Source: an uncultured Clostridia bacterium (GTDB lineage: Bacteria; Bacillota; Clostridia; Oscillospirales; Acutalibacteraceae). Taken from it: DNA of 64,000 nt. Each line of letters opens with the position of its first letter. Within the stretch, counting starts at the first letter, position 1. The notes below the pieces were generated by a model. That model saw nothing but the letters and a program-made list of their open reading frames with translations, made no database searches and was not told the origin of the DNA. The translations under genes were made by a program, and so were the position numbers. Shown here in pieces: positions 1-64,000 of the stretch. The stretch is taken from contig CAMCPL010000010.1 in assembly GCA_945876745.1 (NCBI GenBank), positions 1-64,000 of the forward strand, in the 5' to 3' direction.

Positions 1-28
1 TAGTTATTATTTGATACAAAAAATATAA
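1..28 (+). pseudogene. 3' end of an IS200-like (RAYT) transposase copy
   Basis: The first 28 bases encode the last residues and stop codon of the transposase found complete to its 3' end at 4381 (ending YYLIQKI). Bases 1-58 match 4354-4411 without a mismatch by my reading, including the palindrome that follows. The window therefore opens inside another copy of the same REP-transposase unit. Whether that copy is intact upstream cannot be seen. Confidence 0.8.
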
Positions 29-30
29 AT

Positions 31-57
31 CAATCATAGAACCGTCCCCTGATTGAC
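31..57 (-). repeat. REP-like palindrome, family A (copy A1)
   Basis: The outer stem is CAATCA/TGATTG and the inner core is TAGAACCGTCCCC, the reverse complement of the core in forward copies. It lies 2 bases after the transposase stop codon and directly before the ribosome binding site of the next gene. It is the same element as A6 at 4384, which follows the other transposase copy. Confidence 0.85.
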
Positions 58-76
58 CCAAGAAAGGATAACTAAT

Positions 77-1126
77 ATGAAGACAATCTTTTTATCTAAA
101 CAAGGTTATTTGTTTAGAATAATAAGCTCTTTACTTCAAATACTAATTTTTTCTCCAATATCATTGATATTGTCATATGTTGTATCATCCATTGTTTTGG
201 AATTTTTCAATACAGATACATTAATTGTTTTCAAAACAGTATTTATAGTGATAAATTTATTATGGCTTTTAAGAAATAGTTTTATTAAATTATCAGATAA
301 TAAGGTATTTTTGTATGATTTTATAGGAAAAAGAAAAATCATTGAACTTGACGAAATTAATTCTTTAAAAATAATCGATTATAAAGATTTAAGAAAGATT
401 GTGTTTAGCCACTCAGGAAACAATCCACTTATTTCAAATGCTTCTGCATTTTTATTACCAATAGGTAAGTTTATTATGTTTAAGAATAAATTTGGTCGTG
501 ATGTTGTTATTGGTGTTTGGAATTATAAAAAATTATATAAGAATCTTCTAATATACAATAACAGCGATTTAGTTTCTTCGGAAATTGGACAATCAAATTA
601 TTGTCAAAACAATAAAAATAATTTTTTGGATAAAAAATATAATTTTATTGTTAAAATGCCTATAAAAAATCATATTATAACCTATTTTAAGCATTTTCCT
701 GAAACTGTTGTAAGACCTTTAATTTTTCTATTATTTATATTTTTTTCATTCAATAGAATAGGGGTTAAAATAAATCCGTTTATATTATTGGGATTGTATT
801 TTATTAATAGTTTAATAACATATTTTCTTATCGTTAGAATAGTTGTTGATACTAAAAATGATACACTAAGACTTAAATTATTTAATGATAACAATATGAA
901 TATTGTTAAAATTGATAATTTAAGTAATCTTGAATATGTCAATTCTGCAAATGAATTAGTTGCTGATGAAAAAGATTTTCAATCTATGATTTGTACGCCG
1001 TATTATAAAAAAAGTTCTGACAATTTGATTGCATTTGAAAATTCAAAGAATATATATGTTGTATTATCAGTAAATAAGCCAGATGAATTGTACAATTTAT
1101 TAAAAAAGTACAAGGTCCAATATTAG
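77..1126 (+). CDS. Unknown four-helix membrane protein bracketed by REP palindromes
   Basis: I do not recognise this 349-residue protein. The ATG at 77 is preceded by AAAGGA at good spacing; the ORF track start at 53 lies inside the palindrome and is unlikely. Two hydrophobic segments lie near residues 10-40 and 45-65, then a soluble stretch of about 150 residues, then two more hydrophobic segments near 210-230 and 235-260 and a soluble tail. That layout of membrane pairs alternating with soluble domains recalls PH-like or STM3941-type membrane proteins, but no family motif is visible. The gene is very AT-rich. It is bracketed by palindromes A1 and A2 whose cores point in opposite directions. 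Its neighbours include immunity-like genes, so a membrane immunity protein is possible; this is inference only. Confidence 0.7.
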   Translation: MKTIFLSKQGYLFRIISSLLQILIFSPISLILSYVVSSIVLEFFNTDTLIVFKTVFIVINLLWLLRNSFIKLSDNKVFLYDFIGKRKIIELDEINSLKIIDYKDLRKIVFSHSGNNPLISNASAFLLPIGKFIMFKNKFGRDVVIGVWNYKKLYKNLLIYNNSDLVSSEIGQSNYCQNNKNNFLDKKYNFIVKMPIKNHIITYFKHFPETVVRPLIFLLFIFFSFNRIGVKINPFILLGLYFINSLITYFLIVRIVVDTKNDTLRLKLFNDNNMNIVKIDNLSNLEYVNSANELVADEKDFQSMICTPYYKKSSDNLIAFENSKNIYVVLSVNKPDELYNLLKKYKVQY

Positions 1127-1130
1127 GAGG

Positions 1131-1159
1131 AACCAATCAAGGGACGGTTCTATGATTGA
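1131..1159 (+). repeat. REP-like palindrome, family A (copy A2)
   Basis: It begins AACCAATCA, has the core AGGGACGGTTCTA and closes with TGATTGA. It starts 4 bases after the stop codon of the 349-residue membrane protein. Its core runs opposite to A1, so the two enclose the gene as an inverted pair. Confidence 0.85.
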
Positions 1160-1166
1160 ATAGAGT

Positions 1167-1190
1167 GAACAGGGAACCGTCCCCTGTGCA
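1167..1190 (-). repeat. REP-like palindrome, family B (copy B1)
   Basis: It has the core GGGAACCGTCCCC and outer arms ACAGG/CCTGT, ending TGTGCA. It lies only 7 bases after A2, so two families abut here. It precedes the Imm11-like gene by about 30 bases. Confidence 0.85.
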
Positions 1191-1221
1191 GTATAGAAAA
1201 AGTTTTTGGAAAAGATAAAAA

Positions 1222-1764
1222 ATGAAATATTATAAACTAATAGCGAACGCTTATTCATGTAAAAATCCATTAGTACTAAAAATAAATTCTGAAGAAAATT
1301 ATTTTGATGAAAAGAACATTTACAAAGATATTGATTTAAAGTGCAATTTGATTAAAGCCTATTCATATTCAGAAAAAAATGACACTATCATTGAGGATTT
1401 TATTGTAAGCAATATTGGATTACCTATTGTTACTGAAAGAGCAAAAGAAGTAATAGAGAAATTATCAATTGGTAATACAGAGTTTATACCTATAAAAGTT
1501 ACTAATATGAACAATATAAGCACAAAATTATATGCGGTACATATAAGAAATCATATAAGTGATGATGCTATAAACTTAGATATATGCAAATGCATTGGTA
1601 ATTCAATTGCTGTTTATGGTTTTTTTGAAGAAAAAATTAATGGAAATGATTTATTCAGATTACAAAAAAATAATTTTGCAATATTTGTTTCACAAAAATT
1701 TGTTCAAGCAGCAAAAAAGAATAAATTAACAGGATTTTCATTTACTGATGTTCGAACTGTCTGA
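1222..1764 (+). CDS. Imm11-like (DUF1629-type) immunity protein
   Basis: This 180-residue cytosolic protein ends in a block (FRLQKNNFAIFVSQKF followed by LTGFSF) that is characteristic of Imm11-type immunity proteins of polymorphic toxin systems. In that family the N-terminal part usually begins with a YYKL motif, as here, and the length of about 180 residues is normal. Such proteins bind and neutralise a cognate toxin domain. No toxin gene is next to it; only RHS/YD-repeat scraps lie nearby at 1923 and 2922. The ATG at 1222 has a weak GGAAAAG upstream. The gene is AT-rich and is enclosed by palindromes B1 and B2. Family assignment is by motif memory; function is inferred. Confidence 0.65.
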   Translation: MKYYKLIANAYSCKNPLVLKINSEENYFDEKNIYKDIDLKCNLIKAYSYSEKNDTIIEDFIVSNIGLPIVTERAKEVIEKLSIGNTEFIPIKVTNMNNISTKLYAVHIRNHISDDAINLDICKCIGNSIAVYGFFEEKINGNDLFRLQKNNFAIFVSQKFVQAAKKNKLTGFSFTDVRTV

Positions 1765-1830
1765 ATTAATGTATATTTGTTAAAAATACACTTCACAATT
1801 TTAATATATGTAAGAAAAGATGTTTCAAAT

Positions 1831-1856
1831 AACACAGGGGACGGTTCCTTGTGCAC
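1831..1856 (+). repeat. REP-like palindrome, family B (copy B2)
   Basis: It reads AACACA, core GGGGACGGTTCC, then TTGTGCAC. It is downstream of the Imm11-like gene, and its core is opposite to that of B1, although the outer flanks (AA on the left, GCA on the right) are the same way round in both. Confidence 0.85.
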
Positions 1857-1894
1857 GTAGACGGGACTATCTATAGGAATTGTAAGAAAATATT

Positions 1895-1920
1895 GAACAC
1901 AGGGAACCGTCCCCTGTGCA
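1895..1920 (-). repeat. REP-like palindrome, family B (copy B3)
   Basis: It has the core GGGAACCGTCCCC between AACACA and CTGTGCA arms. It sits 38 bases after B2 and directly before the first RHS-like fragment. Confidence 0.85.
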
Positions 1921-1922
1921 TT

Positions 1923-2043
1923 CGCCCCTTAACCCCTAATTAGTATGTAACAAGAGACAAGAGTATTGAATACACCCACGGCAATAATACCGCTTCGTAT
2001 TCATATACTACCACCGGTACAGGTGAAAATGAAAAGATTAATG
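1923..2043 (+). pseudogene. RHS/YD-repeat protein fragment, copy 1 (121-bp direct repeat)
   Basis: These 121 bases are identical by my reading to 2922-3042. In one frame they encode part of a YD-repeat-like protein (YTHGNNTASYSYT). Here the sequence is cut at ATTAATG by palindrome B4, whereas the second copy continues. There is no start codon or usable reading frame, so this is a dead fragment. Confidence 0.65.
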
Positions 2044-2070
2044 GAACACAGGGAACCGTCCCCTGTGCAC
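2044..2070 (-). repeat. REP-like palindrome, family B (copy B4)
   Basis: It has the same sequence as B3 and lies exactly at the end of the duplicated RHS fragment, so it marks the junction where that fragment was interrupted. It precedes the 106-residue membrane protein gene. Confidence 0.85.
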
Positions 2071-2113
2071 GTGCATATAATTGGTATCTTGGTATGTAAT
2101 GGAGATGAAATAA

Positions 2114-2434
2114 ATGAAAAAAGAATTTGATTATAATGTAAGTCCGTTAGCTATTGCCATAGTAGCAACAATTCTCACGCTCTTAGATGCGATATTTTCA
2201 GATTTTGGAAGGGCACGTTTGATCTATCGTGGATTTGGAAGAGGTGAATTATGCGGAACGGCTTTCATAATTGGATTTTTAGTTGTAACGATTTTTTATA
2301 AAGGATATCGTCAGTACGTTTGGACTAAAAAAGGACTGATTACACTTTTTGTCGCATTAGCAATAAATCTTGCCATAGCAATTTACTGCATAATAAATCA
2401 TTATAATCTTTATGGCTATTTCGGAATTATATAA
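2114..2434 (+). CDS. Small three-helix membrane protein of unknown function
   Basis: This 106-residue protein has three hydrophobic segments near residues 10-30, 48-65 and 78-98. A glycine/arginine-rich loop (RGFGRGELCG) follows the first. No family is recognised. The ATG at 2114 has a GGAG about 10 bases upstream. It follows palindrome B4 and, like the other cargo genes here, is AT-rich. Because it lies among immunity-like genes and RHS fragments, a membrane-bound immunity role is possible but unsupported by any motif. Confidence 0.6.
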   Translation: MKKEFDYNVSPLAIAIVATILTLLDAIFSDFGRARLIYRGFGRGELCGTAFIIGFLVVTIFYKGYRQYVWTKKGLITLFVALAINLAIAIYCIINHYNLYGYFGII

Positions 2435-2538
2435 CAAAAAAGATTAGAGGACTAATCAATGAATGGTATCTTGTGTTGATGAAAAAAGGCATAACACACC
2501 CTCTCCCTTTTAACGGATAAACGCTATAATTTACTAAT

Positions 2539-2567
2539 ACAACGGCAAGGGAAATCCTTGCCGTTGT
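2539..2567. terminator. Strong hairpin between convergent genes
   Basis: A perfect 12-bp stem (ACAACGGCAAGG with its complement) encloses a 5-base loop. It lies between the 106-residue gene on the plus strand and the NlpC/P60 remnant on the minus strand. No long T-run follows on either side, so termination is likely but not certain. Confidence 0.55.
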
Positions 2568-2572
2568 GTGGT

Positions 2573-2710
2573 TTATGAAATAAGGCTTTTATTGTTTTCC
2601 CAACCCCAAGCAAAGCCGTTAAAGCCTTCGTTCCAGCTTTCAAGGGATTGTACCTTTACTGTGCCTGAGAGGTTGTGTATTACCTGTCCGTTACCGATAT
2701 AGATGCCGAC
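2573..2710 (-). pseudogene. C-terminal fragment of an NlpC/P60-type protein
   Basis: About 45 codons on the minus strand read GIYIGNGQVIHNL, then SLESW, then GFAWGWEN and a stop. This resembles the last part of an NlpC/P60 cell-wall peptidase domain, including the histidine-containing strand. The catalytic cysteine half is missing. The upstream end, at 2710, is exactly where the duplicated rimP-upstream sequence begins, so the longer ORF in the track is a chimera. It is a remnant, not a working enzyme. Confidence 0.55.
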
Positions 2711-2872
2711 CCCTACAAAAATCTTTCTTATTTGTGGGCTTTGCGAGCCTTTGAATCTCTCCACCGCAAGGAGTTCCCCTGTCTTTGACAAGAGAGGATT
2801 GTTTATTATAGTGTGTTGTTGCAATAAATAGTAAAATTTCTCTTGACAAATGCATATTATAATATATAATAA
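2710..2872 (+). repeat. Duplicate of the rimP upstream region, copy 1
   Basis: This segment matches 5544-5705 with scattered mismatches and one indel, and includes the complete promoter. It is cut at TATAATAA by palindrome A3. The rimP copy looks functional, so this one is probably the displaced duplicate. Confidence 0.75.
2843..2870 (+). promoter_or_regulatory. Duplicated promoter, now reading into palindrome A3
   Basis: TTGACA (2843-2848) is separated by 16 bases from TATAAT (2865-2870), the same as the rimP promoter. Transcription from it would enter A3, the RHS fragment and then the transposase copies. Confidence 0.6.
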
Positions 2873-2900
2873 CCAATCAGGGGACGGTTCTCTGATTGAC
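2871..2900 (+). repeat. REP-like palindrome, family A (copy A3)
   Basis: It begins AACCAATCA, has the core GGGGACGGTTCTC and ends TGATTGAC. It is joined directly to the -10 box of the duplicated promoter. Confidence 0.85.
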
Positions 2901-2921
2901 GAAACAAGGGGTGGTTAACTC

Positions 2922-3137
2922 CGCCCCTTAACCCCTAATTAGTATGTAACAAGAGACAAGAGTATTGAATACACCCACGGCAATAATACCGCTTCGTATT
3001 CATATACTACCACCGGTACAGGTGAAAATGAAAAGATTAATGCCGACTCCGTAAAGTATAACAATACCGCTGTTCTTTCATCATCATATACCTATGATGA
3101 TAAAGGCAATGTGCTTATAAAGTCGTACGGTGATAAG
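2922..3137 (+). pseudogene. RHS/YD-repeat protein fragment, copy 2
   Basis: In the frame starting at 2943 the sequence encodes YTHGNNTASYSYT, later SSYTYDDKGNVLIKSYGDKN. The YTYDDKGNVL stretch is a classic YD-repeat. The frame has no start and an upstream stop, and runs straight into palindrome A4 at 3138. It is the remains of a large RHS/YD-repeat surface or toxin-delivery protein. The first 121 bases are shared with 1923-2043. No other open gene occupies 2825-3207. Confidence 0.7.
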
Positions 3138-3167
3138 AACCAATCAGGGGACGGTTCTATGATTGAC
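3138..3167 (+). repeat. REP-like palindrome, family A (copy A4), 5' flank of transposase copy 1
   Basis: It reads AACCAATCA, core GGGGACGGTTCTA, TGATTGAC. It is followed after 40 bases by the transposase start codon and marks the left end of the 427-bp tandem unit. Confidence 0.85.
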
Positions 3168-3207
3168 AAATGCTGAGACTTAGGTTATACTATTATTGGT
3201 GATAGAA

Positions 3208-3564
3208 ATGCCTAGACATGCAAGAAAAAAGAGTAACAGCGGAATATATCATATAATTCTGCGTGGTGTAAACAGACAGCAAATCTTTGAAGACAATGAA
3301 GATTATTATAAATTTTTGCAAGTCGTAGAAGAAAGCAAGGCAATAAGTGGATTTGAACTTTTTGCTTATTGCCTTATGAGTAATCATATTCACTTATTGC
3401 TTAAAGAAATCTAAGAACCAATAGAACAGATAATGAAAAGAATAACAACACGATTTGTTTATTGGTACAATATAAAATATCAGCGCAGCGGACATTTATT
3501 TCAGGATAGATACAAAAGCGAACCTGTGGAAGATGATGCATACTTTTTAACTGTGATAAGATAC
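3208..3564 (+). pseudogene. IS200-like (RAYT-type) transposase, truncated copy 1
   Basis: The gene starts at the ATG at 3208 (MPRHARKK). It shows the Y1 transposase HUH motif SNHIHLLL, is interrupted by an in-frame TAA at 3412-3414, continues in the same frame (PIEQIMKRI) and is cut off at 3564 by palindrome A5. It lacks the last 130 or so residues. The same internal stop is present in copy 2. Confidence 0.8.
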
Positions 3565-3594
3565 AACCAATCAGGGGACGGTTCTCTGATTGAC
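3565..3594 (+). repeat. REP-like palindrome, family A (copy A5), 5' flank of transposase copy 2
   Basis: It has the same sequence as A3 (core GGGGACGGTTCTC). It breaks the reading frame of copy 1 and stands 41 bases before the start codon of copy 2. Confidence 0.85.
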
Positions 3595-3634
3595 AAATGC
3601 TGAGACTTAGGTTATACTATCATTGGTGATAGAA

Positions 3635-4381
3635 ATGCCTAGACAAGCAAGAAAAAAGAGTAACAGCGGGATATATCATATAATTCTGCGTGGTGTAAAC
3701 AGACAGCAAATCTTTGAAGACAATGAAGATTATTATAAATTTTTGCAAGTCGTAGAAGAAAGCAAGGCAATAAGTGGATTTGAACTTTTTGCTTATTGCC
3801 TTATGAGTAATCATATTCACTTATTGCTTAAAGAAATCTAAGAACCAATAGAACAGATAATGAAAAGAATAACAACACGATTTGTTTATTGGTACAATAT
3901 AAAATATCAGCGCAGCGGACATTTATTTCAGGATAGATACAAAAGCGAACCTGTGGAAGATGATGCATACTTTTTAACTGTGATAAGATATATTCATCAA
4001 AATCCGGTAAATGCAGAGATATGCAAAAACCCAAAAAACTACTCTTTTAGCAGTTATAACGAATATTTCAAAACAACGACATTTGTTGATTGCAATTATG
4101 TTTTCGCAATAATAAAAAAAGACGATTTTATCAAACTTCACAAACAAAAAGTATCGGAACAATGTTTGGAAATTGAGGATAAATCGAAAGTTAGGGTAAC
4201 TGACGAGCAAGCACAGAAAATAATTGAAAAATATTCAAAATGTAAAAATGCAACTGAATTTCAGGCATTGGACATAAAGTTAAGAAATAAATGCTTAAAA
4301 AAGTTTAAGGAAAGCGGTCTATCTATACGGCAAATTAGTAGGTTGACAGGGGTTAGTTATTATTTGATACAAAAAATATAA
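3635..4381 (+). pseudogene. IS200-like (RAYT-type) transposase with in-frame stop, copy 2
   Basis: The predicted protein is a Y1-family HUH transposase: an N-terminal RGVNRQQIF segment, the metal-binding HUH pair in SNHIHLLL near residue 60, then RYIHQNPV, and a C-terminal helix-turn-helix-like region (SIRQISRLTGVSYYLIQKI) typical of REP-associated tyrosine transposases. A TAA at 3839-3841 splits it into the two ORFs of the track, which are in the same frame with 18 bases between them. The catalytic tyrosine probably lies in the second half (near FVYWYN or the later YRSE-type region), which I cannot fix. It is flanked by palindromes with opposite cores, A5 and A6, as in REP-RAYT units of other bacteria. 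It is probably inactive unless the stop is read through. Confidence 0.8.
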
Positions 4382-4383
4382 AT

Positions 4384-4410
4384 CAATCATAGAACCGTCC
4401 CCTGATTGAC
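4384..4410 (-). repeat. REP-like palindrome, family A (copy A6), 3' flank of transposase copy 2
   Basis: It is identical to A1 and inverted in its core relative to A5. It begins 2 bases after the transposase stop codon. Confidence 0.85.
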
Positions 4411-4411
4411 C

Positions 4412-4516
4412 TTGCGATTATATCGCAAAGTGAAATACGCCGTTGGCGTGTTGAGGTTTGTTTGATTATATATTGCGGGAGGTCGAGGACGGTGCAGGTG
4501 AGATTATCCCCTACAA
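4412..4516 (+). repeat. 105-bp direct repeat, copy 1
   Basis: It matches 5448-5552 with one difference noticed (TATATCG versus TACATCG). It contains a short hairpin (TTGCGAT with ATCGCAA) at its left end and the string GGGAGGTCGAGGACGGTGC. It has no coding content that I can support. Confidence 0.8.
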
Positions 4517-4750
4517 GTCCGTTACAGTAAGGCAACCGTAGGGGTCGGCGGTCTCGCCTGCCGGCTCGGTCGGTGCTTCTGCATAAAAATGCAGAGGTGT
4601 CCACCGGACACCCGCACCCCTGACGACCCGTTAGGATATCGTATCGGCGGACGATTGATAATCGTCCCTACGGTAGTTTGAACATTTACAGTGTCGTTTC
4701 ATTTGTGCGACATCTCGTAGCGACGAGCATTGCTCGTCATAAAAATAAGT
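4517..4750 (+). other. Non-coding stretch packed with short hairpins
   Basis: No gene is visible. At least four short perfect inverted repeats occur: TCTGCAT/ATGCAGA (4578-4595), GTGTCC/GGACAC (4597-4611), GGACGATT/AATCGTCC (4649-4667) and GACGAGCA/TGCTCGTC (4722-4738). The stretch is more GC-rich than the genes around it. It looks like accumulated small palindromic elements of another type. Confidence 0.6.
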
Positions 4751-4775
4751 AACACAGGGGACGGTCCCCTGTGCA
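4751..4775 (+). repeat. REP-like palindrome, family B (copy B5)
   Basis: This is the most perfect member: CACAGGGGAC and GTCCCCTGTG arms around a single G. It lies 21 bases before the SUFU-like start codon. Confidence 0.85.
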
Positions 4776-4795
4776 GTCTGAAAGAGAGGATTTAT

Positions 4796-5362
4796 ATGAA
4801 CCCAAAGAATAAAATAATCGCTAAAAATGTGTTTCAAATATTCAAAACACAGCCTAAAGTTTTTAAATACGGAAATGACGATAATACAAAAACTGTGGAC
4901 ATTGTAATTTGCGACAACAGTCCGTATGATGGTGTTAGTTCATATTCTACAATAGGATTGTATAATACAAATATAGGATTGAGTAGCAATGATAAACCGA
5001 TAAGAACTGAGATTTTAGGAGCTTGTGATATGCAAATAGAAGAGTTTGAAAACATTATTTCAACGGTTGCATTTGAAATAATGGATAGACAATGCGCATA
5101 TCCGGGTTTTGTTATTGATAATATTGTATCGATGTATATCGGTAATAGTGATATGAAACATTTGTTATTGACATATCCGTTTTTATGGGATAATACCAAC
5201 TCGATGAATTTTGATGATTTTACTCTTGCTTTCTTAATGTTAATACCTATTTCCGAAAGAGAAAAGGAGTATTGTAATGAAAACGGATTAGATGCATTAG
5301 AAACTATTTTTGAAGAATATCAAATTGATGTGTTTGACATTTATAGAAAAAGCGTTTTATAA
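4796..5362 (+). CDS. SUFU-family (suppressor of fused-like) immunity protein
   Basis: This 188-residue protein has the pattern of bacterial SUFU-domain proteins: VDIVICDN and YSTIGL near residues 35-55, RTEILGAC near 75, then a hydrophobic FLMLIPISEREKEY and a C-terminal DALETIFEE segment. Bacterial SUFU proteins are commonly immunity proteins in polymorphic toxin loci. The start is the ATG at 4796 with GAGAGGA upstream; the track's start at 4730 lies before palindrome B5 and is not credible. The gene stands alone and is AT-rich between palindromes B5 and B6, with no toxin beside it. The immunity role is inferred from the family and from the nearby Imm11-like gene and RHS scraps. Confidence 0.7.
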   Translation: MNPKNKIIAKNVFQIFKTQPKVFKYGNDDNTKTVDIVICDNSPYDGVSSYSTIGLYNTNIGLSSNDKPIRTEILGACDMQIEEFENIISTVAFEIMDRQCAYPGFVIDNIVSMYIGNSDMKHLLLTYPFLWDNTNSMNFDDFTLAFLMLIPISEREKEYCNENGLDALETIFEEYQIDVFDIYRKSVL

Positions 5363-5378
5363 TTATTGCTTTTGAAAT

Positions 5379-5403
5379 GCACAGGGGACGGTGCCTTGTG
5401 TTC
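5379..5403 (-). repeat. REP-like palindrome, family B (copy B6)
   Basis: It reads GCACA, GGGGACGGTGCC, TTGTGTTC. The outer flank is reversed compared with B5 (GCA is on the left, AA-complement on the right). It lies 16 bases after the SUFU-like stop codon, so the gene is bracketed by an inverted pair when the flanks are compared. Confidence 0.8.
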
Positions 5404-5447
5404 AGTGATATACGGCTGCGCCGTGTGAAATCGCAAGCGGTGAAATT

Positions 5448-5552
5448 TTGCGATTACATCGCAAAGTGAAATACGCCGTTGGCGTGTTGAGGTTTGTTTG
5501 ATTATATATTGCGGGAGGTCGAGGACGGTGCAGGTGAGATTATCCCCTACAA
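5448..5552 (+). repeat. 105-bp direct repeat, copy 2
   Basis: It is the partner of 4412-4516. Here it runs directly into the rimP upstream repeat at 5544. The whole stretch 5363-5776 has no gene; it holds palindrome B6, this repeat, the rimP promoter and its leader hairpin. Confidence 0.8.
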
Positions 5553-5705
5553 AAATCTCTCTTATCTGCGGGCTTTGCGAGCCTTTGAATCTCTCCACTG
5601 CAAGCGGCTCCCTCTCTTTGACAATAGAGGATTGTTTATTATAGTGCGTTGTTGCAATAAATAGTAAAATTTCTCTTGACAAATGCATATTATAATATAT
5701 AATAA
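5544..5705 (+). repeat. rimP upstream region, partner of the duplicate at 2710
   Basis: It matches 2710-2872 at roughly nine bases in ten. It carries the promoter that would drive the rimP operon and is probably the original copy. Confidence 0.75.
5676..5703 (+). promoter_or_regulatory. Promoter of the rimP-nusA-infB operon
   Basis: Consensus TTGACA (5676-5681) and TATAAT (5698-5703) are 16 bases apart. Transcription would start near 5710, leaving a leader of about 65 bases that contains the hairpin at 5729. Confidence 0.75.
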
Positions 5706-5728
5706 ATATAATCGAATATAAACAAAGT

Positions 5729-5758
5729 GAGGTGAGCCCAAAGGGTTCGCTTCTTTTT
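5729..5758 (+). terminator. Leader hairpin and T-run upstream of rimP (possible attenuator)
   Basis: An 11-bp stem with three G-U pairs (GAGGTGAGCCC with GGGTTCGCTTC, loop AAA) is followed at once by five T. It stands between the promoter and the rimP ribosome binding site. This is the structure of an intrinsic terminator, so read-through could be controlled, plausibly by NusA or a related product of the operon; the control itself is inference. Confidence 0.6.
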
Positions 5759-5776
5759 ATTACAGGTGGTGAAATT

Positions 5777-6265
5777 TTGGCTAAGCTAAATACAGTAGAA
5801 AGAGTGGAGCAAATTGTAAAGCCCATTGCTATTGAGCTGGGATATGATTTGTGGGACGTCCGCTTTGCAAAGGAGGGCGCAGATTGGTATTTGCGTATCT
5901 TTATTGACAAGGACGGTGGCGTGGATATTAACGACTGCGTTGATTTTACGCATGCAATAACAAAGCCGCTTGACGATGAGGACCCGATAAGTCAAAGCTA
6001 TATGCTTGAGGTCAGCTCGCCGGGAGTTGAAAGAGAGCTTATTAAGGACGAACATTTTGAAAAATATATCGGTTGTCCTGTTATGATGAGAACAATCAGA
6101 GCTATTGACGGAGTAAGAGATTTTGCAGGAACGCTTACCGAGTACGAGAACAAGGAAATAACAGTTGAGCTTCAGGACGGCAGCACCGTTACGGTGAACA
6201 AAAAGGACACGTCCTACGTTAAGCTTGACGATTTTGATATAAACGATTTTAACAAAGAAATTTAA
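5777..6265 (+). CDS. rimP: Ribosome maturation factor RimP
   Basis: This 162-residue protein is required for maturation of the 30S ribosomal subunit. The N-terminal domain contains YDLWDVRF and LRIFIDKDGGV, and the end of that domain has the family signature LEVSSPGVERELI. A C-terminal SH3-like barrel follows (GTLTEYENKEITV). I chose the TTG at 5777 (MAKLNTVERVEQ) because it follows AGGTGG and matches the normal N-terminus. The track start at 5732 lies inside the leader hairpin. It is the first gene of the translation operon; nusA begins 21 bases downstream. Confidence 0.93.
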   Translation: MAKLNTVERVEQIVKPIAIELGYDLWDVRFAKEGADWYLRIFIDKDGGVDINDCVDFTHAITKPLDDEDPISQSYMLEVSSPGVERELIKDEHFEKYIGCPVMMRTIRAIDGVRDFAGTLTEYENKEITVELQDGSTVTVNKKDTSYVKLDDFDINDFNKEI

Positions 6266-6286
6266 TTTGAGAGGATGATAGGAAAA

Positions 6287-7342
6287 ATGAATAAGGAATT
6301 TTTTGAAGCAGTAAAAATGCTTACAGCAGAAAAGGGCATTCCCGAAGAGTATTTGTACGACAAAATTGCAACCGCTATTATCGTTGCCGCAAAGCACGAT
6401 TATAACGGCAAGGATATCGTTCATTGTGACATTGACCCTGAAAAAATGAATATTAAGGTATATGTTACCAAAAATGTAGTTGAGGAGATTGAAGATCCCG
6501 ATACCGACCTTACTTTAGAGCAGGCACAGCTTATCCGCAAGAGTGCAAAGGTCGGTAAGACAATCAATATTCCGCTTAAAACAAAGGACTTCGGCAGAAT
6601 CGTTGCTCAAACTGCAAAGCACGTTATTCGTCAGGGTATTCGTGAAGCAGAAAGAGGAAAGATGCTTGAAGAGTTCCAGAGTAAAAATCAGGAGCTTATT
6701 ACTGCAAAGGTTAATAAGGTTGACCCCGTAACAGGAAACGTAATCCTTGAAATCGGAAAGAGCGAGGCAGTTTTGCCAAAGGCAGAGCAGGTTCCGGGCG
6801 AAGTATTTGTTGAGGGTCAAATGACAAAAATCTTTGTTGTTGACGTAAAAGACGCAGGCAAGGGTCCAAAGGTTATGATCAGCCGTACACACCCCGGTCT
6901 TGTAAGAAGACTGTTTGAAACAGAGGTGCCTGAAATATTCGACGGCACTATCGAGATTATGAGCGTTTCCCGTGAGGCAGGCTCGCGTACAAAGATTGCG
7001 GTTATGTCGAAGGACGAAAACGTTGATCCGGTAGGCTCGTGCATAGGTCCGAGAGGACAGAGAGTATCGAATATTGTTGAGGCTCTCGGCGGTGAGAAAA
7101 TCGATATTGTTAAGTACAGCACAAATCCTGAGGAATTTGTTTCCGCCGCGCTTGCACCGAGTGATGTAATTTCGGTTGAAATTCTTGACGAGGGTGCAAA
7201 GTCATGCAGAGCTACAGTTCCGGATGACCAGCTTTCGCTTGCAATCGGCAACAAGGGACAGAATGTTCGTCTTGCCGCAAAGCTGACATCTTGGAAAATC
7301 GACATCAGACCGGAATCGGGCTTCTACGGTGTTGACGAGTAA
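6287..7342 (+). CDS. nusA: Transcription termination/antitermination factor NusA
   Basis: The 352-residue protein has the standard Gram-positive architecture: an N-terminal RNA polymerase-binding domain to about residue 125, an S1 domain (ITAKVNKVDPVTGNVIL) and two KH domains marked by CIGPRGQRV and LAIGNKGQNVRLAAK. It lacks the acidic C-terminal repeats of enterobacterial NusA, as usual in Firmicutes. It modulates pausing and termination. The ATG at 6287 is preferred over 6275, which stands only two bases after the GAGAGG site. It lies between rimP and rnpM as in most Firmicutes and may regulate its own operon through the leader hairpin. Confidence 0.95.
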   Translation: MNKEFFEAVKMLTAEKGIPEEYLYDKIATAIIVAAKHDYNGKDIVHCDIDPEKMNIKVYVTKNVVEEIEDPDTDLTLEQAQLIRKSAKVGKTINIPLKTKDFGRIVAQTAKHVIRQGIREAERGKMLEEFQSKNQELITAKVNKVDPVTGNVILEIGKSEAVLPKAEQVPGEVFVEGQMTKIFVVDVKDAGKGPKVMISRTHPGLVRRLFETEVPEIFDGTIEIMSVSREAGSRTKIAVMSKDENVDPVGSCIGPRGQRVSNIVEALGGEKIDIVKYSTNPEEFVSAALAPSDVISVEILDEGAKSCRATVPDDQLSLAIGNKGQNVRLAAKLTSWKIDIRPESGFYGVDE

Positions 7343-7363
7343 AATATACGGCAGGTGATATAT

Positions 7364-7630
7364 ATGAAAACAAAAAAGGTGCCTATGAGAATGTGTACAG
7401 GCTGCGGAGAAATGTTCGATAAGCGTACACTTGTCAGAGTAGTAAAAAGTCCCGACGGCGACGTCAGTCTTGACTTAACCGGAAAAAAATCGGGCAGAGG
7501 CGCTTATGTTTGTAAAAATTCCGATTGCCTGAAAAAAGCAAGAAAAAAACGTGCCTTCGAGCGTGCCTTCGGTATGCAAATTGAGGACAGCGTTTACGAT
7601 AAAATGGAAGAAGAAATAGCAAATGCCTAA
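7364..7630 (+). CDS. rnpM: RNase P modulator RnpM (YlxR family, DUF448)
   Basis: This 88-residue basic protein has the family signature MRMCTGCGEMFDKRTLVRVV and SGRGAYVC. In Bacillus the YlxR protein binds RNase P RNA and modulates its activity. The start is the ATG at 7364 with AGGTG upstream. Its last codons overlap the start of the next gene by 8 bases, so the two are probably translationally coupled. Confidence 0.9.
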   Translation: MKTKKVPMRMCTGCGEMFDKRTLVRVVKSPDGDVSLDLTGKKSGRGAYVCKNSDCLKKARKKRAFERAFGMQIEDSVYDKMEEEIANA

Positions 7631-7958
7631 AAAATATATTTCTATGCTGGGTATGGCAAGAAGGGCAGGCAGACTTTCAATGGGACACGACACAGCGCTC
7701 GGCTCATTGAGAGAGCATAAGGCACAGCTTATCATATTTGCCCGTGACATATCCCCAAGGCTGATAGAAGAATTTACCGTTGCGAGAGATAAATATTACA
7801 ATGAACTTGAGATGCTTCAGATCGACGAAAGCATAGACGAGCTTCACAGAGCCCTCGGCTATAAGGCAGGGGTTATCTCCGTTAACGACAGTAATTTTTC
7901 TGTCAGACTTATTGAACTGATTAAACAGGAGGAAAACGAGTATGGTAGTAAAGATTAA
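7623..7958 (+). CDS. ylxQ: L7Ae-family RNA-binding protein YlxQ
   Basis: This 111-residue protein has the L7Ae/L30e-type core (MLGMARRAGRLSMGHD near the start, AQLIIFARDIS in the middle). YlxQ proteins sit between ylxR and infB in Firmicutes and are thought to bind kink-turn RNA. The C-terminus is extended by a charged tail and overlaps the infB start by 17 bases. Confidence 0.85.
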   Translation: MPKKYISMLGMARRAGRLSMGHDTALGSLREHKAQLIIFARDISPRLIEEFTVARDKYYNELEMLQIDESIDELHRALGYKAGVISVNDSNFSVRLIELIKQEENEYGSKD

Positions 7959-10338
7959 GATTTCCGACATCGCAAAGGATTTCGGAAAGCAGAGTAAAGA
8001 AATCATCGAAATATTGGACACATACTGCGACGGTCCTGCAAGAAAAGCCGCTACAGCACTTACGGAGCAGGAGCTTAACGTTTTGTTCGACAAGCTCACA
8101 CAGGCTCACAGCGTAAAGGATTTCAATTCATATTTTGCTCAAAAGAAGGTGCAGCAGACCGAGAAAAAGCCTGCAAAGACCGCAGAGCAAAAGCCAAAGA
8201 AAACGGCAAAAGGCGATGCAAAGGCAGACGACGCAAAGAGCAAGAAGCATCAAAGTCAGGCGGCAATTTTGCAAATGGCAGAGCAGGCTGCAAAGAGAGC
8301 CGAGGAAAAGGCAAAGAAGCGTGCCGAGCAGGCTCCGCAGGCAAGAACAAAGGGCGAAAAGCGTCACGTTGATACAAGAGTAAATATCGTTGATTTGGAG
8401 AAATATAACCAAAAGTACGAGGATATTTCTCCTGCAAACAGCGTAGGCGATTACCAGAAAAAGCAAAAGCTCAATCAAAAGTCAAAGCAGTACAGAAAGA
8501 AGAAGCCACAGGGTATGCACTCTCGCTCAAAGAAAGAGACAGAGCAGCAGCGTCTTGCTCGTATTGCAGAACAAAGAAAGAATCAAAAAATTAAAATCAC
8601 AGTCGGCGACGAAATTACAGTCGGCGAGCTTGCATCTCTTTTGCGTTTGGCGGCAAACGAGGTTATTAAGGAGCTTATGAAGCTCGGTATGATGGTAACG
8701 GTTAACGAGGTTATCGACTTTGATACCGCCGAAATCGTTGCAACAGAGCTTGGCGCAAAGGTTGAAAAAGAGGTTGTTGTTACAATCGAGGAGCAGATTA
8801 TCGAGGCAGAGGACGAGAACGATGAAAACGCAGTAACACGTCCGCCTGTTGTCTGCGTAATGGGTCACGTTGACCACGGTAAGACCTCAATCCTTGACGC
8901 AATACGTAACACCTCTGTTACATCGACAGAGGCAGGCGGTATTACTCAGGCTATCGGCGCATATCAGGTTGTAACTCCCGACAAGCAGACTATAACATTC
9001 CTTGATACACCGGGTCACGCCGCATTTACCGCAATGCGTGCAAGAGGTGCAATGAGCACGGATATCGCAGTTTTGGTTGTTGCCGCTGACGACGGTATTA
9101 TGCCGCAGACTATCGAGGCTATCAATCACGCAAAGGCTGCGGGCGTTGAAATTATTGTTGCAATAAACAAAATGGATAAAGAGGGTGCAAACCCCGACAG
9201 AATTATGCAGCAGCTCACCGAGCACGAGCTTGTTCCCGAAGAATGGGGCGGTGATGTTATATGCGTGCCTGTTTCCGCAAAGACTAAAATGGGTATCGAC
9301 AAGCTGCTTGAAACAATAAATCTTGTTGCCGAAATGTGCGAGCTTAAGGCTAATCCCGACAGATCGGCAAAGGGTGTTGTTATTGAGGCAAAGCTTGACA
9401 AGGGCAGAGGTCCTATTGCAACTCTTCTTGTTCAAAACGGAACTCTTAATGCAGGCGACGTTATCGTTGCAGGCACTGCGGTCGGTAAGGTTAGAGCAAT
9501 GACCGACTGTCAGGGCAGAAAGATAAACAATGCAGGTCCGTCTGTTCCTGTCGAAATTATGGGTCTTGACCAAGTGCCGATGAGCGGTGATTTGTTCAAC
9601 GCCGTATCGGACGAAAAACTTGCACGTCAGCTCGTTGAACAGCGTAAGGCAGAGGCAAAAGAGGAGGAATTTAAGGCTTACCAAAAGGTTACTCTTGACA
9701 CTCTGTTTGATACTCTTCAGGACGGCGAAATGAAGGAGCTTAACATTATCGTAAAGGCGGATGTTCAAGGCTCGGTTGAAGCAGTTAAGCAGTCGCTTAT
9801 CAAGATTGAAAACGACGAGGTTAGAGTTAAGATTATTCACGGCGGCGTAGGTACCGTAAACGAGAGCGACGTTATGCTCGCAAACGCTTCTAATGCGATT
9901 ATCGTAGCCTTTGCGGTAGGCGTTGACCCTGTCGCACAGGAAAGCGCAAATCGTGACGGTATCGAAATTAAGACTTATCGTATTATTTATGACGCTATTG
10001 AGGATATCGAAAACGCAATGCGCGGAATGAGAGCGCCGAAGTACCGTGATGTTGAAACAGGAAGCGCCGAGGTCAGAGAGGTTTACAAAATTTCTTCTGC
10101 CGGAACTATCGCAGGCTGTGTTGTTACATCCGGTAACATCAAGAGAAACGGTAGAGTTCGCGTTATCAGAAACGGCAAGCAGATTGCCGATGTCGAGCTT
10201 GCAAACCTCAAGAGATTTAAGGACGAGGTTAAGGAGGTATCGTCGGGTTATGAGTGCGGTATCAGCCTTAACGGCTTTGACGATATCCAGACAGGCGATA
10301 TTTTCGAGGCTTATATCGTTGAGGAATACAGAGACTAA
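7942..10338 (+). CDS. infB: Translation initiation factor IF-2
   Basis: The 798-residue GTPase recruits initiator tRNA to the 30S subunit. Residues 1-55 form an N-terminal helical domain and 70-200 are a lysine/glutamine-rich low-complexity linker. The G domain holds GHVDHGKTS (P-loop), DTPGHAAF, NKMD and SAK. Domains II-IV follow, with the C-terminal fMet-tRNA binding part containing VEVANLKRF-like sequence (ADVELANLKRFKDEVKEV). Length is normal. The ATG at 7942 lies inside ylxQ with AGGAGG upstream. The antisense ORFs in this region are shadows. Confidence 0.97.
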   Translation: MVVKIKISDIAKDFGKQSKEIIEILDTYCDGPARKAATALTEQELNVLFDKLTQAHSVKDFNSYFAQKKVQQTEKKPAKTAEQKPKKTAKGDAKADDAKSKKHQSQAAILQMAEQAAKRAEEKAKKRAEQAPQARTKGEKRHVDTRVNIVDLEKYNQKYEDISPANSVGDYQKKQKLNQKSKQYRKKKPQGMHSRSKKETEQQRLARIAEQRKNQKIKITVGDEITVGELASLLRLAANEVIKELMKLGMMVTVNEVIDFDTAEIVATELGAKVEKEVVVTIEEQIIEAEDENDENAVTRPPVVCVMGHVDHGKTSILDAIRNTSVTSTEAGGITQAIGAYQVVTPDKQTITFLDTPGHAAFTAMRARGAMSTDIAVLVVAADDGIMPQTIEAINHAKAAGVEIIVAINKMDKEGANPDRIMQQLTEHELVPEEWGGDVICVPVSAKTKMGIDKLLETINLVAEMCELKANPDRSAKGVVIEAKLDKGRGPIATLLVQNGTLNAGDVIVAGTAVGKVRAMTDCQGRKINNAGPSVPVEIMGLDQVPMSGDLFNAVSDEKLARQLVEQRKAEAKEEEFKAYQKVTLDTLFDTLQDGEMKELNIIVKADVQGSVEAVKQSLIKIENDEVRVKIIHGGVGTVNESDVMLANASNAIIVAFAVGVDPVAQESANRDGIEIKTYRIIYDAIEDIENAMRGMRAPKYRDVETGSAEVREVYKISSAGTIAGCVVTSGNIKRNGRVRVIRNGKQIADVELANLKRFKDEVKEVSSGYECGISLNGFDDIQTGDIFEAYIVEEYRD

Positions 10339-10361
10339 TCCAAAATATCGGAGAATAAAAT

Positions 10362-10718
10362 ATGGCAGGCTATAAAATTGACAGAATCAGCGAGGATATA
10401 AAAAGAGAGCTTATTTCTATTATGAGGGACGTTAAGGACCCAAGAGTAAGCGGAAAACTTTTAAGCGTAGTTAAAGTAGATGTCAGCAATGATTTGAGCT
10501 ATGCTAAGGTTTATGTAAGCTCCTTGCAGGGAGTTGAAAGTGCGCTCGAGGCGGTTAAGGGCTTGAAGTCGGCAGCCGGATTTATCAGGGGCAGACTTGG
10601 CTCAGCCTTGCATTTGAGAAAAACTCCGGAGCTGAAATTTGTCGCTGATGATTCTATCGAAAAGGGTATGGAGCTTTTTGATAAGCTAAAGGGTATAGAA
10701 ACAGGAAATGAAGATTAA
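10362..10718 (+). CDS. rbfA: Ribosome-binding factor A
   Basis: This 118-residue protein is a KH-like 16S rRNA processing factor needed for 30S maturation. Typical features are the start GYKIDRISEDIKREL, the stretch KDPRVSGKLLSVVKVDVS, and YAKVYVS. It lies 23 bases after infB, and its end overlaps the nrnA start by 11 bases, consistent with coupled translation. Confidence 0.95.
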   Translation: MAGYKIDRISEDIKRELISIMRDVKDPRVSGKLLSVVKVDVSNDLSYAKVYVSSLQGVESALEAVKGLKSAAGFIRGRLGSALHLRKTPELKFVADDSIEKGMELFDKLKGIETGNED

Positions 10719-11655
10719 TATACAAGAATGTGCAAATTTGCTCAAATCGTGGGATAATATCTTAATTCTTTGTCACGCTCATCCGGACGGAGATACTCTC
10801 GGAAGCGGCTTTGCTCTGCTTCGTGCACTGCTCAAAATGGGCAAGACGGCAAGGGTAATATGTGACGACGAAATACCGCACAAGTATTCGTATTTGTTTG
10901 ATGATATCGAAATGCAGGAATTCAGCGAGGATTATGTTATTGCGGTTGATGTTGCAACGGTAAATCTTCTCGGCTCGTTGCAGGAAAGGTACGGCGACAG
11001 GGTTAATCTTTGTATTGACCACCACGCAACTAATACAAATTATGCCGAAAATCTTTTGCTAAATGAAGACGCGGCGGCAAATTGCGAAATCGTATACGAG
11101 GTTATCAATGCCCTCGGAGTTGAAATTGACAGCAAAACGGCGGCGTGTCTTTATACGGGACTTACGACCGATACAGGCTGCTTTAGGTATTCGTCCACTA
11201 CATCGAATACCTACCGCTGTGCCGCCGAGCTGATTGATTTAGGCGCTGACAACGGTCGTATTAATCGTCTTATGTTTGAAACGAAGACGAAGAAGTTTGC
11301 GGCTCTTGAAAGGCTTGCAACTCAAAGTATGCAGTTTTTCCTAAACGAGCGTGTGTGCGTTATTACAATCACAAACGAGATGTACGAGCAAACAGGAACC
11401 GACGAGCAGGATACAGAGGCTTTGCCGCCTCTTACACGTCAAATTGAGGGCGTAGAAATCGGTCTTACAATTCGTGAGAAAAAGGACAAAACCTGCAAGT
11501 GCTCAATCAGAACGTTTGAAAGTGTAAACGCCGCAGATTTAGCGAGTGCCTTCGGTGGCGGCGGACATAAGCAGGCGGCGGCTTGCCGATTTGACTGCGA
11601 TGTTGAAACGGCAAAGAAAATGCTTGTGGAAAAATCCAAGGAATTATTGAAATAA
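10708..11655 (+). CDS. nrnA: Oligoribonuclease/pAp phosphatase NrnA (DHH/DHHA1)
   Basis: This 315-residue protein is a DHH-family phosphoesterase. The metal-binding motifs HAHPDGDTLGS and IDHHATN are near residues 23 and 107, and the substrate-binding DHHA1 motif GGGGHKQAAAC is near 283. Family members degrade short RNA oligonucleotides and dephosphorylate 3'-phosphoadenosine 5'-phosphate. The position between rbfA and truB is standard in Firmicutes. Its stop codon overlaps the truB start by one base. Confidence 0.93.
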   Translation: MKINIQECANLLKSWDNILILCHAHPDGDTLGSGFALLRALLKMGKTARVICDDEIPHKYSYLFDDIEMQEFSEDYVIAVDVATVNLLGSLQERYGDRVNLCIDHHATNTNYAENLLLNEDAAANCEIVYEVINALGVEIDSKTAACLYTGLTTDTGCFRYSSTTSNTYRCAAELIDLGADNGRINRLMFETKTKKFAALERLATQSMQFFLNERVCVITITNEMYEQTGTDEQDTEALPPLTRQIEGVEIGLTIREKKDKTCKCSIRTFESVNAADLASAFGGGGHKQAAACRFDCDVETAKKMLVEKSKELLK

Positions 11656-12554
11656 TGACCGGAATTATTTGTGTTAATAAAGACAGGGATATTACCTCGT
11701 TCGGCGTTGTAGCAAAGGTCAGGGGAATATGCAAAGAAAAAAAGGTCGGTCACACAGGAACGCTTGACCCTATGGCGACGGGTGTTTTGCCGATAATGCT
11801 CGGCGGTGCGACAAGATTTTTGAACTATCTTCCCGACAGCGACAAGGGCTACCGCGCTTCGTTTGTGCTCGGTAAAACAACCGACACTCTCGATATAACG
11901 GGCGAGATAACAGGTGAATTTGATGTTAGCGTCGGCGCTTGCGAGGTCAAAAAGGCGCTTGAAAATTTCAAGGGCAAAATAAGTCAGATTCCGCCGATGT
12001 TCAGCGCAAAGAGCGTTGACGGCGTGCGGCTTTACGAGCTTGCGAGAAAGGGCGAAACGGTCGAAAGACAGGCGTGCGAGGTTGAAATTAAGTCGCTTGA
12101 GCTTGTTGATTTTGATGAAAATTCAAACTTGTATACGATTGATGTTCTGTGCAGTAAGGGAACATATATTCGCTCGCTTATTGACGATATAGGCAGGCTT
12201 TTGGGCTGCGGCGCAGTTATGACTTCACTTGTCAGAACGAGGGCTATGGGCTTTTCGCTTGATGACTGCGTAAGTCTTGAACAGCTGCAAGGCATAAAGG
12301 ACGGCGGCGAGGGCTTTGACGGTGTTTTGCACAGCGTTGACAGTCTTTTTGCAGATTATAAAAAGGTTTTTGTAACTCCGGCGCAGGCAACGAGGTTTTT
12401 CAACGGCGGTGCACTTGATATTGCAAGGGTGAAATGCTGTTTGGAGCCTGACGAAATATGCACGGTTTACGGCGGCGACCGAGGCTTTTTGGGCTTGGGT
12501 CAGCGAAAAAAAGATGAATTGAGAGTGCTTCGCATTTTGGCACTCAATAAATAA
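11655..12554 (+). CDS. truB: tRNA pseudouridine-55 synthase
   Basis: This 299-residue enzyme isomerises U55 in the T-loop of tRNAs. The motif GHTGTLDPMATGVLPIMLG contains the catalytic aspartate near residue 39. RLYELARKGETVERQ and SKGTYIRSLIDDIG are conserved blocks further on, followed by a C-terminal PUA-like part. The start overlaps the nrnA stop (TAATG). Confidence 0.96.
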   Translation: MTGIICVNKDRDITSFGVVAKVRGICKEKKVGHTGTLDPMATGVLPIMLGGATRFLNYLPDSDKGYRASFVLGKTTDTLDITGEITGEFDVSVGACEVKKALENFKGKISQIPPMFSAKSVDGVRLYELARKGETVERQACEVEIKSLELVDFDENSNLYTIDVLCSKGTYIRSLIDDIGRLLGCGAVMTSLVRTRAMGFSLDDCVSLEQLQGIKDGGEGFDGVLHSVDSLFADYKKVFVTPAQATRFFNGGALDIARVKCCLEPDEICTVYGGDRGFLGLGQRKKDELRVLRILALNK

Positions 12555-12575
12555 ACGGACAGTTAGTGAATTATT

Positions 12576-13379
12576 ATGTATAAAGACAGAATTGCGGTTG
12601 CCTTGGGCGATTTTGACGGAATGCACAGGGCGCACCAAACTGTTGTAACAGGCGCAAGCAACGTTATTGTTTACTGCGTGAACAACAGGTTTTCACTTTT
12701 ACAAAAAAGTATTTTTCAGCAGCGTTATCCTAACGCCGTTTTTGCGGATTTTGATGAAATAAAGCATATGCAGGGCGAGGATTTTATCGAAAAAATCCTG
12801 ATAGAGAAATTCAATGCAGGCGTTGTGCTTTGCGGCTTCAATTTTCGTTTCGGCAAAATGGCGTCGTGGAGTGCGGCTGACTTGAGAGAGTATCTCGAAA
12901 AAAAGGATATTTGGGTAAGAATACTGGAGCATCTTGATTTTGAGGGCGAGCCGATTTCTTCAACAAGAATAAGAAAGGCGCTTCAAGACGGAGATGTTGA
13001 AAACGCAAATAATATGCTCGGATATAACTTCACCTTTGAGAGCGAGGTTATAAAGGGCGACAAAAGAGGCAGAACAATAGGCTTTCCGACTATAAATCAG
13101 CATTTGCCCGACGGACTTATTGTGCCTAAATACGGCGTTTACGAAAGCAGAACCTTCGTTGACGGCAGGGAATACAAGTCGTTTACAAATATCGGTATTC
13201 GCCCGAGCTGGCAGGTAGAAAAGCCACTTTGCGAAACGCATATTTTCGACTTTGACGGAGATTTGTATTCCCGAAATATCAGAATAGAGCTTGTAAAATA
13301 CAAAAGAGAAGAAAAGCTATTCAACAGTGTAGAGGAATTGAGGACTCAGCTTAATTATGATAAAAGCAGTATTGTTTGA
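12576..13379 (+). CDS. ribF: Bifunctional riboflavin kinase/FAD synthetase
   Basis: The protein makes FMN and FAD from riboflavin. The N-terminal nucleotidyltransferase starts with GDFDGMHRAH and includes NFRFGKMA and the SSTRIRKAL block. The C-terminal flavokinase domain starts near residue 145 with KGDKRGRTIGFPTIN and PKYGVY. At 267 residues it is about 40 shorter than usual, the loss being in the N-terminal domain. The nucleotide-binding HxGH motif reads HRAH, with alanine for glycine. Both domains are still recognisable. The reading frame overlaps the next gene by 23 bases. Confidence 0.9.
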   Translation: MYKDRIAVALGDFDGMHRAHQTVVTGASNVIVYCVNNRFSLLQKSIFQQRYPNAVFADFDEIKHMQGEDFIEKILIEKFNAGVVLCGFNFRFGKMASWSAADLREYLEKKDIWVRILEHLDFEGEPISSTRIRKALQDGDVENANNMLGYNFTFESEVIKGDKRGRTIGFPTINQHLPDGLIVPKYGVYESRTFVDGREYKSFTNIGIRPSWQVEKPLCETHIFDFDGDLYSRNIRIELVKYKREEKLFNSVEELRTQLNYDKSSIV

Positions 13380-14019
13380 TTTTGACGAAACCTTGCAGGA
13401 CAGAACGCTCGCCTTTGAGGGATATATGGACGCAATGCTGAAAAGGTATTTCCCTGATATAGACGAAAAAACTGCCGAGCAATACAAGGACGATATGGTA
13501 AAAACAGGCAACGGCGGTTATGTTGTAAGAGTTGATTGGTATCAGGCGTTGCTTGAAAAATGGGGCTGTGCCGATAGACTTTCGGCAAAGGAGCTTGCAG
13601 AGCATTACGACACAACCTTCGGCGACCATAACGTGATTTTTGAGCATACCGTTCCGCTATTGAAGGAGCTTAAAAAAAGAGGGCTTCTTGTCGGCGTAAT
13701 CACCAACGGACCGTCATATCTCCAAAATCATAAAATGGACGAAAGCGGCTTAAGAGAGTATTGCGATATCGTTGTAGTAAGCGGTGACCTCGGTGTACAT
13801 AAGCCGGACAAAAGGATATTTGAGCTTACGGCAGAGCGATTAGGTCTTAAATGTGAGGAATGTGTTTACGTCGGCGACCACCCGATAAATGATATACAGG
13901 GTGCGCTTTCGTCGGGTATGAGTGCAATTCGTATGAATTGGGGCTGGTTTAAGGATAAGGATTTAAGAAGCGACGTTCCTGTTATCGACGACATTATAGA
14001 TGTATTAAAATATATATAA
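13357..14019 (+). CDS. HAD-superfamily phosphatase (HAD-IA)
   Basis: This 220-residue protein has the HAD motif I DFDETLQD at residues 8-15, motif II ITNGP near 118, a lysine in HKPDKRIFE and motif IV GDHPINDIQGA, the layout of HAD-IA phosphatases with a helical cap between residues 20 and 90. Position after ribF makes an FMN or nucleotide phosphatase role conceivable, but the substrate cannot be told from sequence. It overlaps ribF. Confidence 0.85.
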   Translation: MIKAVLFDFDETLQDRTLAFEGYMDAMLKRYFPDIDEKTAEQYKDDMVKTGNGGYVVRVDWYQALLEKWGCADRLSAKELAEHYDTTFGDHNVIFEHTVPLLKELKKRGLLVGVITNGPSYLQNHKMDESGLREYCDIVVVSGDLGVHKPDKRIFELTAERLGLKCEECVYVGDHPINDIQGALSSGMSAIRMNWGWFKDKDLRSDVPVIDDIIDVLKYI

Positions 14020-14032
14020 TATAGGAGGACTT

Positions 14033-14899
14033 ATGGACAGATTTGCGAAAATACATCCTGCATTTCATTTTGTGTTTTTTATCAGCGTGTTTGTATTGAG
14101 CGTTACTGTCGTTAATCCCGTTTTCTGCGCTGTGTCGCTTGTCGGCGCAGTTTTATACATCGGTATATCGAGAGGTAGGGAGGTACTCTCCTGCCTGAAA
14201 TTTGTGCTGGCAATTATTGTAGTTGTCGGCATTTTTAATATGCTTTTTTCGGGCTACGGCGTAACCGAATTATTCAAAATCGCTCACAAGAGATTTACGC
14301 TTGAGGCTCTTGCTTATGGCATTAATCAGGGCGTTATGCTCGGCGCTACGGTGCTTTGGTTCGACGCTTTTTCTCATACCGTTGATAGCGAAAGGGTTGT
14401 ATATTTGCTGTCCTTTGCACCTAAAACGGCGTTGATTTTTTCAATGGTTTTGGGATTTATCCCGCGCTTTAAGACAAAGGCGCGCGATATTCGCGAGGCT
14501 CGTCTCGGTCTTAACGGCGGTGCGGCTGAAATGAATATTGTTCAAAAACTGAAAAGCGGTATTCACGATTTCGGCGCACTCGTTACATACAGTATGGAAA
14601 GCAGTATCGTTACATCAAATTCGATGCGCTCAAGGGGATATAATCCGTCGGCTGTAAGGGCGAGTAGGTATAAGCTCAAGAGTCGTGATATTGTGCTGAT
14701 TGCAGTTTGTTTTTTGATTTCGGCGTATGTTCTGTATTCAAAAGCAAGCCGAAAAAACCTGTTTATTTTTGAGCCTGAAATCGGTTTTTTGAGCCTTGAT
14801 TATTTTGCGATAGCTTTCTTTGCATTGCTTTGCGCATTACCGTCGGTAATAGATTTAACGGAGGTGGTAAAATGGAAAATATCCGCTTTGAAAATGTGA
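14033..14899 (+). CDS. ecfT: ECF transporter transmembrane component EcfT
   Basis: This 288-residue membrane protein is the energy-coupling scaffold of an ECF-type vitamin transporter. It has hydrophobic segments at about residues 12-60, 100-120, 135-150, 225-245 and 255-275. The cytoplasmic coupling helices carry the family motifs ARDIREARLG and SMRSRGYNP. The ATG at 14033 follows AGGAGG. The gene overlaps the ATPase start by 28 bases, so the module is translated as a unit. Confidence 0.85.
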   Translation: MDRFAKIHPAFHFVFFISVFVLSVTVVNPVFCAVSLVGAVLYIGISRGREVLSCLKFVLAIIVVVGIFNMLFSGYGVTELFKIAHKRFTLEALAYGINQGVMLGATVLWFDAFSHTVDSERVVYLLSFAPKTALIFSMVLGFIPRFKTKARDIREARLGLNGGAAEMNIVQKLKSGIHDFGALVTYSMESSIVTSNSMRSRGYNPSAVRASRYKLKSRDIVLIAVCFLISAYVLYSKASRKNLFIFEPEIGFLSLDYFAIAFFALLCALPSVIDLTEVVKWKISALKM

Positions 14900-16353
14900 G
14901 CTTTTCATATGCAGTAAATGATAAGACGGTGTTGAAAAATGTGTCGTTTGATGTTCGTCAGGGTGAATTTTGCCTCGTTATCGGAAAATCGGGAGCAGGC
15001 AAGAGCACTCTTTTGAAGCTCATCAAAAAGGAAATTGCACCTGCCGGAAAATTAATCGGTGAAATCGTTACCGCCGATAACGTCGGCTATGTCGCTCAAA
15101 ATGTTCAGGAAAGCATAGTGACCGACAGAGTTCGCTCGGAGCTGTCCTTCGGGCTTACAAATATGGGCGTAGACGCGAATACTGTTGAGCTTTCCGTTGC
15201 GGAAGCGGCAAGCTATTTCAATTTGTCAAATAAACTTGACAATGATATTTGCTCCCTCTCCGGCGGTGAGAAGCAAATACTTAATTTGGCAAGCGTTATG
15301 ATAATGAAGCCGAGTGTTCTTGTGCTTGATGAGCCGACCTGTCAGCTTGACCCTGTGTGGGCACAGCGTTTTTTGACGGTGATAAAAAGGCTTCACCGTG
15401 ATTTCGGCACAACGGTAATAATCAGCGAGCATCTGCTCGAAGAGCTTTATGAGTATGTCGACAGCGTAATGCTTGTCGAAGACGGCGAGATAAAGGCAAA
15501 GCTTCCGAGCGATGAAATGACGAAATTTCTAAAAGAAACCGATAATCCTCTTTTGAAGTCGTTGCCGTTGAGGTTAAGACTGTTTGACGGTACGAAATCA
15601 CTTTTTGAGTGCCGTAGTATTATTAAATCGAAGAGCCTGCCGAGCATTTGCGACGACGACAAAAGGGACGAAAAGGCAATGACGGTAAAAAATCTTTGCT
15701 TTGCCTACAAAAAGAATAATTATGTTCTGTCGGAGCTGTCACTGAATATTTATAAGGGCAAAATAAATGCGGTATTAGGTCCCAACTCCTGCGGAAAATC
15801 AACGCTCTTTAAGGTGTGCGCAGGCGTTCTCAGGGCACACCGAGGCAAGGTAAAATCAACGGGAAAAATTTCTATGCTGTGTCAAAATCCGTATGACCTT
15901 TTCACAACGGATTTGTGCGAAGACGAAGCGCAGTTCGGCGAAATAACTCGATTTTTGGAGATAGACGATATAAAAAATCAACACCCCTACGATATTTCGG
16001 GAGGTCAGGCACAACGCCTTGCACTTGCAAAGGTGCTTCAAACGGGGGCGGATATAATTCTGCTTGACGAGCCTACTAAGGCGCTTGACAGCGAGTTCAA
16101 GTTGAAACTTGCGCAAAAGCTCAAAGAATTGTGCGAGCAGGGTAAAACGGTTGTTTTCACTACCCACGATATAGATTTTGCAGGCGAATATGCAGATTAT
16201 ATTTCGTTTATGTCGGGCGGCGAGATTGTTACAACTCAAAAAAAGCATACCTTCTTTTCCTCGCTTTCATATTATACTACCGCCGCTTCAAGGCTTTGCC
16301 GGGGCGCAGCGCAGGGCTATGTCTGCGAGCAGGATTTGGAGGAGGTGCTATGA
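14872..16353 (+). CDS. ecfA: Fused two-domain ECF transporter ATPase
   Basis: This 493-residue protein has two complete ABC ATPase domains in one chain. The first has GKSGAGKSTLL near residue 37 and LSGGEKQ; the second has GPNSCGKSTLF near 305 and ISGGQAQRLALAK. ECF systems normally use two separate or identical subunits (EcfA1/EcfA2), so this fusion supplies the full pair. The ATG at 14872 follows GGAGGTGG; the track start at 14830 is upstream of it. Together with the adjacent EcfT and S component it forms a self-contained transporter. Confidence 0.9.
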   Translation: MENIRFENVSFSYAVNDKTVLKNVSFDVRQGEFCLVIGKSGAGKSTLLKLIKKEIAPAGKLIGEIVTADNVGYVAQNVQESIVTDRVRSELSFGLTNMGVDANTVELSVAEAASYFNLSNKLDNDICSLSGGEKQILNLASVMIMKPSVLVLDEPTCQLDPVWAQRFLTVIKRLHRDFGTTVIISEHLLEELYEYVDSVMLVEDGEIKAKLPSDEMTKFLKETDNPLLKSLPLRLRLFDGTKSLFECRSIIKSKSLPSICDDDKRDEKAMTVKNLCFAYKKNNYVLSELSLNIYKGKINAVLGPNSCGKSTLFKVCAGVLRAHRGKVKSTGKISMLCQNPYDLFTTDLCEDEAQFGEITRFLEIDDIKNQHPYDISGGQAQRLALAKVLQTGADIILLDEPTKALDSEFKLKLAQKLKELCEQGKTVVFTTHDIDFAGEYADYISFMSGGEIVTTQKKHTFFSSLSYYTTAASRLCRGAAQGYVCEQDLEEVL

Positions 16354-17060
16354 GGCGGTCATTTGGAATAATCGGCGTTGCTTGCTCGTTGCTTGCACTT
16401 GTTGCGGCAGTCGTGTGGCAGATTTTTTTCAGCGAGCAGGTAAATTATTACATAACGAGCGTTGCGGTGCTTGTTTTGTCAATGCTGCCGTTTTTTGTCG
16501 GCTTTGAGCTGAAAAAGATTTCGACTGGCGAAATAACGCTTGTTGCAACCTTTATTGCGCTTGCCGTTGTCTCAAGGGCGGTGTTTTACCTCATACCGCA
16601 ATTTAAGCCAATCGGCGCAGTTGTGATAATTGCGGCAGTCTGTCTCGGCGCACAAAGAGGATATTTAGTCGGCTCATTTTCTGCGTTTATTTCAAATTTC
16701 ATTTTCGGTCAGGGCTTTTGGACGCCGTTTCAAATGGTTGCACTCGGACTTGTTGGATTTCTATCCGGTCTGATATTCAAAAAAATAAAGCCTAAACGAG
16801 TATCTCTGTCAATCGTCGGCTTTGTTTTGTGCTTTGCCTTGTACGGCTTAATTGTCGATATGTCGACAATAATCAGCGTTTATGGAAACGATTTTGATTT
16901 TAAGGGAGCTATGTCGATTTATCTCACAGGCTTGCCGTTTAGTGCGGTTTTCGGTGCGGCGACTGCCGTATTTCTGTTTTTGTTCGGCGAGTCGTTTATT
17001 AAAAAAACGCAGAGGGTTATAAAAAAATACGGCTTAATCTGTACTCAAGATAAAAAATAA
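16350..17060 (+). CDS. ECF transporter substrate-binding (S) component
   Basis: This 236-residue integral membrane protein has about six hydrophobic segments, including LVATFIALAVVSRAVFYLIP and IGAVVIIAAVCLGAQRGYLVG, the typical S-component pattern. The ATG at 16350 overlaps the ATPase stop and has GGAGG upstream; the longer ORF in the track is not needed. It follows ecfT and the fused ATPase, so it is the specificity subunit of that module. The substrate is unknown; proximity to ribF suggests a flavin, but sequence alone cannot confirm it. Confidence 0.8.
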   Translation: MRRSFGIIGVACSLLALVAAVVWQIFFSEQVNYYITSVAVLVLSMLPFFVGFELKKISTGEITLVATFIALAVVSRAVFYLIPQFKPIGAVVIIAAVCLGAQRGYLVGSFSAFISNFIFGQGFWTPFQMVALGLVGFLSGLIFKKIKPKRVSLSIVGFVLCFALYGLIVDMSTIISVYGNDFDFKGAMSIYLTGLPFSAVFGAATAVFLFLFGESFIKKTQRVIKKYGLICTQDKK

Positions 17061-17083
17061 CGCCGAAAAATGATATGAAAATA

Positions 17084-17112
17084 TTGAAAATTCAAAGGCG
17101 TAGTTTTATAAT
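17084..17112 (+). promoter_or_regulatory. purF promoter
   Basis: TTGAAA (17084-17089) is 17 bases from TATAAT (17107-17112). It lies in the 118-base gap between the ECF S gene and purF. No PurR box or guanine riboswitch was recognised. Confidence 0.6.
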
Positions 17113-17178
17113 AAAACCGTAAAAGCGTTACACTTTTCAAATCTGTCTATAAATAAAAACTGAATAGGGGGAAATTCA

Positions 17179-18612
17179 ATGTTTGAAAATCTTAAAGAAG
17201 AATGCGGCGTATTTGGGATTTTTGAAAACAAGACCACATCTGTTGCACAGTCGGCGTATCTTGCGCTTTACGCTTTGCAGCACAGAGGGCAGGAAAGCTG
17301 CGGTATTGCGGTAAATGATGACGGTGTTTTTCGTCATTATCGAGGTGACGGACTTGTGCCCGACGTGTTTAACCACAGCAGACTTGAGCATTTGGGCAAG
17401 GGTAATATGGCAATAGGTCATGTAAGGTATTCTACTACCGGCGGTAAGGATGTTAACAATATTCAGCCGCTTGTAATCAGGCATATCAAGGGTAATCTTG
17501 CGCTTGCACACAACGGAAACTTAGTCAACGCTCCCGAATTGCGAAAAAAATTCGAGCTTAAAGGCGCAATATTTCACGGCACCTCCGACACAGAGGCTAT
17601 TGCATATTCGATTGTTTCCAACCGTCTTGAAAGCGAGAATACCGAAAGGGCAATCGAAAAGGTTATGTACGACCTTAAGGGAGCGTATTCCTGCGTTGTT
17701 ATGACGGCGACAAAGCTAATTGCCTTTCGTGACCCGAACGGCTTTCGTCCGCTTTGTATAGGAAAAACTCAGGACGGCGCCTGGGTTGTCGCTTCCGAAA
17801 CCTGCGCTCTTGATACTCTCGGCGCGAGCTTTGTAAGAGACGTTTTGCCGGGTGAGATTGTTGTTGTATCAAGCAACGGCTTGGAGTCAATAAAAACGCA
17901 TTGCGGCTGTAAGGGCAACATCTGCGTTTTTGAGTACATATATTTTGCAAGACCCGACAGCGTTATCGAAGGTTCGTCTGTTCAGCACGCAAGAATGAAA
18001 GCAGGCGAATTTCTTGCAAAGGAGCATCCGGTCGAAGCGGATATTGTTATCGGCGTGCCCGATTCGGGACTTGATGCTGCGCTCGGCTATGCAAATGCAA
18101 GCGGTATTCCTTACGGTATCGGATTTATTAAAAACAGATATATCGGCAGAAGCTTCATTCAGCCTACACAGGGTCAGCGAAGCGACGCCGTTCGTATTAA
18201 GCTCAACGCAGTAAAAAAGAATATCGAGGGCAAGAGAGTTATTATGATAGACGACTCTATCGTAAGAGGTACAACCTGTGCGAGAATTGTCCGTCTTTTG
18301 CGTGAAGCAGGCGCAAGGGAAGTACATATGCGTGTATCCTCTCCGCCGTTTAAGCATCCGTGCTTTTTCGGAACGGATGTTGACTCGCAGGAAAACCTTA
18401 TTGCCTGTCAGTTTGATACGGTTGAGGAAATTGCAAAGGAAATCGGTGTTGACAGCTTGGGCTATCTTTCGGTTGAAGCTACTCATCATCTTGCCAGCGA
18501 ATCAAGCTGCGGCTTTTGCGACGGTTGCTTTACCGGTAAGTATCCTATCGACGTTCCCAAGGAACAGCCCAAGAATAAATTTGAGTACAAAATGGGCGTC
18601 GTTTCGGAATAA
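17179..18612 (+). CDS. purF: Amidophosphoribosyltransferase
   Basis: The 477-residue enzyme catalyses the first step of purine synthesis, making phosphoribosylamine from PRPP and glutamine. A short propeptide (8 residues) precedes the catalytic Cys9 in ECGVFGIF. The PRPP site VIMIDDSIVRGTT is near residue 355. The cysteines in KHPCFFGTD and SCGFCDGC fit the iron-sulphur form known from Bacillus. The gene has its own promoter and is separate from the other pur genes at 49 kb. GGGGG upstream of the ATG is a strong ribosome binding site. Confidence 0.96.
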   Translation: MFENLKEECGVFGIFENKTTSVAQSAYLALYALQHRGQESCGIAVNDDGVFRHYRGDGLVPDVFNHSRLEHLGKGNMAIGHVRYSTTGGKDVNNIQPLVIRHIKGNLALAHNGNLVNAPELRKKFELKGAIFHGTSDTEAIAYSIVSNRLESENTERAIEKVMYDLKGAYSCVVMTATKLIAFRDPNGFRPLCIGKTQDGAWVVASETCALDTLGASFVRDVLPGEIVVVSSNGLESIKTHCGCKGNICVFEYIYFARPDSVIEGSSVQHARMKAGEFLAKEHPVEADIVIGVPDSGLDAALGYANASGIPYGIGFIKNRYIGRSFIQPTQGQRSDAVRIKLNAVKKNIEGKRVIMIDDSIVRGTTCARIVRLLREAGAREVHMRVSSPPFKHPCFFGTDVDSQENLIACQFDTVEEIAKEIGVDSLGYLSVEATHHLASESSCGFCDGCFTGKYPIDVPKEQPKNKFEYKMGVVSE

Positions 18613-18667
18613 TACGTTGTTTATTATAGGAAATTTTATACAATGATATTATTTTTGGTATATTGTC

Positions 18668-18696
18668 TTGAATTTATCGAAACGAAGTGTTATAAT
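18668..18696 (+). promoter_or_regulatory. nifJ promoter
   Basis: TTGAAT (18668-18673) is 17 bases from TATAAT (18691-18696). The following leader is about 60 bases long with GGAGGT before the ATG. Confidence 0.65.
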
Positions 18697-18764
18697 TTAG
18701 AGTGGTTATTAGGGCAAATATGCCCTGTACTATAATTGCAAATTTTTTACGGAGGTATTTTCCA

Positions 18765-21700
18765 ATGGCAAGAAAAAAGAAAACCATGGATGGTAACAGT
18801 GCTGCGGCTCACGTAAGCTATGCGTTTACTGAGGTTGCCGCTATCTATCCTATTACACCTTCTTCACCGATGGCAGAAGAAACAGACGCTATGGCGGCTA
18901 AGGGTGTAAAGAATTTGTTTGGACAAACTGTTAAGGTTGCAGAGCTTGAATCAGAAGCAGGTGCGGCAGGTGCAGTTCACGGCTCACTTTCGGCAGGTGC
19001 GCTCACTACTACATACACAGCTTCACAGGGCTTGCTCCTTATGATTCCGAATATGTACAAAATCGCCGGTGAGCTTATTCCGAGCGTAATTCACGTTTCG
19101 GCTCGTTGCGTATCTACTCACGCACTTAATATTTTCGGCGATCATTCCGACGTTATGGCTTGCCGTCAGACAGGCTACGCTATGCTTTGTTCGGCTAACG
19201 TTCAGGAGGTTATGGACCTCGGTGCGGTTGCTCACCTTGCAACCTTGAAGAGCCGTGTTCCTTTCCTTCATTTCTTCGACGGCTTCCGTACATCTCACGA
19301 GGTACAGAAGATTGAGGTTTGGGATTATGCAGACCTTAAGGATATGCTTGATATGCAGGACGTTGCTGATTTCAGAGCAAGAGCTTTGAATCCCGAAAGA
19401 CCTGTTCTTCGTGGTTCGGCAGAAAACTCCGATATTTTCTTCCAGCACAGAGAGGCTTGTAATAAGTATTACAACGACGCTGTTGCCGCTACCGAAGCAT
19501 ATATGCAAAAGGTAAATGAGAAAATCGGTACAAATTATCAGCTCTTTAACTACTACGGCGCAGAGGACGCAGAGCGTGTAATCGTTGCTATGGGCTCAGT
19601 TTGCGATACTATTAAGGAAACAGTTGATTTCCTTAACGCAAGAGGCGAAAAGGTTGGTATGGTAAGCGTTCACCTTTACAGACCTTTCTCTGCTTCTCAC
19701 CTTATCAATGCGCTTCCCGAAAGCGTTAAGCAGATTTCGGTTATCGACAGAACAAAGGAGCCGGGTGCACTCGGCGAGCCGCTTTATCTTGATGTTGTTG
19801 CAGCTCTCAAGGGTTCAAAGTTCGACGCTGTTCCTGTATACGGCGGTCGTTACGGTCTTGGCTCAAAGGACACTCTTCCTGCTCATATTATCGCTGTATA
19901 TGCTAATATGGCAACTCCTGAGCCGAAGAAGCAGTTTGTTCTTTCAATCGAGGATGACGTTACCGGTCTTTCACTTCCTGTAACAGAAACTCCCGACACA
20001 ACTCCTGCCGGCACAACCTCCTGTAAGTTCTGGGGTCTTGGTTCGGACGGTACGGTAGGCGCTAACAAGGACTCTATCAAGATTATCGGTGACCACACAG
20101 ATATGTATGCACAGGGCTACTTCTTCTACGACAGTAAGAAGTCGGGCGGTATTACTGTATCTCACCTTCGTTTCGGCTCATCACCGATTACTTCAACATA
20201 TCTTATCAACAAGGCTAACTTCGTTGCATGCCATAATCCGTCTTATGTAACAAAGTACGATATGGTACAGGATCTTCTTCCGGGCGGTACATTCCTTCTT
20301 AACTGCATTTGGTCGCCTGAGGAGCTTGACACACAGCTTCCTGCTTCAATGAAGAGATATATCGCAGAAAACGATATTAACCTTTACACAATCAACGGTA
20401 TTAAGATTGCCGAGGAGGTTGGTCTTCCGGGTAGAGCTTCAACAATTCTTCAGTCTGCATTCTTCACAATCAGCGGTATTCTCCCTGTTGACGAAGCAAT
20501 CGGCTATATGAAGGAAAAGGTTGTTGCAAAGTTCTCAAAGAAGGGCGAGGCTGTTGTTAACGCTAACTGCAACGGTATCGACAGAGGCTCAAAGGAAGTT
20601 GTTAAGATTGACGTTCCTGCATCTTGGAAGGATGCTGTTGATGAAGCAACAGAGCTTAATGTAAATACAGACAGACCTGAAATGAAGAAGTTCGTTAAGA
20701 ACATTCTTGACCCTGTCGGCAGACTTCACGGTGACGATCTTCCTGTATCTGCATTTGTTGACAGTGCTGACGGTGTATATCCTCAGGGCTCTGCCGCATT
20801 CGAGAAGAGAGGTATTGCTATCTCTGTTCCTGAGTGGAATCCTGAAAAGTGCGCACAGTGTAATATGTGCTCAATGGTATGTCCTCACGCAGTAATCAGA
20901 CCTATCGTTATGAACGCTGAAGAGGCTGCCGCTGCTCCTGAGGGAACAGCAATGATTAAGCATAAGAGAACTGATTATCAGTATGCTCTTATCGTATCGG
21001 CTCTTGACTGTACAGGCTGCGGCTCTTGTGCAAACGTATGTCCTACAAAGTCGCTTACAATGAAGCCGATTGCTTCACAGCTCGGTGTTCAAAAGTCATT
21101 CGACGCACTTGTTGACACTCCTGTTAAGCCTGAGGTTCTTACTCCTAATACAATCGGCGTTCAGTTCAGAAAGCCATATCTTGAGTTCTCCGGCGCTTGC
21201 GCAGGCTGCGGTGAAACACCTTATGCAAAGCTTGTAACACAGCTCTTCGGTGATAAGATGTATATTGCAAACGCAACAGGTTGTTCTTCAATCTGGGGTG
21301 GTTCTGCTCCGTCAACTCCATATACTGTTGACAAGAACGGTCACGGTCCTGCTTGGTCTAACTCCTTGTTCGAGGATAATGCAGAATTCGGTTACGGTAT
21401 GTATCTTGCTCAAAAGCAAATCAGAGAAAGACTTGCAAACGATGCAGTTGTTCTCAGCGAAGCAGGTATTAAGGAAGCTGACGCTTGGCTTGCTACCTAC
21501 GAAGACGCTGCAAAGAACGAAGCAGACGCTATCGCTCTTATCAATGCTATTAAAGCCGCTAACCTTGACGGCGATGCAAAGGCAGCCGCAGAGGACTTCC
21601 TTAAGGATGCAGACTATGCTGCAAAGAAATATCAGTTCATCTTCGGTGGTGACGGTTGGGCTTACGATATCGGCTTCGGCGGTCTTGACCACGTTATCGC

Positions 21701-22283
21701 TTCTCACGAGGATGTAAATATCGTTGTATTCGATACAGAGGTTTACTCAAATACAGGCGGACAGGCTTCAAAGGCTACTCCTACCGGCGCTGTTGCAAAG
21801 TTTGCAGCTTCAGGTAAGGTAGTTAAGAAGAAGGATTTGGCTGCTATCGCAATGTCCTACGGTTACGTATATGTTGCACAGGTTGCTATGGGCGCTAATG
21901 CAAATCAGTGCTTGAAGGCATTCCAAGAGGCTGCCGCATATAACGGTCCGTCAATCGTTATTTGCTACGCTCCTTGTATCAACCACGGTATCAAGATGCC
22001 GTTCAACCAGGCAGAGCAGAAGAAGGCAGTTGCCGCAGGCTACTGGAACTTGTTCCGCTACAATCCTGCTTTGATTGAGGTTGGTCAAAATCCGTTCAGC
22101 CTTGATTCAAAGGCTCCGTCTGCTGACTATGTTGAGTTCATCGAGGGCGAAACAAGATACTCTGCACTCAAGAGATCCTTCCCGGGCAAGGCAGAAGAAT
22201 TGTTCGCAATCGCAGCTGAAAATTCAATCGAGAAGTACAACAAGCTCACAAGACTTGTTGATTACTACGCTCCGGAGAAGTAA
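18765..22283 (+). CDS. nifJ: Pyruvate:ferredoxin oxidoreductase (single-chain)
   Basis: This 1172-residue enzyme oxidises pyruvate to acetyl-CoA and CO2 with reduction of ferredoxin, a central step of anaerobic metabolism. Domains in order are: the pyrimidine-binding domain (YPITPSSPMAE), a transketolase-C-like domain (VVAALKGSKFDAVPVYGGRYG), the gamma domain, two 4Fe-4S clusters (CAQCNMCSMVCPH and CTGCGSCANVCPTK) and the thiamine pyrophosphate domain (GCAGCGETPYAKL, GDGWAYDIGFGG). I start at the ATG at 18765 after GGAGGT; the upstream codons in the track are leader. Codon use is strongly biased, as expected of an abundant protein. Confidence 0.97.
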   Translation: MARKKKTMDGNSAAAHVSYAFTEVAAIYPITPSSPMAEETDAMAAKGVKNLFGQTVKVAELESEAGAAGAVHGSLSAGALTTTYTASQGLLLMIPNMYKIAGELIPSVIHVSARCVSTHALNIFGDHSDVMACRQTGYAMLCSANVQEVMDLGAVAHLATLKSRVPFLHFFDGFRTSHEVQKIEVWDYADLKDMLDMQDVADFRARALNPERPVLRGSAENSDIFFQHREACNKYYNDAVAATEAYMQKVNEKIGTNYQLFNYYGAEDAERVIVAMGSVCDTIKETVDFLNARGEKVGMVSVHLYRPFSASHLINALPESVKQISVIDRTKEPGALGEPLYLDVVAALKGSKFDAVPVYGGRYGLGSKDTLPAHIIAVYANMATPEPKKQFVLSIEDDVTGLSLPVTETPDTTPAGTTSCKFWGLGSDGTVGANKDSIKIIGDHTDMYAQGYFFYDSKKSGGITVSHLRFGSSPITSTYLINKANFVACHNPSYVTKYDMVQDLLPGGTFLLNCIWSPEELDTQLPASMKRYIAENDINLYTINGIKIAEEVGLPGRASTILQSAFFTISGILPVDEAIGYMKEKVVAKFSKKGEAVVNANCNGIDRGSKEVVKIDVPASWKDAVDEATELNVNTDRPEMKKFVKNILDPVGRLHGDDLPVSAFVDSADGVYPQGSAAFEKRGIAISVPEWNPEKCAQCNMCSMVCPHAVIRPIVMNAEEAAAAPEGTAMIKHKRTDYQYALIVSALDCTGCGSCANVCPTKSLTMKPIASQLGVQKSFDALVDTPVKPEVLTPNTIGVQFRKPYLEFSGACAGCGETPYAKLVTQLFGDKMYIANATGCSSIWGGSAPSTPYTVDKNGHGPAWSNSLFEDNAEFGYGMYLAQKQIRERLANDAVVLSEAGIKEADAWLATYEDAAKNEADAIALINAIKAANLDGDAKAAAEDFLKDADYAAKKYQFIFGGDGWAYDIGFGGLDHVIASHEDVNIVVFDTEVYSNTGGQASKATPTGAVAKFAASGKVVKKKDLAAIAMSYGYVYVAQVAMGANANQCLKAFQEAAAYNGPSIVICYAPCINHGIKMPFNQAEQKKAVAAGYWNLFRYNPALIEVGQNPFSLDSKAPSADYVEFIEGETRYSALKRSFPGKAEELFAIAAENSIEKYNKLTRLVDYYAPEK

Positions 22284-22303
22284 GCGAGAAATATTAAAGC
22301 ATC

Positions 22304-22337
22304 AAAATCCCCTGTTTTGCGCAGGGGATTTTATTTT
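22304..22337 (+). terminator. nifJ terminator
   Basis: An 11-bp stem (AAAATCCCCTG with CAGGGGATTTT) is closed by a 7-base loop and followed by TTATTTT. It is 20 bases after the nifJ stop codon. Confidence 0.85.
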
Positions 22338-22412
22338 GGCGCTATCGGTTGACTTTTTCGGCGTGTTTTTATATAATAATTAAATAAAATTAAATTTTTT
22401 GGAGGAAAAGGT

Positions 22413-23018
22413 ATGGACGACCTGAAAAACGGATATATCAAGAAAGCATTGATTTTTCCTCTTGTAGTTGTTGCAATTTTGGTAATTGTTGCCGCATTAT
22501 CCGTTCCGAGTATAATAAGAAGTCTGCCAGTATCTACCGACAGAGTTCAAGCAGTAAAAACCTATAACGCAAAGGATTATGACTATTACTTAAAGGAATT
22601 TGACTCCTTTGATGAGCTTCGTCTTAACCGTTTTGTAGGCTGGCTGAGCTCCGATGACGTTGCGCTCGGCTGTGCCGTTACATATAACAGTGAGGACGAG
22701 GACAGTGATGCTTGCTCGCTTTTGCCGGCATCAACCGAGCCGTGGAATAACGGTTGTGTTATGATTATCGGCGACAACAGCGATAATGAGTTTAGAAATC
22801 TCCATAAGGCAACTGTCGGTGATGTTGTTACCGTCGACTTTTACGCCAAGGACAGCTATTCCTATAAAATCAAGCAGATAGAAGTAAATATTACCAAGGA
22901 TGAAATTGCCGATTATAAGGCTGACAACCGTTTGATTCTTTGTAAGCCGTATAAGAATTTTGAGCAGGACGGCACATACTTTTATTCAATTTATATTGCT
23001 GATTTAATCGAGGAATGA
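22413..23018 (+). CDS. Sortase-like membrane protein lacking catalytic His and Arg
   Basis: This 201-residue protein has an N-terminal membrane anchor (residues 14-35) and a C-terminal domain whose order of blocks follows a class D-like sortase: GCVMIIGDNSDNEFRNL, VGDVVTVDFYAKDSYSYKI, then LILCKPYKNF and a final YFYSIYIADLI strand. In real sortases the first block holds GH and the last an arginine; here these are GD and no arginine, while the cysteine block is kept (LC). It is therefore probably a non-catalytic relative. The ribosome binding site GGAGG is clear. It is followed one base later by another membrane protein gene. Confidence 0.5.
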   Translation: MDDLKNGYIKKALIFPLVVVAILVIVAALSVPSIIRSLPVSTDRVQAVKTYNAKDYDYYLKEFDSFDELRLNRFVGWLSSDDVALGCAVTYNSEDEDSDACSLLPASTEPWNNGCVMIIGDNSDNEFRNLHKATVGDVVTVDFYAKDSYSYKIKQIEVNITKDEIADYKADNRLILCKPYKNFEQDGTYFYSIYIADLIEE

Positions 23019-23028
23019 GGTGCTTTGT

Positions 23029-24009
23029 ATGAAGAAAAAAACAAGAGATTTGTCACTCGATTTCAGAAGAATATTTTGTTATCTGCTTGCACTCATTATG
23101 GCAGGCTGCGTTGTGCTTACCGTTTCAGTCAGCATAACCTCAGGTCTTTTAAGAACGGAATCCTTTGTTCAGGCAAGATTTGAGCATTACAATAAGGAGC
23201 TTCTTGACGAGGTTAATAATGCGCTGGGCGGTGTTGCCGAAAGAACCAATCTTCCGACAAGAGCATATACAAATGCTATTCAGGAGGGTCACGTTAATAC
23301 TGCGCTTCATCAGGTTGCAAATAATGTTGTAAAGGGTTTTGGCACAGACTATACCGAGTCTAAATTCCTTTACGGCTATTATCGAACGGGTATTTTGAAT
23401 TACTGCAAGGAAAACGGAATACCGATTACCGAAGAAGAGCTTGTTGAAAACGCGTGCTTTGCCGTTGATACGTTTAACGACGTTGTAGGTGACGAAAGTA
23501 CAAGCAATATCATTATTTTTGCCCTTGCATATACGAAATATCCGCTTATTGCCGTTATCGGGTCTATTATTGCATTTGTACTGTGTATTGTTATTCTTGA
23601 ATTTATAACGTACGGCAGACATAAAAAATTCGATTATATAAGCATTGCGCTCATTACGGCGGGTGAAACGCTCGTTGTGCTTCCTCTTTTCGCGATACTG
23701 ATGAAATATACCTCAACGCTGCGCTTTATGGACGTAGATGTGTATAATATGGCGCTTGCCGAGGTGCTTGACGATATAATGAAAATCTTCATTCTTGTCG
23801 GCTTTGTGATCGTAGCAATCGGAGTTGTGATTACTATGATTAATTACAGATATTATTCTCACAAGACGAGAACGCTTAAAACGGAGCACGATATTCGTGT
23901 AAAGCTAATGAACGAGCAAAAGGCAATGAACGAAAAGCTTTTTGTCGAAAAAGAAAAGAAAGCCATTGAGTCGGAAATTGAACGAAACGAACGTGAAATG
24001 AGGGAATAA
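23029..24009 (+). CDS. Unknown membrane protein with charged C-terminal tail
   Basis: I do not recognise this 326-residue protein. It has a hydrophobic segment at residues 14-36, an extracytoplasmic stretch of about 125 residues, three further hydrophobic segments at about 165-190, 200-222 and 240-262, and a C-terminal tail of about 60 highly charged residues likely to form a coiled coil. The ATG at 23029 follows GAGG; an earlier GTG at 23020 is less likely. It directly follows the sortase-like gene, so the two are probably co-expressed. Confidence 0.7.
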   Translation: MKKKTRDLSLDFRRIFCYLLALIMAGCVVLTVSVSITSGLLRTESFVQARFEHYNKELLDEVNNALGGVAERTNLPTRAYTNAIQEGHVNTALHQVANNVVKGFGTDYTESKFLYGYYRTGILNYCKENGIPITEEELVENACFAVDTFNDVVGDESTSNIIIFALAYTKYPLIAVIGSIIAFVLCIVILEFITYGRHKKFDYISIALITAGETLVVLPLFAILMKYTSTLRFMDVDVYNMALAEVLDDIMKIFILVGFVIVAIGVVITMINYRYYSHKTRTLKTEHDIRVKLMNEQKAMNEKLFVEKEKKAIESEIERNEREMRE

Positions 24010-24014
24010 AAATT

Positions 24015-24048
24015 AGACTGCACTTCAAATCGGGAGTGCAGTCTTTTT
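24015..24048. terminator. Terminator between convergent genes
   Basis: A perfect 10-bp stem (AGACTGCACT with AGTGCAGTCT) and a 10-base loop are followed by TTTTT. It ends the sortase-like pair and may also serve the convergent acyltransferase gene. Confidence 0.85.
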
Positions 24049-24066
24049 GTAAATATTCAATAAAAT

Positions 24067-24870
24067 TTATAATTCGTTTTTGTCTATTATACCGATGCCG
24101 ATGCCCATTCTTCCGCCGTCAAGCATAAACGCCTTTGCGCTTTTTTGAAGCGAGGTGTTTTCGGGATAATTACGCTTGAAAAGTCGGCGCTTGCCGAAAA
24201 TGCGCTCAATAGCCTGAACGTCAATCGGCAGGGAGTCGACTATTTCAAACAGCGATTGAAACTGTAAAATGTTTGACGAGCTTTTCATAAAAAGATAGTT
24301 TTCTTCAAACAAAAGCCAGCTTTCCGAAAAATAAAACCTGTATTCGTAATCGGGAAAATGCTCTGCGAAAAAATCGTTTGCCTCTTTTATCGAAGCGACG
24401 CAAGCCGCATAATTTAGCTTTTCGCCCTGCGGAATATGAATGTAAATAAGATTTTCGCCATACTTAAAAGGCATTTTTGAGTAGTTGAGCGTTTTGTTTT
24501 TGCAGGGGTAAAGCTGAAACTGAAGTCTGCCGATTTTGAATAATTCGGCGTTCAAGTGATTTTTTATCCAATTATAGTTTTTCAATCCCTTGTTATCGTT
24601 GTTTTCGCACCAAATTGCGATGTCGCTCATTGTATCAAAAAAGATTTTTTCACTTATTCCGAGGCGCTCGTATTCCTTTTTTGTGTATTCAGCGTACTTC
24701 ACGCACGCCGCAAGGCGCATAAGCTCATTTTCTTTTTTAAGACACGAAAATCCGTTTTCTTTACATTTTTCGGCAAGTGATGTGATTTTTTCTTCGTTTG
24801 ATTTAATAAGCTCAAGAAGCCTTTGTTCGAGCTCTTTTTCTAATTTTAAGCGTTTAATTAATTCGTCCAT
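24067..24870 (-). CDS. GNAT-like acyltransferase (NAT_N/GNAT_C type)
   Basis: The 267-residue protein resembles the two-part acyltransferases with a helical N-terminal domain (residues 1-110) and a divergent GNAT fold behind it (FKIGRLQFQLYPC near 115, ENLIYIHIPQGEKL near 138, YRFYFSESWLL near 175). These are found in many Clostridia; their substrate is not known to me. The ATG at 24870 has no Shine-Dalgarno site and coincides with the predicted transcription start of the TTGACA/TAAACT promoter upstream. The track start is accepted because no other good start is present. Confidence 0.65.
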   Translation of the reverse strand: MDELIKRLKLEKELEQRLLELIKSNEEKITSLAEKCKENGFSCLKKENELMRLAACVKYAEYTKKEYERLGISEKIFFDTMSDIAIWCENNDNKGLKNYNWIKNHLNAELFKIGRLQFQLYPCKNKTLNYSKMPFKYGENLIYIHIPQGEKLNYAACVASIKEANDFFAEHFPDYEYRFYFSESWLLFEENYLFMKSSSNILQFQSLFEIVDSLPIDVQAIERIFGKRRLFKRNYPENTSLQKSAKAFMLDGGRMGIGIGIIDKNEL

Positions 24871-24876
24871 AACCGT

Positions 24877-24905
24877 AGTTTATCATCTTAAAGCAGTATT
24901 GTCAA
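24877..24905 (-). promoter_or_regulatory. Promoter of the acyltransferase gene (leaderless)
   Basis: On the minus strand TTGACA (24900-24905) is 17 bases from TAAACT (24877-24882). Six bases follow before the ATG, so the mRNA probably starts at the start codon. Confidence 0.55.
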
Positions 24906-24912
24906 ATAATAA

Positions 24913-24944
24913 TTGTAAACCAAATTAAAATTATAGGTTGACAA
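24913..24944 (+). promoter_or_regulatory. BirA-type biotin operator upstream of bioY
   Basis: TTGTAAACC (24913-24921) and GGTTGACAA (24936-24944) are an inverted pair with one mismatch, spaced by 14 bases. This matches the known operator of the biotin repressor BirA. The right half overlaps the -35 box of the bioY promoter, so binding would block transcription. Confidence 0.75.
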
Positions 24945-24965
24945 TTAGAAATAATGTGCTAAAAT
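24938..24965 (+). promoter_or_regulatory. bioY promoter
   Basis: TTGACA (24938-24943) is 16 bases from TAAAAT (24960-24965). It lies within the intergenic region shared with the divergent acyltransferase gene and is overlapped by the BirA-type operator. Confidence 0.7.
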
Positions 24966-24988
24966 AGTATGGGCTTAGGAGGTAGAAT

Positions 24989-25549
24989 ATGGACGAAAAA
25001 ACAGTAAAAGTAAGTAAAAAACCGAGAATTATTGATATGATTTACGTCGGTCTTTCTGCGGCGCTTATTGCGCTGGGAGCGTGGATTGCCATACCTGTCG
25101 GCGATATTCCGATTACGCTTCAAACTCTTATGATATGCCTTGTTTCGGGACTTTTCGGAATGAAACGAGGTACTCTCTCTGTGTTAATATATATTATTTT
25201 AGGCGCCGTCGGAGTGCCTGTGTTTTCAAATTTCAAGGCAGGGCTCGGCGTGCTTGCGGGACCTACGGGCGGATATATTGTCGGCTTTGTTTTTACGGCG
25301 CTTATTGTCGGTCTTGTAAGTGATAAAATGAAGGGCAGACTTTGGGCAGTTGCGATTGCAATGGTTGTCGGAATTGCCGTTTGTTATATGTTCGGTACGG
25401 CGTGGTTTTATGTTTATATGCAGTCGAAAAAGGCAGTAACGCTTTCGTATATTTTAGGGCTTTGCGTAGTTCCGTATATTGTGCCCGATGTTGTAAAAAC
25501 GGCGATTGCGTGCGTTTTGGTTAGCAGACTTAAAAAATTTGTGAAATAA
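24989..25549 (+). CDS. bioY: Biotin transporter S component BioY
   Basis: This 186-residue membrane protein imports biotin as the specificity subunit of an ECF transporter, or alone at high expression. The family features are IPVGDIPITLQTLMICLVSG near residue 32 and LGVLAGPTGGYIVGF near 90, with six hydrophobic segments. The ATG has AGGAGGT upstream. No ecfT or ecfA is adjacent, so it would use the shared energising unit, possibly that at 14-16 kb. Control by BirA is supported by the operator at 24913. Confidence 0.93.
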   Translation: MDEKTVKVSKKPRIIDMIYVGLSAALIALGAWIAIPVGDIPITLQTLMICLVSGLFGMKRGTLSVLIYIILGAVGVPVFSNFKAGLGVLAGPTGGYIVGFVFTALIVGLVSDKMKGRLWAVAIAMVVGIAVCYMFGTAWFYVYMQSKKAVTLSYILGLCVVPYIVPDVVKTAIACVLVSRLKKFVK

Positions 25550-25553
25550 GTAA

Positions 25554-25582
25554 TTGACTAAACGCTGTTGTGAAATTATAAT
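25554..25582 (+). promoter_or_regulatory. Promoter of the TtcA-like gene (leaderless)
   Basis: TTGACT (25554-25559) is 17 bases from a perfect TATAAT (25577-25582). Six bases separate the -10 box from the ATG at 25589, which places the transcription start at the start codon. Confidence 0.65.
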
Positions 25583-25588
25583 ATCCTT

Positions 25589-26452
25589 ATGGAAAATTCA
25601 GTAGTAGAAAGCAATATCTCCGAGCGTGATTACAGGGATATTGAACGCAGTATTCAAAAGAAATTTCATCGTTCGATTTGGAGTAAGTTCGTAGCAGGAA
25701 TAAACGAATATAACCTTGTTGAGCCTAATGACAAAATTGCGGTTTGTATCTCCGGCGGTAAGGACAGTATGCTTATGGCAAAGCTGTTTCAGGAGCTTAA
25801 AAGACACAATAAATTTTCGTTTGAGCTTGTGTTTTTAGTAATGGACCCCGGATATACCGAAGCGAACAGGAAAAAAATCGAGGAAAACGCAAGGCTTCTT
25901 AATGTTCCGATAACGGTTTTTGAAAGTAATATTTTCGATAGCGTTTTTCATATTGAAAAATCACCCTGCTATCTTTGCGCAAGAATGAGAAGAGGCTATC
26001 TTTACAGCAAGGCGCAGAGTCTCGGCTGTAACAAAATCGCCCTCGGTCATCATTACGACGACGTTATCGAAACGGTGCTTATGGGTATGCTGTACGGCGG
26101 TCAGGTTCAGACTATGATGCCTAAGCTACATTCTACAAATTTTGAGGGTATGGAGCTTATAAGACCGCTTTATATGGTGCGAGAGCAGGATATTAAGCAT
26201 TGGCGTGATTATAATAATCTTGAGTTTTTGCAGTGTGCCTGCAAGTTTACCGAGGAAAACAAAACCGTTAAGGCAACAGGCGACAGTGCTTCAAAAAGGC
26301 TTGAAATAAAGCATCTCATTGCCGAGATGTCAAAAATTAATCCGCAGGTAGAGCAGAATATTTTTAAGTCGGTCGAAAATGTTAATCTCTCAACCGTTAT
26401 TGCCTATAAGGATAAGCAGGGCGAGCGCCATCATTTTTTGGACGAGTACTGA
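25589..26452 (+). CDS. TtcA-like tRNA thiolation ATPase
   Basis: This 287-residue PP-loop ATPase has the signature ISGGKDSM near residue 54, the cysteine motif CYLCARMRRGYLY near 125 and a further CACKF near 210, as in the TtcA family that thiolates C32 of tRNA or related positions through an iron-sulphur cluster. HHYDDVIET is the second ATPase motif. No other start is possible without cutting conserved sequence, since the next methionine is beyond the P-loop. There is no ribosome binding site before the ATG (TATCCTT), and the promoter lies right in front, so it is probably translated leaderless. The exact modified base is not certain. Confidence 0.8.
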   Translation: MENSVVESNISERDYRDIERSIQKKFHRSIWSKFVAGINEYNLVEPNDKIAVCISGGKDSMLMAKLFQELKRHNKFSFELVFLVMDPGYTEANRKKIEENARLLNVPITVFESNIFDSVFHIEKSPCYLCARMRRGYLYSKAQSLGCNKIALGHHYDDVIETVLMGMLYGGQVQTMMPKLHSTNFEGMELIRPLYMVREQDIKHWRDYNNLEFLQCACKFTEENKTVKATGDSASKRLEIKHLIAEMSKINPQVEQNIFKSVENVNLSTVIAYKDKQGERHHFLDEY

Positions 26453-26516
26453 TTTGAGACGGTTATGAATTATTATGCTCCCTTTGTCATATGATTGTGT
26501 GACAGGGGGAGTTTTT

Positions 26517-27218
26517 ATGTTGTCTGCAATTTTAGGTATGATAGGTGCAAACCTGCTGTACTTTATTCTTCACATTCAAAACGGCTCAAGTTTTCCGAAG
26601 CCGCTTAGCGCAAAGGAGGAAAGGGCGTATCTCGAAAAGGCTTCGCAGGGAGATATGAGCGCCAGAGAGACTTTGATTGAGCGTAATTTAAGGCTTGTCA
26701 GCCATATTTGTAAAAAATATTATGCAAAAACAAACGACGCCGACGATTTGATATCAATAGGTACGATAGGGCTTATTAAAGCCGTGGACAGCTTCGATTA
26801 TTCAAAGGGTACACGCTTTTCTACCTACGCCTCGCGTTGCGTCGAAAATGAAATTTTGATGTATTTTCGCAGTCTTAAAAAGCAAAACGGCGAGATATTT
26901 TTGGGCGACGCAATAGACAGCGACAAGGACGGTAATCCGCTGACGGTTGAGGATATCATAAGCGACGATGAGGACATAGTCGACGAGCTTGAAAAGAAGC
27001 GAAAATGGGCGGTCATAAGCTCATTTATCAACGATATGCAGGATAAACGCGAAAAGCAAATACTCATTCTGCGCTACGGACTTAATAATAAAAAGCCGCT
27101 TACCCAAAGGGAAGTGGCTCAAAGGCTGAATATCAGCCGTTCATATGTCAGCAGAATCGAGAAAAAGGTTCTCACCGACCTTGCCGATAAATTTGAAGAG
27201 TACGAAAATAAAAAGTAA
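26517..27218 (+). CDS. sigK: Sporulation sigma factor SigK-type
   Basis: This 233-residue sigma-70 family protein has an N-terminal hydrophobic pro-sequence (LSAILGMIGANLLYFILHIQ) followed by SSFPKPLS and region 2 (AYLEKASQGDMSARETLIERNLRLVSHICKKYY), then region 4 (QREVAQRLNISRSYVSRIEKK). The pro-sequence and SFPKPLS are the marks of the mother-cell sporulation factor SigK, which is activated by cleavage. The ATG at 26517 after GGGGGAG is chosen over 26475. The gene is whole, with no skin-type insertion. Upstream lies GAATTATT with CATATGAT 13 bases further on (26467-26495), a weak candidate for a SigE-type promoter. Confidence 0.88.
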   Translation: MLSAILGMIGANLLYFILHIQNGSSFPKPLSAKEERAYLEKASQGDMSARETLIERNLRLVSHICKKYYAKTNDADDLISIGTIGLIKAVDSFDYSKGTRFSTYASRCVENEILMYFRSLKKQNGEIFLGDAIDSDKDGNPLTVEDIISDDEDIVDELEKKRKWAVISSFINDMQDKREKQILILRYGLNNKKPLTQREVAQRLNISRSYVSRIEKKVLTDLADKFEEYENKK

Positions 27219-27222
27219 CAAT

Positions 27223-27263
27223 TAGGCAATAAAGAGAAGGTTCGGCTTATTCTTTATTGCCTA
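27223..27263. terminator. Bidirectional hairpin between sigK and the DUF4430 gene
   Basis: A 13-bp perfect stem (TAGGCAATAAAGA with TCTTTATTGCCTA) lies between the two convergent genes. On the minus strand it is followed by a T-rich tail (AATTGTTACTTTTTATTTT). Confidence 0.75.
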
Positions 27264-27953
27264 CCCTGTCACGGTATAGTAAAACACGATATTTTCGCCG
27301 CCTGTGAGCTTGTAATAGCCGCTGCTTCGGTTTGCGTCAACGCCGTTTACCTTGTATTTCCAGCCGCTTTGAGAACCGCAGTCGAACTCGTCAATGTTGT
27401 TGATACCGGCAACATAAACGCCGTAGCCTGACGAACGTGAGTTGAGAATAATCGAATTATCGTCGCACGCTTTTTCTAATATGTCAAACACCGTGTCGCC
27501 CGAATTAACAGTACAGGTGTAGCTGCTGAGTATGTATCCGTCTTGAGGTACATATTTCTCGTGTCCCGGCTTCAAATCGTTCATATTACTCAAAATCGCC
27601 TTGCACTCAATGGTGAGTGTACAGGTGATTTCTTTTTTTGAAGTGGTCGACTTAGCCGTCGTTGTCGGCTTTGCAGTTGATTGTACGGTTGTTTTTTCTG
27701 CTTTGTTTTGTTTGGTAGTGACTTTTGATGAGTCGGCTGTTTCTTCTTTTGCCGTGCTTTCTTCTTTCTCGTTTGACGCTTCGGTTGTTTCTTCCTCTTC
27801 TTGAGTTAAAAATGAGGAGGTTGTAGTTTGCTCGGCAGAGCTTTCGTGGTTGCTATTGCTTTTAACCGATGTGTTATTTACACACGAGGCAAAACACAGA
27901 CAAAGCACCGCCGTTAAAAGCAGTGCCGTTATTCTTTTAATATTACTTTTCAA
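27261..27953 (-). CDS. Lipoprotein with DUF4430 (transcobalamin-like C-terminal) domain
   Basis: The 230-residue protein starts with a signal peptide and lipobox (LCFASC, Cys at about 24). A long, low-complexity Thr/Ser/Glu/Lys-rich linker follows to about residue 110, then a C-terminal domain (GDTVFDILEKACDD, GSQSGWKYKVNG, VFYYTVTG) of the DUF4430 type found on many Gram-positive surface proteins. It would be anchored in the membrane with the domain held away from the cell. Its start overlaps the end of the HPr-kinase-like gene by 11 bases, so they are probably one operon. What it binds is unknown. Confidence 0.75.
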   Translation of the reverse strand: MKSNIKRITALLLTAVLCLCFASCVNNTSVKSNSNHESSAEQTTTSSFLTQEEEETTEASNEKEESTAKEETADSSKVTTKQNKAEKTTVQSTAKPTTTAKSTTSKKEITCTLTIECKAILSNMNDLKPGHEKYVPQDGYILSSYTCTVNSGDTVFDILEKACDDNSIILNSRSSGYGVYVAGINNIDEFDCGSQSGWKYKVNGVDANRSSGYYKLTGGENIVFYYTVTG

Positions 27954-28674
27954 AATCCGATAAATCCTTTTTCATAGCGTTGTAGCTGCATTCAACAGCC
28001 TCGTCGGAGATGTTGCAGCCGAGCTGATAAATCGGCACCTTGTTGAAAATTTCCGTGAGGTTGTCGAGCAGTTTGTTCATATTTTGCTCGCCTAAACGGC
28101 GGATTGTCTGACTGAAAATATTAAACAATGCCTTTGATGTTTCGGCGCTTTTTATCCAGTTATTCTCGCTTCTCTCTAAAAAGCATATTCCTGCAAGCGG
28201 TGCAATCGTCGGGGTGGAGTAGTCGTACTTTCCACTCCACGGCGTGCCGCAGGCATAAACGGTGTCACCGATAATTCGAATAGCCGGCTTGTCGTCGTTT
28301 AGCATATAAGCTCTGTCGCCGAAGCGCTTGAGCCAAAGCTGGGTGTGAGTCGATTTGCCTGTTCCGCTGTCTGCGCTGAAAGCATATGCAACGCCGTCTA
28401 CAACTATACACGATGAATGAAGCAAAATTCCGTCGTACTGAATGAGCTGTGTGTAAAAATCGCTTCCGGTGAGCATATATTCCCAGTCGTTTTGAGTAAG
28501 CTCCGGATGCTCTGCCATAGCTTCAAGAACTCTTTGCCTGTCAACGTTTATGTCAATATCAAATTTTTGGTTTTCATCCTGATTTTCGGCAAGATAAGCC
28601 TGTGCCTGCGCCTGACTTCTTCCGCCGCAGTTGTTCATTCTTACCTTAAGTCCTGCTATATCGTAAAACGGCAT
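27943..28674 (-). CDS. HPr-kinase/phosphorylase-like ATPase
   Basis: This 243-residue protein has a P-loop SADSGTGKSTHTQLW near residue 100 and a following LNDDKPAI motif, the arrangement of the HPr kinase catalytic fold (PEPCK-like). It is shorter than HprK and lacks the N-terminal domain and the phosphorylase loop. Such proteins are common in Clostridia, in some genomes near peptide-modification or SynChlorMet-type genes; no substrate can be assigned. The promoter at 28710 and AAGG before the ATG support the start. Confidence 0.65.
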   Translation of the reverse strand: MPFYDIAGLKVRMNNCGGRSQAQAQAYLAENQDENQKFDIDINVDRQRVLEAMAEHPELTQNDWEYMLTGSDFYTQLIQYDGILLHSSCIVVDGVAYAFSADSGTGKSTHTQLWLKRFGDRAYMLNDDKPAIRIIGDTVYACGTPWSGKYDYSTPTIAPLAGICFLERSENNWIKSAETSKALFNIFSQTIRRLGEQNMNKLLDNLTEIFNKVPIYQLGCNISDEAVECSYNAMKKDLSDFEK

Positions 28675-28709
28675 AATTTTTTCCTTTGCTGTTATAATAT
28701 ATTTATATA

Positions 28710-28738
28710 ATTATAAGACAAAAGCAGCTTGCAGTCAA
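28710..28738 (-). promoter_or_regulatory. Promoter of the HPr-kinase-like/DUF4430 operon
   Basis: On the minus strand TTGACT (28733-28738) is 17 bases from TATAAT (28710-28715). Confidence 0.6.
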
Positions 28739-28772
28739 CCTCGACATCATATTTTTTATAAATTAAGTAATT

Positions 28773-28800
28773 TTGGTATTGAAATTTTTTGATATATAAT
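28773..28800 (+). promoter_or_regulatory. Promoter upstream of the TrmH-type gene
   Basis: TTGGTA (28773-28778) is 16 bases from TATAAT (28795-28800). The leader to the start codon is about 120 bases and has an open frame (see findings). This is the only probable promoter for the long run of genes to ftsY and beyond. Confidence 0.45.
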
Positions 28801-28929
28801 GTATATTAAATAATATATAATTTTATAGACAACGGTGATTTTCTTAAACGAAAAGCAGAACGGGTAATTTTTAGCGGCAAGCAGCTGTTTATTTCGCCCA
28901 AGCAAATTAAGCACGCAACGGAGATGTGT

Positions 28930-29703
28930 ATGGAAAAAATCACAAGCAAAAATAATAGCTTGATTAAGGACACAAAAAAGCTTTTCACCTCCTCAAGGTA
29001 CAGATACGAAAAGGGTATGTTTGTATTGGAGGGCGCGAGGCTCTGCTTTGATGTCCTTAATTCTGTTTATGAAACCGAGGATTTGTTTTTTACCGAGGAT
29101 ATGCAGGAAAAGTACGGCGACAAAATTGAGGCGCTGTCTCGTGCATGCAAAAGCTCGTATATAATCACTCCCGAAATCAGTCAAAAGCTGTCGGAGACAA
29201 AAAGTCCGCAGGGAATTTTTGCCTGTGTGAAGATGAACTCTGAAAAGAGTGTTGCATCGGGTAATAAAATAATTGTGCTTGATAATGTTCAGGACCCGTC
29301 AAACGTCGGAGCAATAATCCGCAGTGCAGAGGCGCTCGGAATTGATACGGTAATAACCTATCGAGGCTGTGATGTCTATAACCCGAAAGCTATTCGCGCT
29401 TCAATGGGCGGCGTGCTTCGAATGAATATTTGCAACGTAAACGATTTGTGCGCCGAGCTCAAAACGCTTAAAAGCAAGGGCTTTATGATTTACTCAACAG
29501 TTCCAGACAGAAAAGCAAAACATATTACCGAGCTTGATTTTTCTACGCCGACTGCCTGCGTTATCGGAAACGAGGCAAACGGAGTGGAAGACGAGGTTAA
29601 GGCAGTCTCTGATTTGCTCATAACAATTCCGATGCTTGGCAGGGCGGAAAGCCTGAATGCTTCGGTAGCCGCTTCTATAACAATGTGGGAGATGCTTCGA
29701 TGA
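28930..29703 (+). CDS. TrmH/SpoU-family RNA 2'-O-methyltransferase
   Basis: This 257-residue SPOUT methyltransferase has the three family motifs: LDNVQDPSNVGAIIRSAEA near residue 120, VIGNEANGVEDEV near 215 and LGRAESLNASVAASI near the C-terminus. The N-terminal 100 residues form the substrate-binding domain. It probably methylates rRNA or tRNA; the exact site is not evident. I prefer the ATG at 28930, 8 bases after ACGGAG, to that at 28924. It overlaps dprA by 4 bases (ATGA). Confidence 0.88.
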   Translation: MEKITSKNNSLIKDTKKLFTSSRYRYEKGMFVLEGARLCFDVLNSVYETEDLFFTEDMQEKYGDKIEALSRACKSSYIITPEISQKLSETKSPQGIFACVKMNSEKSVASGNKIIVLDNVQDPSNVGAIIRSAEALGIDTVITYRGCDVYNPKAIRASMGGVLRMNICNVNDLCAELKTLKSKGFMIYSTVPDRKAKHITELDFSTPTACVIGNEANGVEDEVKAVSDLLITIPMLGRAESLNASVAASITMWEMLR

Positions 29704-30908
29704 GTGACAAAAGATATTGGATTTGGCTTCAGCTTTGTCTGGGCGCCGGTAAGAGGTTTTCTCCCATAATCGAATATTTCGGCTCGGTGGAAAACGTGTA
29801 TAACAGTAATTATCTTCAGCGTAAGGCGTGTCTTCTGATTAAAGATAAGCTGCTTGACAGAATGGAAGAAACCGATATATCAAAGGCTGATGAAATAATT
29901 GAACTTTGCAAAAATAACGATTGGCAAATAATAACCTTTGAAGACGATGAGTATCCTAAAAAGCTGAAAAATATTTACGACCCGCCCGCCGTGCTTTATG
30001 TAAGCGGTGAAATGCCCGATGTCGATAATATGCTGACTCTCGGCGTTGTGGGAACACGTAAGGCTTCGCCATATGCACTCAATTGTGCGAGAGTTGTATC
30101 GAAGGGCATTGCAAGGTGCAACGGCATAATTGTCAGCGGCGGTGCACTCGGAGTAGATACCGCTTCTCACGAGGGAGCACTCTCGGCAAACGGAAAAACG
30201 ATTGTTGTTTTAGGCTGCGGACTTGCGTGTAATTATCTGTCAACTAATAACGATCTTCGCCGAAAGGCGTCAATGTCAGGCGCTGTAATCAGCGAATATC
30301 CGCCCGATACTCCTGCAACGAAGTTTACATTTCCGCTGAGAAACAGAATAATAAGCGGTCTTTCGGACGGAGTTTATGTTGTTGAGGCAGGAGACAGAAG
30401 CGGTTCGCTTATTACCGCTTCTTATGCAGCCGACCAAAGCAGAGATTTGTTTGCAACGCCCGCTTCGATTTTTGACGAGGGCTTCAACGGAACAAACCGA
30501 CTGATAGAAGACGGAGCAATTCCCGTTACTTCAATCAAGGCGATTGTTTCCCACTATACTCAAAGGTATAAAACGCTTGATACGACAGGGCTTGCAACAA
30601 TCCGTGAGCTTTTGAGCGACGAATATGCCGATAAAACGATACCCGACGAGCTTGAAGAACAGCTTACCTTTGAAAACATCGGCGAGCACAGACAGGCAAG
30701 GTCGGAGATAGACAGAAAAGCGTCAATGCTTAAAGGAAATGAAAAAGCGGTTTTTGACGCGCTGAGCGATGACTTTACCGATACCGATACAATATGCGCA
30801 AAATCAGGCTTGAGCGTTCACATAGTTTTGATGAGCCTGACAATGCTTGAGCTTGACGGCTTGGCGGAGGCAGGAATGGGAAAACGCTATCGCAAAAAGC
30901 AATCATAA
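29700..30908 (+). CDS. dprA: DNA-processing protein DprA
   Basis: This 402-residue protein loads RecA on incoming single-stranded DNA during transformation. The Rossmann-like core has GTRKASPYAL, IVSGGALGVDTASHEGAL, SEYPPDTP and NRIISGLSDGV. The N-terminal SAM-like region is present and a C-terminal winged helix (AVFDALSDDFTDTDTICAK) ends the protein. The ATG at 29700 overlaps the stop of the previous gene. topA follows after 29 bases, the usual neighbour in Clostridia. Confidence 0.92.
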   Translation: MSDKRYWIWLQLCLGAGKRFSPIIEYFGSVENVYNSNYLQRKACLLIKDKLLDRMEETDISKADEIIELCKNNDWQIITFEDDEYPKKLKNIYDPPAVLYVSGEMPDVDNMLTLGVVGTRKASPYALNCARVVSKGIARCNGIIVSGGALGVDTASHEGALSANGKTIVVLGCGLACNYLSTNNDLRRKASMSGAVISEYPPDTPATKFTFPLRNRIISGLSDGVYVVEAGDRSGSLITASYAADQSRDLFATPASIFDEGFNGTNRLIEDGAIPVTSIKAIVSHYTQRYKTLDTTGLATIRELLSDEYADKTIPDELEEQLTFENIGEHRQARSEIDRKASMLKGNEKAVFDALSDDFTDTDTICAKSGLSVHIVLMSLTMLELDGLAEAGMGKRYRKKQS

Positions 30909-30937
30909 CAAACGCAACACCGAAAGGAATAAAAATA

Positions 30938-33043
30938 ATGTCAAAATTAGTAATAGTTGAGTCGCCTGCAAAGGCAAAAAATATCAAAGGCTATCTCGGC
31001 AAGGGATATGAGGTTATTGCTTCAATGGGTCATGTTCGCGACCTTCCTGCCGCAAGACTTAGCGTAGATATAGAAAACAACTTTGAGCCTAAATACGCTA
31101 TCATCAAGGGCAAGGAAAATCTTGTTGATGAGCTTAAAACTAAAGCCGGTAAGGCGGATTATGTTTATCTCGCAACCGACCCTGACCGTGAGGGAGAAGC
31201 AATTTCGTGGCATCTTGCGAATATTTTGGGCTTAAAGCTCGATGATAAAAACAGAGTAACCTTTAACGAAATTACAAAGTCGGGCGTAAAAAGCGGTATG
31301 GAAAGCCCAAGAGCTATAGATATTGATTTGGTAAACGCACAGCAGGCAAGAAGAATACTCGACAGACTTATCGGCTATAAGCTGTCTCCCTTTGTAAGCC
31401 AAAAAATCAGACGCGGTCTTTCTGCCGGCAGAGTACAGAGTGTTGCACTTCGTCTTATTGTTGACAGAGAAAACGAGATACGCGCCTTTAATCCGGAGGA
31501 ATACTGGACTGTTGATGCAAAGTTCACAAATCCGCCCGACAGAAAGAGCTTTAACGCTACTCTTGTTCAGGATAAGGACGGTAATAAGGTCGGAACGGAT
31601 AAAAACAAAATTCCTGCAAAGGACGAAATCGACAGAATACTTGCCGATTTGGAAGATGCACAGTACGTTGTAAGCAGTGTTAAAAAGGGCACAAGAAAGA
31701 AAAATCCCGCACCTCCGTTCATTACTTCAACCTTACAGCAGGAGGCTTCGCGCAGACTGTCGTTTCAGGCTCGCCGTACAATGAAAGCGGCACAGGAGCT
31801 TTACGAGGGCGTTGATGTTAAGGGTATCGGCACCGTCGGTCTCATCACTTATATGAGAACAGACTCGCTTCGTATTTCCGACGAGGCTCGTGCGGCAGGT
31901 AACGAATTTATTAAGAATCAGTACGGTGAAAAATATCTCCCGTCAACTCCGAGATTTTATAAAACAAGAGGAAACGCACAGGACGGTCACGAGGCAATTC
32001 GTCCGTCAATGCCGAGCGTTACTCCCGAAAGCGTAAAATCCTCGCTTACAACCGACCAATACAAGATTTATAAGCTCGTTTGGGAGCGCTTCATTGCTTC
32101 GCTTATGGCTTCGTGTATTCAGGAAACAATGAAGGTTGAAATTGATGCAAACGGCTATATGTTCTCTGCGGCAGGCTACACCGTAAAGTTCGACGGCTTT
32201 ACGGCGCTTTATGAGGAAAAGACTGACGACGCACAGAAAAAGGATAACGAATCCCCGCTTCCTCCCGTTGCGCAGGGTGATGTGCTGAAGCTCAAATCAA
32301 TCGCAGGAAATCAGCATTTCACTCAACCTCCTGCAAGATATACCGAAGCCTCGCTTACAAAGGCGCTTGAAGAAAACGGCGTCGGTAGACCGTCAACCTA
32401 TGTTACTATCACAAGCACGATATTATCAAAGGAATATGTTGTTCGTGAGGGCAAGCAGTTTGTTCCGACCGAGCTCGGCGAAGCTGTAACAAATCTTCTA
32501 AAGGAGCGTATTCCGAATATAGTTAATGTTAAGTACACCTCGAAAATGGAGGACGATTTGGACAAAATCGACTCCGGCGAGAAAAACTATATTGATATGA
32601 TAAGGCTATACTACGACGACTTTATCGACCCTCTTGAAAAAGCGAAAAAGGATATGCAGGGCGTAAAGATTAAGCTCAAGGAAGAGGAAACCGAGGAAAT
32701 CTGTGAAAAATGCGGCAGAAAAATGGTTGTCAAGGTTGGCAGATTCGGCAAATTCCTTGCCTGTCCCGGATTCCCCGAATGTCGAAACGCAAAGCCGCTT
32801 GTAACAAAAACGACTGCTAAATGTCCGTTGTGCGGCGGCGACGTAATTGAGAAAAAGACGAAGAGGGGAACTCCGTTTTACGGCTGCTCAAATTATCCCG
32901 AATGTAACTTTATGACTTGGGATACCCCTACCGATGAGAAGTGCCCGAAGTGCTCAAAGTCGTTGTTTAGGAAAAAGGGTAATATTTTGTATTGTCCCGA
33001 TACCGAGGGCTGCGGCTATACCGCTGACCCAAAAAAGAAATAA
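30938..33043 (+). CDS. topA: DNA topoisomerase I
   Basis: This 701-residue type IA topoisomerase relaxes negative supercoils. The TOPRIM domain starts at once (LVIVESPAKAKNIKGYLG) with TDPDREGEAISWHL near residue 83. The active-site tyrosine is in GLITYMRTDSLRIS near 310. Three C-terminal zinc-ribbon modules (CEKCGRKM, CPLCGGDV, CPKCSKSL) each bind zinc. The length is normal, and AAAGGA stands before the ATG. Confidence 0.97.
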   Translation: MSKLVIVESPAKAKNIKGYLGKGYEVIASMGHVRDLPAARLSVDIENNFEPKYAIIKGKENLVDELKTKAGKADYVYLATDPDREGEAISWHLANILGLKLDDKNRVTFNEITKSGVKSGMESPRAIDIDLVNAQQARRILDRLIGYKLSPFVSQKIRRGLSAGRVQSVALRLIVDRENEIRAFNPEEYWTVDAKFTNPPDRKSFNATLVQDKDGNKVGTDKNKIPAKDEIDRILADLEDAQYVVSSVKKGTRKKNPAPPFITSTLQQEASRRLSFQARRTMKAAQELYEGVDVKGIGTVGLITYMRTDSLRISDEARAAGNEFIKNQYGEKYLPSTPRFYKTRGNAQDGHEAIRPSMPSVTPESVKSSLTTDQYKIYKLVWERFIASLMASCIQETMKVEIDANGYMFSAAGYTVKFDGFTALYEEKTDDAQKKDNESPLPPVAQGDVLKLKSIAGNQHFTQPPARYTEASLTKALEENGVGRPSTYVTITSTILSKEYVVREGKQFVPTELGEAVTNLLKERIPNIVNVKYTSKMEDDLDKIDSGEKNYIDMIRLYYDDFIDPLEKAKKDMQGVKIKLKEEETEEICEKCGRKMVVKVGRFGKFLACPGFPECRNAKPLVTKTTAKCPLCGGDVIEKKTKRGTPFYGCSNYPECNFMTWDTPTDEKCPKCSKSLFRKKGNILYCPDTEGCGYTADPKKK

Positions 33044-33058
33044 TCGGTCGGTGAATAT

Positions 33059-34351
33059 ATGAAGAAATTTACAGTAGTCGGTGCAGGGCTTGCAGGGTGC
33101 GAGGCGGCGTGGCAGATTGCCGAGTGCGGCTATGACGTTACGCTTGTTGAAATGAAGCCTCTTCAGATGTCTCCGGCGCATAAAAGCGAATATTTTGCCG
33201 AGCTTGTTTGCTCAAATTCCTTAAAGGCCTCCAGAATAGAGAGTGCCGCAGGACTTCTAAAAGAGGAAATGGCTCGCTTGGGCTCGCTCACCGTTCCTGT
33301 TGCAAGGCAGTGCGCCGTTGCCGCAGGCGGAGCGCTTGCCGTTGACAGAAACGATTTTGCCGGTACCGTAACCGATATGATAAAAAATCACCCTAACATA
33401 ACAGTCGAAAACAGAGTGTATGAAAAAATTGAATGCAGTGATGACGAAATTCTCATCATTGCAACGGGACCGCTTACACAGGGTGCTTTGGCTGACGAAA
33501 TACAAAGGCTTTGCGGCGACTGTCTTTCGTTCTACGATGCGGCGGCTCCGATAGTAACTGCCGACAGCGTGGATATGCAAAAGGCGTTCGGCGCTTCAAG
33601 ATATGAGCGCGGCGGTGATGACGACTACATTAACTGTCCGTTTAATAAAGAGCAGTACGAAGCGTTTATTGACGAGCTTTGCAACGCCGAGGGCGCAGTT
33701 GTTCACGATTTTGACGTGTACGAGGGCTGTATGCCTATTGAGAAGCTGGCTAAAAGAGGTAAGGACGCTCCTCGCTTCGGACCTATGAAGCCTGTCGGAC
33801 TTATCGACCCGAACACAGGTCACAGACCATGGGCGTGTGTTCAGCTTCGCCGAGAGAACAACAAAGGAACAATGTTCAACCTTGTAGGCTTTCAAACTAA
33901 TCTTAAGTTCGGCGAGCAAAAAAGAGTCTTTTCTATGATACCCGGACTTGAAAATGCGGAATTTGTAAGATACGGCGTAATGCATCGCAATTCTTTTTTG
34001 GACTCTCCTCGGCTTCTTAATTCCGATTTCAGCCTGAAAAGTAATCCTAATATCTTTTTCGCAGGTCAGATAACCGGCGTTGAGGGGTATATGGAGTCGG
34101 CAGGCTCGGGAATACTTGCAGGAATAAACGCCGTAAGACTTGCGGAAAATGAAGAACCGCTCGTTTTGAGCGAGAATACAATGCTCGGTGCTCTGTCGCA
34201 TTATATAAGCGATGAAAGCGTAAAGAACTTTCAGCCGATGGGTGCTAATTTCGGAATACTTCCTGCTATTGAGCCGAAAATAAAAGACAAAAAAGAACGC
34301 TATTCGGCATTGGCGAGGCGGTCGCTTGCCGAAATAGACAGCTTGGATTGA
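33059..34351 (+). CDS. trmFO: tRNA m5U54 methyltransferase TrmFO
   Basis: The 430-residue flavoprotein makes ribothymidine at position 54 of tRNA from methylene-tetrahydrofolate. The FAD-binding Rossmann fold starts with VVGAGLAGCEAAWQIAE. AHKSEYFAELVCSNSLKA and MPIEKLAKRGKDAPRFGPMKPVGL are family blocks, and FFAGQITGVEGYMESAGSG closes the fold. It lies 15 bases after topA, its usual neighbour in Firmicutes. A long antisense ORF over it is a shadow. Confidence 0.95.
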   Translation: MKKFTVVGAGLAGCEAAWQIAECGYDVTLVEMKPLQMSPAHKSEYFAELVCSNSLKASRIESAAGLLKEEMARLGSLTVPVARQCAVAAGGALAVDRNDFAGTVTDMIKNHPNITVENRVYEKIECSDDEILIIATGPLTQGALADEIQRLCGDCLSFYDAAAPIVTADSVDMQKAFGASRYERGGDDDYINCPFNKEQYEAFIDELCNAEGAVVHDFDVYEGCMPIEKLAKRGKDAPRFGPMKPVGLIDPNTGHRPWACVQLRRENNKGTMFNLVGFQTNLKFGEQKRVFSMIPGLENAEFVRYGVMHRNSFLDSPRLLNSDFSLKSNPNIFFAGQITGVEGYMESAGSGILAGINAVRLAENEEPLVLSENTMLGALSHYISDESVKNFQPMGANFGILPAIEPKIKDKKERYSALARRSLAEIDSLD

Positions 34352-34355
34352 TAAT

Positions 34356-35348
34356 ATGAAGATACTAATTGACGCAATGGGCGGCGACAATGCGCCGCTT
34401 GAGGTAATCAAGGGCGCAATGCTCGCAGTTGATGAATTTAATATTGACGAAATTGTGCTTTTGGGTGATGAGAGCGTAATAAAAAAATGCGTTGAGGATA
34501 ATAAAATCGCACTTAAGAATACGACGGTTTTGCATTGCACACAGGTTATTGACAACTGTGACGAGGCTCGAAGCGTGCTTAAAGCAAAGCCCGACAGCTC
34601 AATGTCGCAAGGCTTAAAGATGCTTGCAAACGGCGAGGGCGACGCCTTTGTCAGCGCAGGCAATACAGGCGCAATAACAGTCGGTGCAACGCTGATTGTT
34701 AAGCGCATTAAGGGCGTTAAGCGACCTGCGATTGCCTCCGTTATGCCGAGCAGTAATAAGCCGTTTTTGCTTATGGACTGCGGTGCAAACGCAGAGTGCA
34801 AAAGTGAATATCTTGTACAGTTCGGACTTTTAGGCTCGCTTTATATGGAAAATATTATGGGTGTTGAAAATCCGAGAGTTGCCCTTGCAAACAACGGCGC
34901 CGAGGAAACAAAGGGAACGCCTGTTGTCAAGGAGGCGTACGAGCTTATGAAAAACGCAGGATATAATTTTATCGGAAATATTGAGGGCAGAAGAATACCT
35001 TACGGCGACGCAGACGTTGTTGTTGCCGACGGCTTTACCGGCAATTTAATTCTCAAAACATATGAGGGCGTTGCAAAGGTGCTTATGCAGGGCATAAAGG
35101 ACGCATTTTATAAAAACGCTTTTTCAAAGCTTGCGTATCTCGGTGTAAAAAGCGGAATAAATGATATGAAAAAGCAGTTTGACTATAAGGAATACGGCGG
35201 TGCGGTAATGCTCGGAGTAAGCAAGCCTGTTGTTAAGGCTCACGGCTCGGCAGACGCACGTTGCTTCAAAAACGCCGTAAAGCAGGCGGTTTGGTTTTTG
35301 CAGACCGACTTTATCGACAAAATAGAAAAGGAATTATCTAATCAGTAA
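34356..35348 (+). CDS. plsX: Phosphate acyltransferase PlsX
   Basis: This 330-residue enzyme transfers acyl groups from acyl carrier protein to phosphate, feeding phospholipid synthesis. The start IDAMGGDNAPLEVIKGA and GDADVVVADGFTGNLILK near 220 are diagnostic. It lies 4 bases after trmFO. In many Firmicutes acpP or fab genes follow; here rnc begins 2 bases later. Confidence 0.94.
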   Translation: MKILIDAMGGDNAPLEVIKGAMLAVDEFNIDEIVLLGDESVIKKCVEDNKIALKNTTVLHCTQVIDNCDEARSVLKAKPDSSMSQGLKMLANGEGDAFVSAGNTGAITVGATLIVKRIKGVKRPAIASVMPSSNKPFLLMDCGANAECKSEYLVQFGLLGSLYMENIMGVENPRVALANNGAEETKGTPVVKEAYELMKNAGYNFIGNIEGRRIPYGDADVVVADGFTGNLILKTYEGVAKVLMQGIKDAFYKNAFSKLAYLGVKSGINDMKKQFDYKEYGGAVMLGVSKPVVKAHGSADARCFKNAVKQAVWFLQTDFIDKIEKELSNQ

Positions 35349-35350
35349 TT

Positions 35351-36022
35351 ATGGAGAAGCTTGAAGAAAAAATTAAATATTCCTTCAAAAACAGGGAGTT
35401 GCTTGAAGAGGCGCTTACTCACAGCAGCTACGCAAACGACCATCAGCTTAAAATCAATAACGAAAGAATGGAATTTTTAGGGGACGCTGTTTTGAGCCTT
35501 GTTTCGGCACAGTTTTTGTATGAAAAATTCCCCGAACTGCCCGAAGGTGATTTGTCAAAAATCCGTTCCTCGCTCGTTTGCACACGCTCGCTTTCGGACT
35601 TTGCAAGAGAAATTGATTTGGGCAAATATCTCAAATTAGGCAGAGGCGAGATGAAAACAGGCGGCTCCAACCGTGACTCGAATTTGGAAAATGCCTTTGA
35701 AGCGCTCATTGCCGCAGTTTATCTTGACGGCGGTATGGAGCAGGCGAAAAAACACATTTTGCATTTTTTGGACAGAGAAATTGATACATCTCATATAGGC
35801 GTTAAGGATTACAAAACGACCTTGCAGGAGATTATCCAAAAGAATAAGGACGAAACTCTTAATTATGTTATAGTACGAGAGGACGGACCTGCCCACGACA
35901 GAGTGTTTGAAGCGCAGGTATTTGTAAATTCAAATGTTGTCGGTGTAGGCGTGGGAAGAAGCAAGAAGCAGGCTGAACAGGAGGCCGCAAGGGAAGCACT
36001 TGCACTTATGGGAATTGTATAA
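35351..36022 (+). CDS. rnc: Ribonuclease III
   Basis: The 223-residue endonuclease cleaves double-stranded RNA, including rRNA precursors. The catalytic motif NERMEFLGDAVL is near residue 38, the second acidic cluster in NAFEALIAAVYLDGG near 115, and the C-terminal dsRNA-binding domain runs from about 155 (DYKTTLQEIIQKN) to the end (GRSKKQAEQEAAREAL). Its stop overlaps the next start by one base. Confidence 0.96.
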   Translation: MEKLEEKIKYSFKNRELLEEALTHSSYANDHQLKINNERMEFLGDAVLSLVSAQFLYEKFPELPEGDLSKIRSSLVCTRSLSDFAREIDLGKYLKLGRGEMKTGGSNRDSNLENAFEALIAAVYLDGGMEQAKKHILHFLDREIDTSHIGVKDYKTTLQEIIQKNKDETLNYVIVREDGPAHDRVFEAQVFVNSNVVGVGVGRSKKQAEQEAAREALALMGIV

Positions 36023-37014
36023 TGGATGAAAAAATAGTAAAAAAAGGAAATATCAGCATTTTTATTCCGCATTTGGGTTGTCCTCATAAATGCTCGTTTT
36101 GTAATCAGAATGTGATTACCGGAAACGAAAATCAGCCCACACCGCAGGATGTAAAAAATGCAGTTGATACTGCGCTCAGGCGCAAGGGCTATGAATATGA
36201 AATAGCATTCTTCGGCGGCTCGTTTACCGCTATTGACAGACAGTATATGATTTCTCTGCTCGAAGCGGCAGGCGAATATGTCAAAAACGGCAGCGTAAAT
36301 GGTATCAGGATTTCAACACGTCCCGACGCTATTGACGAAGAGGTGCTTGAAATACTCAAAAGCTATGGGGTAACCTCAATTGAACTCGGCGCACAGAGTA
36401 TGGACGATGAGGTGCTCAAAGCGAATTTGAGAGGTCATACCTCGGCGGATGTTGCAAACGCATCAAGGCTCATTAAGGAGTACGGCTTTGAGCTTGGACT
36501 TCAAATGATGACAGGCTTGTATTTGGACACGGACGAAAAGGCAATCAAAACGGCGCAGAGGATTATCGACCTTGCTCCGGCAACAGTTCGTATTTATCCT
36601 ACTGCGGTGCTAAAGGGCACATATCTTGCACGTCTTTTGGAGGACAAGGTGTACAAGGCTCAAACGGTTGACGATGCGGCAAATCTCTGCACAACGCTCG
36701 TGCCGATGTTTGAAAATGCAGGAATAAAAATAATAAGACTCGGACTTCATTCTTCGCCTGAGCTTAAAAAGAATATCGTTGCTGGCGCGTTTCACGACAG
36801 CTTCGGCGAAATCGTAAAATCACGGTTTATGCTAAACAGAATTTTGAAATATCCGCCCGACGATTACGAAATATTCGTTAATTCAAAATCAGTTTCCCAG
36901 CTAAAGGGACAGCAAAAACGAAACATTTACTTCCTTATGGAAGCAGGCTATAACATAAAAGTAACGGTCAACGATAGGGTGGCTGTTGATGATATAAAAA
37001 TAGTTAGACGGTAA
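36022..37014 (+). CDS. Radical SAM protein, Elp3-like subfamily
   Basis: This 330-residue protein has the radical SAM cluster motif CPHKCSFC near residue 20 and further blocks FFGGSFTAID near 72, STRPDAI and LGAQSMDDEVL. The C-terminal part is of the Radical_SAM_C type. Genes of this family lie between rnc and smc in many Clostridia, but the substrate is unknown to me. Annotators often call it an oxygen-independent coproporphyrinogen oxidase-like or Elp3-like protein; the histone-acetylase part of true Elp3 is missing. Confidence 0.85.
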   Translation: MDEKIVKKGNISIFIPHLGCPHKCSFCNQNVITGNENQPTPQDVKNAVDTALRRKGYEYEIAFFGGSFTAIDRQYMISLLEAAGEYVKNGSVNGIRISTRPDAIDEEVLEILKSYGVTSIELGAQSMDDEVLKANLRGHTSADVANASRLIKEYGFELGLQMMTGLYLDTDEKAIKTAQRIIDLAPATVRIYPTAVLKGTYLARLLEDKVYKAQTVDDAANLCTTLVPMFENAGIKIIRLGLHSSPELKKNIVAGAFHDSFGEIVKSRFMLNRILKYPPDDYEIFVNSKSVSQLKGQQKRNIYFLMEAGYNIKVTVNDRVAVDDIKIVRR

Positions 37015-37019
37015 AAAAT

Positions 37020-40000
37020 ATGCTACTTAGAACATTAGAAATGCAGGGGTTCAAATCGTTCCCCGACAAAACTGAATTAACCTTCGGCAAGGGTATAACC
37101 GCCGTAGTCGGACCTAACGGCTCGGGTAAGAGTAATATTTCCGACGCAGTAAGGTGGGTACTCGGTGAAACAAGCACGAAATCCTTGCGAGGCTCAAAAA
37201 TGGAGGACGTTATTTTCGGCGGAACATCAAGCAGAAAGCCCCTCGGCTTTGCTCAGGTTGTGCTTACTCTTGACAACAGCGACGGCTCGCTTGCAAATCA
37301 CGGTGAGATTGTAACGGTAACACGCCGTTATTATCGAAGCGGCGAGAGCGAGTATAAAATTGACGGAGAGACAGTTCGCAGAAAGGATATTCACGAGCTG
37401 TTTATGGACACGGGCTTAGGCGCCGACGGCTATTCAATGGTCGGTCAGGGCAAAATCGACTCCATTATTTCAGCGAAAAACGAGGACAGACGAGAGCTTT
37501 TTGAGGAGGCGGCAGGTATTTCACGCTTCCGTCACAAGCGCCGTGATGCAGAACGTAGATTAGAGCAGGCACAGGAAAACCTCGTTAGACTTTTGGATAT
37601 CCTCTCCGAGCTTGAAAGCAGAGTAGGTCCGCTTAAAAAGCAGAGCGAAAAGGCGCAAAAATTCCTTGAATACAGCGACGAAAAGAAAACGCTTGAGATA
37701 GGCGTTTGGCTCAATAAAATCAATAAGTTCACAGTTGAGCTTCGAGAACAGGAGCACAAAATCGACGCTGCAAGGGCTTCTTATGAAATCTGTGAAAACG
37801 ATTTAGACGAGCTTGAAAAGAATATCGAGCAGATTGCAAACGATATTACTTCGATTAATCTTGCTATTGAACAGAGCAGGCTCGGTGTTTCGGGATTTGA
37901 AGAAGAGGCACTTCGCAAGGACGGCGAAATTTCCGTACTTAATGCAACCTTGGAGCATAATAACGAAACGATTGCCAGACTTTCGGCGGATATCAGCGAG
38001 GCTGACGACACAGGCAGTAATATTGACCTTCAAATCGAGCAAAAGCAGGCGCTCGTTGAGGAAAACGAGCAATTAGCCCAACAAAAACGGCAGGAGCTTG
38101 AACAAACGGTAGGCGAGCTTAACAGAGTTCAAAGCGAGAATTTGGAGTTTTCCGACAGAACAGTTGAGCTTAATCAAATGCTTACCTCGCTTACCCTAAA
38201 GCTGTCCGACAGTAAGGTTAAGATTTCGCAGGCAAGCTCGTCAATCGAGGAAATCAATTCGAGAAAGGAAACTATCGCCTTACAGATTGAAGCGGTCGAA
38301 AAAGATATTGAATATACTACCTCTCAAAAGCAGGAGGGTGAAGAAAACTTAAGCTTTATTCAGCAGAGAATAGACGAATACGAAAATTCAATGGACGGCT
38401 ATCGAATGAAGCTTAAATCCAAAACCGACAAGGCGGAGGAATTAAAGGAAAAGGTTGAGCGACTTCGCAGACAGTATGCCGAAAAGCAGGACAGAGCCAA
38501 TATGCTCACCGAGCTTGAAAAGAATATGGAGGGCTTTTCGGGTGCTGTTAAGGCGGTAATGAAGCAAAGTCAGGCGAGAGCACTTTCCGGTATTCACGGA
38601 ACACTCAGTCAGCTTATAACGGTTGATGACGAAAGCTTGACAGCCGTTGAAATAGCGCTCGGTGCGGCTATGCAAAATATAGTTGTATCTACCGAGAGCG
38701 ACGCAAAAAAAGCCATTGCATATTTGAAGCAGAATAATATAGGCAGAGCAACATTTTTGCCTATTTCGGCAATTAAAGCCAGACATATTGAGGAACGCAA
38801 TCTCGACGATAACTTCGGATTTGTCGATATTGCCTCCAATCTCGTTGAATGTGACGCACAGTACCGTGATATAGTCGATAATCTTTTAGGCAGAGTTATC
38901 GTTGTAGAGGATATCGACTGCGCAATAGGTATTTCAAAGAGATATTCAAATAAGTATAAGATTGTAACCCTTGACGGTCAGGTTATGAATCCCGGCGGCT
39001 CAATGACAGGCGGCTCAAAGGGCAAGCAGGGCGGCGTTCTTTCCCGTGCAAATACAATAGAAAAATTAAACGAAGAAGCAAAAGTAATTTATTCCGAGCT
39101 TGAGAGCGTTCAGTCCGATTTCAAAAAGGCGCTTGAAGCAGCAAGCCTTGCAGGTGCGGACGTTCAGGGCGCAGACGCCGATTTAAGAAACGCAAAAGAG
39201 GAATATATCAGAGCACAGGGCGACTTAAAGCTAATCTGCGACAAGCTTGATTCATTTAATAAGCAAAAGGAAATGCTTATTCACGAGCAGGAAAATTCTC
39301 ACGGTAGAATTATGCTTTTTGAACAGGCAGTACGAAACGCCGAGCAGGAAAGCAAAAGCATTGAAAAAGAGATTGAACACACCGAGCAGGAGCTTTCTTC
39401 AATCAGCGAAAATGCGAGCGAGCTTGCTTCAAGGCGTGAGGATATAAGACAAAAGGCGGAAAAGATTAATCTTGAAATCGTTGCACTTAATAAGGATACG
39501 GAAGCGGCAAAAATAGCCGTTGAGGAGCTTGAGCTTCGCAGAGCAACTCAATCCGACAGAGTTAAGACCATTAATGACGAAATTACCGAGATTAAAGCTA
39601 AAAACGACAATCTTCTGCTTTCAATTTCTGATATTAAGGCGCAGGCAGACGAGCTTCGTCAAAAGGCAAAGAGCGTCAGCGACAGCATAAGCGGTGAAAT
39701 TGAAAAACGAAACGAGCTTGAAAAGAAAACAGCCGAGCTTCGCCTTGCGGAAAAATCAAGACAGGGCGATAAGGAAAAGCTGTCGAGTGACCTCGTAAGA
39801 CTTGAGGAACGCAAGAGCAATATGAAAAAGGAATACGACGAGCTCGGAGATATGCTGTTTGAACAGTATGAGCTGACGAAGCCGGAGGCAGAGATGCTCG
39901 GAATAGTAATCGAGGATATGGCTCAGGCGAAAAAGCGGCTTCACGAAATTAAGGTTGCCATTCGTTCGCTCGGCTCAATAAATGTAAGCGCAATCGAGGA

Positions 40001-40592
40001 ATACAAGGAGGTTTTTGAAAGGTATAATTTCCTTAAAGAACAGATTGACGACATCAACGCTTCAAGGCGTGAGCTTACTAAAATCATTGACGATTTAACA
40101 GCCGAAATGAGCGAAAAATTCCTTAATCAGTTCAAGAAAATTAACGAGGAGTTTAAGCGCAGCTTTGCCGATTTCTTCGGCGGCGGCAGGGGCGAGCTTA
40201 TTTTGGAGGAGCCCGATAACTGTCTTGAATCCGCTATTGAAATAAAAATTCAGCCACCCGGAAAATCAGTACAGAACATTAATCTGTTCTCAGGCGGCGA
40301 AAAGTCGCTTGCGGCAATGGCATTGCTTTTCAGCGTGCTAAAGGTTCAGCCGTCGCCGTTTTGTATATATGACGAGGTTGAAGCGGCACTTGACGACGTA
40401 AACGTTGAAAGGTTTGCAAAATATATGCGCTCAATGACCGACAAAACGCAGTTCATCTCCATTACTCACAGACGAGGTACAATGGAGGAGGCAGATGTGC
40501 TATACGGCGTAACAATGCAGGAAAAGGGCGTATCGAAGCTCCTTGAGCTTAACAGCGCACAGCTTGCGCAACAAATGGGGCTTGACGCATAA
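37020..40592 (+). CDS. smc: Chromosome segregation protein SMC
   Basis: This 1190-residue protein forms the core of the bacterial condensin. The N-terminal Walker A (GPNGSGKSNISDAVRW) is at residue 32, two long coiled coils (about 170-500 and 680-1010) flank the hinge (LSQLITVDDESLTAVEIALGAAMQ near 535), and the C-terminal half has the signature LFSGGEKSLAAMALLF and the Walker B region YDEVEAALDD. It sits between the radical SAM gene and ftsY as usual. Length is normal. Confidence 0.97.
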   Translation: MLLRTLEMQGFKSFPDKTELTFGKGITAVVGPNGSGKSNISDAVRWVLGETSTKSLRGSKMEDVIFGGTSSRKPLGFAQVVLTLDNSDGSLANHGEIVTVTRRYYRSGESEYKIDGETVRRKDIHELFMDTGLGADGYSMVGQGKIDSIISAKNEDRRELFEEAAGISRFRHKRRDAERRLEQAQENLVRLLDILSELESRVGPLKKQSEKAQKFLEYSDEKKTLEIGVWLNKINKFTVELREQEHKIDAARASYEICENDLDELEKNIEQIANDITSINLAIEQSRLGVSGFEEEALRKDGEISVLNATLEHNNETIARLSADISEADDTGSNIDLQIEQKQALVEENEQLAQQKRQELEQTVGELNRVQSENLEFSDRTVELNQMLTSLTLKLSDSKVKISQASSSIEEINSRKETIALQIEAVEKDIEYTTSQKQEGEENLSFIQQRIDEYENSMDGYRMKLKSKTDKAEELKEKVERLRRQYAEKQDRANMLTELEKNMEGFSGAVKAVMKQSQARALSGIHGTLSQLITVDDESLTAVEIALGAAMQNIVVSTESDAKKAIAYLKQNNIGRATFLPISAIKARHIEERNLDDNFGFVDIASNLVECDAQYRDIVDNLLGRVIVVEDIDCAIGISKRYSNKYKIVTLDGQVMNPGGSMTGGSKGKQGGVLSRANTIEKLNEEAKVIYSELESVQSDFKKALEAASLAGADVQGADADLRNAKEEYIRAQGDLKLICDKLDSFNKQKEMLIHEQENSHGRIMLFEQAVRNAEQESKSIEKEIEHTEQELSSISENASELASRREDIRQKAEKINLEIVALNKDTEAAKIAVEELELRRATQSDRVKTINDEITEIKAKNDNLLLSISDIKAQADELRQKAKSVSDSISGEIEKRNELEKKTAELRLAEKSRQGDKEKLSSDLVRLEERKSNMKKEYDELGDMLFEQYELTKPEAEMLGIVIEDMAQAKKRLHEIKVAIRSLGSINVSAIEEYKEVFERYNFLKEQIDDINASRRELTKIIDDLTAEMSEKFLNQFKKINEEFKRSFADFFGGGRGELILEEPDNCLESAIEIKIQPPGKSVQNINLFSGGEKSLAAMALLFSVLKVQPSPFCIYDEVEAALDDVNVERFAKYMRSMTDKTQFISITHRRGTMEEADVLYGVTMQEKGVSKLLELNSAQLAQQMGLDA

Positions 40593-40613
40593 ATTCAGTA
40601 TTCGAGGTTAAAT

Positions 40614-41591
40614 ATGGGATTATTTGATAAATTCAGAAAAGGCTTACGTAAAACAAGAAACGAGGGTATGACCCGTCAAATGGATATGGTAATCGAATCG
40701 CACGAAAAGATTACCGACGAGCTTTTTGACGAGCTTGAGGAAGTGCTTATTATGGGCGACGTCGGATTTCCGACCGCCGAAAGAGTAATAGGCGACCTTA
40801 AAGAAAAAATTGCAAACGATAATATTACCAAGGTGTCGGACGTTCGTGAAACGATGAAGGATATTGTTGCCGGCGTTGTTTGGGGCGGTAGCTATCTTTC
40901 ACTTCGTACAAAGCCGTCTATCATTCTCATAATCGGCGTAAACGGAGTGGGTAAGACGACCACTATCGGAAAACTTGCAATGAGACTTAAGTCTATGGGC
41001 AGAAGCGTTGTGCTCGGCGCGGCAGATACGTTCCGTGCGGGTGCAATTGAGCAGCTTCAGGTTTGGGCGGACAGAGCCGGCGTACCTCTTGTTAAGCACG
41101 GTGAGGGCGCAGACCCTGCCGCAGTCGTATACGATACGATTCAATCGGGCAAGGCAAAAAATGCGGACGTAATTATCATTGATACGGCAGGTCGACTTCA
41201 TAATAAGAAAAATCTTATGGATGAGCTTAATAAAATCAGCCGTGTTATTGACCGTGAATTGCCCGACGCAAGTCGTGAAACGCTTCTTGTGCTTGATGCA
41301 ACGACAGGACAAAATGCAGTTAATCAGGCAAAGGATTTCAAGGAAGCGGCAGGCATTACCGGCATTATTCTTACAAAACTTGACGGTACCGCACGAGGCG
41401 GCGTTGTGCTTGCTATAAATAACGAGCTTGACGTTCCCGTAAAATTTGTCGGCGTCGGCGAGCAGATTGACGATTTACAGCCGTTTGACGCAGAAGCGTT
41501 TGCTTCGGCAATGTTTGACTTGAAGCCGACTCACGAGGAGGACGATACTATCGTTGATTTTATCGGCTCCGCAACGGAGGAAAAGGAATAA
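40614..41591 (+). CDS. ftsY: Signal recognition particle receptor FtsY
   Basis: This 325-residue GTPase receives the SRP at the membrane for co-translational protein targeting. The N domain occupies residues 1-95; the G domain has [15 protein letters not shown] near 103, [12 protein letters not shown] near 187 and [10 protein letters not shown] near 247. The acidic A domain is absent, as in many Gram-positives. The stop overlaps rdgB by one base. Confidence 0.96.
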
Positions 41592-42214
41592 TGGATTTTA
41601 TTTTAGCAACCAATAATATGAAAAAGCTTGCCGAAATGCAGAGAATACTCTCACCTCTGGGCATAAATGTTGTTACTGCAAAAATGCTCGGTATTACTTT
41701 GCCGGAGGTTGTCGAGGACGGCGATACCTTTGAGGCTAATGCAAAAATCAAAGCCGAAAGCGCCTGCAAGATTACGGGACTTCCTGCCATTGCAGACGAC
41801 AGCGGACTTTGTGTTGATTACCTCGGCGGTTATCCGGGTATTTATTCGGCAAGATTTGCAAATATCGAAATTCACGGCGACGAATGTGTCGACAACGAAA
41901 AGAATGCCGACGATGAGGATAACAACAATCTCCTGCTTGAAAAATTGCAGGGCGTTGCCGAGAGCGACAGGACGGCATATTATGTATGCGCCATATCCTG
42001 CATATTCCCCGACGGCAAGGATATTTCCGTAAGAGGCGAGTGCCACGGAATTATAGGTTTTGAGCGTGACGGAAACGCAGGCTTCGGCTATGACCCGCTT
42101 TTCATCATAAACGGAAAATCGTTCGGCAAGTACGAGGGTGAGGAAAAGGATAAGATTTCTCACCGAGGAAAAGCGCTTCGTTCTCTTGCCGAGGAGCTTA
42201 AAAAGATTATTTGA
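41591..42214 (+). CDS. rdgB: Non-canonical purine NTP pyrophosphatase (RdgB/HAM1)
   Basis: The 207-residue enzyme hydrolyses ITP, dITP and XTP to keep them out of nucleic acids. Family features are FILATNNMKKLAEMQ at the start, ADDSGLCVDYLGGYPGIYSARFA near 72, GFGYDPLF near 160 and a final SHRGKALRSL. The ATG overlaps the ftsY stop. Length is normal. Confidence 0.93.
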   Translation: MDFILATNNMKKLAEMQRILSPLGINVVTAKMLGITLPEVVEDGDTFEANAKIKAESACKITGLPAIADDSGLCVDYLGGYPGIYSARFANIEIHGDECVDNEKNADDEDNNNLLLEKLQGVAESDRTAYYVCAISCIFPDGKDISVRGECHGIIGFERDGNAGFGYDPLFIINGKSFGKYEGEEKDKISHRGKALRSLAEELKKII

Positions 42215-42226
42215 GAGGATAGTATT

Positions 42227-42673
42227 ATGACATCAAAGGAAAGAGCCGCTTGGCGTGCAAAGGCAAATTCGCTTGAGCCGATTATTCAAATCGGAAAAGA
42301 GGGAATAACCGATAACCTTATTACTCAAATTGACGATACTCTTGACGCTCGCGAGCTTATTAAAATCAGAGTTCATCTTGAAACCGCACCGCAGACTCCA
42401 AAGGAGCTTGCGCCGCTTCTTGCCGAGAGGCTGGACGCCGAGGTTATTCAGGTTATCGGCGGTATAATCGTTCTTTACCGTGAGGCTGACGAGCAGAGAA
42501 TAGAGGAAAAAAAGAAAAAAAGAGGAAGCGGCAACGCAAAGGCGAAAGCGAAGAAAAAGGTGAAAATCAAGGGTCTTCGCCAAAGACAGCGTGAAAAGGA
42601 AGCAAAGAATCCTTACGCTGTTTACGACCGTATGAATAAGAATAAGAACAAAAAGCCGAGCAGGACAAAGTAA
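42227..42673 (+). CDS. yhbY: CRM-domain RNA-binding protein YhbY, with basic tail
   Basis: The N-terminal 95 residues form a YhbY/CRM domain (SLEPIIQIGKEGIT, ELIKIRVHLE, GGIIVLYREA), which binds pre-50S ribosomal RNA. The tail, residues 100-148, is almost wholly lysine/arginine-rich, an extension absent from the roughly 95-residue classical YhbY, and is likely RNA-binding. It lies before nadD as in many Firmicutes. Confidence 0.88.
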   Translation: MTSKERAAWRAKANSLEPIIQIGKEGITDNLITQIDDTLDARELIKIRVHLETAPQTPKELAPLLAERLDAEVIQVIGGIIVLYREADEQRIEEKKKKRGSGNAKAKAKKKVKIKGLRQRQREKEAKNPYAVYDRMNKNKNKKPSRTK

Positions 42674-42679
42674 AGAAAT

Positions 42680-43270
42680 ATGAAAATCGGAATTTTCGGC
42701 GGGGCGTTCAACCCTGTTCATAACGGGCATATTTCACTTGCAAGGCAGTATATGAAATACCTTGAGCTTGACAAAATAATATTTATTCCCACCTGCGTGC
42801 CGCCTCATAAATCGGGCGATGATTTGGCGCCCGGCGAGGACAGAATTAATATGCTTCGGTGTGCGCTTGACTGTGAAGAATTTGTTATTTCCGATTTGGA
42901 ATTTCACCGACAGGGCAAAAGCTATACCTATGACACCTTGCAGGAGCTTAAAAAAACATATAAAAACGACGAGCTGTTTTTGATTGTCGGCTCCGACCAG
43001 TATTTTTATTTCCCGAATTGGTACAGAGCGCAGGATATTTTGAGCGAAGTCACCGTTGTAACCTCGGCAAGGGAAGAAAATGAATACAACGCCTTGCTTG
43101 AGTTTAGGGATAGAACACCGTGTATGCAAAACACAGTCATATCAAATCTTGACGTTTTTGAGGCTTCGTCAACGCAAATCAGGAATATGATAAAAAACTC
43201 AAAGGATGTTTCAAATCTCGTGCCAAGCGGTGTTTACGAATATATAAAGGAGCATAAGCTCTATGTGTGA
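42680..43270 (+). CDS. nadD: Nicotinate-nucleotide adenylyltransferase
   Basis: This 196-residue enzyme makes NaAD in NAD synthesis. The nucleotidyltransferase motif GIFGGAFNPVHNGH is at residue 4 and the second signature ASSTQIRNM at about 167. It is coupled with yqeK by an 8-base overlap. Confidence 0.95.
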   Translation: MKIGIFGGAFNPVHNGHISLARQYMKYLELDKIIFIPTCVPPHKSGDDLAPGEDRINMLRCALDCEEFVISDLEFHRQGKSYTYDTLQELKKTYKNDELFLIVGSDQYFYFPNWYRAQDILSEVTVVTSAREENEYNALLEFRDRTPCMQNTVISNLDVFEASSTQIRNMIKNSKDVSNLVPSGVYEYIKEHKLYV

Positions 43271-43862
43271 TTACGAAAAGAAGTATTCAAATTATAATGA
43301 ATTATTAAAGGAGCGTTTGTCGGAATACAGATATATTCACAGCGTGAATGTTGCAAGGCGTGCGTTTGAGCTTGCAAAAATTTATGATGAAAATTGCGAA
43401 AAAGCGTATCTTGCAGGTCTGCTCCACGATATAACGAAAGAAGACGATTACGAAACGCAGGAAAAATATATTGCTCTTTACGGTATGACGCTTACGTCTC
43501 TTGAAAAAAGCAGTAAATCAGTGTATCATCAAATTTCCGGTGCAGGGTATATTAAAGGTGTGCTCGGTATTGACGACGAACAGGTGTTAAGTGCCGTAAG
43601 ATATCACACAACCGGTCACAGCGATATGACAACGCTTGAAATGATTGTTTTTCTTGCAGATTTAACATCGGAGGAAAGAAGTTATAACGACGTTGATACC
43701 GTGAGGAGCTTGAGCGAGAAATCCCTGCTTGACGCAATGCAGTATTCACTCAGCTTCGTTATTTCCGATTTAGCAAAAAAATACCGCCCGATTTATCCCG
43801 ATACCTTGTATTGCTATAATTGGGTGATTGAAAAAAATAAAAAAGAAAGTGAAAATTTATGA
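43263..43862 (+). CDS. yqeK: HD-domain hydrolase YqeK (Ap4A hydrolase family)
   Basis: This 199-residue protein has the HD-domain metal residues in YIHSVNVARRA near 21, LLHDITKE near 53 and HTTGHSD near 115. YqeK proteins in Firmicutes hydrolyse diadenosine tetraphosphate symmetrically. It lies between nadD and rsfS as usual and overlaps rsfS by 4 bases. Confidence 0.9.
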   Translation: MCDYEKKYSNYNELLKERLSEYRYIHSVNVARRAFELAKIYDENCEKAYLAGLLHDITKEDDYETQEKYIALYGMTLTSLEKSSKSVYHQISGAGYIKGVLGIDDEQVLSAVRYHTTGHSDMTTLEMIVFLADLTSEERSYNDVDTVRSLSEKSLLDAMQYSLSFVISDLAKKYRPIYPDTLYCYNWVIEKNKKESENL

Positions 43863-44224
43863 GTAAAGAAAATTATCTTGAAATTGCACAAATCGCAGTT
43901 AAGGCTATCGACAGTAAGCGAGGCGAGGATATTGAGCTTATCAAGGTGTCGGACATTACGGTTTTGACCGACTACTTTGTTATTGCAAGCGCAAGCTCAA
44001 ATACACAGCTTCGTGCCATTGCCGACGAGGTTGAGTATAAGCTCAGTCAGGCAGGCTTTGAGCCTCACCATATCGAGGGCGAAAAGAGTGAATGGTACTG
44101 TCTTGATTATGTAGGCTGCGTTGTTCATATTCTCCTTAAACAGCAGAGAGGCTTTTACCAAATCGAGCGTTTGTGGGAGGACGGCGAAAAGCTGAATATA
44201 GACGATTTAATTATTAAGGACTAA
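43859..44224 (+). CDS. rsfS: Ribosomal silencing factor RsfS
   Basis: The 121-residue protein binds ribosomal protein L14 and prevents subunit joining. The conserved blocks are [52 protein letters not shown] and FYQIERLW. Position after yqeK is standard. Confidence 0.94.
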
Positions 44225-44249
44225 ATTATTTTTCTTGGAGGACAAAATA

Positions 44250-46658
44250 ATGGAATACAATTTTAAGCAGATTGAATCAAAATGGCAGAATGTTTGGTAT
44301 TCTCAAAATACCTTTGCCGCAAAGCAGGATTTCACCCTGCCTAAATTCTACTGTCTTGTAGAATTTCCTTATCCGAGCGGACAGGGACTTCACGTAGGAC
44401 ATCCGCGTTCCTATACGGCACTTGATATCGTTGCCCGTAAAAAGAGACTTGAGGGCTACAATGTGCTTTATCCTATGGGCTGGGACGCTTTCGGACTTCC
44501 GACGGAAAACTTCGCAATAAAAAATCATATTCATCCGGCAGAGGTAACGAAGAATAACGTTGCTCACTTTAAGCAGCAGCTTCAGGCGCTCGGCTTTAGC
44601 TTCGATTGGACGAGAGAAATCAACACTACCGACCCGTCTTATTATAAGTGGACGCAGTGGATTTTTCTTCAGCTTTACAAAAAGGGACTTGCCTACAAAA
44701 AGGAAATGGCAGTAAACTGGTGTACCTCGTGTAAATGCGTTCTTGCAAACGAGGAGGTTGTAAACGGCGTTTGCGAGCGTTGTGGAAGCGAGGTTATCCG
44801 TAAAAATCAAAGTCAGTGGATGCTTAAAATAACAGAGTATGCCGACAGACTTGTTAAGGATTTGGACGATGTTAACTTTATCGACAGAGTTAAGACTCAG
44901 CAGAGAAACTGGATTGGACGTTCAACAGGCGCAGAGGTTGATTTTGAAACAACCTTGGGAGATACTTTAACCGTTTATACAACACGTCCCGATACTCTTT
45001 TCGGCGCAACATATATGGTTATTTCGCCCGAACATCCGCTTATTGAAAAATGGGCTGATAAGATTACAAATATTGACGCAGTTCGTAAGTATCAGGACGA
45101 GGCTGCTCATAAATCCGATTTTGAACGTACCGAGCTTAATAAGGACAAGACGGGCGTTATGCTTGAGGGCGTAAAGGGAATTAACCCTGTAAACGATACC
45201 GAGATTCCGATCTTCATTTCCGACTATGTTCTCGTTTCCTACGGTACAGGCGCAATTATGGCAGTTCCGGCACACGATACCCGTGACTGGGAATTTGCAA
45301 AGAAGTTTGATTTGCCGATTATCGAGGTTGTTGCAGGCTCACAGGTCGGCGTTGAGAACGAGGCGTTTACCGACTGTGCAACAGGCGTTATGACAAATTC
45401 ATCTTTCCTTACAGGTCTTACCGTTGAAGAGGCAAAGAAGGAAATTACAAAGTGGCTTACCGAGCAGGGTAAGGGCAGAGAAAAGGTTAACTTCAAGCTT
45501 CGTGACTGGGTGTTCTCACGCCAGAGATATTGGGGCGAGCCTATTCCTATTGTGAAGTGTGAAAAGTGCGGCTTTGTTCCGCTTGATGAAAGCGAGCTTC
45601 CGCTTACACTTCCTAATGTTGAATCTTATGAGCCGACCGATACAGGCGAATCACCGCTTGCAAAAATGACCGATTGGGTAAACACAACCTGTCCGTGCTG
45701 CGGCGGTCCTGCAAAGAGAGAAACCGACACAATGCCTCAGTGGGCAGGCTCTTCGTGGTATTTCCTCAGATATTGCGACCCTCATAATGATAAGGAGCTT
45801 ATTTCAAAGGAAGCCGCTGAATACTGGATGCCTGTTGACTGGTATAACGGCGGTATGGAGCACACAACGCTTCACCTGCTTTATTCAAGATTTTGGCATA
45901 AATTCCTTTATGACATCGGTGTTGTTCCTACCTCCGAGCCGTATCAAAAGAGAACTTCTCACGGTATGATTTTGGGCGAAAACGGCGAGAAGATGTCGAA
46001 GTCGAGAGGAAATGTCGTTAATCCCGATGAGATTGTTGATACCTATGGCGCAGACACAATGCGTCTTTACGAGATGTTCATAGGCGACTTTGAAAAGGCG
46101 GCTCCGTGGAATAGCGATTCTATCAAGGGCTGTAAGAGATTTTTGGAGAAATACTGGAATCTTCAGGAAAAGGTTAGCGACGGCGATGAGTATTCACCTG
46201 AGCACGAAGCTCTTATGCACAAGACTATCAAAAAGGTTAGCGAGGATATCGACAACCTCAAAGCAAATACAGCTATTGCCGCTATGATGACTCTTGTAAA
46301 CGAACTTTCTTCAAAGGGCTGTAATAAGGCAGAGCTTAAAACTCTTACTGTTTTACTTAACCCGTTTGCTCCTCATATTACAGAGGAAATGTGGGAGGTT
46401 ATGAATTTCGGCGGTATGGTAAACGAAACCGAGTGGCCGAAGTACGACGAAGAAAAAACAAAGGAAAACAGCGTAGAGATTGTTATTCAAATTTTGGGCA
46501 AGGTTCGCGCAAAGATGACTGTTGCGGTTGATATGCCCAAGGACGAGGTTATTGCACTTGCAAAGGCAGAACCGAAAATTGCCGAGCTTCTTGACGGCAA
46601 GGAAATTAAGAAGGAAATCTTTGTACCGGGTAAGCTTGTAAACTTTGTTGCAATGTAA
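44250..46658 (+). CDS. leuS: Leucyl-tRNA synthetase
   Basis: This 802-residue class I synthetase has a HIGH motif (GLHVGH) near residue 45, a zinc-type insertion ([13 protein letters not shown]), the CP1 editing domain at about 220-420, and the KMSKS loop (EKMSKSRGN) near 575. The C-terminal anticodon-binding domain is present. The ATG at 44250 follows GGAGGA; the five upstream codons of the track are leader. Confidence 0.97.
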
Positions 46659-46676
46659 AAAACGGAAGTGATAATT

Positions 46677-47042
46677 GTGGACAACAAAATATTGGAATGT
46701 TGCGAGGATAAGTGTATTCACAAAAATCTGCTTGATATTGTGAATGAAAAAATGCCCGACGAAACGGAGCTTTACGATTTGTCGGAGCTTTTCAAGGTTT
46801 TCGGAGATTCTACGAGAATACGTATACTGTTTGTGCTTTTTGAGGCGGAGGTCTGCGTTTGCGACCTTGCCGAAGCGCTGAATATGACTCAATCCGCAAT
46901 ATCGCATCAGCTAAAAATACTCAAGCAGAATAAGCTCGTCAAAAGCAGACGAGAGGGAAAATCGGTGTTTTACTCACTCGCAGACGACCATGTTCGTACC
47001 ATTATTTCTATGGGACTTGAGCATATTGAGGAAACCGATTGA
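46677..47042 (+). CDS. ArsR-family metal-sensing repressor
   Basis: This 121-residue winged-helix repressor has an N-terminal cysteine group (CCEDKC), the LFKVFGDSTRIRILF helix and the metal-site helix EVCVCDLAEALNMTQSAIS like that of CadC/CmtR-type sensors; such proteins release DNA when cadmium, lead or zinc is bound. Start: GTG at 46677, preceded by GGAAG; a GTG at 46668 is also possible. No metal-exporter gene adjoins it: the next gene encodes an LRR/dockerin protein. It may act on a distant target. Confidence 0.85.
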   Translation: MDNKILECCEDKCIHKNLLDIVNEKMPDETELYDLSELFKVFGDSTRIRILFVLFEAEVCVCDLAEALNMTQSAISHQLKILKQNKLVKSRREGKSVFYSLADDHVRTIISMGLEHIEETD

Positions 47043-47073
47043 TAGAAAAATAACTAAAACAGGGGGTGATAGT

Positions 47074-48969
47074 TTGAAAAAAATAGCTTGCTTGCTTTTG
47101 TCGGTAGGTATGTTTTTTGCTGTCACCTTTTCGTTTATGACGCCTGTTAAGGCAGAAACCACGGAGCTTGGAACACGACTTAAAACGAGTAATACCTTTT
47201 ATCTCTACAAAAGCTCTGAAAAAACGCTTTACATAAACGGTTGGGGTGATACTCCGAATCTTTCAAACAGCTCGGCAAGTATTCCTTGGCTTGAATGGCC
47301 GAGCGGAACTATCCAACGAGTTGTAGTAAGCGAGGGTATAACTTCGCTGGGAAACTACCTTCTTTATAATGTTTCGGCAGGTGAGGTCATTTTGCCGTCG
47401 ACGCTCAAAAGAATAGGCAAATACGCACTTTCCTGTAATAACGGAATGACGAAATGGGAGCTTCCGTTCGGTCTTGAAACAATTGACAATTATGCATTTT
47501 ATGCAACCTCGGCAATGACTGAAATATCGTTGCCTAACTCTCTAAAAACAATCGGTATGAGGGCGTTTGCGTTTTGTACGGGACTAAAAAGCGTCGAAAT
47601 TCCGCCGTCTGTTACAAGGATAGATTCTTATGCATTTCACCGTTGCATAAACCTTGAAAGCGTTGAATTTACTTCTCTTACGCAGAGTGTCGAAATAGGC
47701 TTGTCTGCGTTCATAGATTGCTCGCTTCTTAAAAGTGTGAGTATCCCCGAAAATGCACTTTGCTCGGCGGAATCGTTCGGATATATAAACAGTACAACCA
47801 AGGTTGAAGGCTTTTCCTTGAGAGTGTTTTATAACTCAACGGGCTACACATACGCTCTTGCAAACCAAATTCCGTATACGCTTATTGACGAAATCCAAAT
47901 AAAATGCGGAGTTGAATATAAGGACGGCTTTGACGAGAGTAATTTGAACGATGCAAAAATTTATACCATAATTCCCGAACGTACACAGGAGTATGTTATT
48001 TATACCAACGGCGAATGCGATACCTACGCAGAGCTTTATTGTAACGGCGAGCTTATTGCTCAAAATGACGATATTGACGTCTCAAACAGAGGCTTTTGCA
48101 TAAGTGCCGAGCTTGTCGAGGGGCAGGAATATACGCTATATGTCAGGACTGTAAAAATGGCGGCTGAATACACGCTTATGATGTATCCGAAAAGCATTAC
48201 TTCGTTTGATGTTGTTTCGGGCAGTATTACTGCTTCGGCGGCGGACGGTAAGGTGCGTGACGGCGTGAGAGTTTACACCTTGAATAACGATATGCTTGAC
48301 GGCTTTGTTTTTGACGTCGGCTTTGAGGACGGCAGTATATACCGTATGTACTACACGAGATATATAGCAGGTGAGTATGTCAGCTTTGTTGACGCTCAAA
48401 AGGAAAGCCCCTTTACCTGCGGCGAGAATACGGCGTATTTGATGCTCGGAGAAAATACGGCAGACTATAAATTCAAAGTCGAGCATAGCTATGAAGTCGA
48501 AACGATAGCGCCGACCGAGGACGAAGACGGCTACGATTTGTTTACCTGTATAAGCTGCGGCGATAATTATAAAGACAATTATGTTGCGACGACCGCTTTT
48601 TCCGTTACCGGACTTTGTGTAATGGACGAGGATAATTTCGGCAGACACGATTATAACGTGCCGTATAACAACGCTTATATCACCGTTGACGGCAGAACAT
48701 ACGATATTAACGACGACGGCACCTTTGAAATACATACCTTTGAGAACTGCTGGGCGGTAATTCATAATAATTACGGCGGCAACGTTACGCTGAAGATTGA
48801 TGTTTCAAACGGAAGCTATGACTATGGAATCGTAACTCTTGAGCCTTATGATTTGAATAAGGACGGAGTTGTAAATGCAAAGGATTATGCACTTTACTAT
48901 AAATATAACTACGAGCGACTCGGTGAGGATTACTGGCGCTTTGCCGAAAATTATTATCTGTTGAGATAG
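47074..48969 (+). CDS. Secreted LRR (BspA-like) protein with C-terminal dockerin-like module
   Basis: The 631-residue protein has a signal peptide (residues 1-26, cleaved after VKAE) and a BspA-like leucine-rich repeat domain at about residues 80-210 (LKRIGKYALS, LETIDNYAFY, LKTIGMRAFAF, VTRIDSYAFH). Residues 310-370 form a beta-rich domain. A segment with GYDLFTCISCGDNYKDNYV resembles surface-repeat modules common in ruminococci. The end carries a single dockerin-type loop (DLNKDGVVNAKDYALY) with an incomplete second half. TTG at 47074 after GGGGGTG is the start. It would be exported and could attach to a cohesin, or use the loop otherwise. Confidence 0.75.
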   Translation: MKKIACLLLSVGMFFAVTFSFMTPVKAETTELGTRLKTSNTFYLYKSSEKTLYINGWGDTPNLSNSSASIPWLEWPSGTIQRVVVSEGITSLGNYLLYNVSAGEVILPSTLKRIGKYALSCNNGMTKWELPFGLETIDNYAFYATSAMTEISLPNSLKTIGMRAFAFCTGLKSVEIPPSVTRIDSYAFHRCINLESVEFTSLTQSVEIGLSAFIDCSLLKSVSIPENALCSAESFGYINSTTKVEGFSLRVFYNSTGYTYALANQIPYTLIDEIQIKCGVEYKDGFDESNLNDAKIYTIIPERTQEYVIYTNGECDTYAELYCNGELIAQNDDIDVSNRGFCISAELVEGQEYTLYVRTVKMAAEYTLMMYPKSITSFDVVSGSITASAADGKVRDGVRVYTLNNDMLDGFVFDVGFEDGSIYRMYYTRYIAGEYVSFVDAQKESPFTCGENTAYLMLGENTADYKFKVEHSYEVETIAPTEDEDGYDLFTCISCGDNYKDNYVATTAFSVTGLCVMDEDNFGRHDYNVPYNNAYITVDGRTYDINDDGTFEIHTFENCWAVIHNNYGGNVTLKIDVSNGSYDYGIVTLEPYDLNKDGVVNAKDYALYYKYNYERLGEDYWRFAENYYLLR

Positions 48970-49037
48970 CCGTTAATCCAAAGTGCATATATAATGTAAT
49001 TAATATTTATAATTTCGATATTTAACTTTGATATTGC

Positions 49038-49066
49038 TTGAAATAAGCACACTGTTAAAGTATAAT
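49038..49066 (+). promoter_or_regulatory. purE promoter
   Basis: TTGAAA (49038-49043) is 17 bases from TATAAT (49061-49066). It starts the purE-M-N-O-D run. No riboswitch or PurR box was recognised in the short leader. Confidence 0.65.
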
Positions 49067-49100
49067 ATAAAAAATCAATTTGAAAGGTAAGGACAGATTT

Positions 49101-49598
49101 ATGAAAAAGGTAGCAATTATAATGGGCTCTGACAGCGATTTGCCTGTTGTAACACCGGCTATAAAACAGCTCAGGGAGCTGAATATTGAGACTGAGGTTA
49201 GAGTTATGTCGGCTCACCGTACACCCCAGGAGGCTCACGAGTTTTCAAAGAATGCCGCAGATAACGGCTTCGGTGTAATTATTGCGGCGGCAGGTATGGC
49301 GGCTCATTTAGGCGGAGTGCTTGCGGCGTCAACCGTGCTTCCCGTAATCGGAATCCCTTGCTCTGCGAAGGTGCTTGACGGTATGGACGCAATGCTCGCA
49401 ACCGTTATGATGCCTCCCGGAATCCCTGTTGCAACAGTCGGCGTAAATGCGGCAAAGAATGCGGCTTTGCTTGCGGCAGAAATTTTAGCAGTAGGCGACG
49501 ATGACCTTGCAAAGAAACTCGTTCAAATGCGCGAGGATATGCATAACCAGGTTGTTGAGAAGGATAAGGCGCTTCAGGAAAAGCTCAAAGAACTGTAA
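49101..49598 (+). CDS. purE: N5-carboxyaminoimidazole ribonucleotide mutase
   Basis: This 165-residue enzyme rearranges N5-CAIR to CAIR in purine synthesis. MGSDSDLPVV at the start, SAHRTPQEAHEF and AAAGMAAHLGGVLAA are class I PurE motifs. The ATG at 49101 is used because it fits the family start; the upstream codons of the track are leader. It opens the pur operon; no purK lies beside it. Confidence 0.96.
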   Translation: MKKVAIIMGSDSDLPVVTPAIKQLRELNIETEVRVMSAHRTPQEAHEFSKNAADNGFGVIIAAAGMAAHLGGVLAASTVLPVIGIPCSAKVLDGMDAMLATVMMPPGIPVATVGVNAAKNAALLAAEILAVGDDDLAKKLVQMREDMHNQVVEKDKALQEKLKEL

Positions 49599-49636
49599 AT
49601 CATAAATCAATAATATATATGAACAAAGGAGAAGTT

Positions 49637-50674
49637 ATGGAAAAGAGTTTCAGCGATAGTTATGCAGCAGCAGGCGTAGACGTTACGGCAGGATATGAGT
49701 CTGTCGAGCTTATTAAATCACACGTAAAGCGTACTAATATTCCCGGAGTTTTGGGCGGTATAGGCGGCTTCGGCGGTATGTTTGAGCTTGGACTTTCGGA
49801 ATATAAAAATCCTGTTCTTGTTTCAGGAACAGACGGCGTAGGCACAAAGATTAAACTTGCGTTTCTTATGGACAAGCACGATACAATCGGTATCGACTGC
49901 GTTGCAATGTGCGTAAACGATGTTGCGTGCTCAGGCGCAAAGCCGTTGTTCTTCCTCGATTACATTGCCTGCGGCAAGAACTATCCCGAAAAGATAGAAC
50001 AGATAGTAAAGGGCGTAGCAGACGGCTGCGTTATGTCGGGCTGTGCGCTTGTAGGCGGTGAAACTGCCGAGCATCCGGGTATGATGCCTAATGAGGAATA
50101 CGACCTTGCAGGCTTTACCGTGGGCGTCGGCGAAAAGGATAAGCTCGTAACAGGCGAGCATCTTAAAGCAGGCGACGCAATTATCGGCGTTGCATCATCG
50201 GGCGTTCATTCAAACGGCTTTTCGCTCGTTCGTAAGGTATTTGATATAAACGAAAAGACTATCGACGTTTATTACGACGAGCTTGGCGCAAATCTCGGCG
50301 AAACGCTTCTCACTCCTACAAGAATTTATGTTAAGCCGCTTCTTGCTCTTATGGACGAGATTAGAGTAAACGCAATTTCTCATATCACGGGCGGCGGTTT
50401 TTATGAGAACGTTCCGAGAATGCTCAATGACGACACTCTCGCAGTAATCGAAAAGGATAAGTGCTTCACTCTTCCTATCTTCGACCTTATTCAGAAAACA
50501 GGAAATATTCCGGAGCACGATATGTACAATACCTTTAATATGGGTACGGGCTTGATGCTTGCAGTTGACAGCGACAAGGCTGACGAGGCAGTAAGAATAC
50601 TTCAGGCAAACGGCGAGCAGGCAAAGATTATCGGCGAAATTAAATCCGGCGAAAAGGGTGTAGAAATCGTATGA
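49637..50674 (+). CDS. purM: Phosphoribosylformylglycinamidine cyclo-ligase
   Basis: This 345-residue ATP-dependent enzyme forms the imidazole ring in AIR. Motifs include SYAAAGVDVTAG at the start, SGTDGVGTKIKLAF near 60, CVNDVACSGAKPLFFLDYIA, GGETAEHPGMM and HITGGGFYENVPRML. The ATG at 49637 follows AAAGGAG. Its end overlaps purN by 4 bases. Confidence 0.96.
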   Translation: MEKSFSDSYAAAGVDVTAGYESVELIKSHVKRTNIPGVLGGIGGFGGMFELGLSEYKNPVLVSGTDGVGTKIKLAFLMDKHDTIGIDCVAMCVNDVACSGAKPLFFLDYIACGKNYPEKIEQIVKGVADGCVMSGCALVGGETAEHPGMMPNEEYDLAGFTVGVGEKDKLVTGEHLKAGDAIIGVASSGVHSNGFSLVRKVFDINEKTIDVYYDELGANLGETLLTPTRIYVKPLLALMDEIRVNAISHITGGGFYENVPRMLNDDTLAVIEKDKCFTLPIFDLIQKTGNIPEHDMYNTFNMGTGLMLAVDSDKADEAVRILQANGEQAKIIGEIKSGEKGVEIV

Positions 50675-51294
50675 TGAATATTGCAGTTCTTGTGTCGGGC
50701 GGCGGCACAAATCTTCAGGCGCTCATTGACGCACAGAAAAGCGGAATAATCACAAACGGAAAAATCACCTGCGTTATTTCTTCAAATCCAAACGCTTATG
50801 CGCTCGAAAGAGCGAAGCAAAACGGTATCAAAACAGTAGTTCTTAACCGTAAGGACTATGACGACGTTCATAAGTATTCCGCAGATTTGAGAGATATATT
50901 GCTGGAGGAAAAGGCGGATTTAGTCGTTTATGCAGGATTTATGACTATCCTTGACGAGCAGGTTGTTAAGGCGTTTCCTAACAAGATGATGAACGTTCAT
51001 CCTGCACTTATTCCGTCGTTTTGCGGCAAGGGGTTTTACGGACTTCACGTTCACGAAGCCGTGCTTGAAAGCGGCGTAAAGCTAACCGGCGCAACAGTTC
51101 ATTTCGTAACCGAGGAATGTGACGGCGGACCGATTATTCTCCAAAAGGGCGTCGAGGTACAAAACGGCGACACTCCCGAAATTCTCCAAAAGCGAGTTAT
51201 GGAGCAGGCTGAATGGAAAATTCTCCCCGAAGCAGTATCGCTTTTCTGCAACGGCAGAATAAAGGTAAACGGCAAAATAACAGAAATTATTTGA
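50671..51294 (+). CDS. purN: Phosphoribosylglycinamide formyltransferase
   Basis: The 207-residue enzyme formylates GAR using 10-formyl-tetrahydrofolate. The N-terminal NIAVLVSGGGTNLQALIDA, MNVHPALIPSFCGKGFYGLHVH and GATVHFVTEECDGGPII are characteristic; the catalytic His and Asp are both present. The ATGATG start overlaps the purM stop. Confidence 0.96.
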   Translation: MMNIAVLVSGGGTNLQALIDAQKSGIITNGKITCVISSNPNAYALERAKQNGIKTVVLNRKDYDDVHKYSADLRDILLEEKADLVVYAGFMTILDEQVVKAFPNKMMNVHPALIPSFCGKGFYGLHVHEAVLESGVKLTGATVHFVTEECDGGPIILQKGVEVQNGDTPEILQKRVMEQAEWKILPEAVSLFCNGRIKVNGKITEII

Positions 51295-51306
51295 GGTACA
51301 TATATT

Positions 51307-52011
51307 ATGAATAAGGTTTCATTATTAACAGAGCTTAATACAAATTCATACCCCGGCAGAGGTATTGTTCTCGGAAAGTCTGCCGACGGCAAAAATGCTG
51401 TAATCGCTTATTTCATTATGGGCAGAAGCGTTAACAGCCGAAACAGAATTTTTGAAGAAAACGACAGAGGCGGTATTCGTACAAAGGCTTTTGATGAATC
51501 AAAGATGGAGGATCCGAGCCTTATTATTTATAATCCTGTTTTGAAGTTAGGTGAAAAAACAATCGTTACAAACGGCGACCAGACCGATACAATTTACGAT
51601 TATTTGGAAGAGGGCAAGACGGTTTTTGAGGCTCTTCAAAGCAGAGAATTTGAACCTGACGAGCCGAACTATACTCCGAGAATTTCGGGTGTGCTTGAGA
51701 AAAACGGCGACTATATGCTTTCTATTTTGAAGTCGAATAACGGTAAGCCGCAATGCGTTCGTAATTATTTTGAATATCCTGCCGAAGCAGGTCTCGGACA
51801 TTTTATTCATACATATAAGTGCGACGGCAATCCGATTCCGAGCTACGAGGGTGAGCCTACCTTGGTTGAAATCGGTAATGAAAGCATTGATGATTTCACA
51901 AAGTCTGTTTGGGATAATCTAAACGAGGACAACAAGGTTAGTCTTTTCACAAGATATATCAACCTTGAAACAGGCGAGGAGCAAACTCGTATAGTAAACA
52001 AGAATGAATAA
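51307..52011 (+). CDS. PurO-like IMP cyclohydrolase
   Basis: The 234-residue protein belongs to the IMP cyclohydrolase family first known from archaea (PurO): it starts with NSYPGRGIVLG, contains YFIMGRSVNSRNRIF near residue 38 and YNPVLKLG, and later GLGHFIHTYKCDGNPIPSYEGEP. It would close FAICAR to IMP, the last purine step. Most bacteria use the C-terminally formyltransferase-linked PurH instead. No AICAR formyltransferase gene lies beside it in this window, so that step must be coded elsewhere. GAGGT precedes the ATG. Confidence 0.88.
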   Translation: MNKVSLLTELNTNSYPGRGIVLGKSADGKNAVIAYFIMGRSVNSRNRIFEENDRGGIRTKAFDESKMEDPSLIIYNPVLKLGEKTIVTNGDQTDTIYDYLEEGKTVFEALQSREFEPDEPNYTPRISGVLEKNGDYMLSILKSNNGKPQCVRNYFEYPAEAGLGHFIHTYKCDGNPIPSYEGEPTLVEIGNESIDDFTKSVWDNLNEDNKVSLFTRYINLETGEEQTRIVNKNE

Positions 52012-52027
52012 TATTCGGGAGGACAGA

Positions 52028-53305
52028 ATGAGAGTTTTAGTTGTTGGCTCAGGCGGTCGTGAACACGCCCTGATAAAAAAGATTAAGGAATCGAGCAGGG
52101 TAGATTATATTGCCTGCTGTCCCGGAAACGGCGGTATTTCTTATGACGCAGAATGTTTTAATGTAGGTGCAACCGATATTGACGGAGTTGTTGCTCTTGC
52201 AAAGCAGATTAGCGCTGATTTAGTTGTTGTTGCTCCCGATGACCCGCTTGTTATGGGTATGGTTGATGCACTGGAAGAAGCAGGATTTGCAACATTCGGA
52301 CCAAAAGCAAATGCCGCTATTATCGAAGGCTCAAAGGTTTTCTCAAAGGAGCTTATGCAAAAGTACAATATCCCGACGGCTGAATACAAAGTTTTTGATA
52401 ACGCCGACGAGGTTATGGCATATATTAAAGAGAAGAATGAATTTCCGACAGTAATCAAGGCAGACGGTCTTGCACTCGGCAAGGGTGTTATCATTCCCGA
52501 AAGTCTTGAGGAAGCCGAGGCAGGCGTAAAGGAAATTATGGAGGATAAAATTTTCGGCGACAGCGGAAATAATGTTGTTGTTGAGGAATTTTTGACAGGT
52601 CCCGAGGTCAGCGTTTTGGCGTTTACCGACGGTAAATGCGTAAAGCCGATGGTAAGTTCAATGGATCATAAGCGTGCGCTTGACGGTGACAAGGGACTTA
52701 ACACAGGCGGTATGGGTACCGTTTCTCCAAACCCGTACTACACCGACGAGGTAGCAAAGGAATGTATGGAAAAAATCTTCATTCCGACCATTGAAGCTAT
52801 GAATAAAGAGGGCAGAACGTTTAAGGGTTGCTTGTATTTCGGACTTATGATAACTCCTAAGGGACCTAAAGTAATCGAGTACAACTGCCGCTTTGGTGAC
52901 CCCGAAACGCAGGTTGTTTTGCCGAGACTTAAAACGGATATCGTTGACATTTTTGAAGCCATTAATAATGAAACACTCTCCGATTTGGATATTGAATGGG
53001 ACGAAAGAGCGTGCACCTGCGTAATTATGGCGTCGGGCGGCTATCCGAAATCATATCCAAAGGGAATAGAAATCAAGGGCTTATCCGACGGACAGCTTGA
53101 CGGCGTTACCGTTTATCACGCGGGAACAAAGCTTGACGGCGATAAGCTCGTAACAAGCGGCGGTAGAGTTTTGGGTGTAACCGCACTCGGTGATACGCTT
53201 GAAGCCGCACTTGAAAAATCCTATGCCGGTGTGAAGTCAATTTCATTTGACGGCGCTCATTTTAGAAACGATATCGGAAAGCGTGCTTTGGACGCTTTGA
53301 AATAA
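52028..53305 (+). CDS. purD: Phosphoribosylamine-glycine ligase
   Basis: This 425-residue ATP-grasp ligase makes GAR from phosphoribosylamine. VLVVGSGGREHALIKKI starts the N-domain. ATP-grasp features are VIKADGLALGKGVIIP near 145, MDHKRALDGDKGLNTGGMGTVSP near 215 and YNCRFGDPETQVVLPRL near 285. The ATG at 52028 follows GGGAGG. Confidence 0.96.
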   Translation: MRVLVVGSGGREHALIKKIKESSRVDYIACCPGNGGISYDAECFNVGATDIDGVVALAKQISADLVVVAPDDPLVMGMVDALEEAGFATFGPKANAAIIEGSKVFSKELMQKYNIPTAEYKVFDNADEVMAYIKEKNEFPTVIKADGLALGKGVIIPESLEEAEAGVKEIMEDKIFGDSGNNVVVEEFLTGPEVSVLAFTDGKCVKPMVSSMDHKRALDGDKGLNTGGMGTVSPNPYYTDEVAKECMEKIFIPTIEAMNKEGRTFKGCLYFGLMITPKGPKVIEYNCRFGDPETQVVLPRLKTDIVDIFEAINNETLSDLDIEWDERACTCVIMASGGYPKSYPKGIEIKGLSDGQLDGVTVYHAGTKLDGDKLVTSGGRVLGVTALGDTLEAALEKSYAGVKSISFDGAHFRNDIGKRALDALK

Positions 53306-53346
53306 TTGAATAAATTGTGAATTTTTGTTAGAAATACAATTTGTTA

Positions 53347-53375
53347 TTGACAATTATACAAATAGCAATTATACT
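53347..53375 (+). promoter_or_regulatory. Promoter of the efflux adaptor gene
   Basis: TTGACA (53347-53352) is 17 bases from TATACT (53370-53375). It is in the 133-base gap after purD and starts a transcript reading both transport genes. Confidence 0.65.
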
Positions 53376-53438
53376 ATGCTTATATTAAATAAAACATCAT
53401 ATCGCAGTGCGTGTTGATTCAGAATAGGAGAAATAGTT

Positions 53439-54995
53439 ATGGCTCAGGTAAAAAAGAGTAATACAAAAAAGATTGTATGGGCTGTTATTGCTGTTATTCT
53501 TGTTGTTGCTATCGTAGTAGGCACAATACTTATGAAGTCGAGCAAGAGCAAGGTTGATGTCAGCCTTACAACAATTTCAACAGACACTATCGTTCAAACG
53601 GTAAGCTCAACAGGCGAGGTTTCCTCCGGTCTTAATAAAGACTATACCGCAGGTAGCATTGCAACTGTTAAAGAGGTTTTCGTTAAGGTTGGCGACCAGG
53701 TTAAAAAAGGCGATAAGCTCGCAACCTTTGACACATCAAATCTTGATATGCAGGTAGCAAACCTCAATACATCTTATAAGGAGGCGTTGGCTGCTTATAA
53801 TACTGCTGTTGAAAACCAGAATAATGCAAAGGAACAGCTTGTGATTGTTAACTCTGCTATTGACGCTCTCAATAACGAGATTGCACAGCTTGAAGCAGAG
53901 ATGGCTGCATCTGCTCAAGAAACGCCTGTTTCCGGTCAATCGTCGCAGTATGCAGAGGGCGGCTCAGGTATAGGCGATATTATCGGTGGTGGAAGCGGCT
54001 CAATCGGCAGTGGTACTGGCAGTTCATCAAGCCAGTTCCAGGAACAGATTGACGAGCTTATTAATACAATTAAAGAGCTTCAGGAAAGCATCGAGGGCAT
54101 TAACGACCGTGTTGACGAGCTTACTGCACAGCTTGAAGCACTTGCCGCTTCGGTAAATGAAATTGACCCTAACAGCATTAAGTTGACTGCGCTTCAAATC
54201 GAGCTTGCAGGTCTTACTGCTCAAAAGGAACTTTATTCCATTATTGCACAGGGCAATACAGTAAACGCTCAAAAGCAGCTTGTAAATACAACAAAGCAGG
54301 CGCTTGATACTGTTTCTTCCGCTCAGCAATCACTTGATGCAGGCTGGACTGCCGATTTCGACGGAACAATTACTGCTTGCTCAATTACAGCAGGCGGACA
54401 GACGACTGCACTTGAAAATGGTATTACTCTTGAAAATATGGACACAAGAGTTGTAACAATTTCACTCGGTGAGTACGACGTTAAAAAGGTCAAGGTTGGT
54501 ATGCAGGCAACTGTTAAGACTGCTTACGGTACATACTCCGGCGAGGTTGCAACAATTGCGCCGACTGCAACAGGCGGAAATGAGTCTTCAATTATGGATT
54601 CAGTCGGCTCAATGGCAGGCATCAGCGGTCTTTCATCCTTGACAGCACAGGGTGCCGGCGTTGAATGTACAATTCTTGTAGCAGAGCCTGATGATGATAT
54701 TATCATCGGCTTTAATGCAGATGTTGAAATCCAAACAGGCACATATTCACAGGTTCCTTGCGTTCCTATTGAGTCAATAATTCTTGAAAAAGAAGGTACT
54801 TATGTATACCTTTATAACGAAGAGGATGAAACAGTAACAAAGACTGCTATCACCACAGGCGCAACCTCCGATACAGCATATGAGGTTTTGTCGGGTCTTT
54901 CGGCAGGTCAAAAGATTGTTACTACACCGCAGACTGATTACAAAGAAGAAACATTTAAGGTTAGAGTTGTACAAAAGAATTCAATAATTAAGTAA
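53439..54995 (+). CDS. MacA/HlyD-like efflux adaptor protein
   Basis: This 518-residue protein has an N-terminal membrane anchor (residues 11-31), the barrel-sandwich motif (EVFVKVGDQVKKGDKLATFD near 90), a long helical hairpin and a C-terminal beta-domain with QTGTYSQVPCVPIESI. An odd feature is a Gly/Ser-rich stretch (SGIGDIIGGGSGSIGSGTGS) of about 35 residues in the middle of the coiled-coil hairpin, which would form a flexible loop at its tip. Adaptor proteins of this kind work with an FtsX-type permease and an ABC ATPase; the permease follows after 12 bases. Confidence 0.85.
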   Translation: MAQVKKSNTKKIVWAVIAVILVVAIVVGTILMKSSKSKVDVSLTTISTDTIVQTVSSTGEVSSGLNKDYTAGSIATVKEVFVKVGDQVKKGDKLATFDTSNLDMQVANLNTSYKEALAAYNTAVENQNNAKEQLVIVNSAIDALNNEIAQLEAEMAASAQETPVSGQSSQYAEGGSGIGDIIGGGSGSIGSGTGSSSSQFQEQIDELINTIKELQESIEGINDRVDELTAQLEALAASVNEIDPNSIKLTALQIELAGLTAQKELYSIIAQGNTVNAQKQLVNTTKQALDTVSSAQQSLDAGWTADFDGTITACSITAGGQTTALENGITLENMDTRVVTISLGEYDVKKVKVGMQATVKTAYGTYSGEVATIAPTATGGNESSIMDSVGSMAGISGLSSLTAQGAGVECTILVAEPDDDIIIGFNADVEIQTGTYSQVPCVPIESIILEKEGTYVYLYNEEDETVTKTAITTGATSDTAYEVLSGLSAGQKIVTTPQTDYKEETFKVRVVQKNSIIK

Positions 54996-55007
54996 GAGGT
55001 AATTCGC

Positions 55008-56258
55008 GTGAATTTAACGGAAAGCTTAAAAATAGCTATAAAATGTATAAAAGCGAATTGGCTTCGTAGTGTGCTTACAATGCTTGGTATCATTATCGGT
55101 ATTACCTCGGTTATTATGATTGTCGGCGCAGGTACAGGCGTAAGAGACTATATCGTCGGACTTATCGAGGATATGGGCTCAAACGCAGTTCTTGTCAGCG
55201 TTGATACAACGCAGGCCTCCGACAACGACTACATAACTCTTGAGGATGTTGAAAATATTAAAACCAAGGTTTCGGGCGTTGACCGTTGTTCGCCTATGCT
55301 TATGGGCTTCGGTCAGGCAACAATCGACAAAACCGCTACCGAAGCAACCGTTATGATGGTCGGTGTAAACTCCGATGTTCAGTTCGCTATGACAAATACC
55401 TGTGAATACGGTAGATTCTTTACCGATGAGGAATATGCGGCTAATGCTCCTATTGCAGTTATGGGTCTTGAATCCGCAAAAAATGTTTTCGGCTATGAGG
55501 ATGCGACTAACGAAAGCATAACCGTTTCTTCGTCGGGTAAGTCAATGAAGATTAAGGTTTGCGGCGTTGCAAATATCGACGCAATGGCAAACTCGCTCGG
55601 AGGTGGCGGAAACATCGGTCAGATGTTCCAAAGCGGCTCTGATAAGCCGGTAATCGCTTTGTTTTTGCCGTGTACAACGCTTACTCAAATTACAGGCGCA
55701 AGCTCCAATCTTTCAAGTGTGTTTGTAATTGCCGAGGAGGGCGCAGACTATGACGCAGTCGGAAATGCGGCTGTAAACTATCTTAAGGCTGCTCACGGCA
55801 ACTATTCAAAGGGTATGTATACCGCTCAAAATATGGCGACATATATTGAAATAGTCGACATTATTATGCAGGTTCTTACAGCTTTTATTGCTTGTGTCGG
55901 TGCAATTTCGTTGCTTGTAGGCGGTATCGGTGTTATGAATATTATGCTCGTTTCCGTAACCGAGCGTACAAGGGAAATCGGTATACGAAAATCTCTCGGA
56001 GCAAAAACAAGAGTTATTACAATGCAGTTCTTGACAGAATCCATTATCCTTTGCTTAATCGGTGGTATAATCGGTGTTATATTGGGAATTTCGGGAGCGT
56101 TTGCGGCGTGCTCCGTGATAGATATTCAACCGAAAATCAGCGTGTGGCTTGTGCTTCTGGCGTTACTGTTCTCGTCAGGCGTTGGATTGTTCTTCGGAAT
56201 TTATCCTGCACGTAAGGCGGCACAGCTCAGCCCGATTGACGCACTTAGAAGTGAATAG
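55008..56258 (+). CDS. MacB/FtsX-type ABC transporter permease
   Basis: The 416-residue protein has the FtsX-family pattern: one N-terminal membrane helix (residues 20-42, MLGIIIGITSVIMIV), a large periplasmic/extracellular MacB-PCD-like domain, and three C-terminal helices (280-300, 335-360, 375-395) with the motif GGIGVMNIMLVSVTERTREIGIRKSLGAK between them. The start is the GTG at 55008, after AGAGGT. No ABC ATPase gene lies next to it, before or after; it is followed by a terminator. The pair exports an unknown molecule with an ATPase coded elsewhere, or has lost it. Confidence 0.9.
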   Translation: MNLTESLKIAIKCIKANWLRSVLTMLGIIIGITSVIMIVGAGTGVRDYIVGLIEDMGSNAVLVSVDTTQASDNDYITLEDVENIKTKVSGVDRCSPMLMGFGQATIDKTATEATVMMVGVNSDVQFAMTNTCEYGRFFTDEEYAANAPIAVMGLESAKNVFGYEDATNESITVSSSGKSMKIKVCGVANIDAMANSLGGGGNIGQMFQSGSDKPVIALFLPCTTLTQITGASSNLSSVFVIAEEGADYDAVGNAAVNYLKAAHGNYSKGMYTAQNMATYIEIVDIIMQVLTAFIACVGAISLLVGGIGVMNIMLVSVTERTREIGIRKSLGAKTRVITMQFLTESIILCLIGGIIGVILGISGAFAACSVIDIQPKISVWLVLLALLFSSGVGLFFGIYPARKAAQLSPIDALRSE

Positions 56259-56271
56259 TAATTACAAAATG

Positions 56272-56303
56272 CTACCTCTCTTTTCAGGGAGGTAGTTTTT
56301 TTG
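56272..56303 (+). terminator. Terminator of the efflux operon
   Basis: A 7-bp stem (CTACCTC with GAGGTAG) is followed by seven T. Confidence 0.85.
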
Positions 56304-56310
56304 TTTTATC

Positions 56311-56344
56311 AAAATAAAAACGGCTCGGAAATTTCCAAGCCGTT
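56311..56344 (-). terminator. ilvC terminator
   Basis: On the minus strand AACGGCT and AGCCGTT form the stem around GGAAATTTCC and are followed by TTTTATTTT. It is 20 bases after the ilvC stop codon. Confidence 0.8.
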
Positions 56345-56363
56345 AGGTTTATTTATGTACCGA

Positions 56364-57404
<1,041 letters not shown>

Positions 57405-57411
57405 TTATCAG

Positions 57412-57422
57412 TTGTCTAACAA
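57412..57422 (+). promoter_or_regulatory. Candidate GntR-type operator in the ilvC leader
   Basis: TTGTCTAACAA is a palindrome with TTGT and ACAA arms. It lies in the 5' region of the ilvC transcript, downstream of its promoter. TTGT-N3-ACAA is a common pattern for GntR/FadR-family sites; the assignment is inference. Confidence 0.35.
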
Positions 57423-57469
57423 TATCAATTTATCAATTGCCAAACAATACCGATTTGTTATTTATTCAC

Positions 57470-57498
57470 ATTATATATTGTCTGTTGTCTAATGTCAA
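57470..57498 (-). promoter_or_regulatory. ilvC promoter
   Basis: On the minus strand TTGACA (57493-57498) is 17 bases from TATAAT (57470-57475). The spacer contains the repeat AGACAACAGACAAT, shared in part with the gntR promoter. Confidence 0.75.
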
Positions 57499-57514
57499 GC
57501 ATTATTTGAAAAAA

Positions 57515-58168
57515 TTATAATCCTTCTATTGCGTGAAGAATATGAAGCCTCATTGCAGTTCGTGCGCCGTCTGCATTTCTCGCCTTCAAAAACTCCATAA
57601 TCAGCCTGTCGTCGTTTAGATTATCCTTGCTTACGTTGTCGTCCTTTTGCATAACCAAAACGCCTTTTTTGATTGCGTTGAAGATTATAGGCATAAACTG
57701 CTTAACAAAGGCGTTGTGAGTAGCGTTTGCAATGCTTTCGTGGAATTTTTGCTCCTCGTAGGTTCTGTCCTCGCCGCTTAAAATCTTTTGTTCAACAGCT
57801 TCGCCGTATTTACAAATGATTTCGATCTCCTCGTCGGTTGCTCGTTGCGCCGCATAGTATGCACAGTCGGGCTCAAACATCAAACGCATTTCAAACAAAT
57901 CGTCAAGTCCCGAGCTTATTTCACCGAGGTCACCCGTTTCAATAAACGTGTTTGCGGTTACAAAAGTGCCTTTTCCTCGCTTGATTTCAAGTATACCGCC
58001 GAGGGTGAGTATTCTTATCGCTTCACGTAGGGTAGCACGGCTGATGCCAAGCTCGTTTGCGAGCTCGTTTTCGTTGGGCAGCTTGTCGCCGACCTTGAAG
58101 CGGTTTTCCGTCTCTATCATTGCTCGTATTCTTTTTGCAGTTATATCCGATAGCTTTTTAGTTTCCAT
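57515..58168 (-). CDS. GntR-family (FadR/FCD) transcriptional regulator
   Basis: The 217-residue protein has an N-terminal winged helix (GDKLPNENELANELGISRATLREAIRILTLGG, residues 25-60) and a C-terminal helical FCD ligand domain (DLFEMRLMFEPDCAYYAAQRATDEE). FCD regulators sense small carboxylates. The ATG at 58168 follows GAGGTG; the 17 codons upstream in the track are not used. ilvC is transcribed in the same direction 130 bases downstream and shares similar sequences in its promoter, so the protein may control ilvC and itself. Confidence 0.87.
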   Translation of the reverse strand: METKKLSDITAKRIRAMIETENRFKVGDKLPNENELANELGISRATLREAIRILTLGGILEIKRGKGTFVTANTFIETGDLGEISSGLDDLFEMRLMFEPDCAYYAAQRATDEEIEIICKYGEAVEQKILSGEDRTYEEQKFHESIANATHNAFVKQFMPIIFNAIKKGVLVMQKDDNVSKDNLNDDRLIMEFLKARNADGARTAMRLHILHAIEGL

Positions 58169-58190
58169 AATACACCTCGCTGTTTTGATA

Positions 58191-58219
58191 ATATTACCAC
58201 ATTGTCTGCTGAATGTCAA
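58191..58219 (-). promoter_or_regulatory. gntR promoter
   Basis: On the minus strand TTGACA (58214-58219) is 17 bases from TAATAT (58191-58196). The spacer contains CAGACAAT, as in the ilvC promoter, and TGTC-A-GACA lies just upstream. Confidence 0.55.
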
Positions 58220-58274
58220 TAGCTGTCAGACATCATACAATTAAAAAATATTTTCAGAAATTAACGCATATCCC

Positions 58275-58303
58275 TTGTAAATTGTGAACAAATGGTATAT
58301 ATT
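58275..58303 (+). promoter_or_regulatory. Promoter of the DUF815 ATPase gene
   Basis: TTGTAA (58275-58280) is 17 bases from TATATT (58298-58303). The motif TTGTGAACAAA overlaps it and reappears upstream of the response regulator. Confidence 0.4.
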
Positions 58304-58347
58304 GTAATTAATAAAGCGGCATTATAACATTATAGGAAGTGACTTAA

Positions 58348-59583
58348 TTGAAAAAAGCGGTAAAAATAAGATACTATATAGAGTCGCTGAGCGTGTATGA
58401 TTTTAAGCAGGACGAGATAATCGGCGCACTGTATGATTTGTTAAGCTCGCTTGATGATGAAACGGTACTTGTAAAGCAAAGCAGATTTTTCAAGCTGCTG
58501 ACAAACCATAAGTCGTTTCGCCATTATGTATCGAAGCTGATACTGACTGACGATAATGCATTTACAAAGGCGGCTGCGGCAGGGGAGTGCGACAGTCTCG
58601 ACGGCTCGATTTTGGACGGCGTTAAGTCCGATTTATATAAGCTCGAAGAAATTGCCGGAATATCGGCGGACGATATTTGCGACGCACAGCCGAATGAGGA
58701 TATTGCCGAAATACTCAAAACGATGCCGAAATGGAATCCGAACGGCAGGGCTATGCTTCCGCTTACCGACAAGTGGTGCGAGCATATTGACGACTTGAAA
58801 GCGTTTCACAAAACAAACGGCTACGGTATGTTTGCAAAGTTTGTAGCGTTTACGTGGCGAAATGAGGACTTTGTTCCGATTTCCTCGGTTGATCCGATTT
58901 CGCTCAATGATTTGAAGAATTACGAAATTCAACGTCAAAAGGTTATCGACAACACACAGGCGTTTATTCAAAATCTTCCGGCAAACAACGTTTTGCTTTA
59001 TGGCGACAGAGGAACGGGAAAAAGCTCGACAGTTCACGCAATACTCAATGAATATAAAAATCAGGGCTTGCGAATGATAGAAATATCAAAGGGCGATATC
59101 AACGACCTGACTATGATTAGAGAAAAGCTTTCCGACAGTCCGATGAAGTTCATTATTTTCATTGACGATTTGAGCTTTGACAGTCACGACGATAGCTTCG
59201 GAGAGCTGAAAGCCGCACTCGAAGGCTCGCTTTCAGGCAGAAAGAGTCATATCCTGATTTATGCAACCTCGAACCGTCGCCATCTCATAAAGGAGAATTT
59301 CTCCGATAGGGAAAACGACGTTAACAGAAGCGATACTCTTCAAGAGGAGCTTAGCCTGTCCGACCGCTTCGGTCTTTCAATAACCTTTGTTAATCCCGAC
59401 AAGGCGGATTATCTCGACATTGTCGAAAAGATTGCAAGGGACAGAGAACTCGAATGTGATTATCAGCGCCTTTTTGACTCTGCGGAGCAATGGGCGAGAA
59501 GACGTGCAGGACGTTCGCCGAGGTGCGCAAAGCAGTTTATCGACTATGTTGAGAGCTGCATAAAGCGTGGTATTGATTGGTAA
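58348..59583 (+). CDS. DUF815-family AAA-type ATPase
   Basis: This 411-residue protein has a P-loop in NNVLLYGDRGTGKSSTVHAIL near residue 220, a Walker B-like FIIFIDDLSFD near 267, and sensor regions (YATSNRRHLI) of a DUF815/AAA ATPase. The N-terminal 170 residues form a helical domain with no recognised motif. Such proteins are widespread and their role is unknown to me. Start: TTG at 58348 after AGGAAG. It follows the gntR gene divergently. Confidence 0.8.
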   Translation: MKKAVKIRYYIESLSVYDFKQDEIIGALYDLLSSLDDETVLVKQSRFFKLLTNHKSFRHYVSKLILTDDNAFTKAAAAGECDSLDGSILDGVKSDLYKLEEIAGISADDICDAQPNEDIAEILKTMPKWNPNGRAMLPLTDKWCEHIDDLKAFHKTNGYGMFAKFVAFTWRNEDFVPISSVDPISLNDLKNYEIQRQKVIDNTQAFIQNLPANNVLLYGDRGTGKSSTVHAILNEYKNQGLRMIEISKGDINDLTMIREKLSDSPMKFIIFIDDLSFDSHDDSFGELKAALEGSLSGRKSHILIYATSNRRHLIKENFSDRENDVNRSDTLQEELSLSDRFGLSITFVNPDKADYLDIVEKIARDRELECDYQRLFDSAEQWARRRAGRSPRCAKQFIDYVESCIKRGIDW

Positions 59584-59649
59584 AAATTTGATAAAGTATA
59601 ATTAATTGATTGTTAAAAATTTTAACTCTTTGTTTACCGTGAATACAAA

Positions 59650-59678
59650 TTGTGAACAAAATAGTGTTGTATTATGGT
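59650..59678 (+). promoter_or_regulatory. Possible promoter of the two-component operon
   Basis: TTGTGA (59650-59655) is 17 bases from TATGGT (59673-59678). The -10 box is poor, and TTGTGAACAAA is also present upstream of the DUF815 gene, so the site may be recognised by a regulator instead. Confidence 0.3.
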
Positions 59679-59706
59679 GACAAATTAAAAGAAAGGACGA
59701 AACATT

Positions 59707-60402
59707 ATGGCAAACAAAATTCTTGTAGTAGACGATGATTTGAACATCTGCGAATTACTTAAGCTGTATCTCGAAAACGAGGGCTATGCGGTATTTACGG
59801 CAAACGACGGTCAGGAGGCGGTTGATAAGTTCAAAAACAAAACTCCCGATTTGGTACTGCTTGATATTATGCTTCCGAAAATGGACGGCTGGCAGGTGTG
59901 CCGTGAAATAAGAAAGGTATCAAGCGCGCCTATCATTATGCTTACGGCAAAGGGTGAAACCTTTGATAAGGTGCTCGGACTTGAGCTCGGCGCAGACGAC
60001 TATGTTGTAAAGCCGTTTGATGCAAAAGAGGTTATGGCAAGAGTAAAGGCTGTTCTTCGCAGAACAAACGGAGAAGCAGATAATGCCGAAAAAGAAAAGA
60101 AGACAGTTATTTACGACAATCTCGAAATCAATATTACAAATTACGAAATGAAGGTAAAAGGCGTTGCGGTTGATACTCCGCCTAAAGAGCTTGAGCTCAT
60201 ATACCACTTTGCTTCAAATCCGAACAGAGTATTTACCCGTGACCAGCTTCTTGACGAGGTTTGGGGCTTCGACTATTACGGCGACAGCAGAACGGTTGAC
60301 GTTCACGTAAAAAGACTTCGTGAAAAGCTTGAAAATGTTTCCGATAAATGGTGCTTAAAAACTGTTTGGGGCGTTGGATATAAATTTGAAACAAAGGATT
60401 AA
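59707..60402 (+). CDS. OmpR-family response regulator
   Basis: This 231-residue protein has an N-terminal receiver domain (ILVVDDDLNICELL, the phospho-accepting Asp in LVLLDIMLPKMDGW near residue 55) and a C-terminal winged-helix DNA-binding domain (FTRDQLLDEVWGFDYYGDSRTVDVHVKRLR). AAAGGA stands before the ATG. The kinase gene begins 3 bases after it, so they form a two-component system. The signal is unknown. Confidence 0.95.
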   Translation: MANKILVVDDDLNICELLKLYLENEGYAVFTANDGQEAVDKFKNKTPDLVLLDIMLPKMDGWQVCREIRKVSSAPIIMLTAKGETFDKVLGLELGADDYVVKPFDAKEVMARVKAVLRRTNGEADNAEKEKKTVIYDNLEINITNYEMKVKGVAVDTPPKELELIYHFASNPNRVFTRDQLLDEVWGFDYYGDSRTVDVHVKRLREKLENVSDKWCLKTVWGVGYKFETKD

Positions 60403-60405
60403 TTT

Positions 60406-61908
60406 ATGACAGTTCCCGCAAAAAGAAGTAAAAGACAAAATCTCTTTACGAAATACTTTTTGCTTTTTATGGGCATATTGCTTACTGCGTTTGCCATACT
60501 CGGACTTGTTCTTATCGGAATAGTAAACACATATTCTCTTAAAGAAAAGACGTCTATTTTGAGCGAAAATACTCAAACACTTTCAAAAGCCGTCGCACAG
60601 GATATGATTGTAAACGATATGAACTCCGCATACAGCTTTGATAAGGTAATGATATGCGAGAATCTGAATATGGTTTCCGGCTGTATTGATGCAGACGTTT
60701 TCGTTTGCGATGCCGGCGGAAGTATAATTATGTGTAAGGAGCAAACAGGAGTTCAGGGACTGAAATCAGGCAGTATGGCTTGCAAAGCGCACCGAACTAT
60801 GTTTATTGACGATAGGCTTATTCAGCGAGTATACGAGGGTGAATCTGTCGGCAAAACCACATTAAACGGCGAAATGTACTATGTTGTAGGCTCGCCGATT
60901 GTATCGAGCTACGACAATAAGGATTTGCACGAAAACGGACAGATTATAGGTTGCGTTTTTGCCGTAACTCCTGCCGGTACAACCGATATTGTTTCTCTTA
61001 TCTTCAAGGTGTTCCTTATAGTTGCACTGAATTGCCTTTGCTTTGCCGGTGTGTTTATCTGGATACTGACAAAGAAGATGGTAACTCCGCTTCAGCAAAT
61101 GAGCCTTGCGGCAAAGAAGTTTGCAGTCGGCGACTTTTCGTATAGAGTAAATGTAAAAACAAATGACGAGCTTTCCGATTTGGGCTATGCGTTTAATGAA
61201 ATGGCTGACGCGCTTGATAAGCTCGAAAGCTCACGACGTTCATTCGTTGCGAATGTATCTCACGAGCTGAAAACGCCGATGACCTCAATTGCAGGCTTTA
61301 TTGACGGCATTTTGGACGGAACTATTCCGAAGGAAAAAGAAGATTACTATTTGAAAATAGTGTCTGACGAGGTTCGACGACTTTCGCGGCTTGTTGTTGC
61401 TATGCTTAATATGAGCAAGATTGAAAGCGGCGATTTCCAAATGAAGCCGAAGCCTTACAACATATGTGACCAGATTATTCATATTCTTCTCACCTTTGAA
61501 CAAAAGATTGAAAGCAAGAATATTGAAATTATCGGTCTTGAAAATATCGGAGTGCATTATGTGCTTGCCGACCCTGATATGATTTATCAAGTTGTATATA
61601 ACCTGTTTGATAACGCCGTAAAGTTTACTAATAGCGGCGGATATATTGCCATTGAGGTTAGTGACGAGGGCGAAAATATCAGGATAAGCATAAAAAACAG
61701 CGGCGACGGTATTGATTCAAATGAACTTGTTCATATATTTGAACGCTTTTACAAGGTTGATAAATCACGCTCGCTTGACTCAAAGGGAGCAGGCTTGGGT
61801 CTTTATATAGTCAAGACAATGGTTGAAATGCACGGCGGCAGAATTTTTGCACGCTCCGACAGCAAAACCGAGGCGGAATTTGTTTTCACTCTGCCAAAGA
61901 AAAAATGA
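60406..61908 (+). CDS. Membrane sensor histidine kinase
   Basis: The 500-residue protein has two membrane helices (residues 18-40 and 200-222) with an extracellular sensing domain of about 160 residues between them, a HAMP linker (KKMVTPLQQMSLAAKKF), a HisKA domain with the phospho-accepting His in ANVSHELKTPMTS near 288, and the ATPase with DNAVKFTNSGG and GAGLGLYIVK. It is the partner of the response regulator in front. The htrA gene follows. Confidence 0.95.
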   Translation: MTVPAKRSKRQNLFTKYFLLFMGILLTAFAILGLVLIGIVNTYSLKEKTSILSENTQTLSKAVAQDMIVNDMNSAYSFDKVMICENLNMVSGCIDADVFVCDAGGSIIMCKEQTGVQGLKSGSMACKAHRTMFIDDRLIQRVYEGESVGKTTLNGEMYYVVGSPIVSSYDNKDLHENGQIIGCVFAVTPAGTTDIVSLIFKVFLIVALNCLCFAGVFIWILTKKMVTPLQQMSLAAKKFAVGDFSYRVNVKTNDELSDLGYAFNEMADALDKLESSRRSFVANVSHELKTPMTSIAGFIDGILDGTIPKEKEDYYLKIVSDEVRRLSRLVVAMLNMSKIESGDFQMKPKPYNICDQIIHILLTFEQKIESKNIEIIGLENIGVHYVLADPDMIYQVVYNLFDNAVKFTNSGGYIAIEVSDEGENIRISIKNSGDGIDSNELVHIFERFYKVDKSRSLDSKGAGLGLYIVKTMVEMHGGRIFARSDSKTEAEFVFTLPKKK

Positions 61909-61920
61909 TATTATCGGATG

Positions 61921-61956
61921 ACGGCGAATATGATATTCACTCTTGAATATCGCCGT
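61921..61956 (+). other. Hairpin between the kinase gene and htrA
   Basis: ACGGCGA and TCGCCGT form a 7-bp stem around a 22-base loop. No T-run follows, so it may be an mRNA-processing or stability element rather than a terminator. Confidence 0.4.
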
Positions 61957-61981
61957 TACCCCGTAAAGGAGATAATTTATA

Positions 61982-63472
61982 ATGGACGAATTTAATAACA
62001 ACCAAAACGGTGTGCCTAACGGTAATTCATCAAACGGCGTGAACGGCGAGTATCATTTCGTACCGCCGAAACAACCGCAACAGAACAATAATGCGCAAAA
62101 CGACAATCAACAGCAAAACGGATATTACTATCAGAGTGTGAACACGCCGAATAACGGACAATCGTTTCAGCAAAGAAACGCACAGCAAAATCCGTTTGCC
62201 TATAATCCTCAGCCGAGTGTTGTCGTAAACGGCAAGGCGATAAATGCCGATAAGCACAAGAAAAATAATAAGGCGCTTAAAATAGTTATTGCAATAATCG
62301 CTGTGTGCGCAGTTATTTCGATAGTCGGAATAGTTCTTTCGTTTATCGGCACGAATTCTTCTTCAAAAAAGGATAACGATATTTCAGCAAGTGACGATGC
62401 TTCCGCTTCAATCAGCGATTCAAACGAAGCGGCAAAAAAGGATGCCGACGGAAATTATACCGTAGCAGGCGTTGCGGCAGAAAATATGGACTCCTGCGTT
62501 CTTATCAGCGTTTATTCCACGCCGAGCTCTTATGATTATTTCTTCGGCTTCGGCTCGCAGAATAATAACGGCTCGTCCGGTAATTCAACGCTTTCGGGCG
62601 AGGGCTCCGGTGTTATTATGAGCGAGGGCAACGGCAAAACATATATTATAACCTGCGCTCACGTTATTTCGGACGGCTCCACCTTTAAGGTTACGCTCAA
62701 TGACGGCACGGAATATGACGCTTCTATGGTAGGCTATGACGCTCAAACGGATATCGGTGTACTGTCGATTAACGAAACGGGCTTGAAAATTGCAACCTTC
62801 GGCGACAGCGATGATATTGATGTCGGCGAGCAATGTGTTGCAATCGGTTGTCCGGGCGGCAGTAAGTTTATGAACAGTGTTGCAACAGGTATCGTGTCTG
62901 CGCTTGACAGACCGGTATCGTCCTCGATAGGCTATGATAACGAATGTATCCAAACCGATACTGCAATAAATCCCGGTAATTCGGGCGGCGCCTTGTTCAA
63001 TATGCAGGGACAGGTAATCGGCATTAATTCCTCAAAAATTGCTTCAACTGAATACGAGGGAATGGGCTTCGCAGTACCGAGTAATACGGCGGTCGAAACT
63101 GCAAACAGCCTTATCAAAAACGGCTACGTCGCAGGCAGAGCAAAGCTCGGAATAACCTACGCTCCGATTACAAACGCTTCAAATGCAAACGCAATTTTGA
63201 ATGCCCTTGCCGAAAAAGGCTATAAGGATGCAAAAGGTGCGATGATTGTTAACGAGATAAGCTCCGAATCCGACCTTGCCAATAAGGACGTTAAGCAGTA
63301 CGATATGATTGTTGCAATAAACGGCGAAACGCTCACCTCTATCGACATTCTTACTTCGACCCTGAGCGACTCAAAGCCGGGCGATACCGTAACGCTCACA
63401 ATCGCAAGAATTGAAAATAATCAAATCAAGACCTTCGATATCGACTGCAAACTTATCGAAAGCAAAGGCTGA
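61982..63472 (+). CDS. htrA: HtrA/DegP-type membrane serine protease
   Basis: The 496-residue protein has a cytoplasmic N-terminal 95 residues rich in Asn and Gln, a membrane helix (100-122, IVIAIIAVCAVISIVGIVLS), a Ser/Asp-rich linker, a trypsin-like protease domain with His in TCAHVI, Asp in QTDIGVL and Ser in NPGNSGGALFN, and one PDZ domain (about 395-490). It degrades or refolds misfolded exported proteins. It is downstream of a two-component system, as often for HtrA. AAAGGAG precedes the ATG. Confidence 0.95.
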   Translation: MDEFNNNQNGVPNGNSSNGVNGEYHFVPPKQPQQNNNAQNDNQQQNGYYYQSVNTPNNGQSFQQRNAQQNPFAYNPQPSVVVNGKAINADKHKKNNKALKIVIAIIAVCAVISIVGIVLSFIGTNSSSKKDNDISASDDASASISDSNEAAKKDADGNYTVAGVAAENMDSCVLISVYSTPSSYDYFFGFGSQNNNGSSGNSTLSGEGSGVIMSEGNGKTYIITCAHVISDGSTFKVTLNDGTEYDASMVGYDAQTDIGVLSINETGLKIATFGDSDDIDVGEQCVAIGCPGGSKFMNSVATGIVSALDRPVSSSIGYDNECIQTDTAINPGNSGGALFNMQGQVIGINSSKIASTEYEGMGFAVPSNTAVETANSLIKNGYVAGRAKLGITYAPITNASNANAILNALAEKGYKDAKGAMIVNEISSESDLANKDVKQYDMIVAINGETLTSIDILTSTLSDSKPGDTVTLTIARIENNQIKTFDIDCKLIESKG

Positions 63473-63481
63473 TAAATAACA

Positions 63482-63516
63482 AAAACACCTTGAAGACTAA
63501 AATTTCAAGGTGTTTT
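63482..63516. terminator. Bidirectional terminator after htrA
   Basis: A 13-bp perfect stem (AAAACACCTTGAA with TTCAAGGTGTTTT) lies between the convergent htrA and DUF218 genes. T-rich sequence flanks both ends. Confidence 0.85.
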
Positions 63517-63522
63517 CTCTTT

Positions 63523-64000
63523 CTAATTTAGATATATTTGATATACTATTGCGAAGATTTCTCTTGTTGCAAACGGCATATATCCGTTCCATCTTGTTTT
63601 ACAAGGATATGAATATGCGTTGAACCCGCTTCGCTTTGCAAATTCCAACGCTCGATATTCGTGAAATTCATTCGTCACAACGAGAAGCTCGTCTGCTTTA
63701 ATACCCTTGCTTTCAAGTAGCTTTGCGGTATTTTCAAAGTTTTCTTTTGTTGATTTTGATTTGTCTTCGATTATCAGCCTTGACGGTTCAATTTCTTTGT
63801 CAACCAAGTAGTTGAACATACATTGGGCTTCGGATATTTTTTCGTTGCTTCCCTGACCGCCGCTTAAAACGGCTTTTGAATTTGGATTGGCTGAAAGATA
63901 ATCATGCGCCGTGTTCAGTCTTTGCGTAAGAAAAACTCCGGGTTGGTCGCCTCGTAAAACACAACCCAAAACGATTATATATTCTGTTTCGAGCTTAACC
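63523..64000 (-). CDS. DUF218 (YdcF-like) protein, partial at right edge
   Basis: Only the C-terminal about 159 codons are in the window; the reading frame remains open to base 64000 on the minus strand (YIIVLGCVLRGDQPG). Family motifs are LGCVLRGDQPG near the start of the domain, AVLSGGQGSNEKISEA and IIEDKSKSTKENFEN. DUF218 proteins are cytoplasmic-membrane-associated, YdcF binds S-adenosylmethionine, and others act in cell envelope work. The ORF track starts at an internal methionine and so is too short. Confidence 0.85.
   Translation of the reverse strand, partial: VKLETEYIIVLGCVLRGDQPGVFLTQRLNTAHDYLSANPNSKAVLSGGQGSNEKISEAQCMFNYLVDKEIEPSRLIIEDKSKSTKENFENTAKLLESKGIKADELLVVTNEFHEYRALEFAKRSGFNAYSYPCKTRWNGYMPFATREIFAIVYQIYLN

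What the first reader, a model, noticed from the sequence alone, without database searches (positions are those of the whole stretch)
31..5403. REP-like palindromes bracket orphan immunity-like genes beside an IS200-type transposase
Twelve copies of a palindrome with the core GGGGACGGTTC occur in 5.4 kb and none were noticed beyond. They stand at gene boundaries: A1 and A2 around the 349-residue membrane protein, B1 and B2 around the Imm11-like gene, B5 and B6 around the SUFU-like gene, and A5 and A6 around the transposase. The pairs lie 2-40 bases from the genes. REP-RAYT units are established in other bacteria, where the palindrome is moved in trans. What looks new is that small immunity-like genes seem to be carried between the palindromes, as if the pair were a minimal mobile cassette. 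That step is inference.
Basis: partly seen in the sequence, partly recalled or inferred. Interest (0 to 1): 0.8.

Follow-up and report, generated by a model that had tools for sequence, protein, structure and literature searches.

The report
Scattered transposon hairpins in an immunity-gene graveyard
The repeated hairpins are real and belong to a known kind of small mobile DNA moved by a RAYT-type enzyme; they have settled in the gaps between leftover toxin-immunity genes, and the evidence is against their carrying those genes as mobile cassettes.

Summary
Twelve palindromes lie in window 31-5403 (chance 0.38), beside a Y1 (RAYT-type) transposase and Imm11- and SUFU-like genes. The cassette interpretation does not hold up. 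The core is scattered: 37 exact copies in this genome, 28 outside the window. It is enriched across the phylum in genomes that carry the same RAYT clade. Most dispersed copies are 90-bp inverted doublets beside housekeeping genes, present in one species and absent in its relative.

The hairpin apex (GGGGA-CGG-TTC) is fixed. The stem arms vary and covary. This matches the published TIRYT/TIRtron elements (motif GGGGWSAS).

Evidence against cargo:
(1) the only other Imm11 gene in the genus stands next to a SUFU homologue with no palindrome;
(2) palindromes in the orientation that brackets RAYT (+...-) enclose a non-RAYT gene once in 23 pairs, whereas 20 of 21 bracketed genes lie in other orientations;
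(3) palindrome positions are not conserved around a shared orphan gene, and in one species a palindrome cuts off the gene's 3' end;
(4) the genomes richest in RHS modules have no core.

Both transposase copies here share a nonsense codon. What remains interesting is that, where cores and RHS modules coexist, they are adjacent in 6 of 10 congeners.

The parts
1..58 (+). 3' end of a further RAYT copy, identical to 4354-4411, with palindrome A1 (30-55, - orientation); the contig begins here
77..1126 (+). 349-aa membrane protein, no Pfam or NCBIfam family
1134..1190 (.). palindromes A2 (1134-1159, +) and B1 (1165-1190, -): short inverted doublet in the gap between two genes
1222..1764 (+). Imm11-family immunity-like gene
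   Evidence: (PF07791, E 3.2e-15)
1833..1920 (.). palindromes B2 (+) and B3 (-): inverted doublet; the spacer end recurs in sister genome G458 (L169)
1923..2043 (+). 121-nt RHS/YD-repeat fragment (..YTHGNNTASYSYTTTGTGENEKIN), relic
2045..2070 (-). palindrome B4 at the 3' joint of the RHS fragment; same joint in C7 (twice) and G458:C44
2114..2434 (+). 106-aa membrane protein, immunity-like by context only
2874..3137 (+). palindrome A3 (2874-2899) + leader (GACGAAACAAGGGGTGG..CCGCCCCTTAACCCC) + longer RHS fragment
3141..3563 (+). palindrome A4 + truncated RAYT copy 1 (TAA at 3412-3414); first unit of a 427-bp tandem duplication
3568..4408 (+). RAYT unit: palindrome A5 (+), Y1 transposase pseudogene copy 2 (3623-4381, TAA at 3839-3841), palindrome A6 (-)
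4753..4775 (+). palindrome B5
4796..5362 (+). SUFU-domain gene (immunity-like)
   Evidence: PF05076, E 5.2e-23
5378..5403 (+). palindrome B6, same orientation as B5

Best explanation
The palindromes are the terminal and stand-alone hairpins of a TIRYT/RAYT-type (Y1 HUH) transposable element. The intact element is palindrome(+)-transposase-palindrome(-), about 0.85 kb. Non-autonomous inverted doublets (+...-) of the same hairpins spread through intergenic DNA, as REPINs do. In single strands they fold with a fixed apex (GGGGA-CGG-TTC) that the transposase presumably recognises, on variable self-complementary arms. The 5.4-kb region is a decayed RHS/polymorphic-toxin array: RHS core fragments and orphan immunity genes. 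It tolerates insertions, so hairpins settled in its gaps. Some were later copied together with adjoining RHS fragments by duplication or homologous recombination. Genes look bracketed because the gaps between them hold hairpins, not because hairpin pairs carry them. Here the transposase is broken, so these are largely fossils. Shown: scatter, RAYT linkage, hairpin covariation, doublet polymorphism, orientation, nonsense codons, RHS fragments. Inferred: recognition of the apex, and insertion followed by co-duplication.
For: Scatter: 37 exact cores, reversed control 0. Phylum sample: 73 of 94 genomes with at least 8 cores carry the RAYT clade, against 46 of 305 others (Fisher p 3e-29). RAYT bounded by hairpins in 24 of 29 loci of other genera. 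Covariation of the arms: z 3.0 at the innermost pair and 5.7-11 at the next six, 117 palindromes; 36 arm types, z 4.5-5.3; hairpins fold. About 125-bp doublets with conserved spacer; a doublet in G457 is absent at the orthologous own site, another is shared. Orientation: '+-' encloses RAYT 4, nothing 18, a non-RAYT gene 1; non-RAYT genes lie in -+ (9), ++ (6), -- (5). RHS relics. Imm11-SUFU without palindromes in G400 = Clostridium sp. CAG:678. Shared nonsense codon.
Against: Insertion-tolerant space alone does not obviously explain why, in congeners with few cores, the core lies within about 1.1 kb of an RHS module in 6 of 10 genomes that have both, often as [palindrome + leader] directly ahead of successive modules. 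Recognition of the apex by the transposase was not tested. No orthologous filled/empty pair exists for the window's own sites because the contig ends there.
Confidence: 0.75

Rival explanations
1. One reading: a pair of palindromes plus the enclosed immunity gene is a minimal cassette moved in trans by the transposase.
For: Genes in window, G404, G410, G433, G445 and G467 loci stand tightly between palindromes. In G433 the homology of a 141-aa orphan gene to G441 runs only between the two palindromes.
Against: Orientation is the reverse of, or unrelated to, the RAYT unit. Palindrome positions differ around the same gene: in G433 the palindrome cuts off the last residues (match 1-130 of 141) and in G441 the nearest one lies about 50 nt further on. 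Imm11-SUFU in G400 has none. Cores are mostly elsewhere.
Confidence: 0.07
2. Palindrome plus leader (50-200 bp, often with RHS core sequence) acts as a dispersed direct repeat at which homologous recombination duplicates, deletes and swaps RHS tip/immunity modules; the palindrome is a recombination joint, not a transposon end.
For: G459: two modules begin with the same palindrome-leader but join the RHS core at different points. G441: four units of palindrome + short RHS stretch in one direction ahead of different genes. G433: the orphan gene lies between two copies of palindrome + CAAAACGAAAA.CCATAATTT leader. Adjacent to RHS in 6 of 10 congeners with both.
Against: RHS-rich congeners (G471, G474, G426, G432) have no core, so arrays form without it. 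A simple history of insertion followed by duplication gives the same pattern.
Confidence: 0.15
3. The palindromes are functional RNA elements (terminators or mRNA stabilisers) of the orphan genes, unrelated to transposition.
For: They lie mostly in gaps near gene ends and fold stably.
Against: They stand equally at 5' and 3' ends and in both orientations; genome numbers follow RAYT; arms are hypervariable while the apex is fixed.
Confidence: 0.03

Closest known systems
TIRtron / TIRYT (Di Nocera et al. 2013, PMC3733652); Y1 transposase subclass 2.1 of PMC6006769, which that paper equates with RAYT group 1 of Bertels et al.
   Same: Y1 HUH transposase bounded by terminal inverted repeats that share GGGGWSAS; repeat copies dispersed as singles, dimers and groups; several RAYTs found here carry GGGGACAG, an exact fit.
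   Different: Core here is GGGGACGG (7 of 8). The repeat is a full hairpin with fixed apex and covarying arms. Up to 170 exact cores per genome in this phylum; the 2013 text does not mention Firmicutes or Clostridia, and the 2018 survey found no REP-like sequences near subclass 2.1 genes.
REPIN / REP-RAYT systems (PMC3116915, PMC2817692)
   Same: Dispersed intergenic inverted hairpin doublets beside a Y1 transposase.
   Different: No GTAG foot; here the apex, not the foot, is conserved.
CGTC-tagged REPs (PMC3733652)
   Same: Contain CGTC on one strand.
   Different: There CGTC is an unpaired tag at one end and no transposase is linked; here it lies in the apex and a transposase is linked.
Orphan rhs / CDI toxin-immunity arrays (PMC3967940, PMC4927057)
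   Same: Displaced fragments of the large toxin gene with immunity genes downstream; intervening transposases are reported.
   Different: Here toxins are mostly lost, and short hairpins rather than whole insertion sequences fill the gaps.

Membership tests
TIRYT/TIRtron (subclass 2.1) | Y1 transposase with HUH and Tyr motifs | tested here: met
   PF01797 over cut-off at both copies, both interrupted by TAA; intact congener copies reach NF047646 REP-associated tyrosine transposase; NHIH and RYIHQNP in sequence
TIRYT/TIRtron (subclass 2.1) | gene bounded by terminal inverted repeats | tested here: met
   3568-3593 (+) and 4383-4408 (-); also G404, G415, G412 and 24 of 29 loci of other genera on at least one side, 11 on both
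TIRYT/TIRtron (subclass 2.1) | TIR motif GGGGWSAS | tested here: inconclusive
   GGGGACGG fits 7 of 8; GGGGACAG at several homologues fits fully
TIRYT/TIRtron (subclass 2.1) | C-terminal HTH (HTH_23-like) | tested here: inconclusive
   HTH_23 E 0.033 at residues 142-171 of the C-terminal ORF, below Pfam cut-off
REPIN/REP | GTAG (or variant) foot beside the hairpin | tested here: not met
   no constant foot in the flanks; base of the stem is the variable part
REPIN/REP | two inverted hairpins with conserved spacer, dispersed | tested here: met
   C-type doublets 90-92 bp apart (core to core) in own, G457, G458; doublet folds as one hairpin, z -8.1
CGTC-REP | unpaired CGTC at one end of the palindrome | tested here: not met
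   CGTC lies in the apex
palindrome-bounded gene cassette | same boundaries around the cargo in independent copies | tested here: not met
   G433 against G441; own against G400
palindrome-bounded gene cassette | palindromes in the orientation that brackets the transposase | tested here: not met
   1 of 21 genes in +- orientation
palindrome-bounded gene cassette | precise empty sites in related strains | tested here: inconclusive
   none found; the window's left flank lies beyond the contig end
orphan RHS immunity array | RHS core fragments plus immunity genes downstream of a full RHS gene | tested here: inconclusive
   fragments and immunity-family genes met; no full RHS gene in this assembly at E 1e-8

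The most novel reading that the evidence does not exclude
Palindrome-leader units are active joints of RHS tip/immunity module exchange: RAYT nicking or hairpin-stimulated recombination at the fixed apex promotes duplication, loss and swapping of modules, and this is why palindromes with different arms repeatedly stand ahead of successive orphan modules in different species.
Probability: 0.15. Interest if true: 0.7.

Novelty: new variant of a known kind. Interest (0 to 1): 0.4.

Why it matters
It turns an apparent gene cassette into a clearer picture: a widespread hairpin family of this phylum with a constant apex and covarying arms, linked to a RAYT clade for which REP-like repeats were reported absent. 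Its repeated proximity to RHS/immunity arrays makes one question testable: do small hairpin elements help shuffle toxin-immunity modules, or merely settle among them?

Tried and rejected
Cassette model: rejected on orientation, boundaries and the G400 counter-example. CGTC-REP filing: rejected after reading PMC3733652. Empty site at the rimP locus: 29 congener loci have no core within 1.5 kb, but the left flank of the window is missing, so the test is one-sided. cinA/tRNA locus of G458 (C44) as an empty site: own C3 carries the decayed RHS-palindrome joint at the same place, so the insertion predates the split. Search for the core string in papers: only unrelated papers. PDB sequence search with an intact RAYT: no hit. 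Pfam on array genes: mostly no family, so 'immunity-like' rests on context for most of them.

Full report
Observation. The 12 palindromes are at the stated places, far above chance (0.38 expected). The named genes are there: Imm11 (E 3e-15), SUFU (E 5e-23), Y1 transposase. The window is the beginning of a contig, opening inside the 3' end of another transposase copy. Stretches 1923-2043 and 2922-3137 are RHS/YD-repeat fragments (frame 'IEYTHGNNTASYSYTTTGTGENEKI...YTYDDKGN'). So the place is a decayed polymorphic-toxin array. No RHS hit at E 1e-8 exists elsewhere in this assembly.

The transposase. Y1 domains occur in this genome only in the window. Both copies contain the same in-frame TAA, after the HUH motif and before the tyrosine. 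Copy 1 is cut off by a 427-bp tandem duplication that starts with palindrome A5. Intact congener homologues are NF047646 REP-associated tyrosine transposases. The local element is therefore most likely dead; a third copy, cut by the contig end, cannot be judged.

Genome-wide distribution. The exact core occurs 37 times in 1.93 Mb, 28 of them outside the window; the reversed control gives 0. Contexts: most dispersed copies have arms of the type AACCACCAA/TTGTTGGTT and stand as +...- doublets, cores 91-92 bp apart, with a conserved spacer, beside housekeeping genes. Sister genomes G457 and G458 carry the same doublets. One G457 doublet after a stop codon is absent at the orthologous own site, and another is shared. 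In G458 such doublets flank an intact RAYT. The doublet is therefore the unit that varies, as in REPIN systems.

Phylum-wide. In 399 genomes the core is strongly over-represented in many (up to 170 copies). Of 94 genomes with at least 8 cores, 73 carry a RAYT of this clade; of the other 305, 46 do (Fisher p 3e-29). At 29 RAYT loci of other genera, 24 have a GGGGAC[GA]G palindrome within 170 bp: 21 on the 5' side in + and 14 on the 3' side in - orientation, against 0.027 expected per window.

Hairpin. Over 117 distinct palindromes of the genus, left base i pairs with right base i+2. For positions 1-6, 75-92% are paired, with all four pair types at position 4. Other registers fall far lower except at single positions. 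Shuffles give z 3.0 at the innermost pair and 5.7-11 at the next six; with one representative per arm type (36) z is 4.5-5.3. The apex is constant and the arms covary. Canonical REPs instead keep a GTAG foot.

Cassette test. (a) Imm11 occurs in only two of 80 genomes of the genus. In G400 (record Clostridium sp. CAG:678) it is adjacent to a SUFU homologue, with no palindrome and no core in that genome. (b) Pair orientation: +...- encloses RAYT 4 times, nothing 18 times and a non-RAYT gene once. Non-RAYT genes lie in -...+ 9, ++ 6, -- 5. Genes lie between units rather than inside them; pairs within one locus are not independent. (c) An orphan 141-residue gene shared by G441 and G433 (79% protein, 88% DNA identity) has palindromes at different positions, with different arms and orientation. 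In G433 the palindrome removes the end of the gene. (d) The genomes with the most RHS hits (G471 24; G474, G426, G432 8 each) have no core.

What remains unusual. In congeners with few cores, cores and RHS modules are neighbours: G459 (2 of 2), G447 (2 of 2), G429 (70 bp), G434 (2 bp), G446 and G410 (about 1 kb); not in G439, G456, G460, and not located in G475. In G459 two successive modules start with the same palindrome and 70-nt leader, joined to the RHS core at different points. In G441 units of palindrome plus 40-60 nt of RHS core precede different small genes. In G447 each of two Amidase_6-type tip modules is preceded by a palindrome. In own and G458 a block [palindrome-leader-RHS fragment-palindrome] recurs with unrelated outer flanks; the copy next to cinA is shared by both species and hence old. 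I read this as insertion into tolerant, duplication-prone arrays followed by co-duplication; an active joint is possible but unproven. The RHS motif count (9 of 49 clusters that are not C-type, against 0 of 15 C-type and 0 of 58 control loci) used motifs partly chosen after seeing the loci, so it is only supportive.

Known kinds. The closest is the TIRtron/TIRYT class with GGGGWSAS repeats, equal to Y1 subclass 2.1, for which no REP-like sequences were reported. Orphan toxin/immunity arrays with intervening transposases are known in CDI loci, and rhs orphans recombine with the main gene. I therefore file this as a new variant of a known kind.

Noticed in passing
window 4412-4641 and G000:C1:465489-465718: 230 bp identical at two places of the genome, directly after the RAYT unit; 5448-5552 and 5610-5705 repeat window 4412-4516 and 2777-2872. 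The order of parts around 4410 could be an assembly join.
   Followed up: partly
window 2573-2824 (-): Fragment with a weak NlpC/P60 match; related DNA occurs in several congeners (G456, G474, G477).
   Followed up: no
L168 (G458:C6), RAYT 1523-2296: Intact RAYT flanked by C-type doublets in the sister species. The own genome has C-type doublets but no such RAYT, so they are orphaned here.
   Followed up: partly
window 2900-2945; L059, L178, L224: The leader after the palindrome contains a second inverted repeat (AAGGGGTGG...CCGCCCCTT) and is shared by own, G458 and G459 although the RHS sequence that follows differs.
   Followed up: partly
L158, L163, L164: A few palindromes look chimeric: left and right arm each match different palindrome types of the same locus (e.g. 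GGTACA...TGTGTT), as if arms recombine at the core.
   Followed up: no
L178 1-44; contig ends of G457, G459: Contigs of several congener assemblies end in what looks like a Nextera adapter (AGATGTGTATAAGAGACAG), an artefact.
   Followed up: no
L172 (G447:C10): Two tandem RHS tip modules with Amidase_6 domains and lipoprotein-like partners, closed by a third palindrome.
   Followed up: partly
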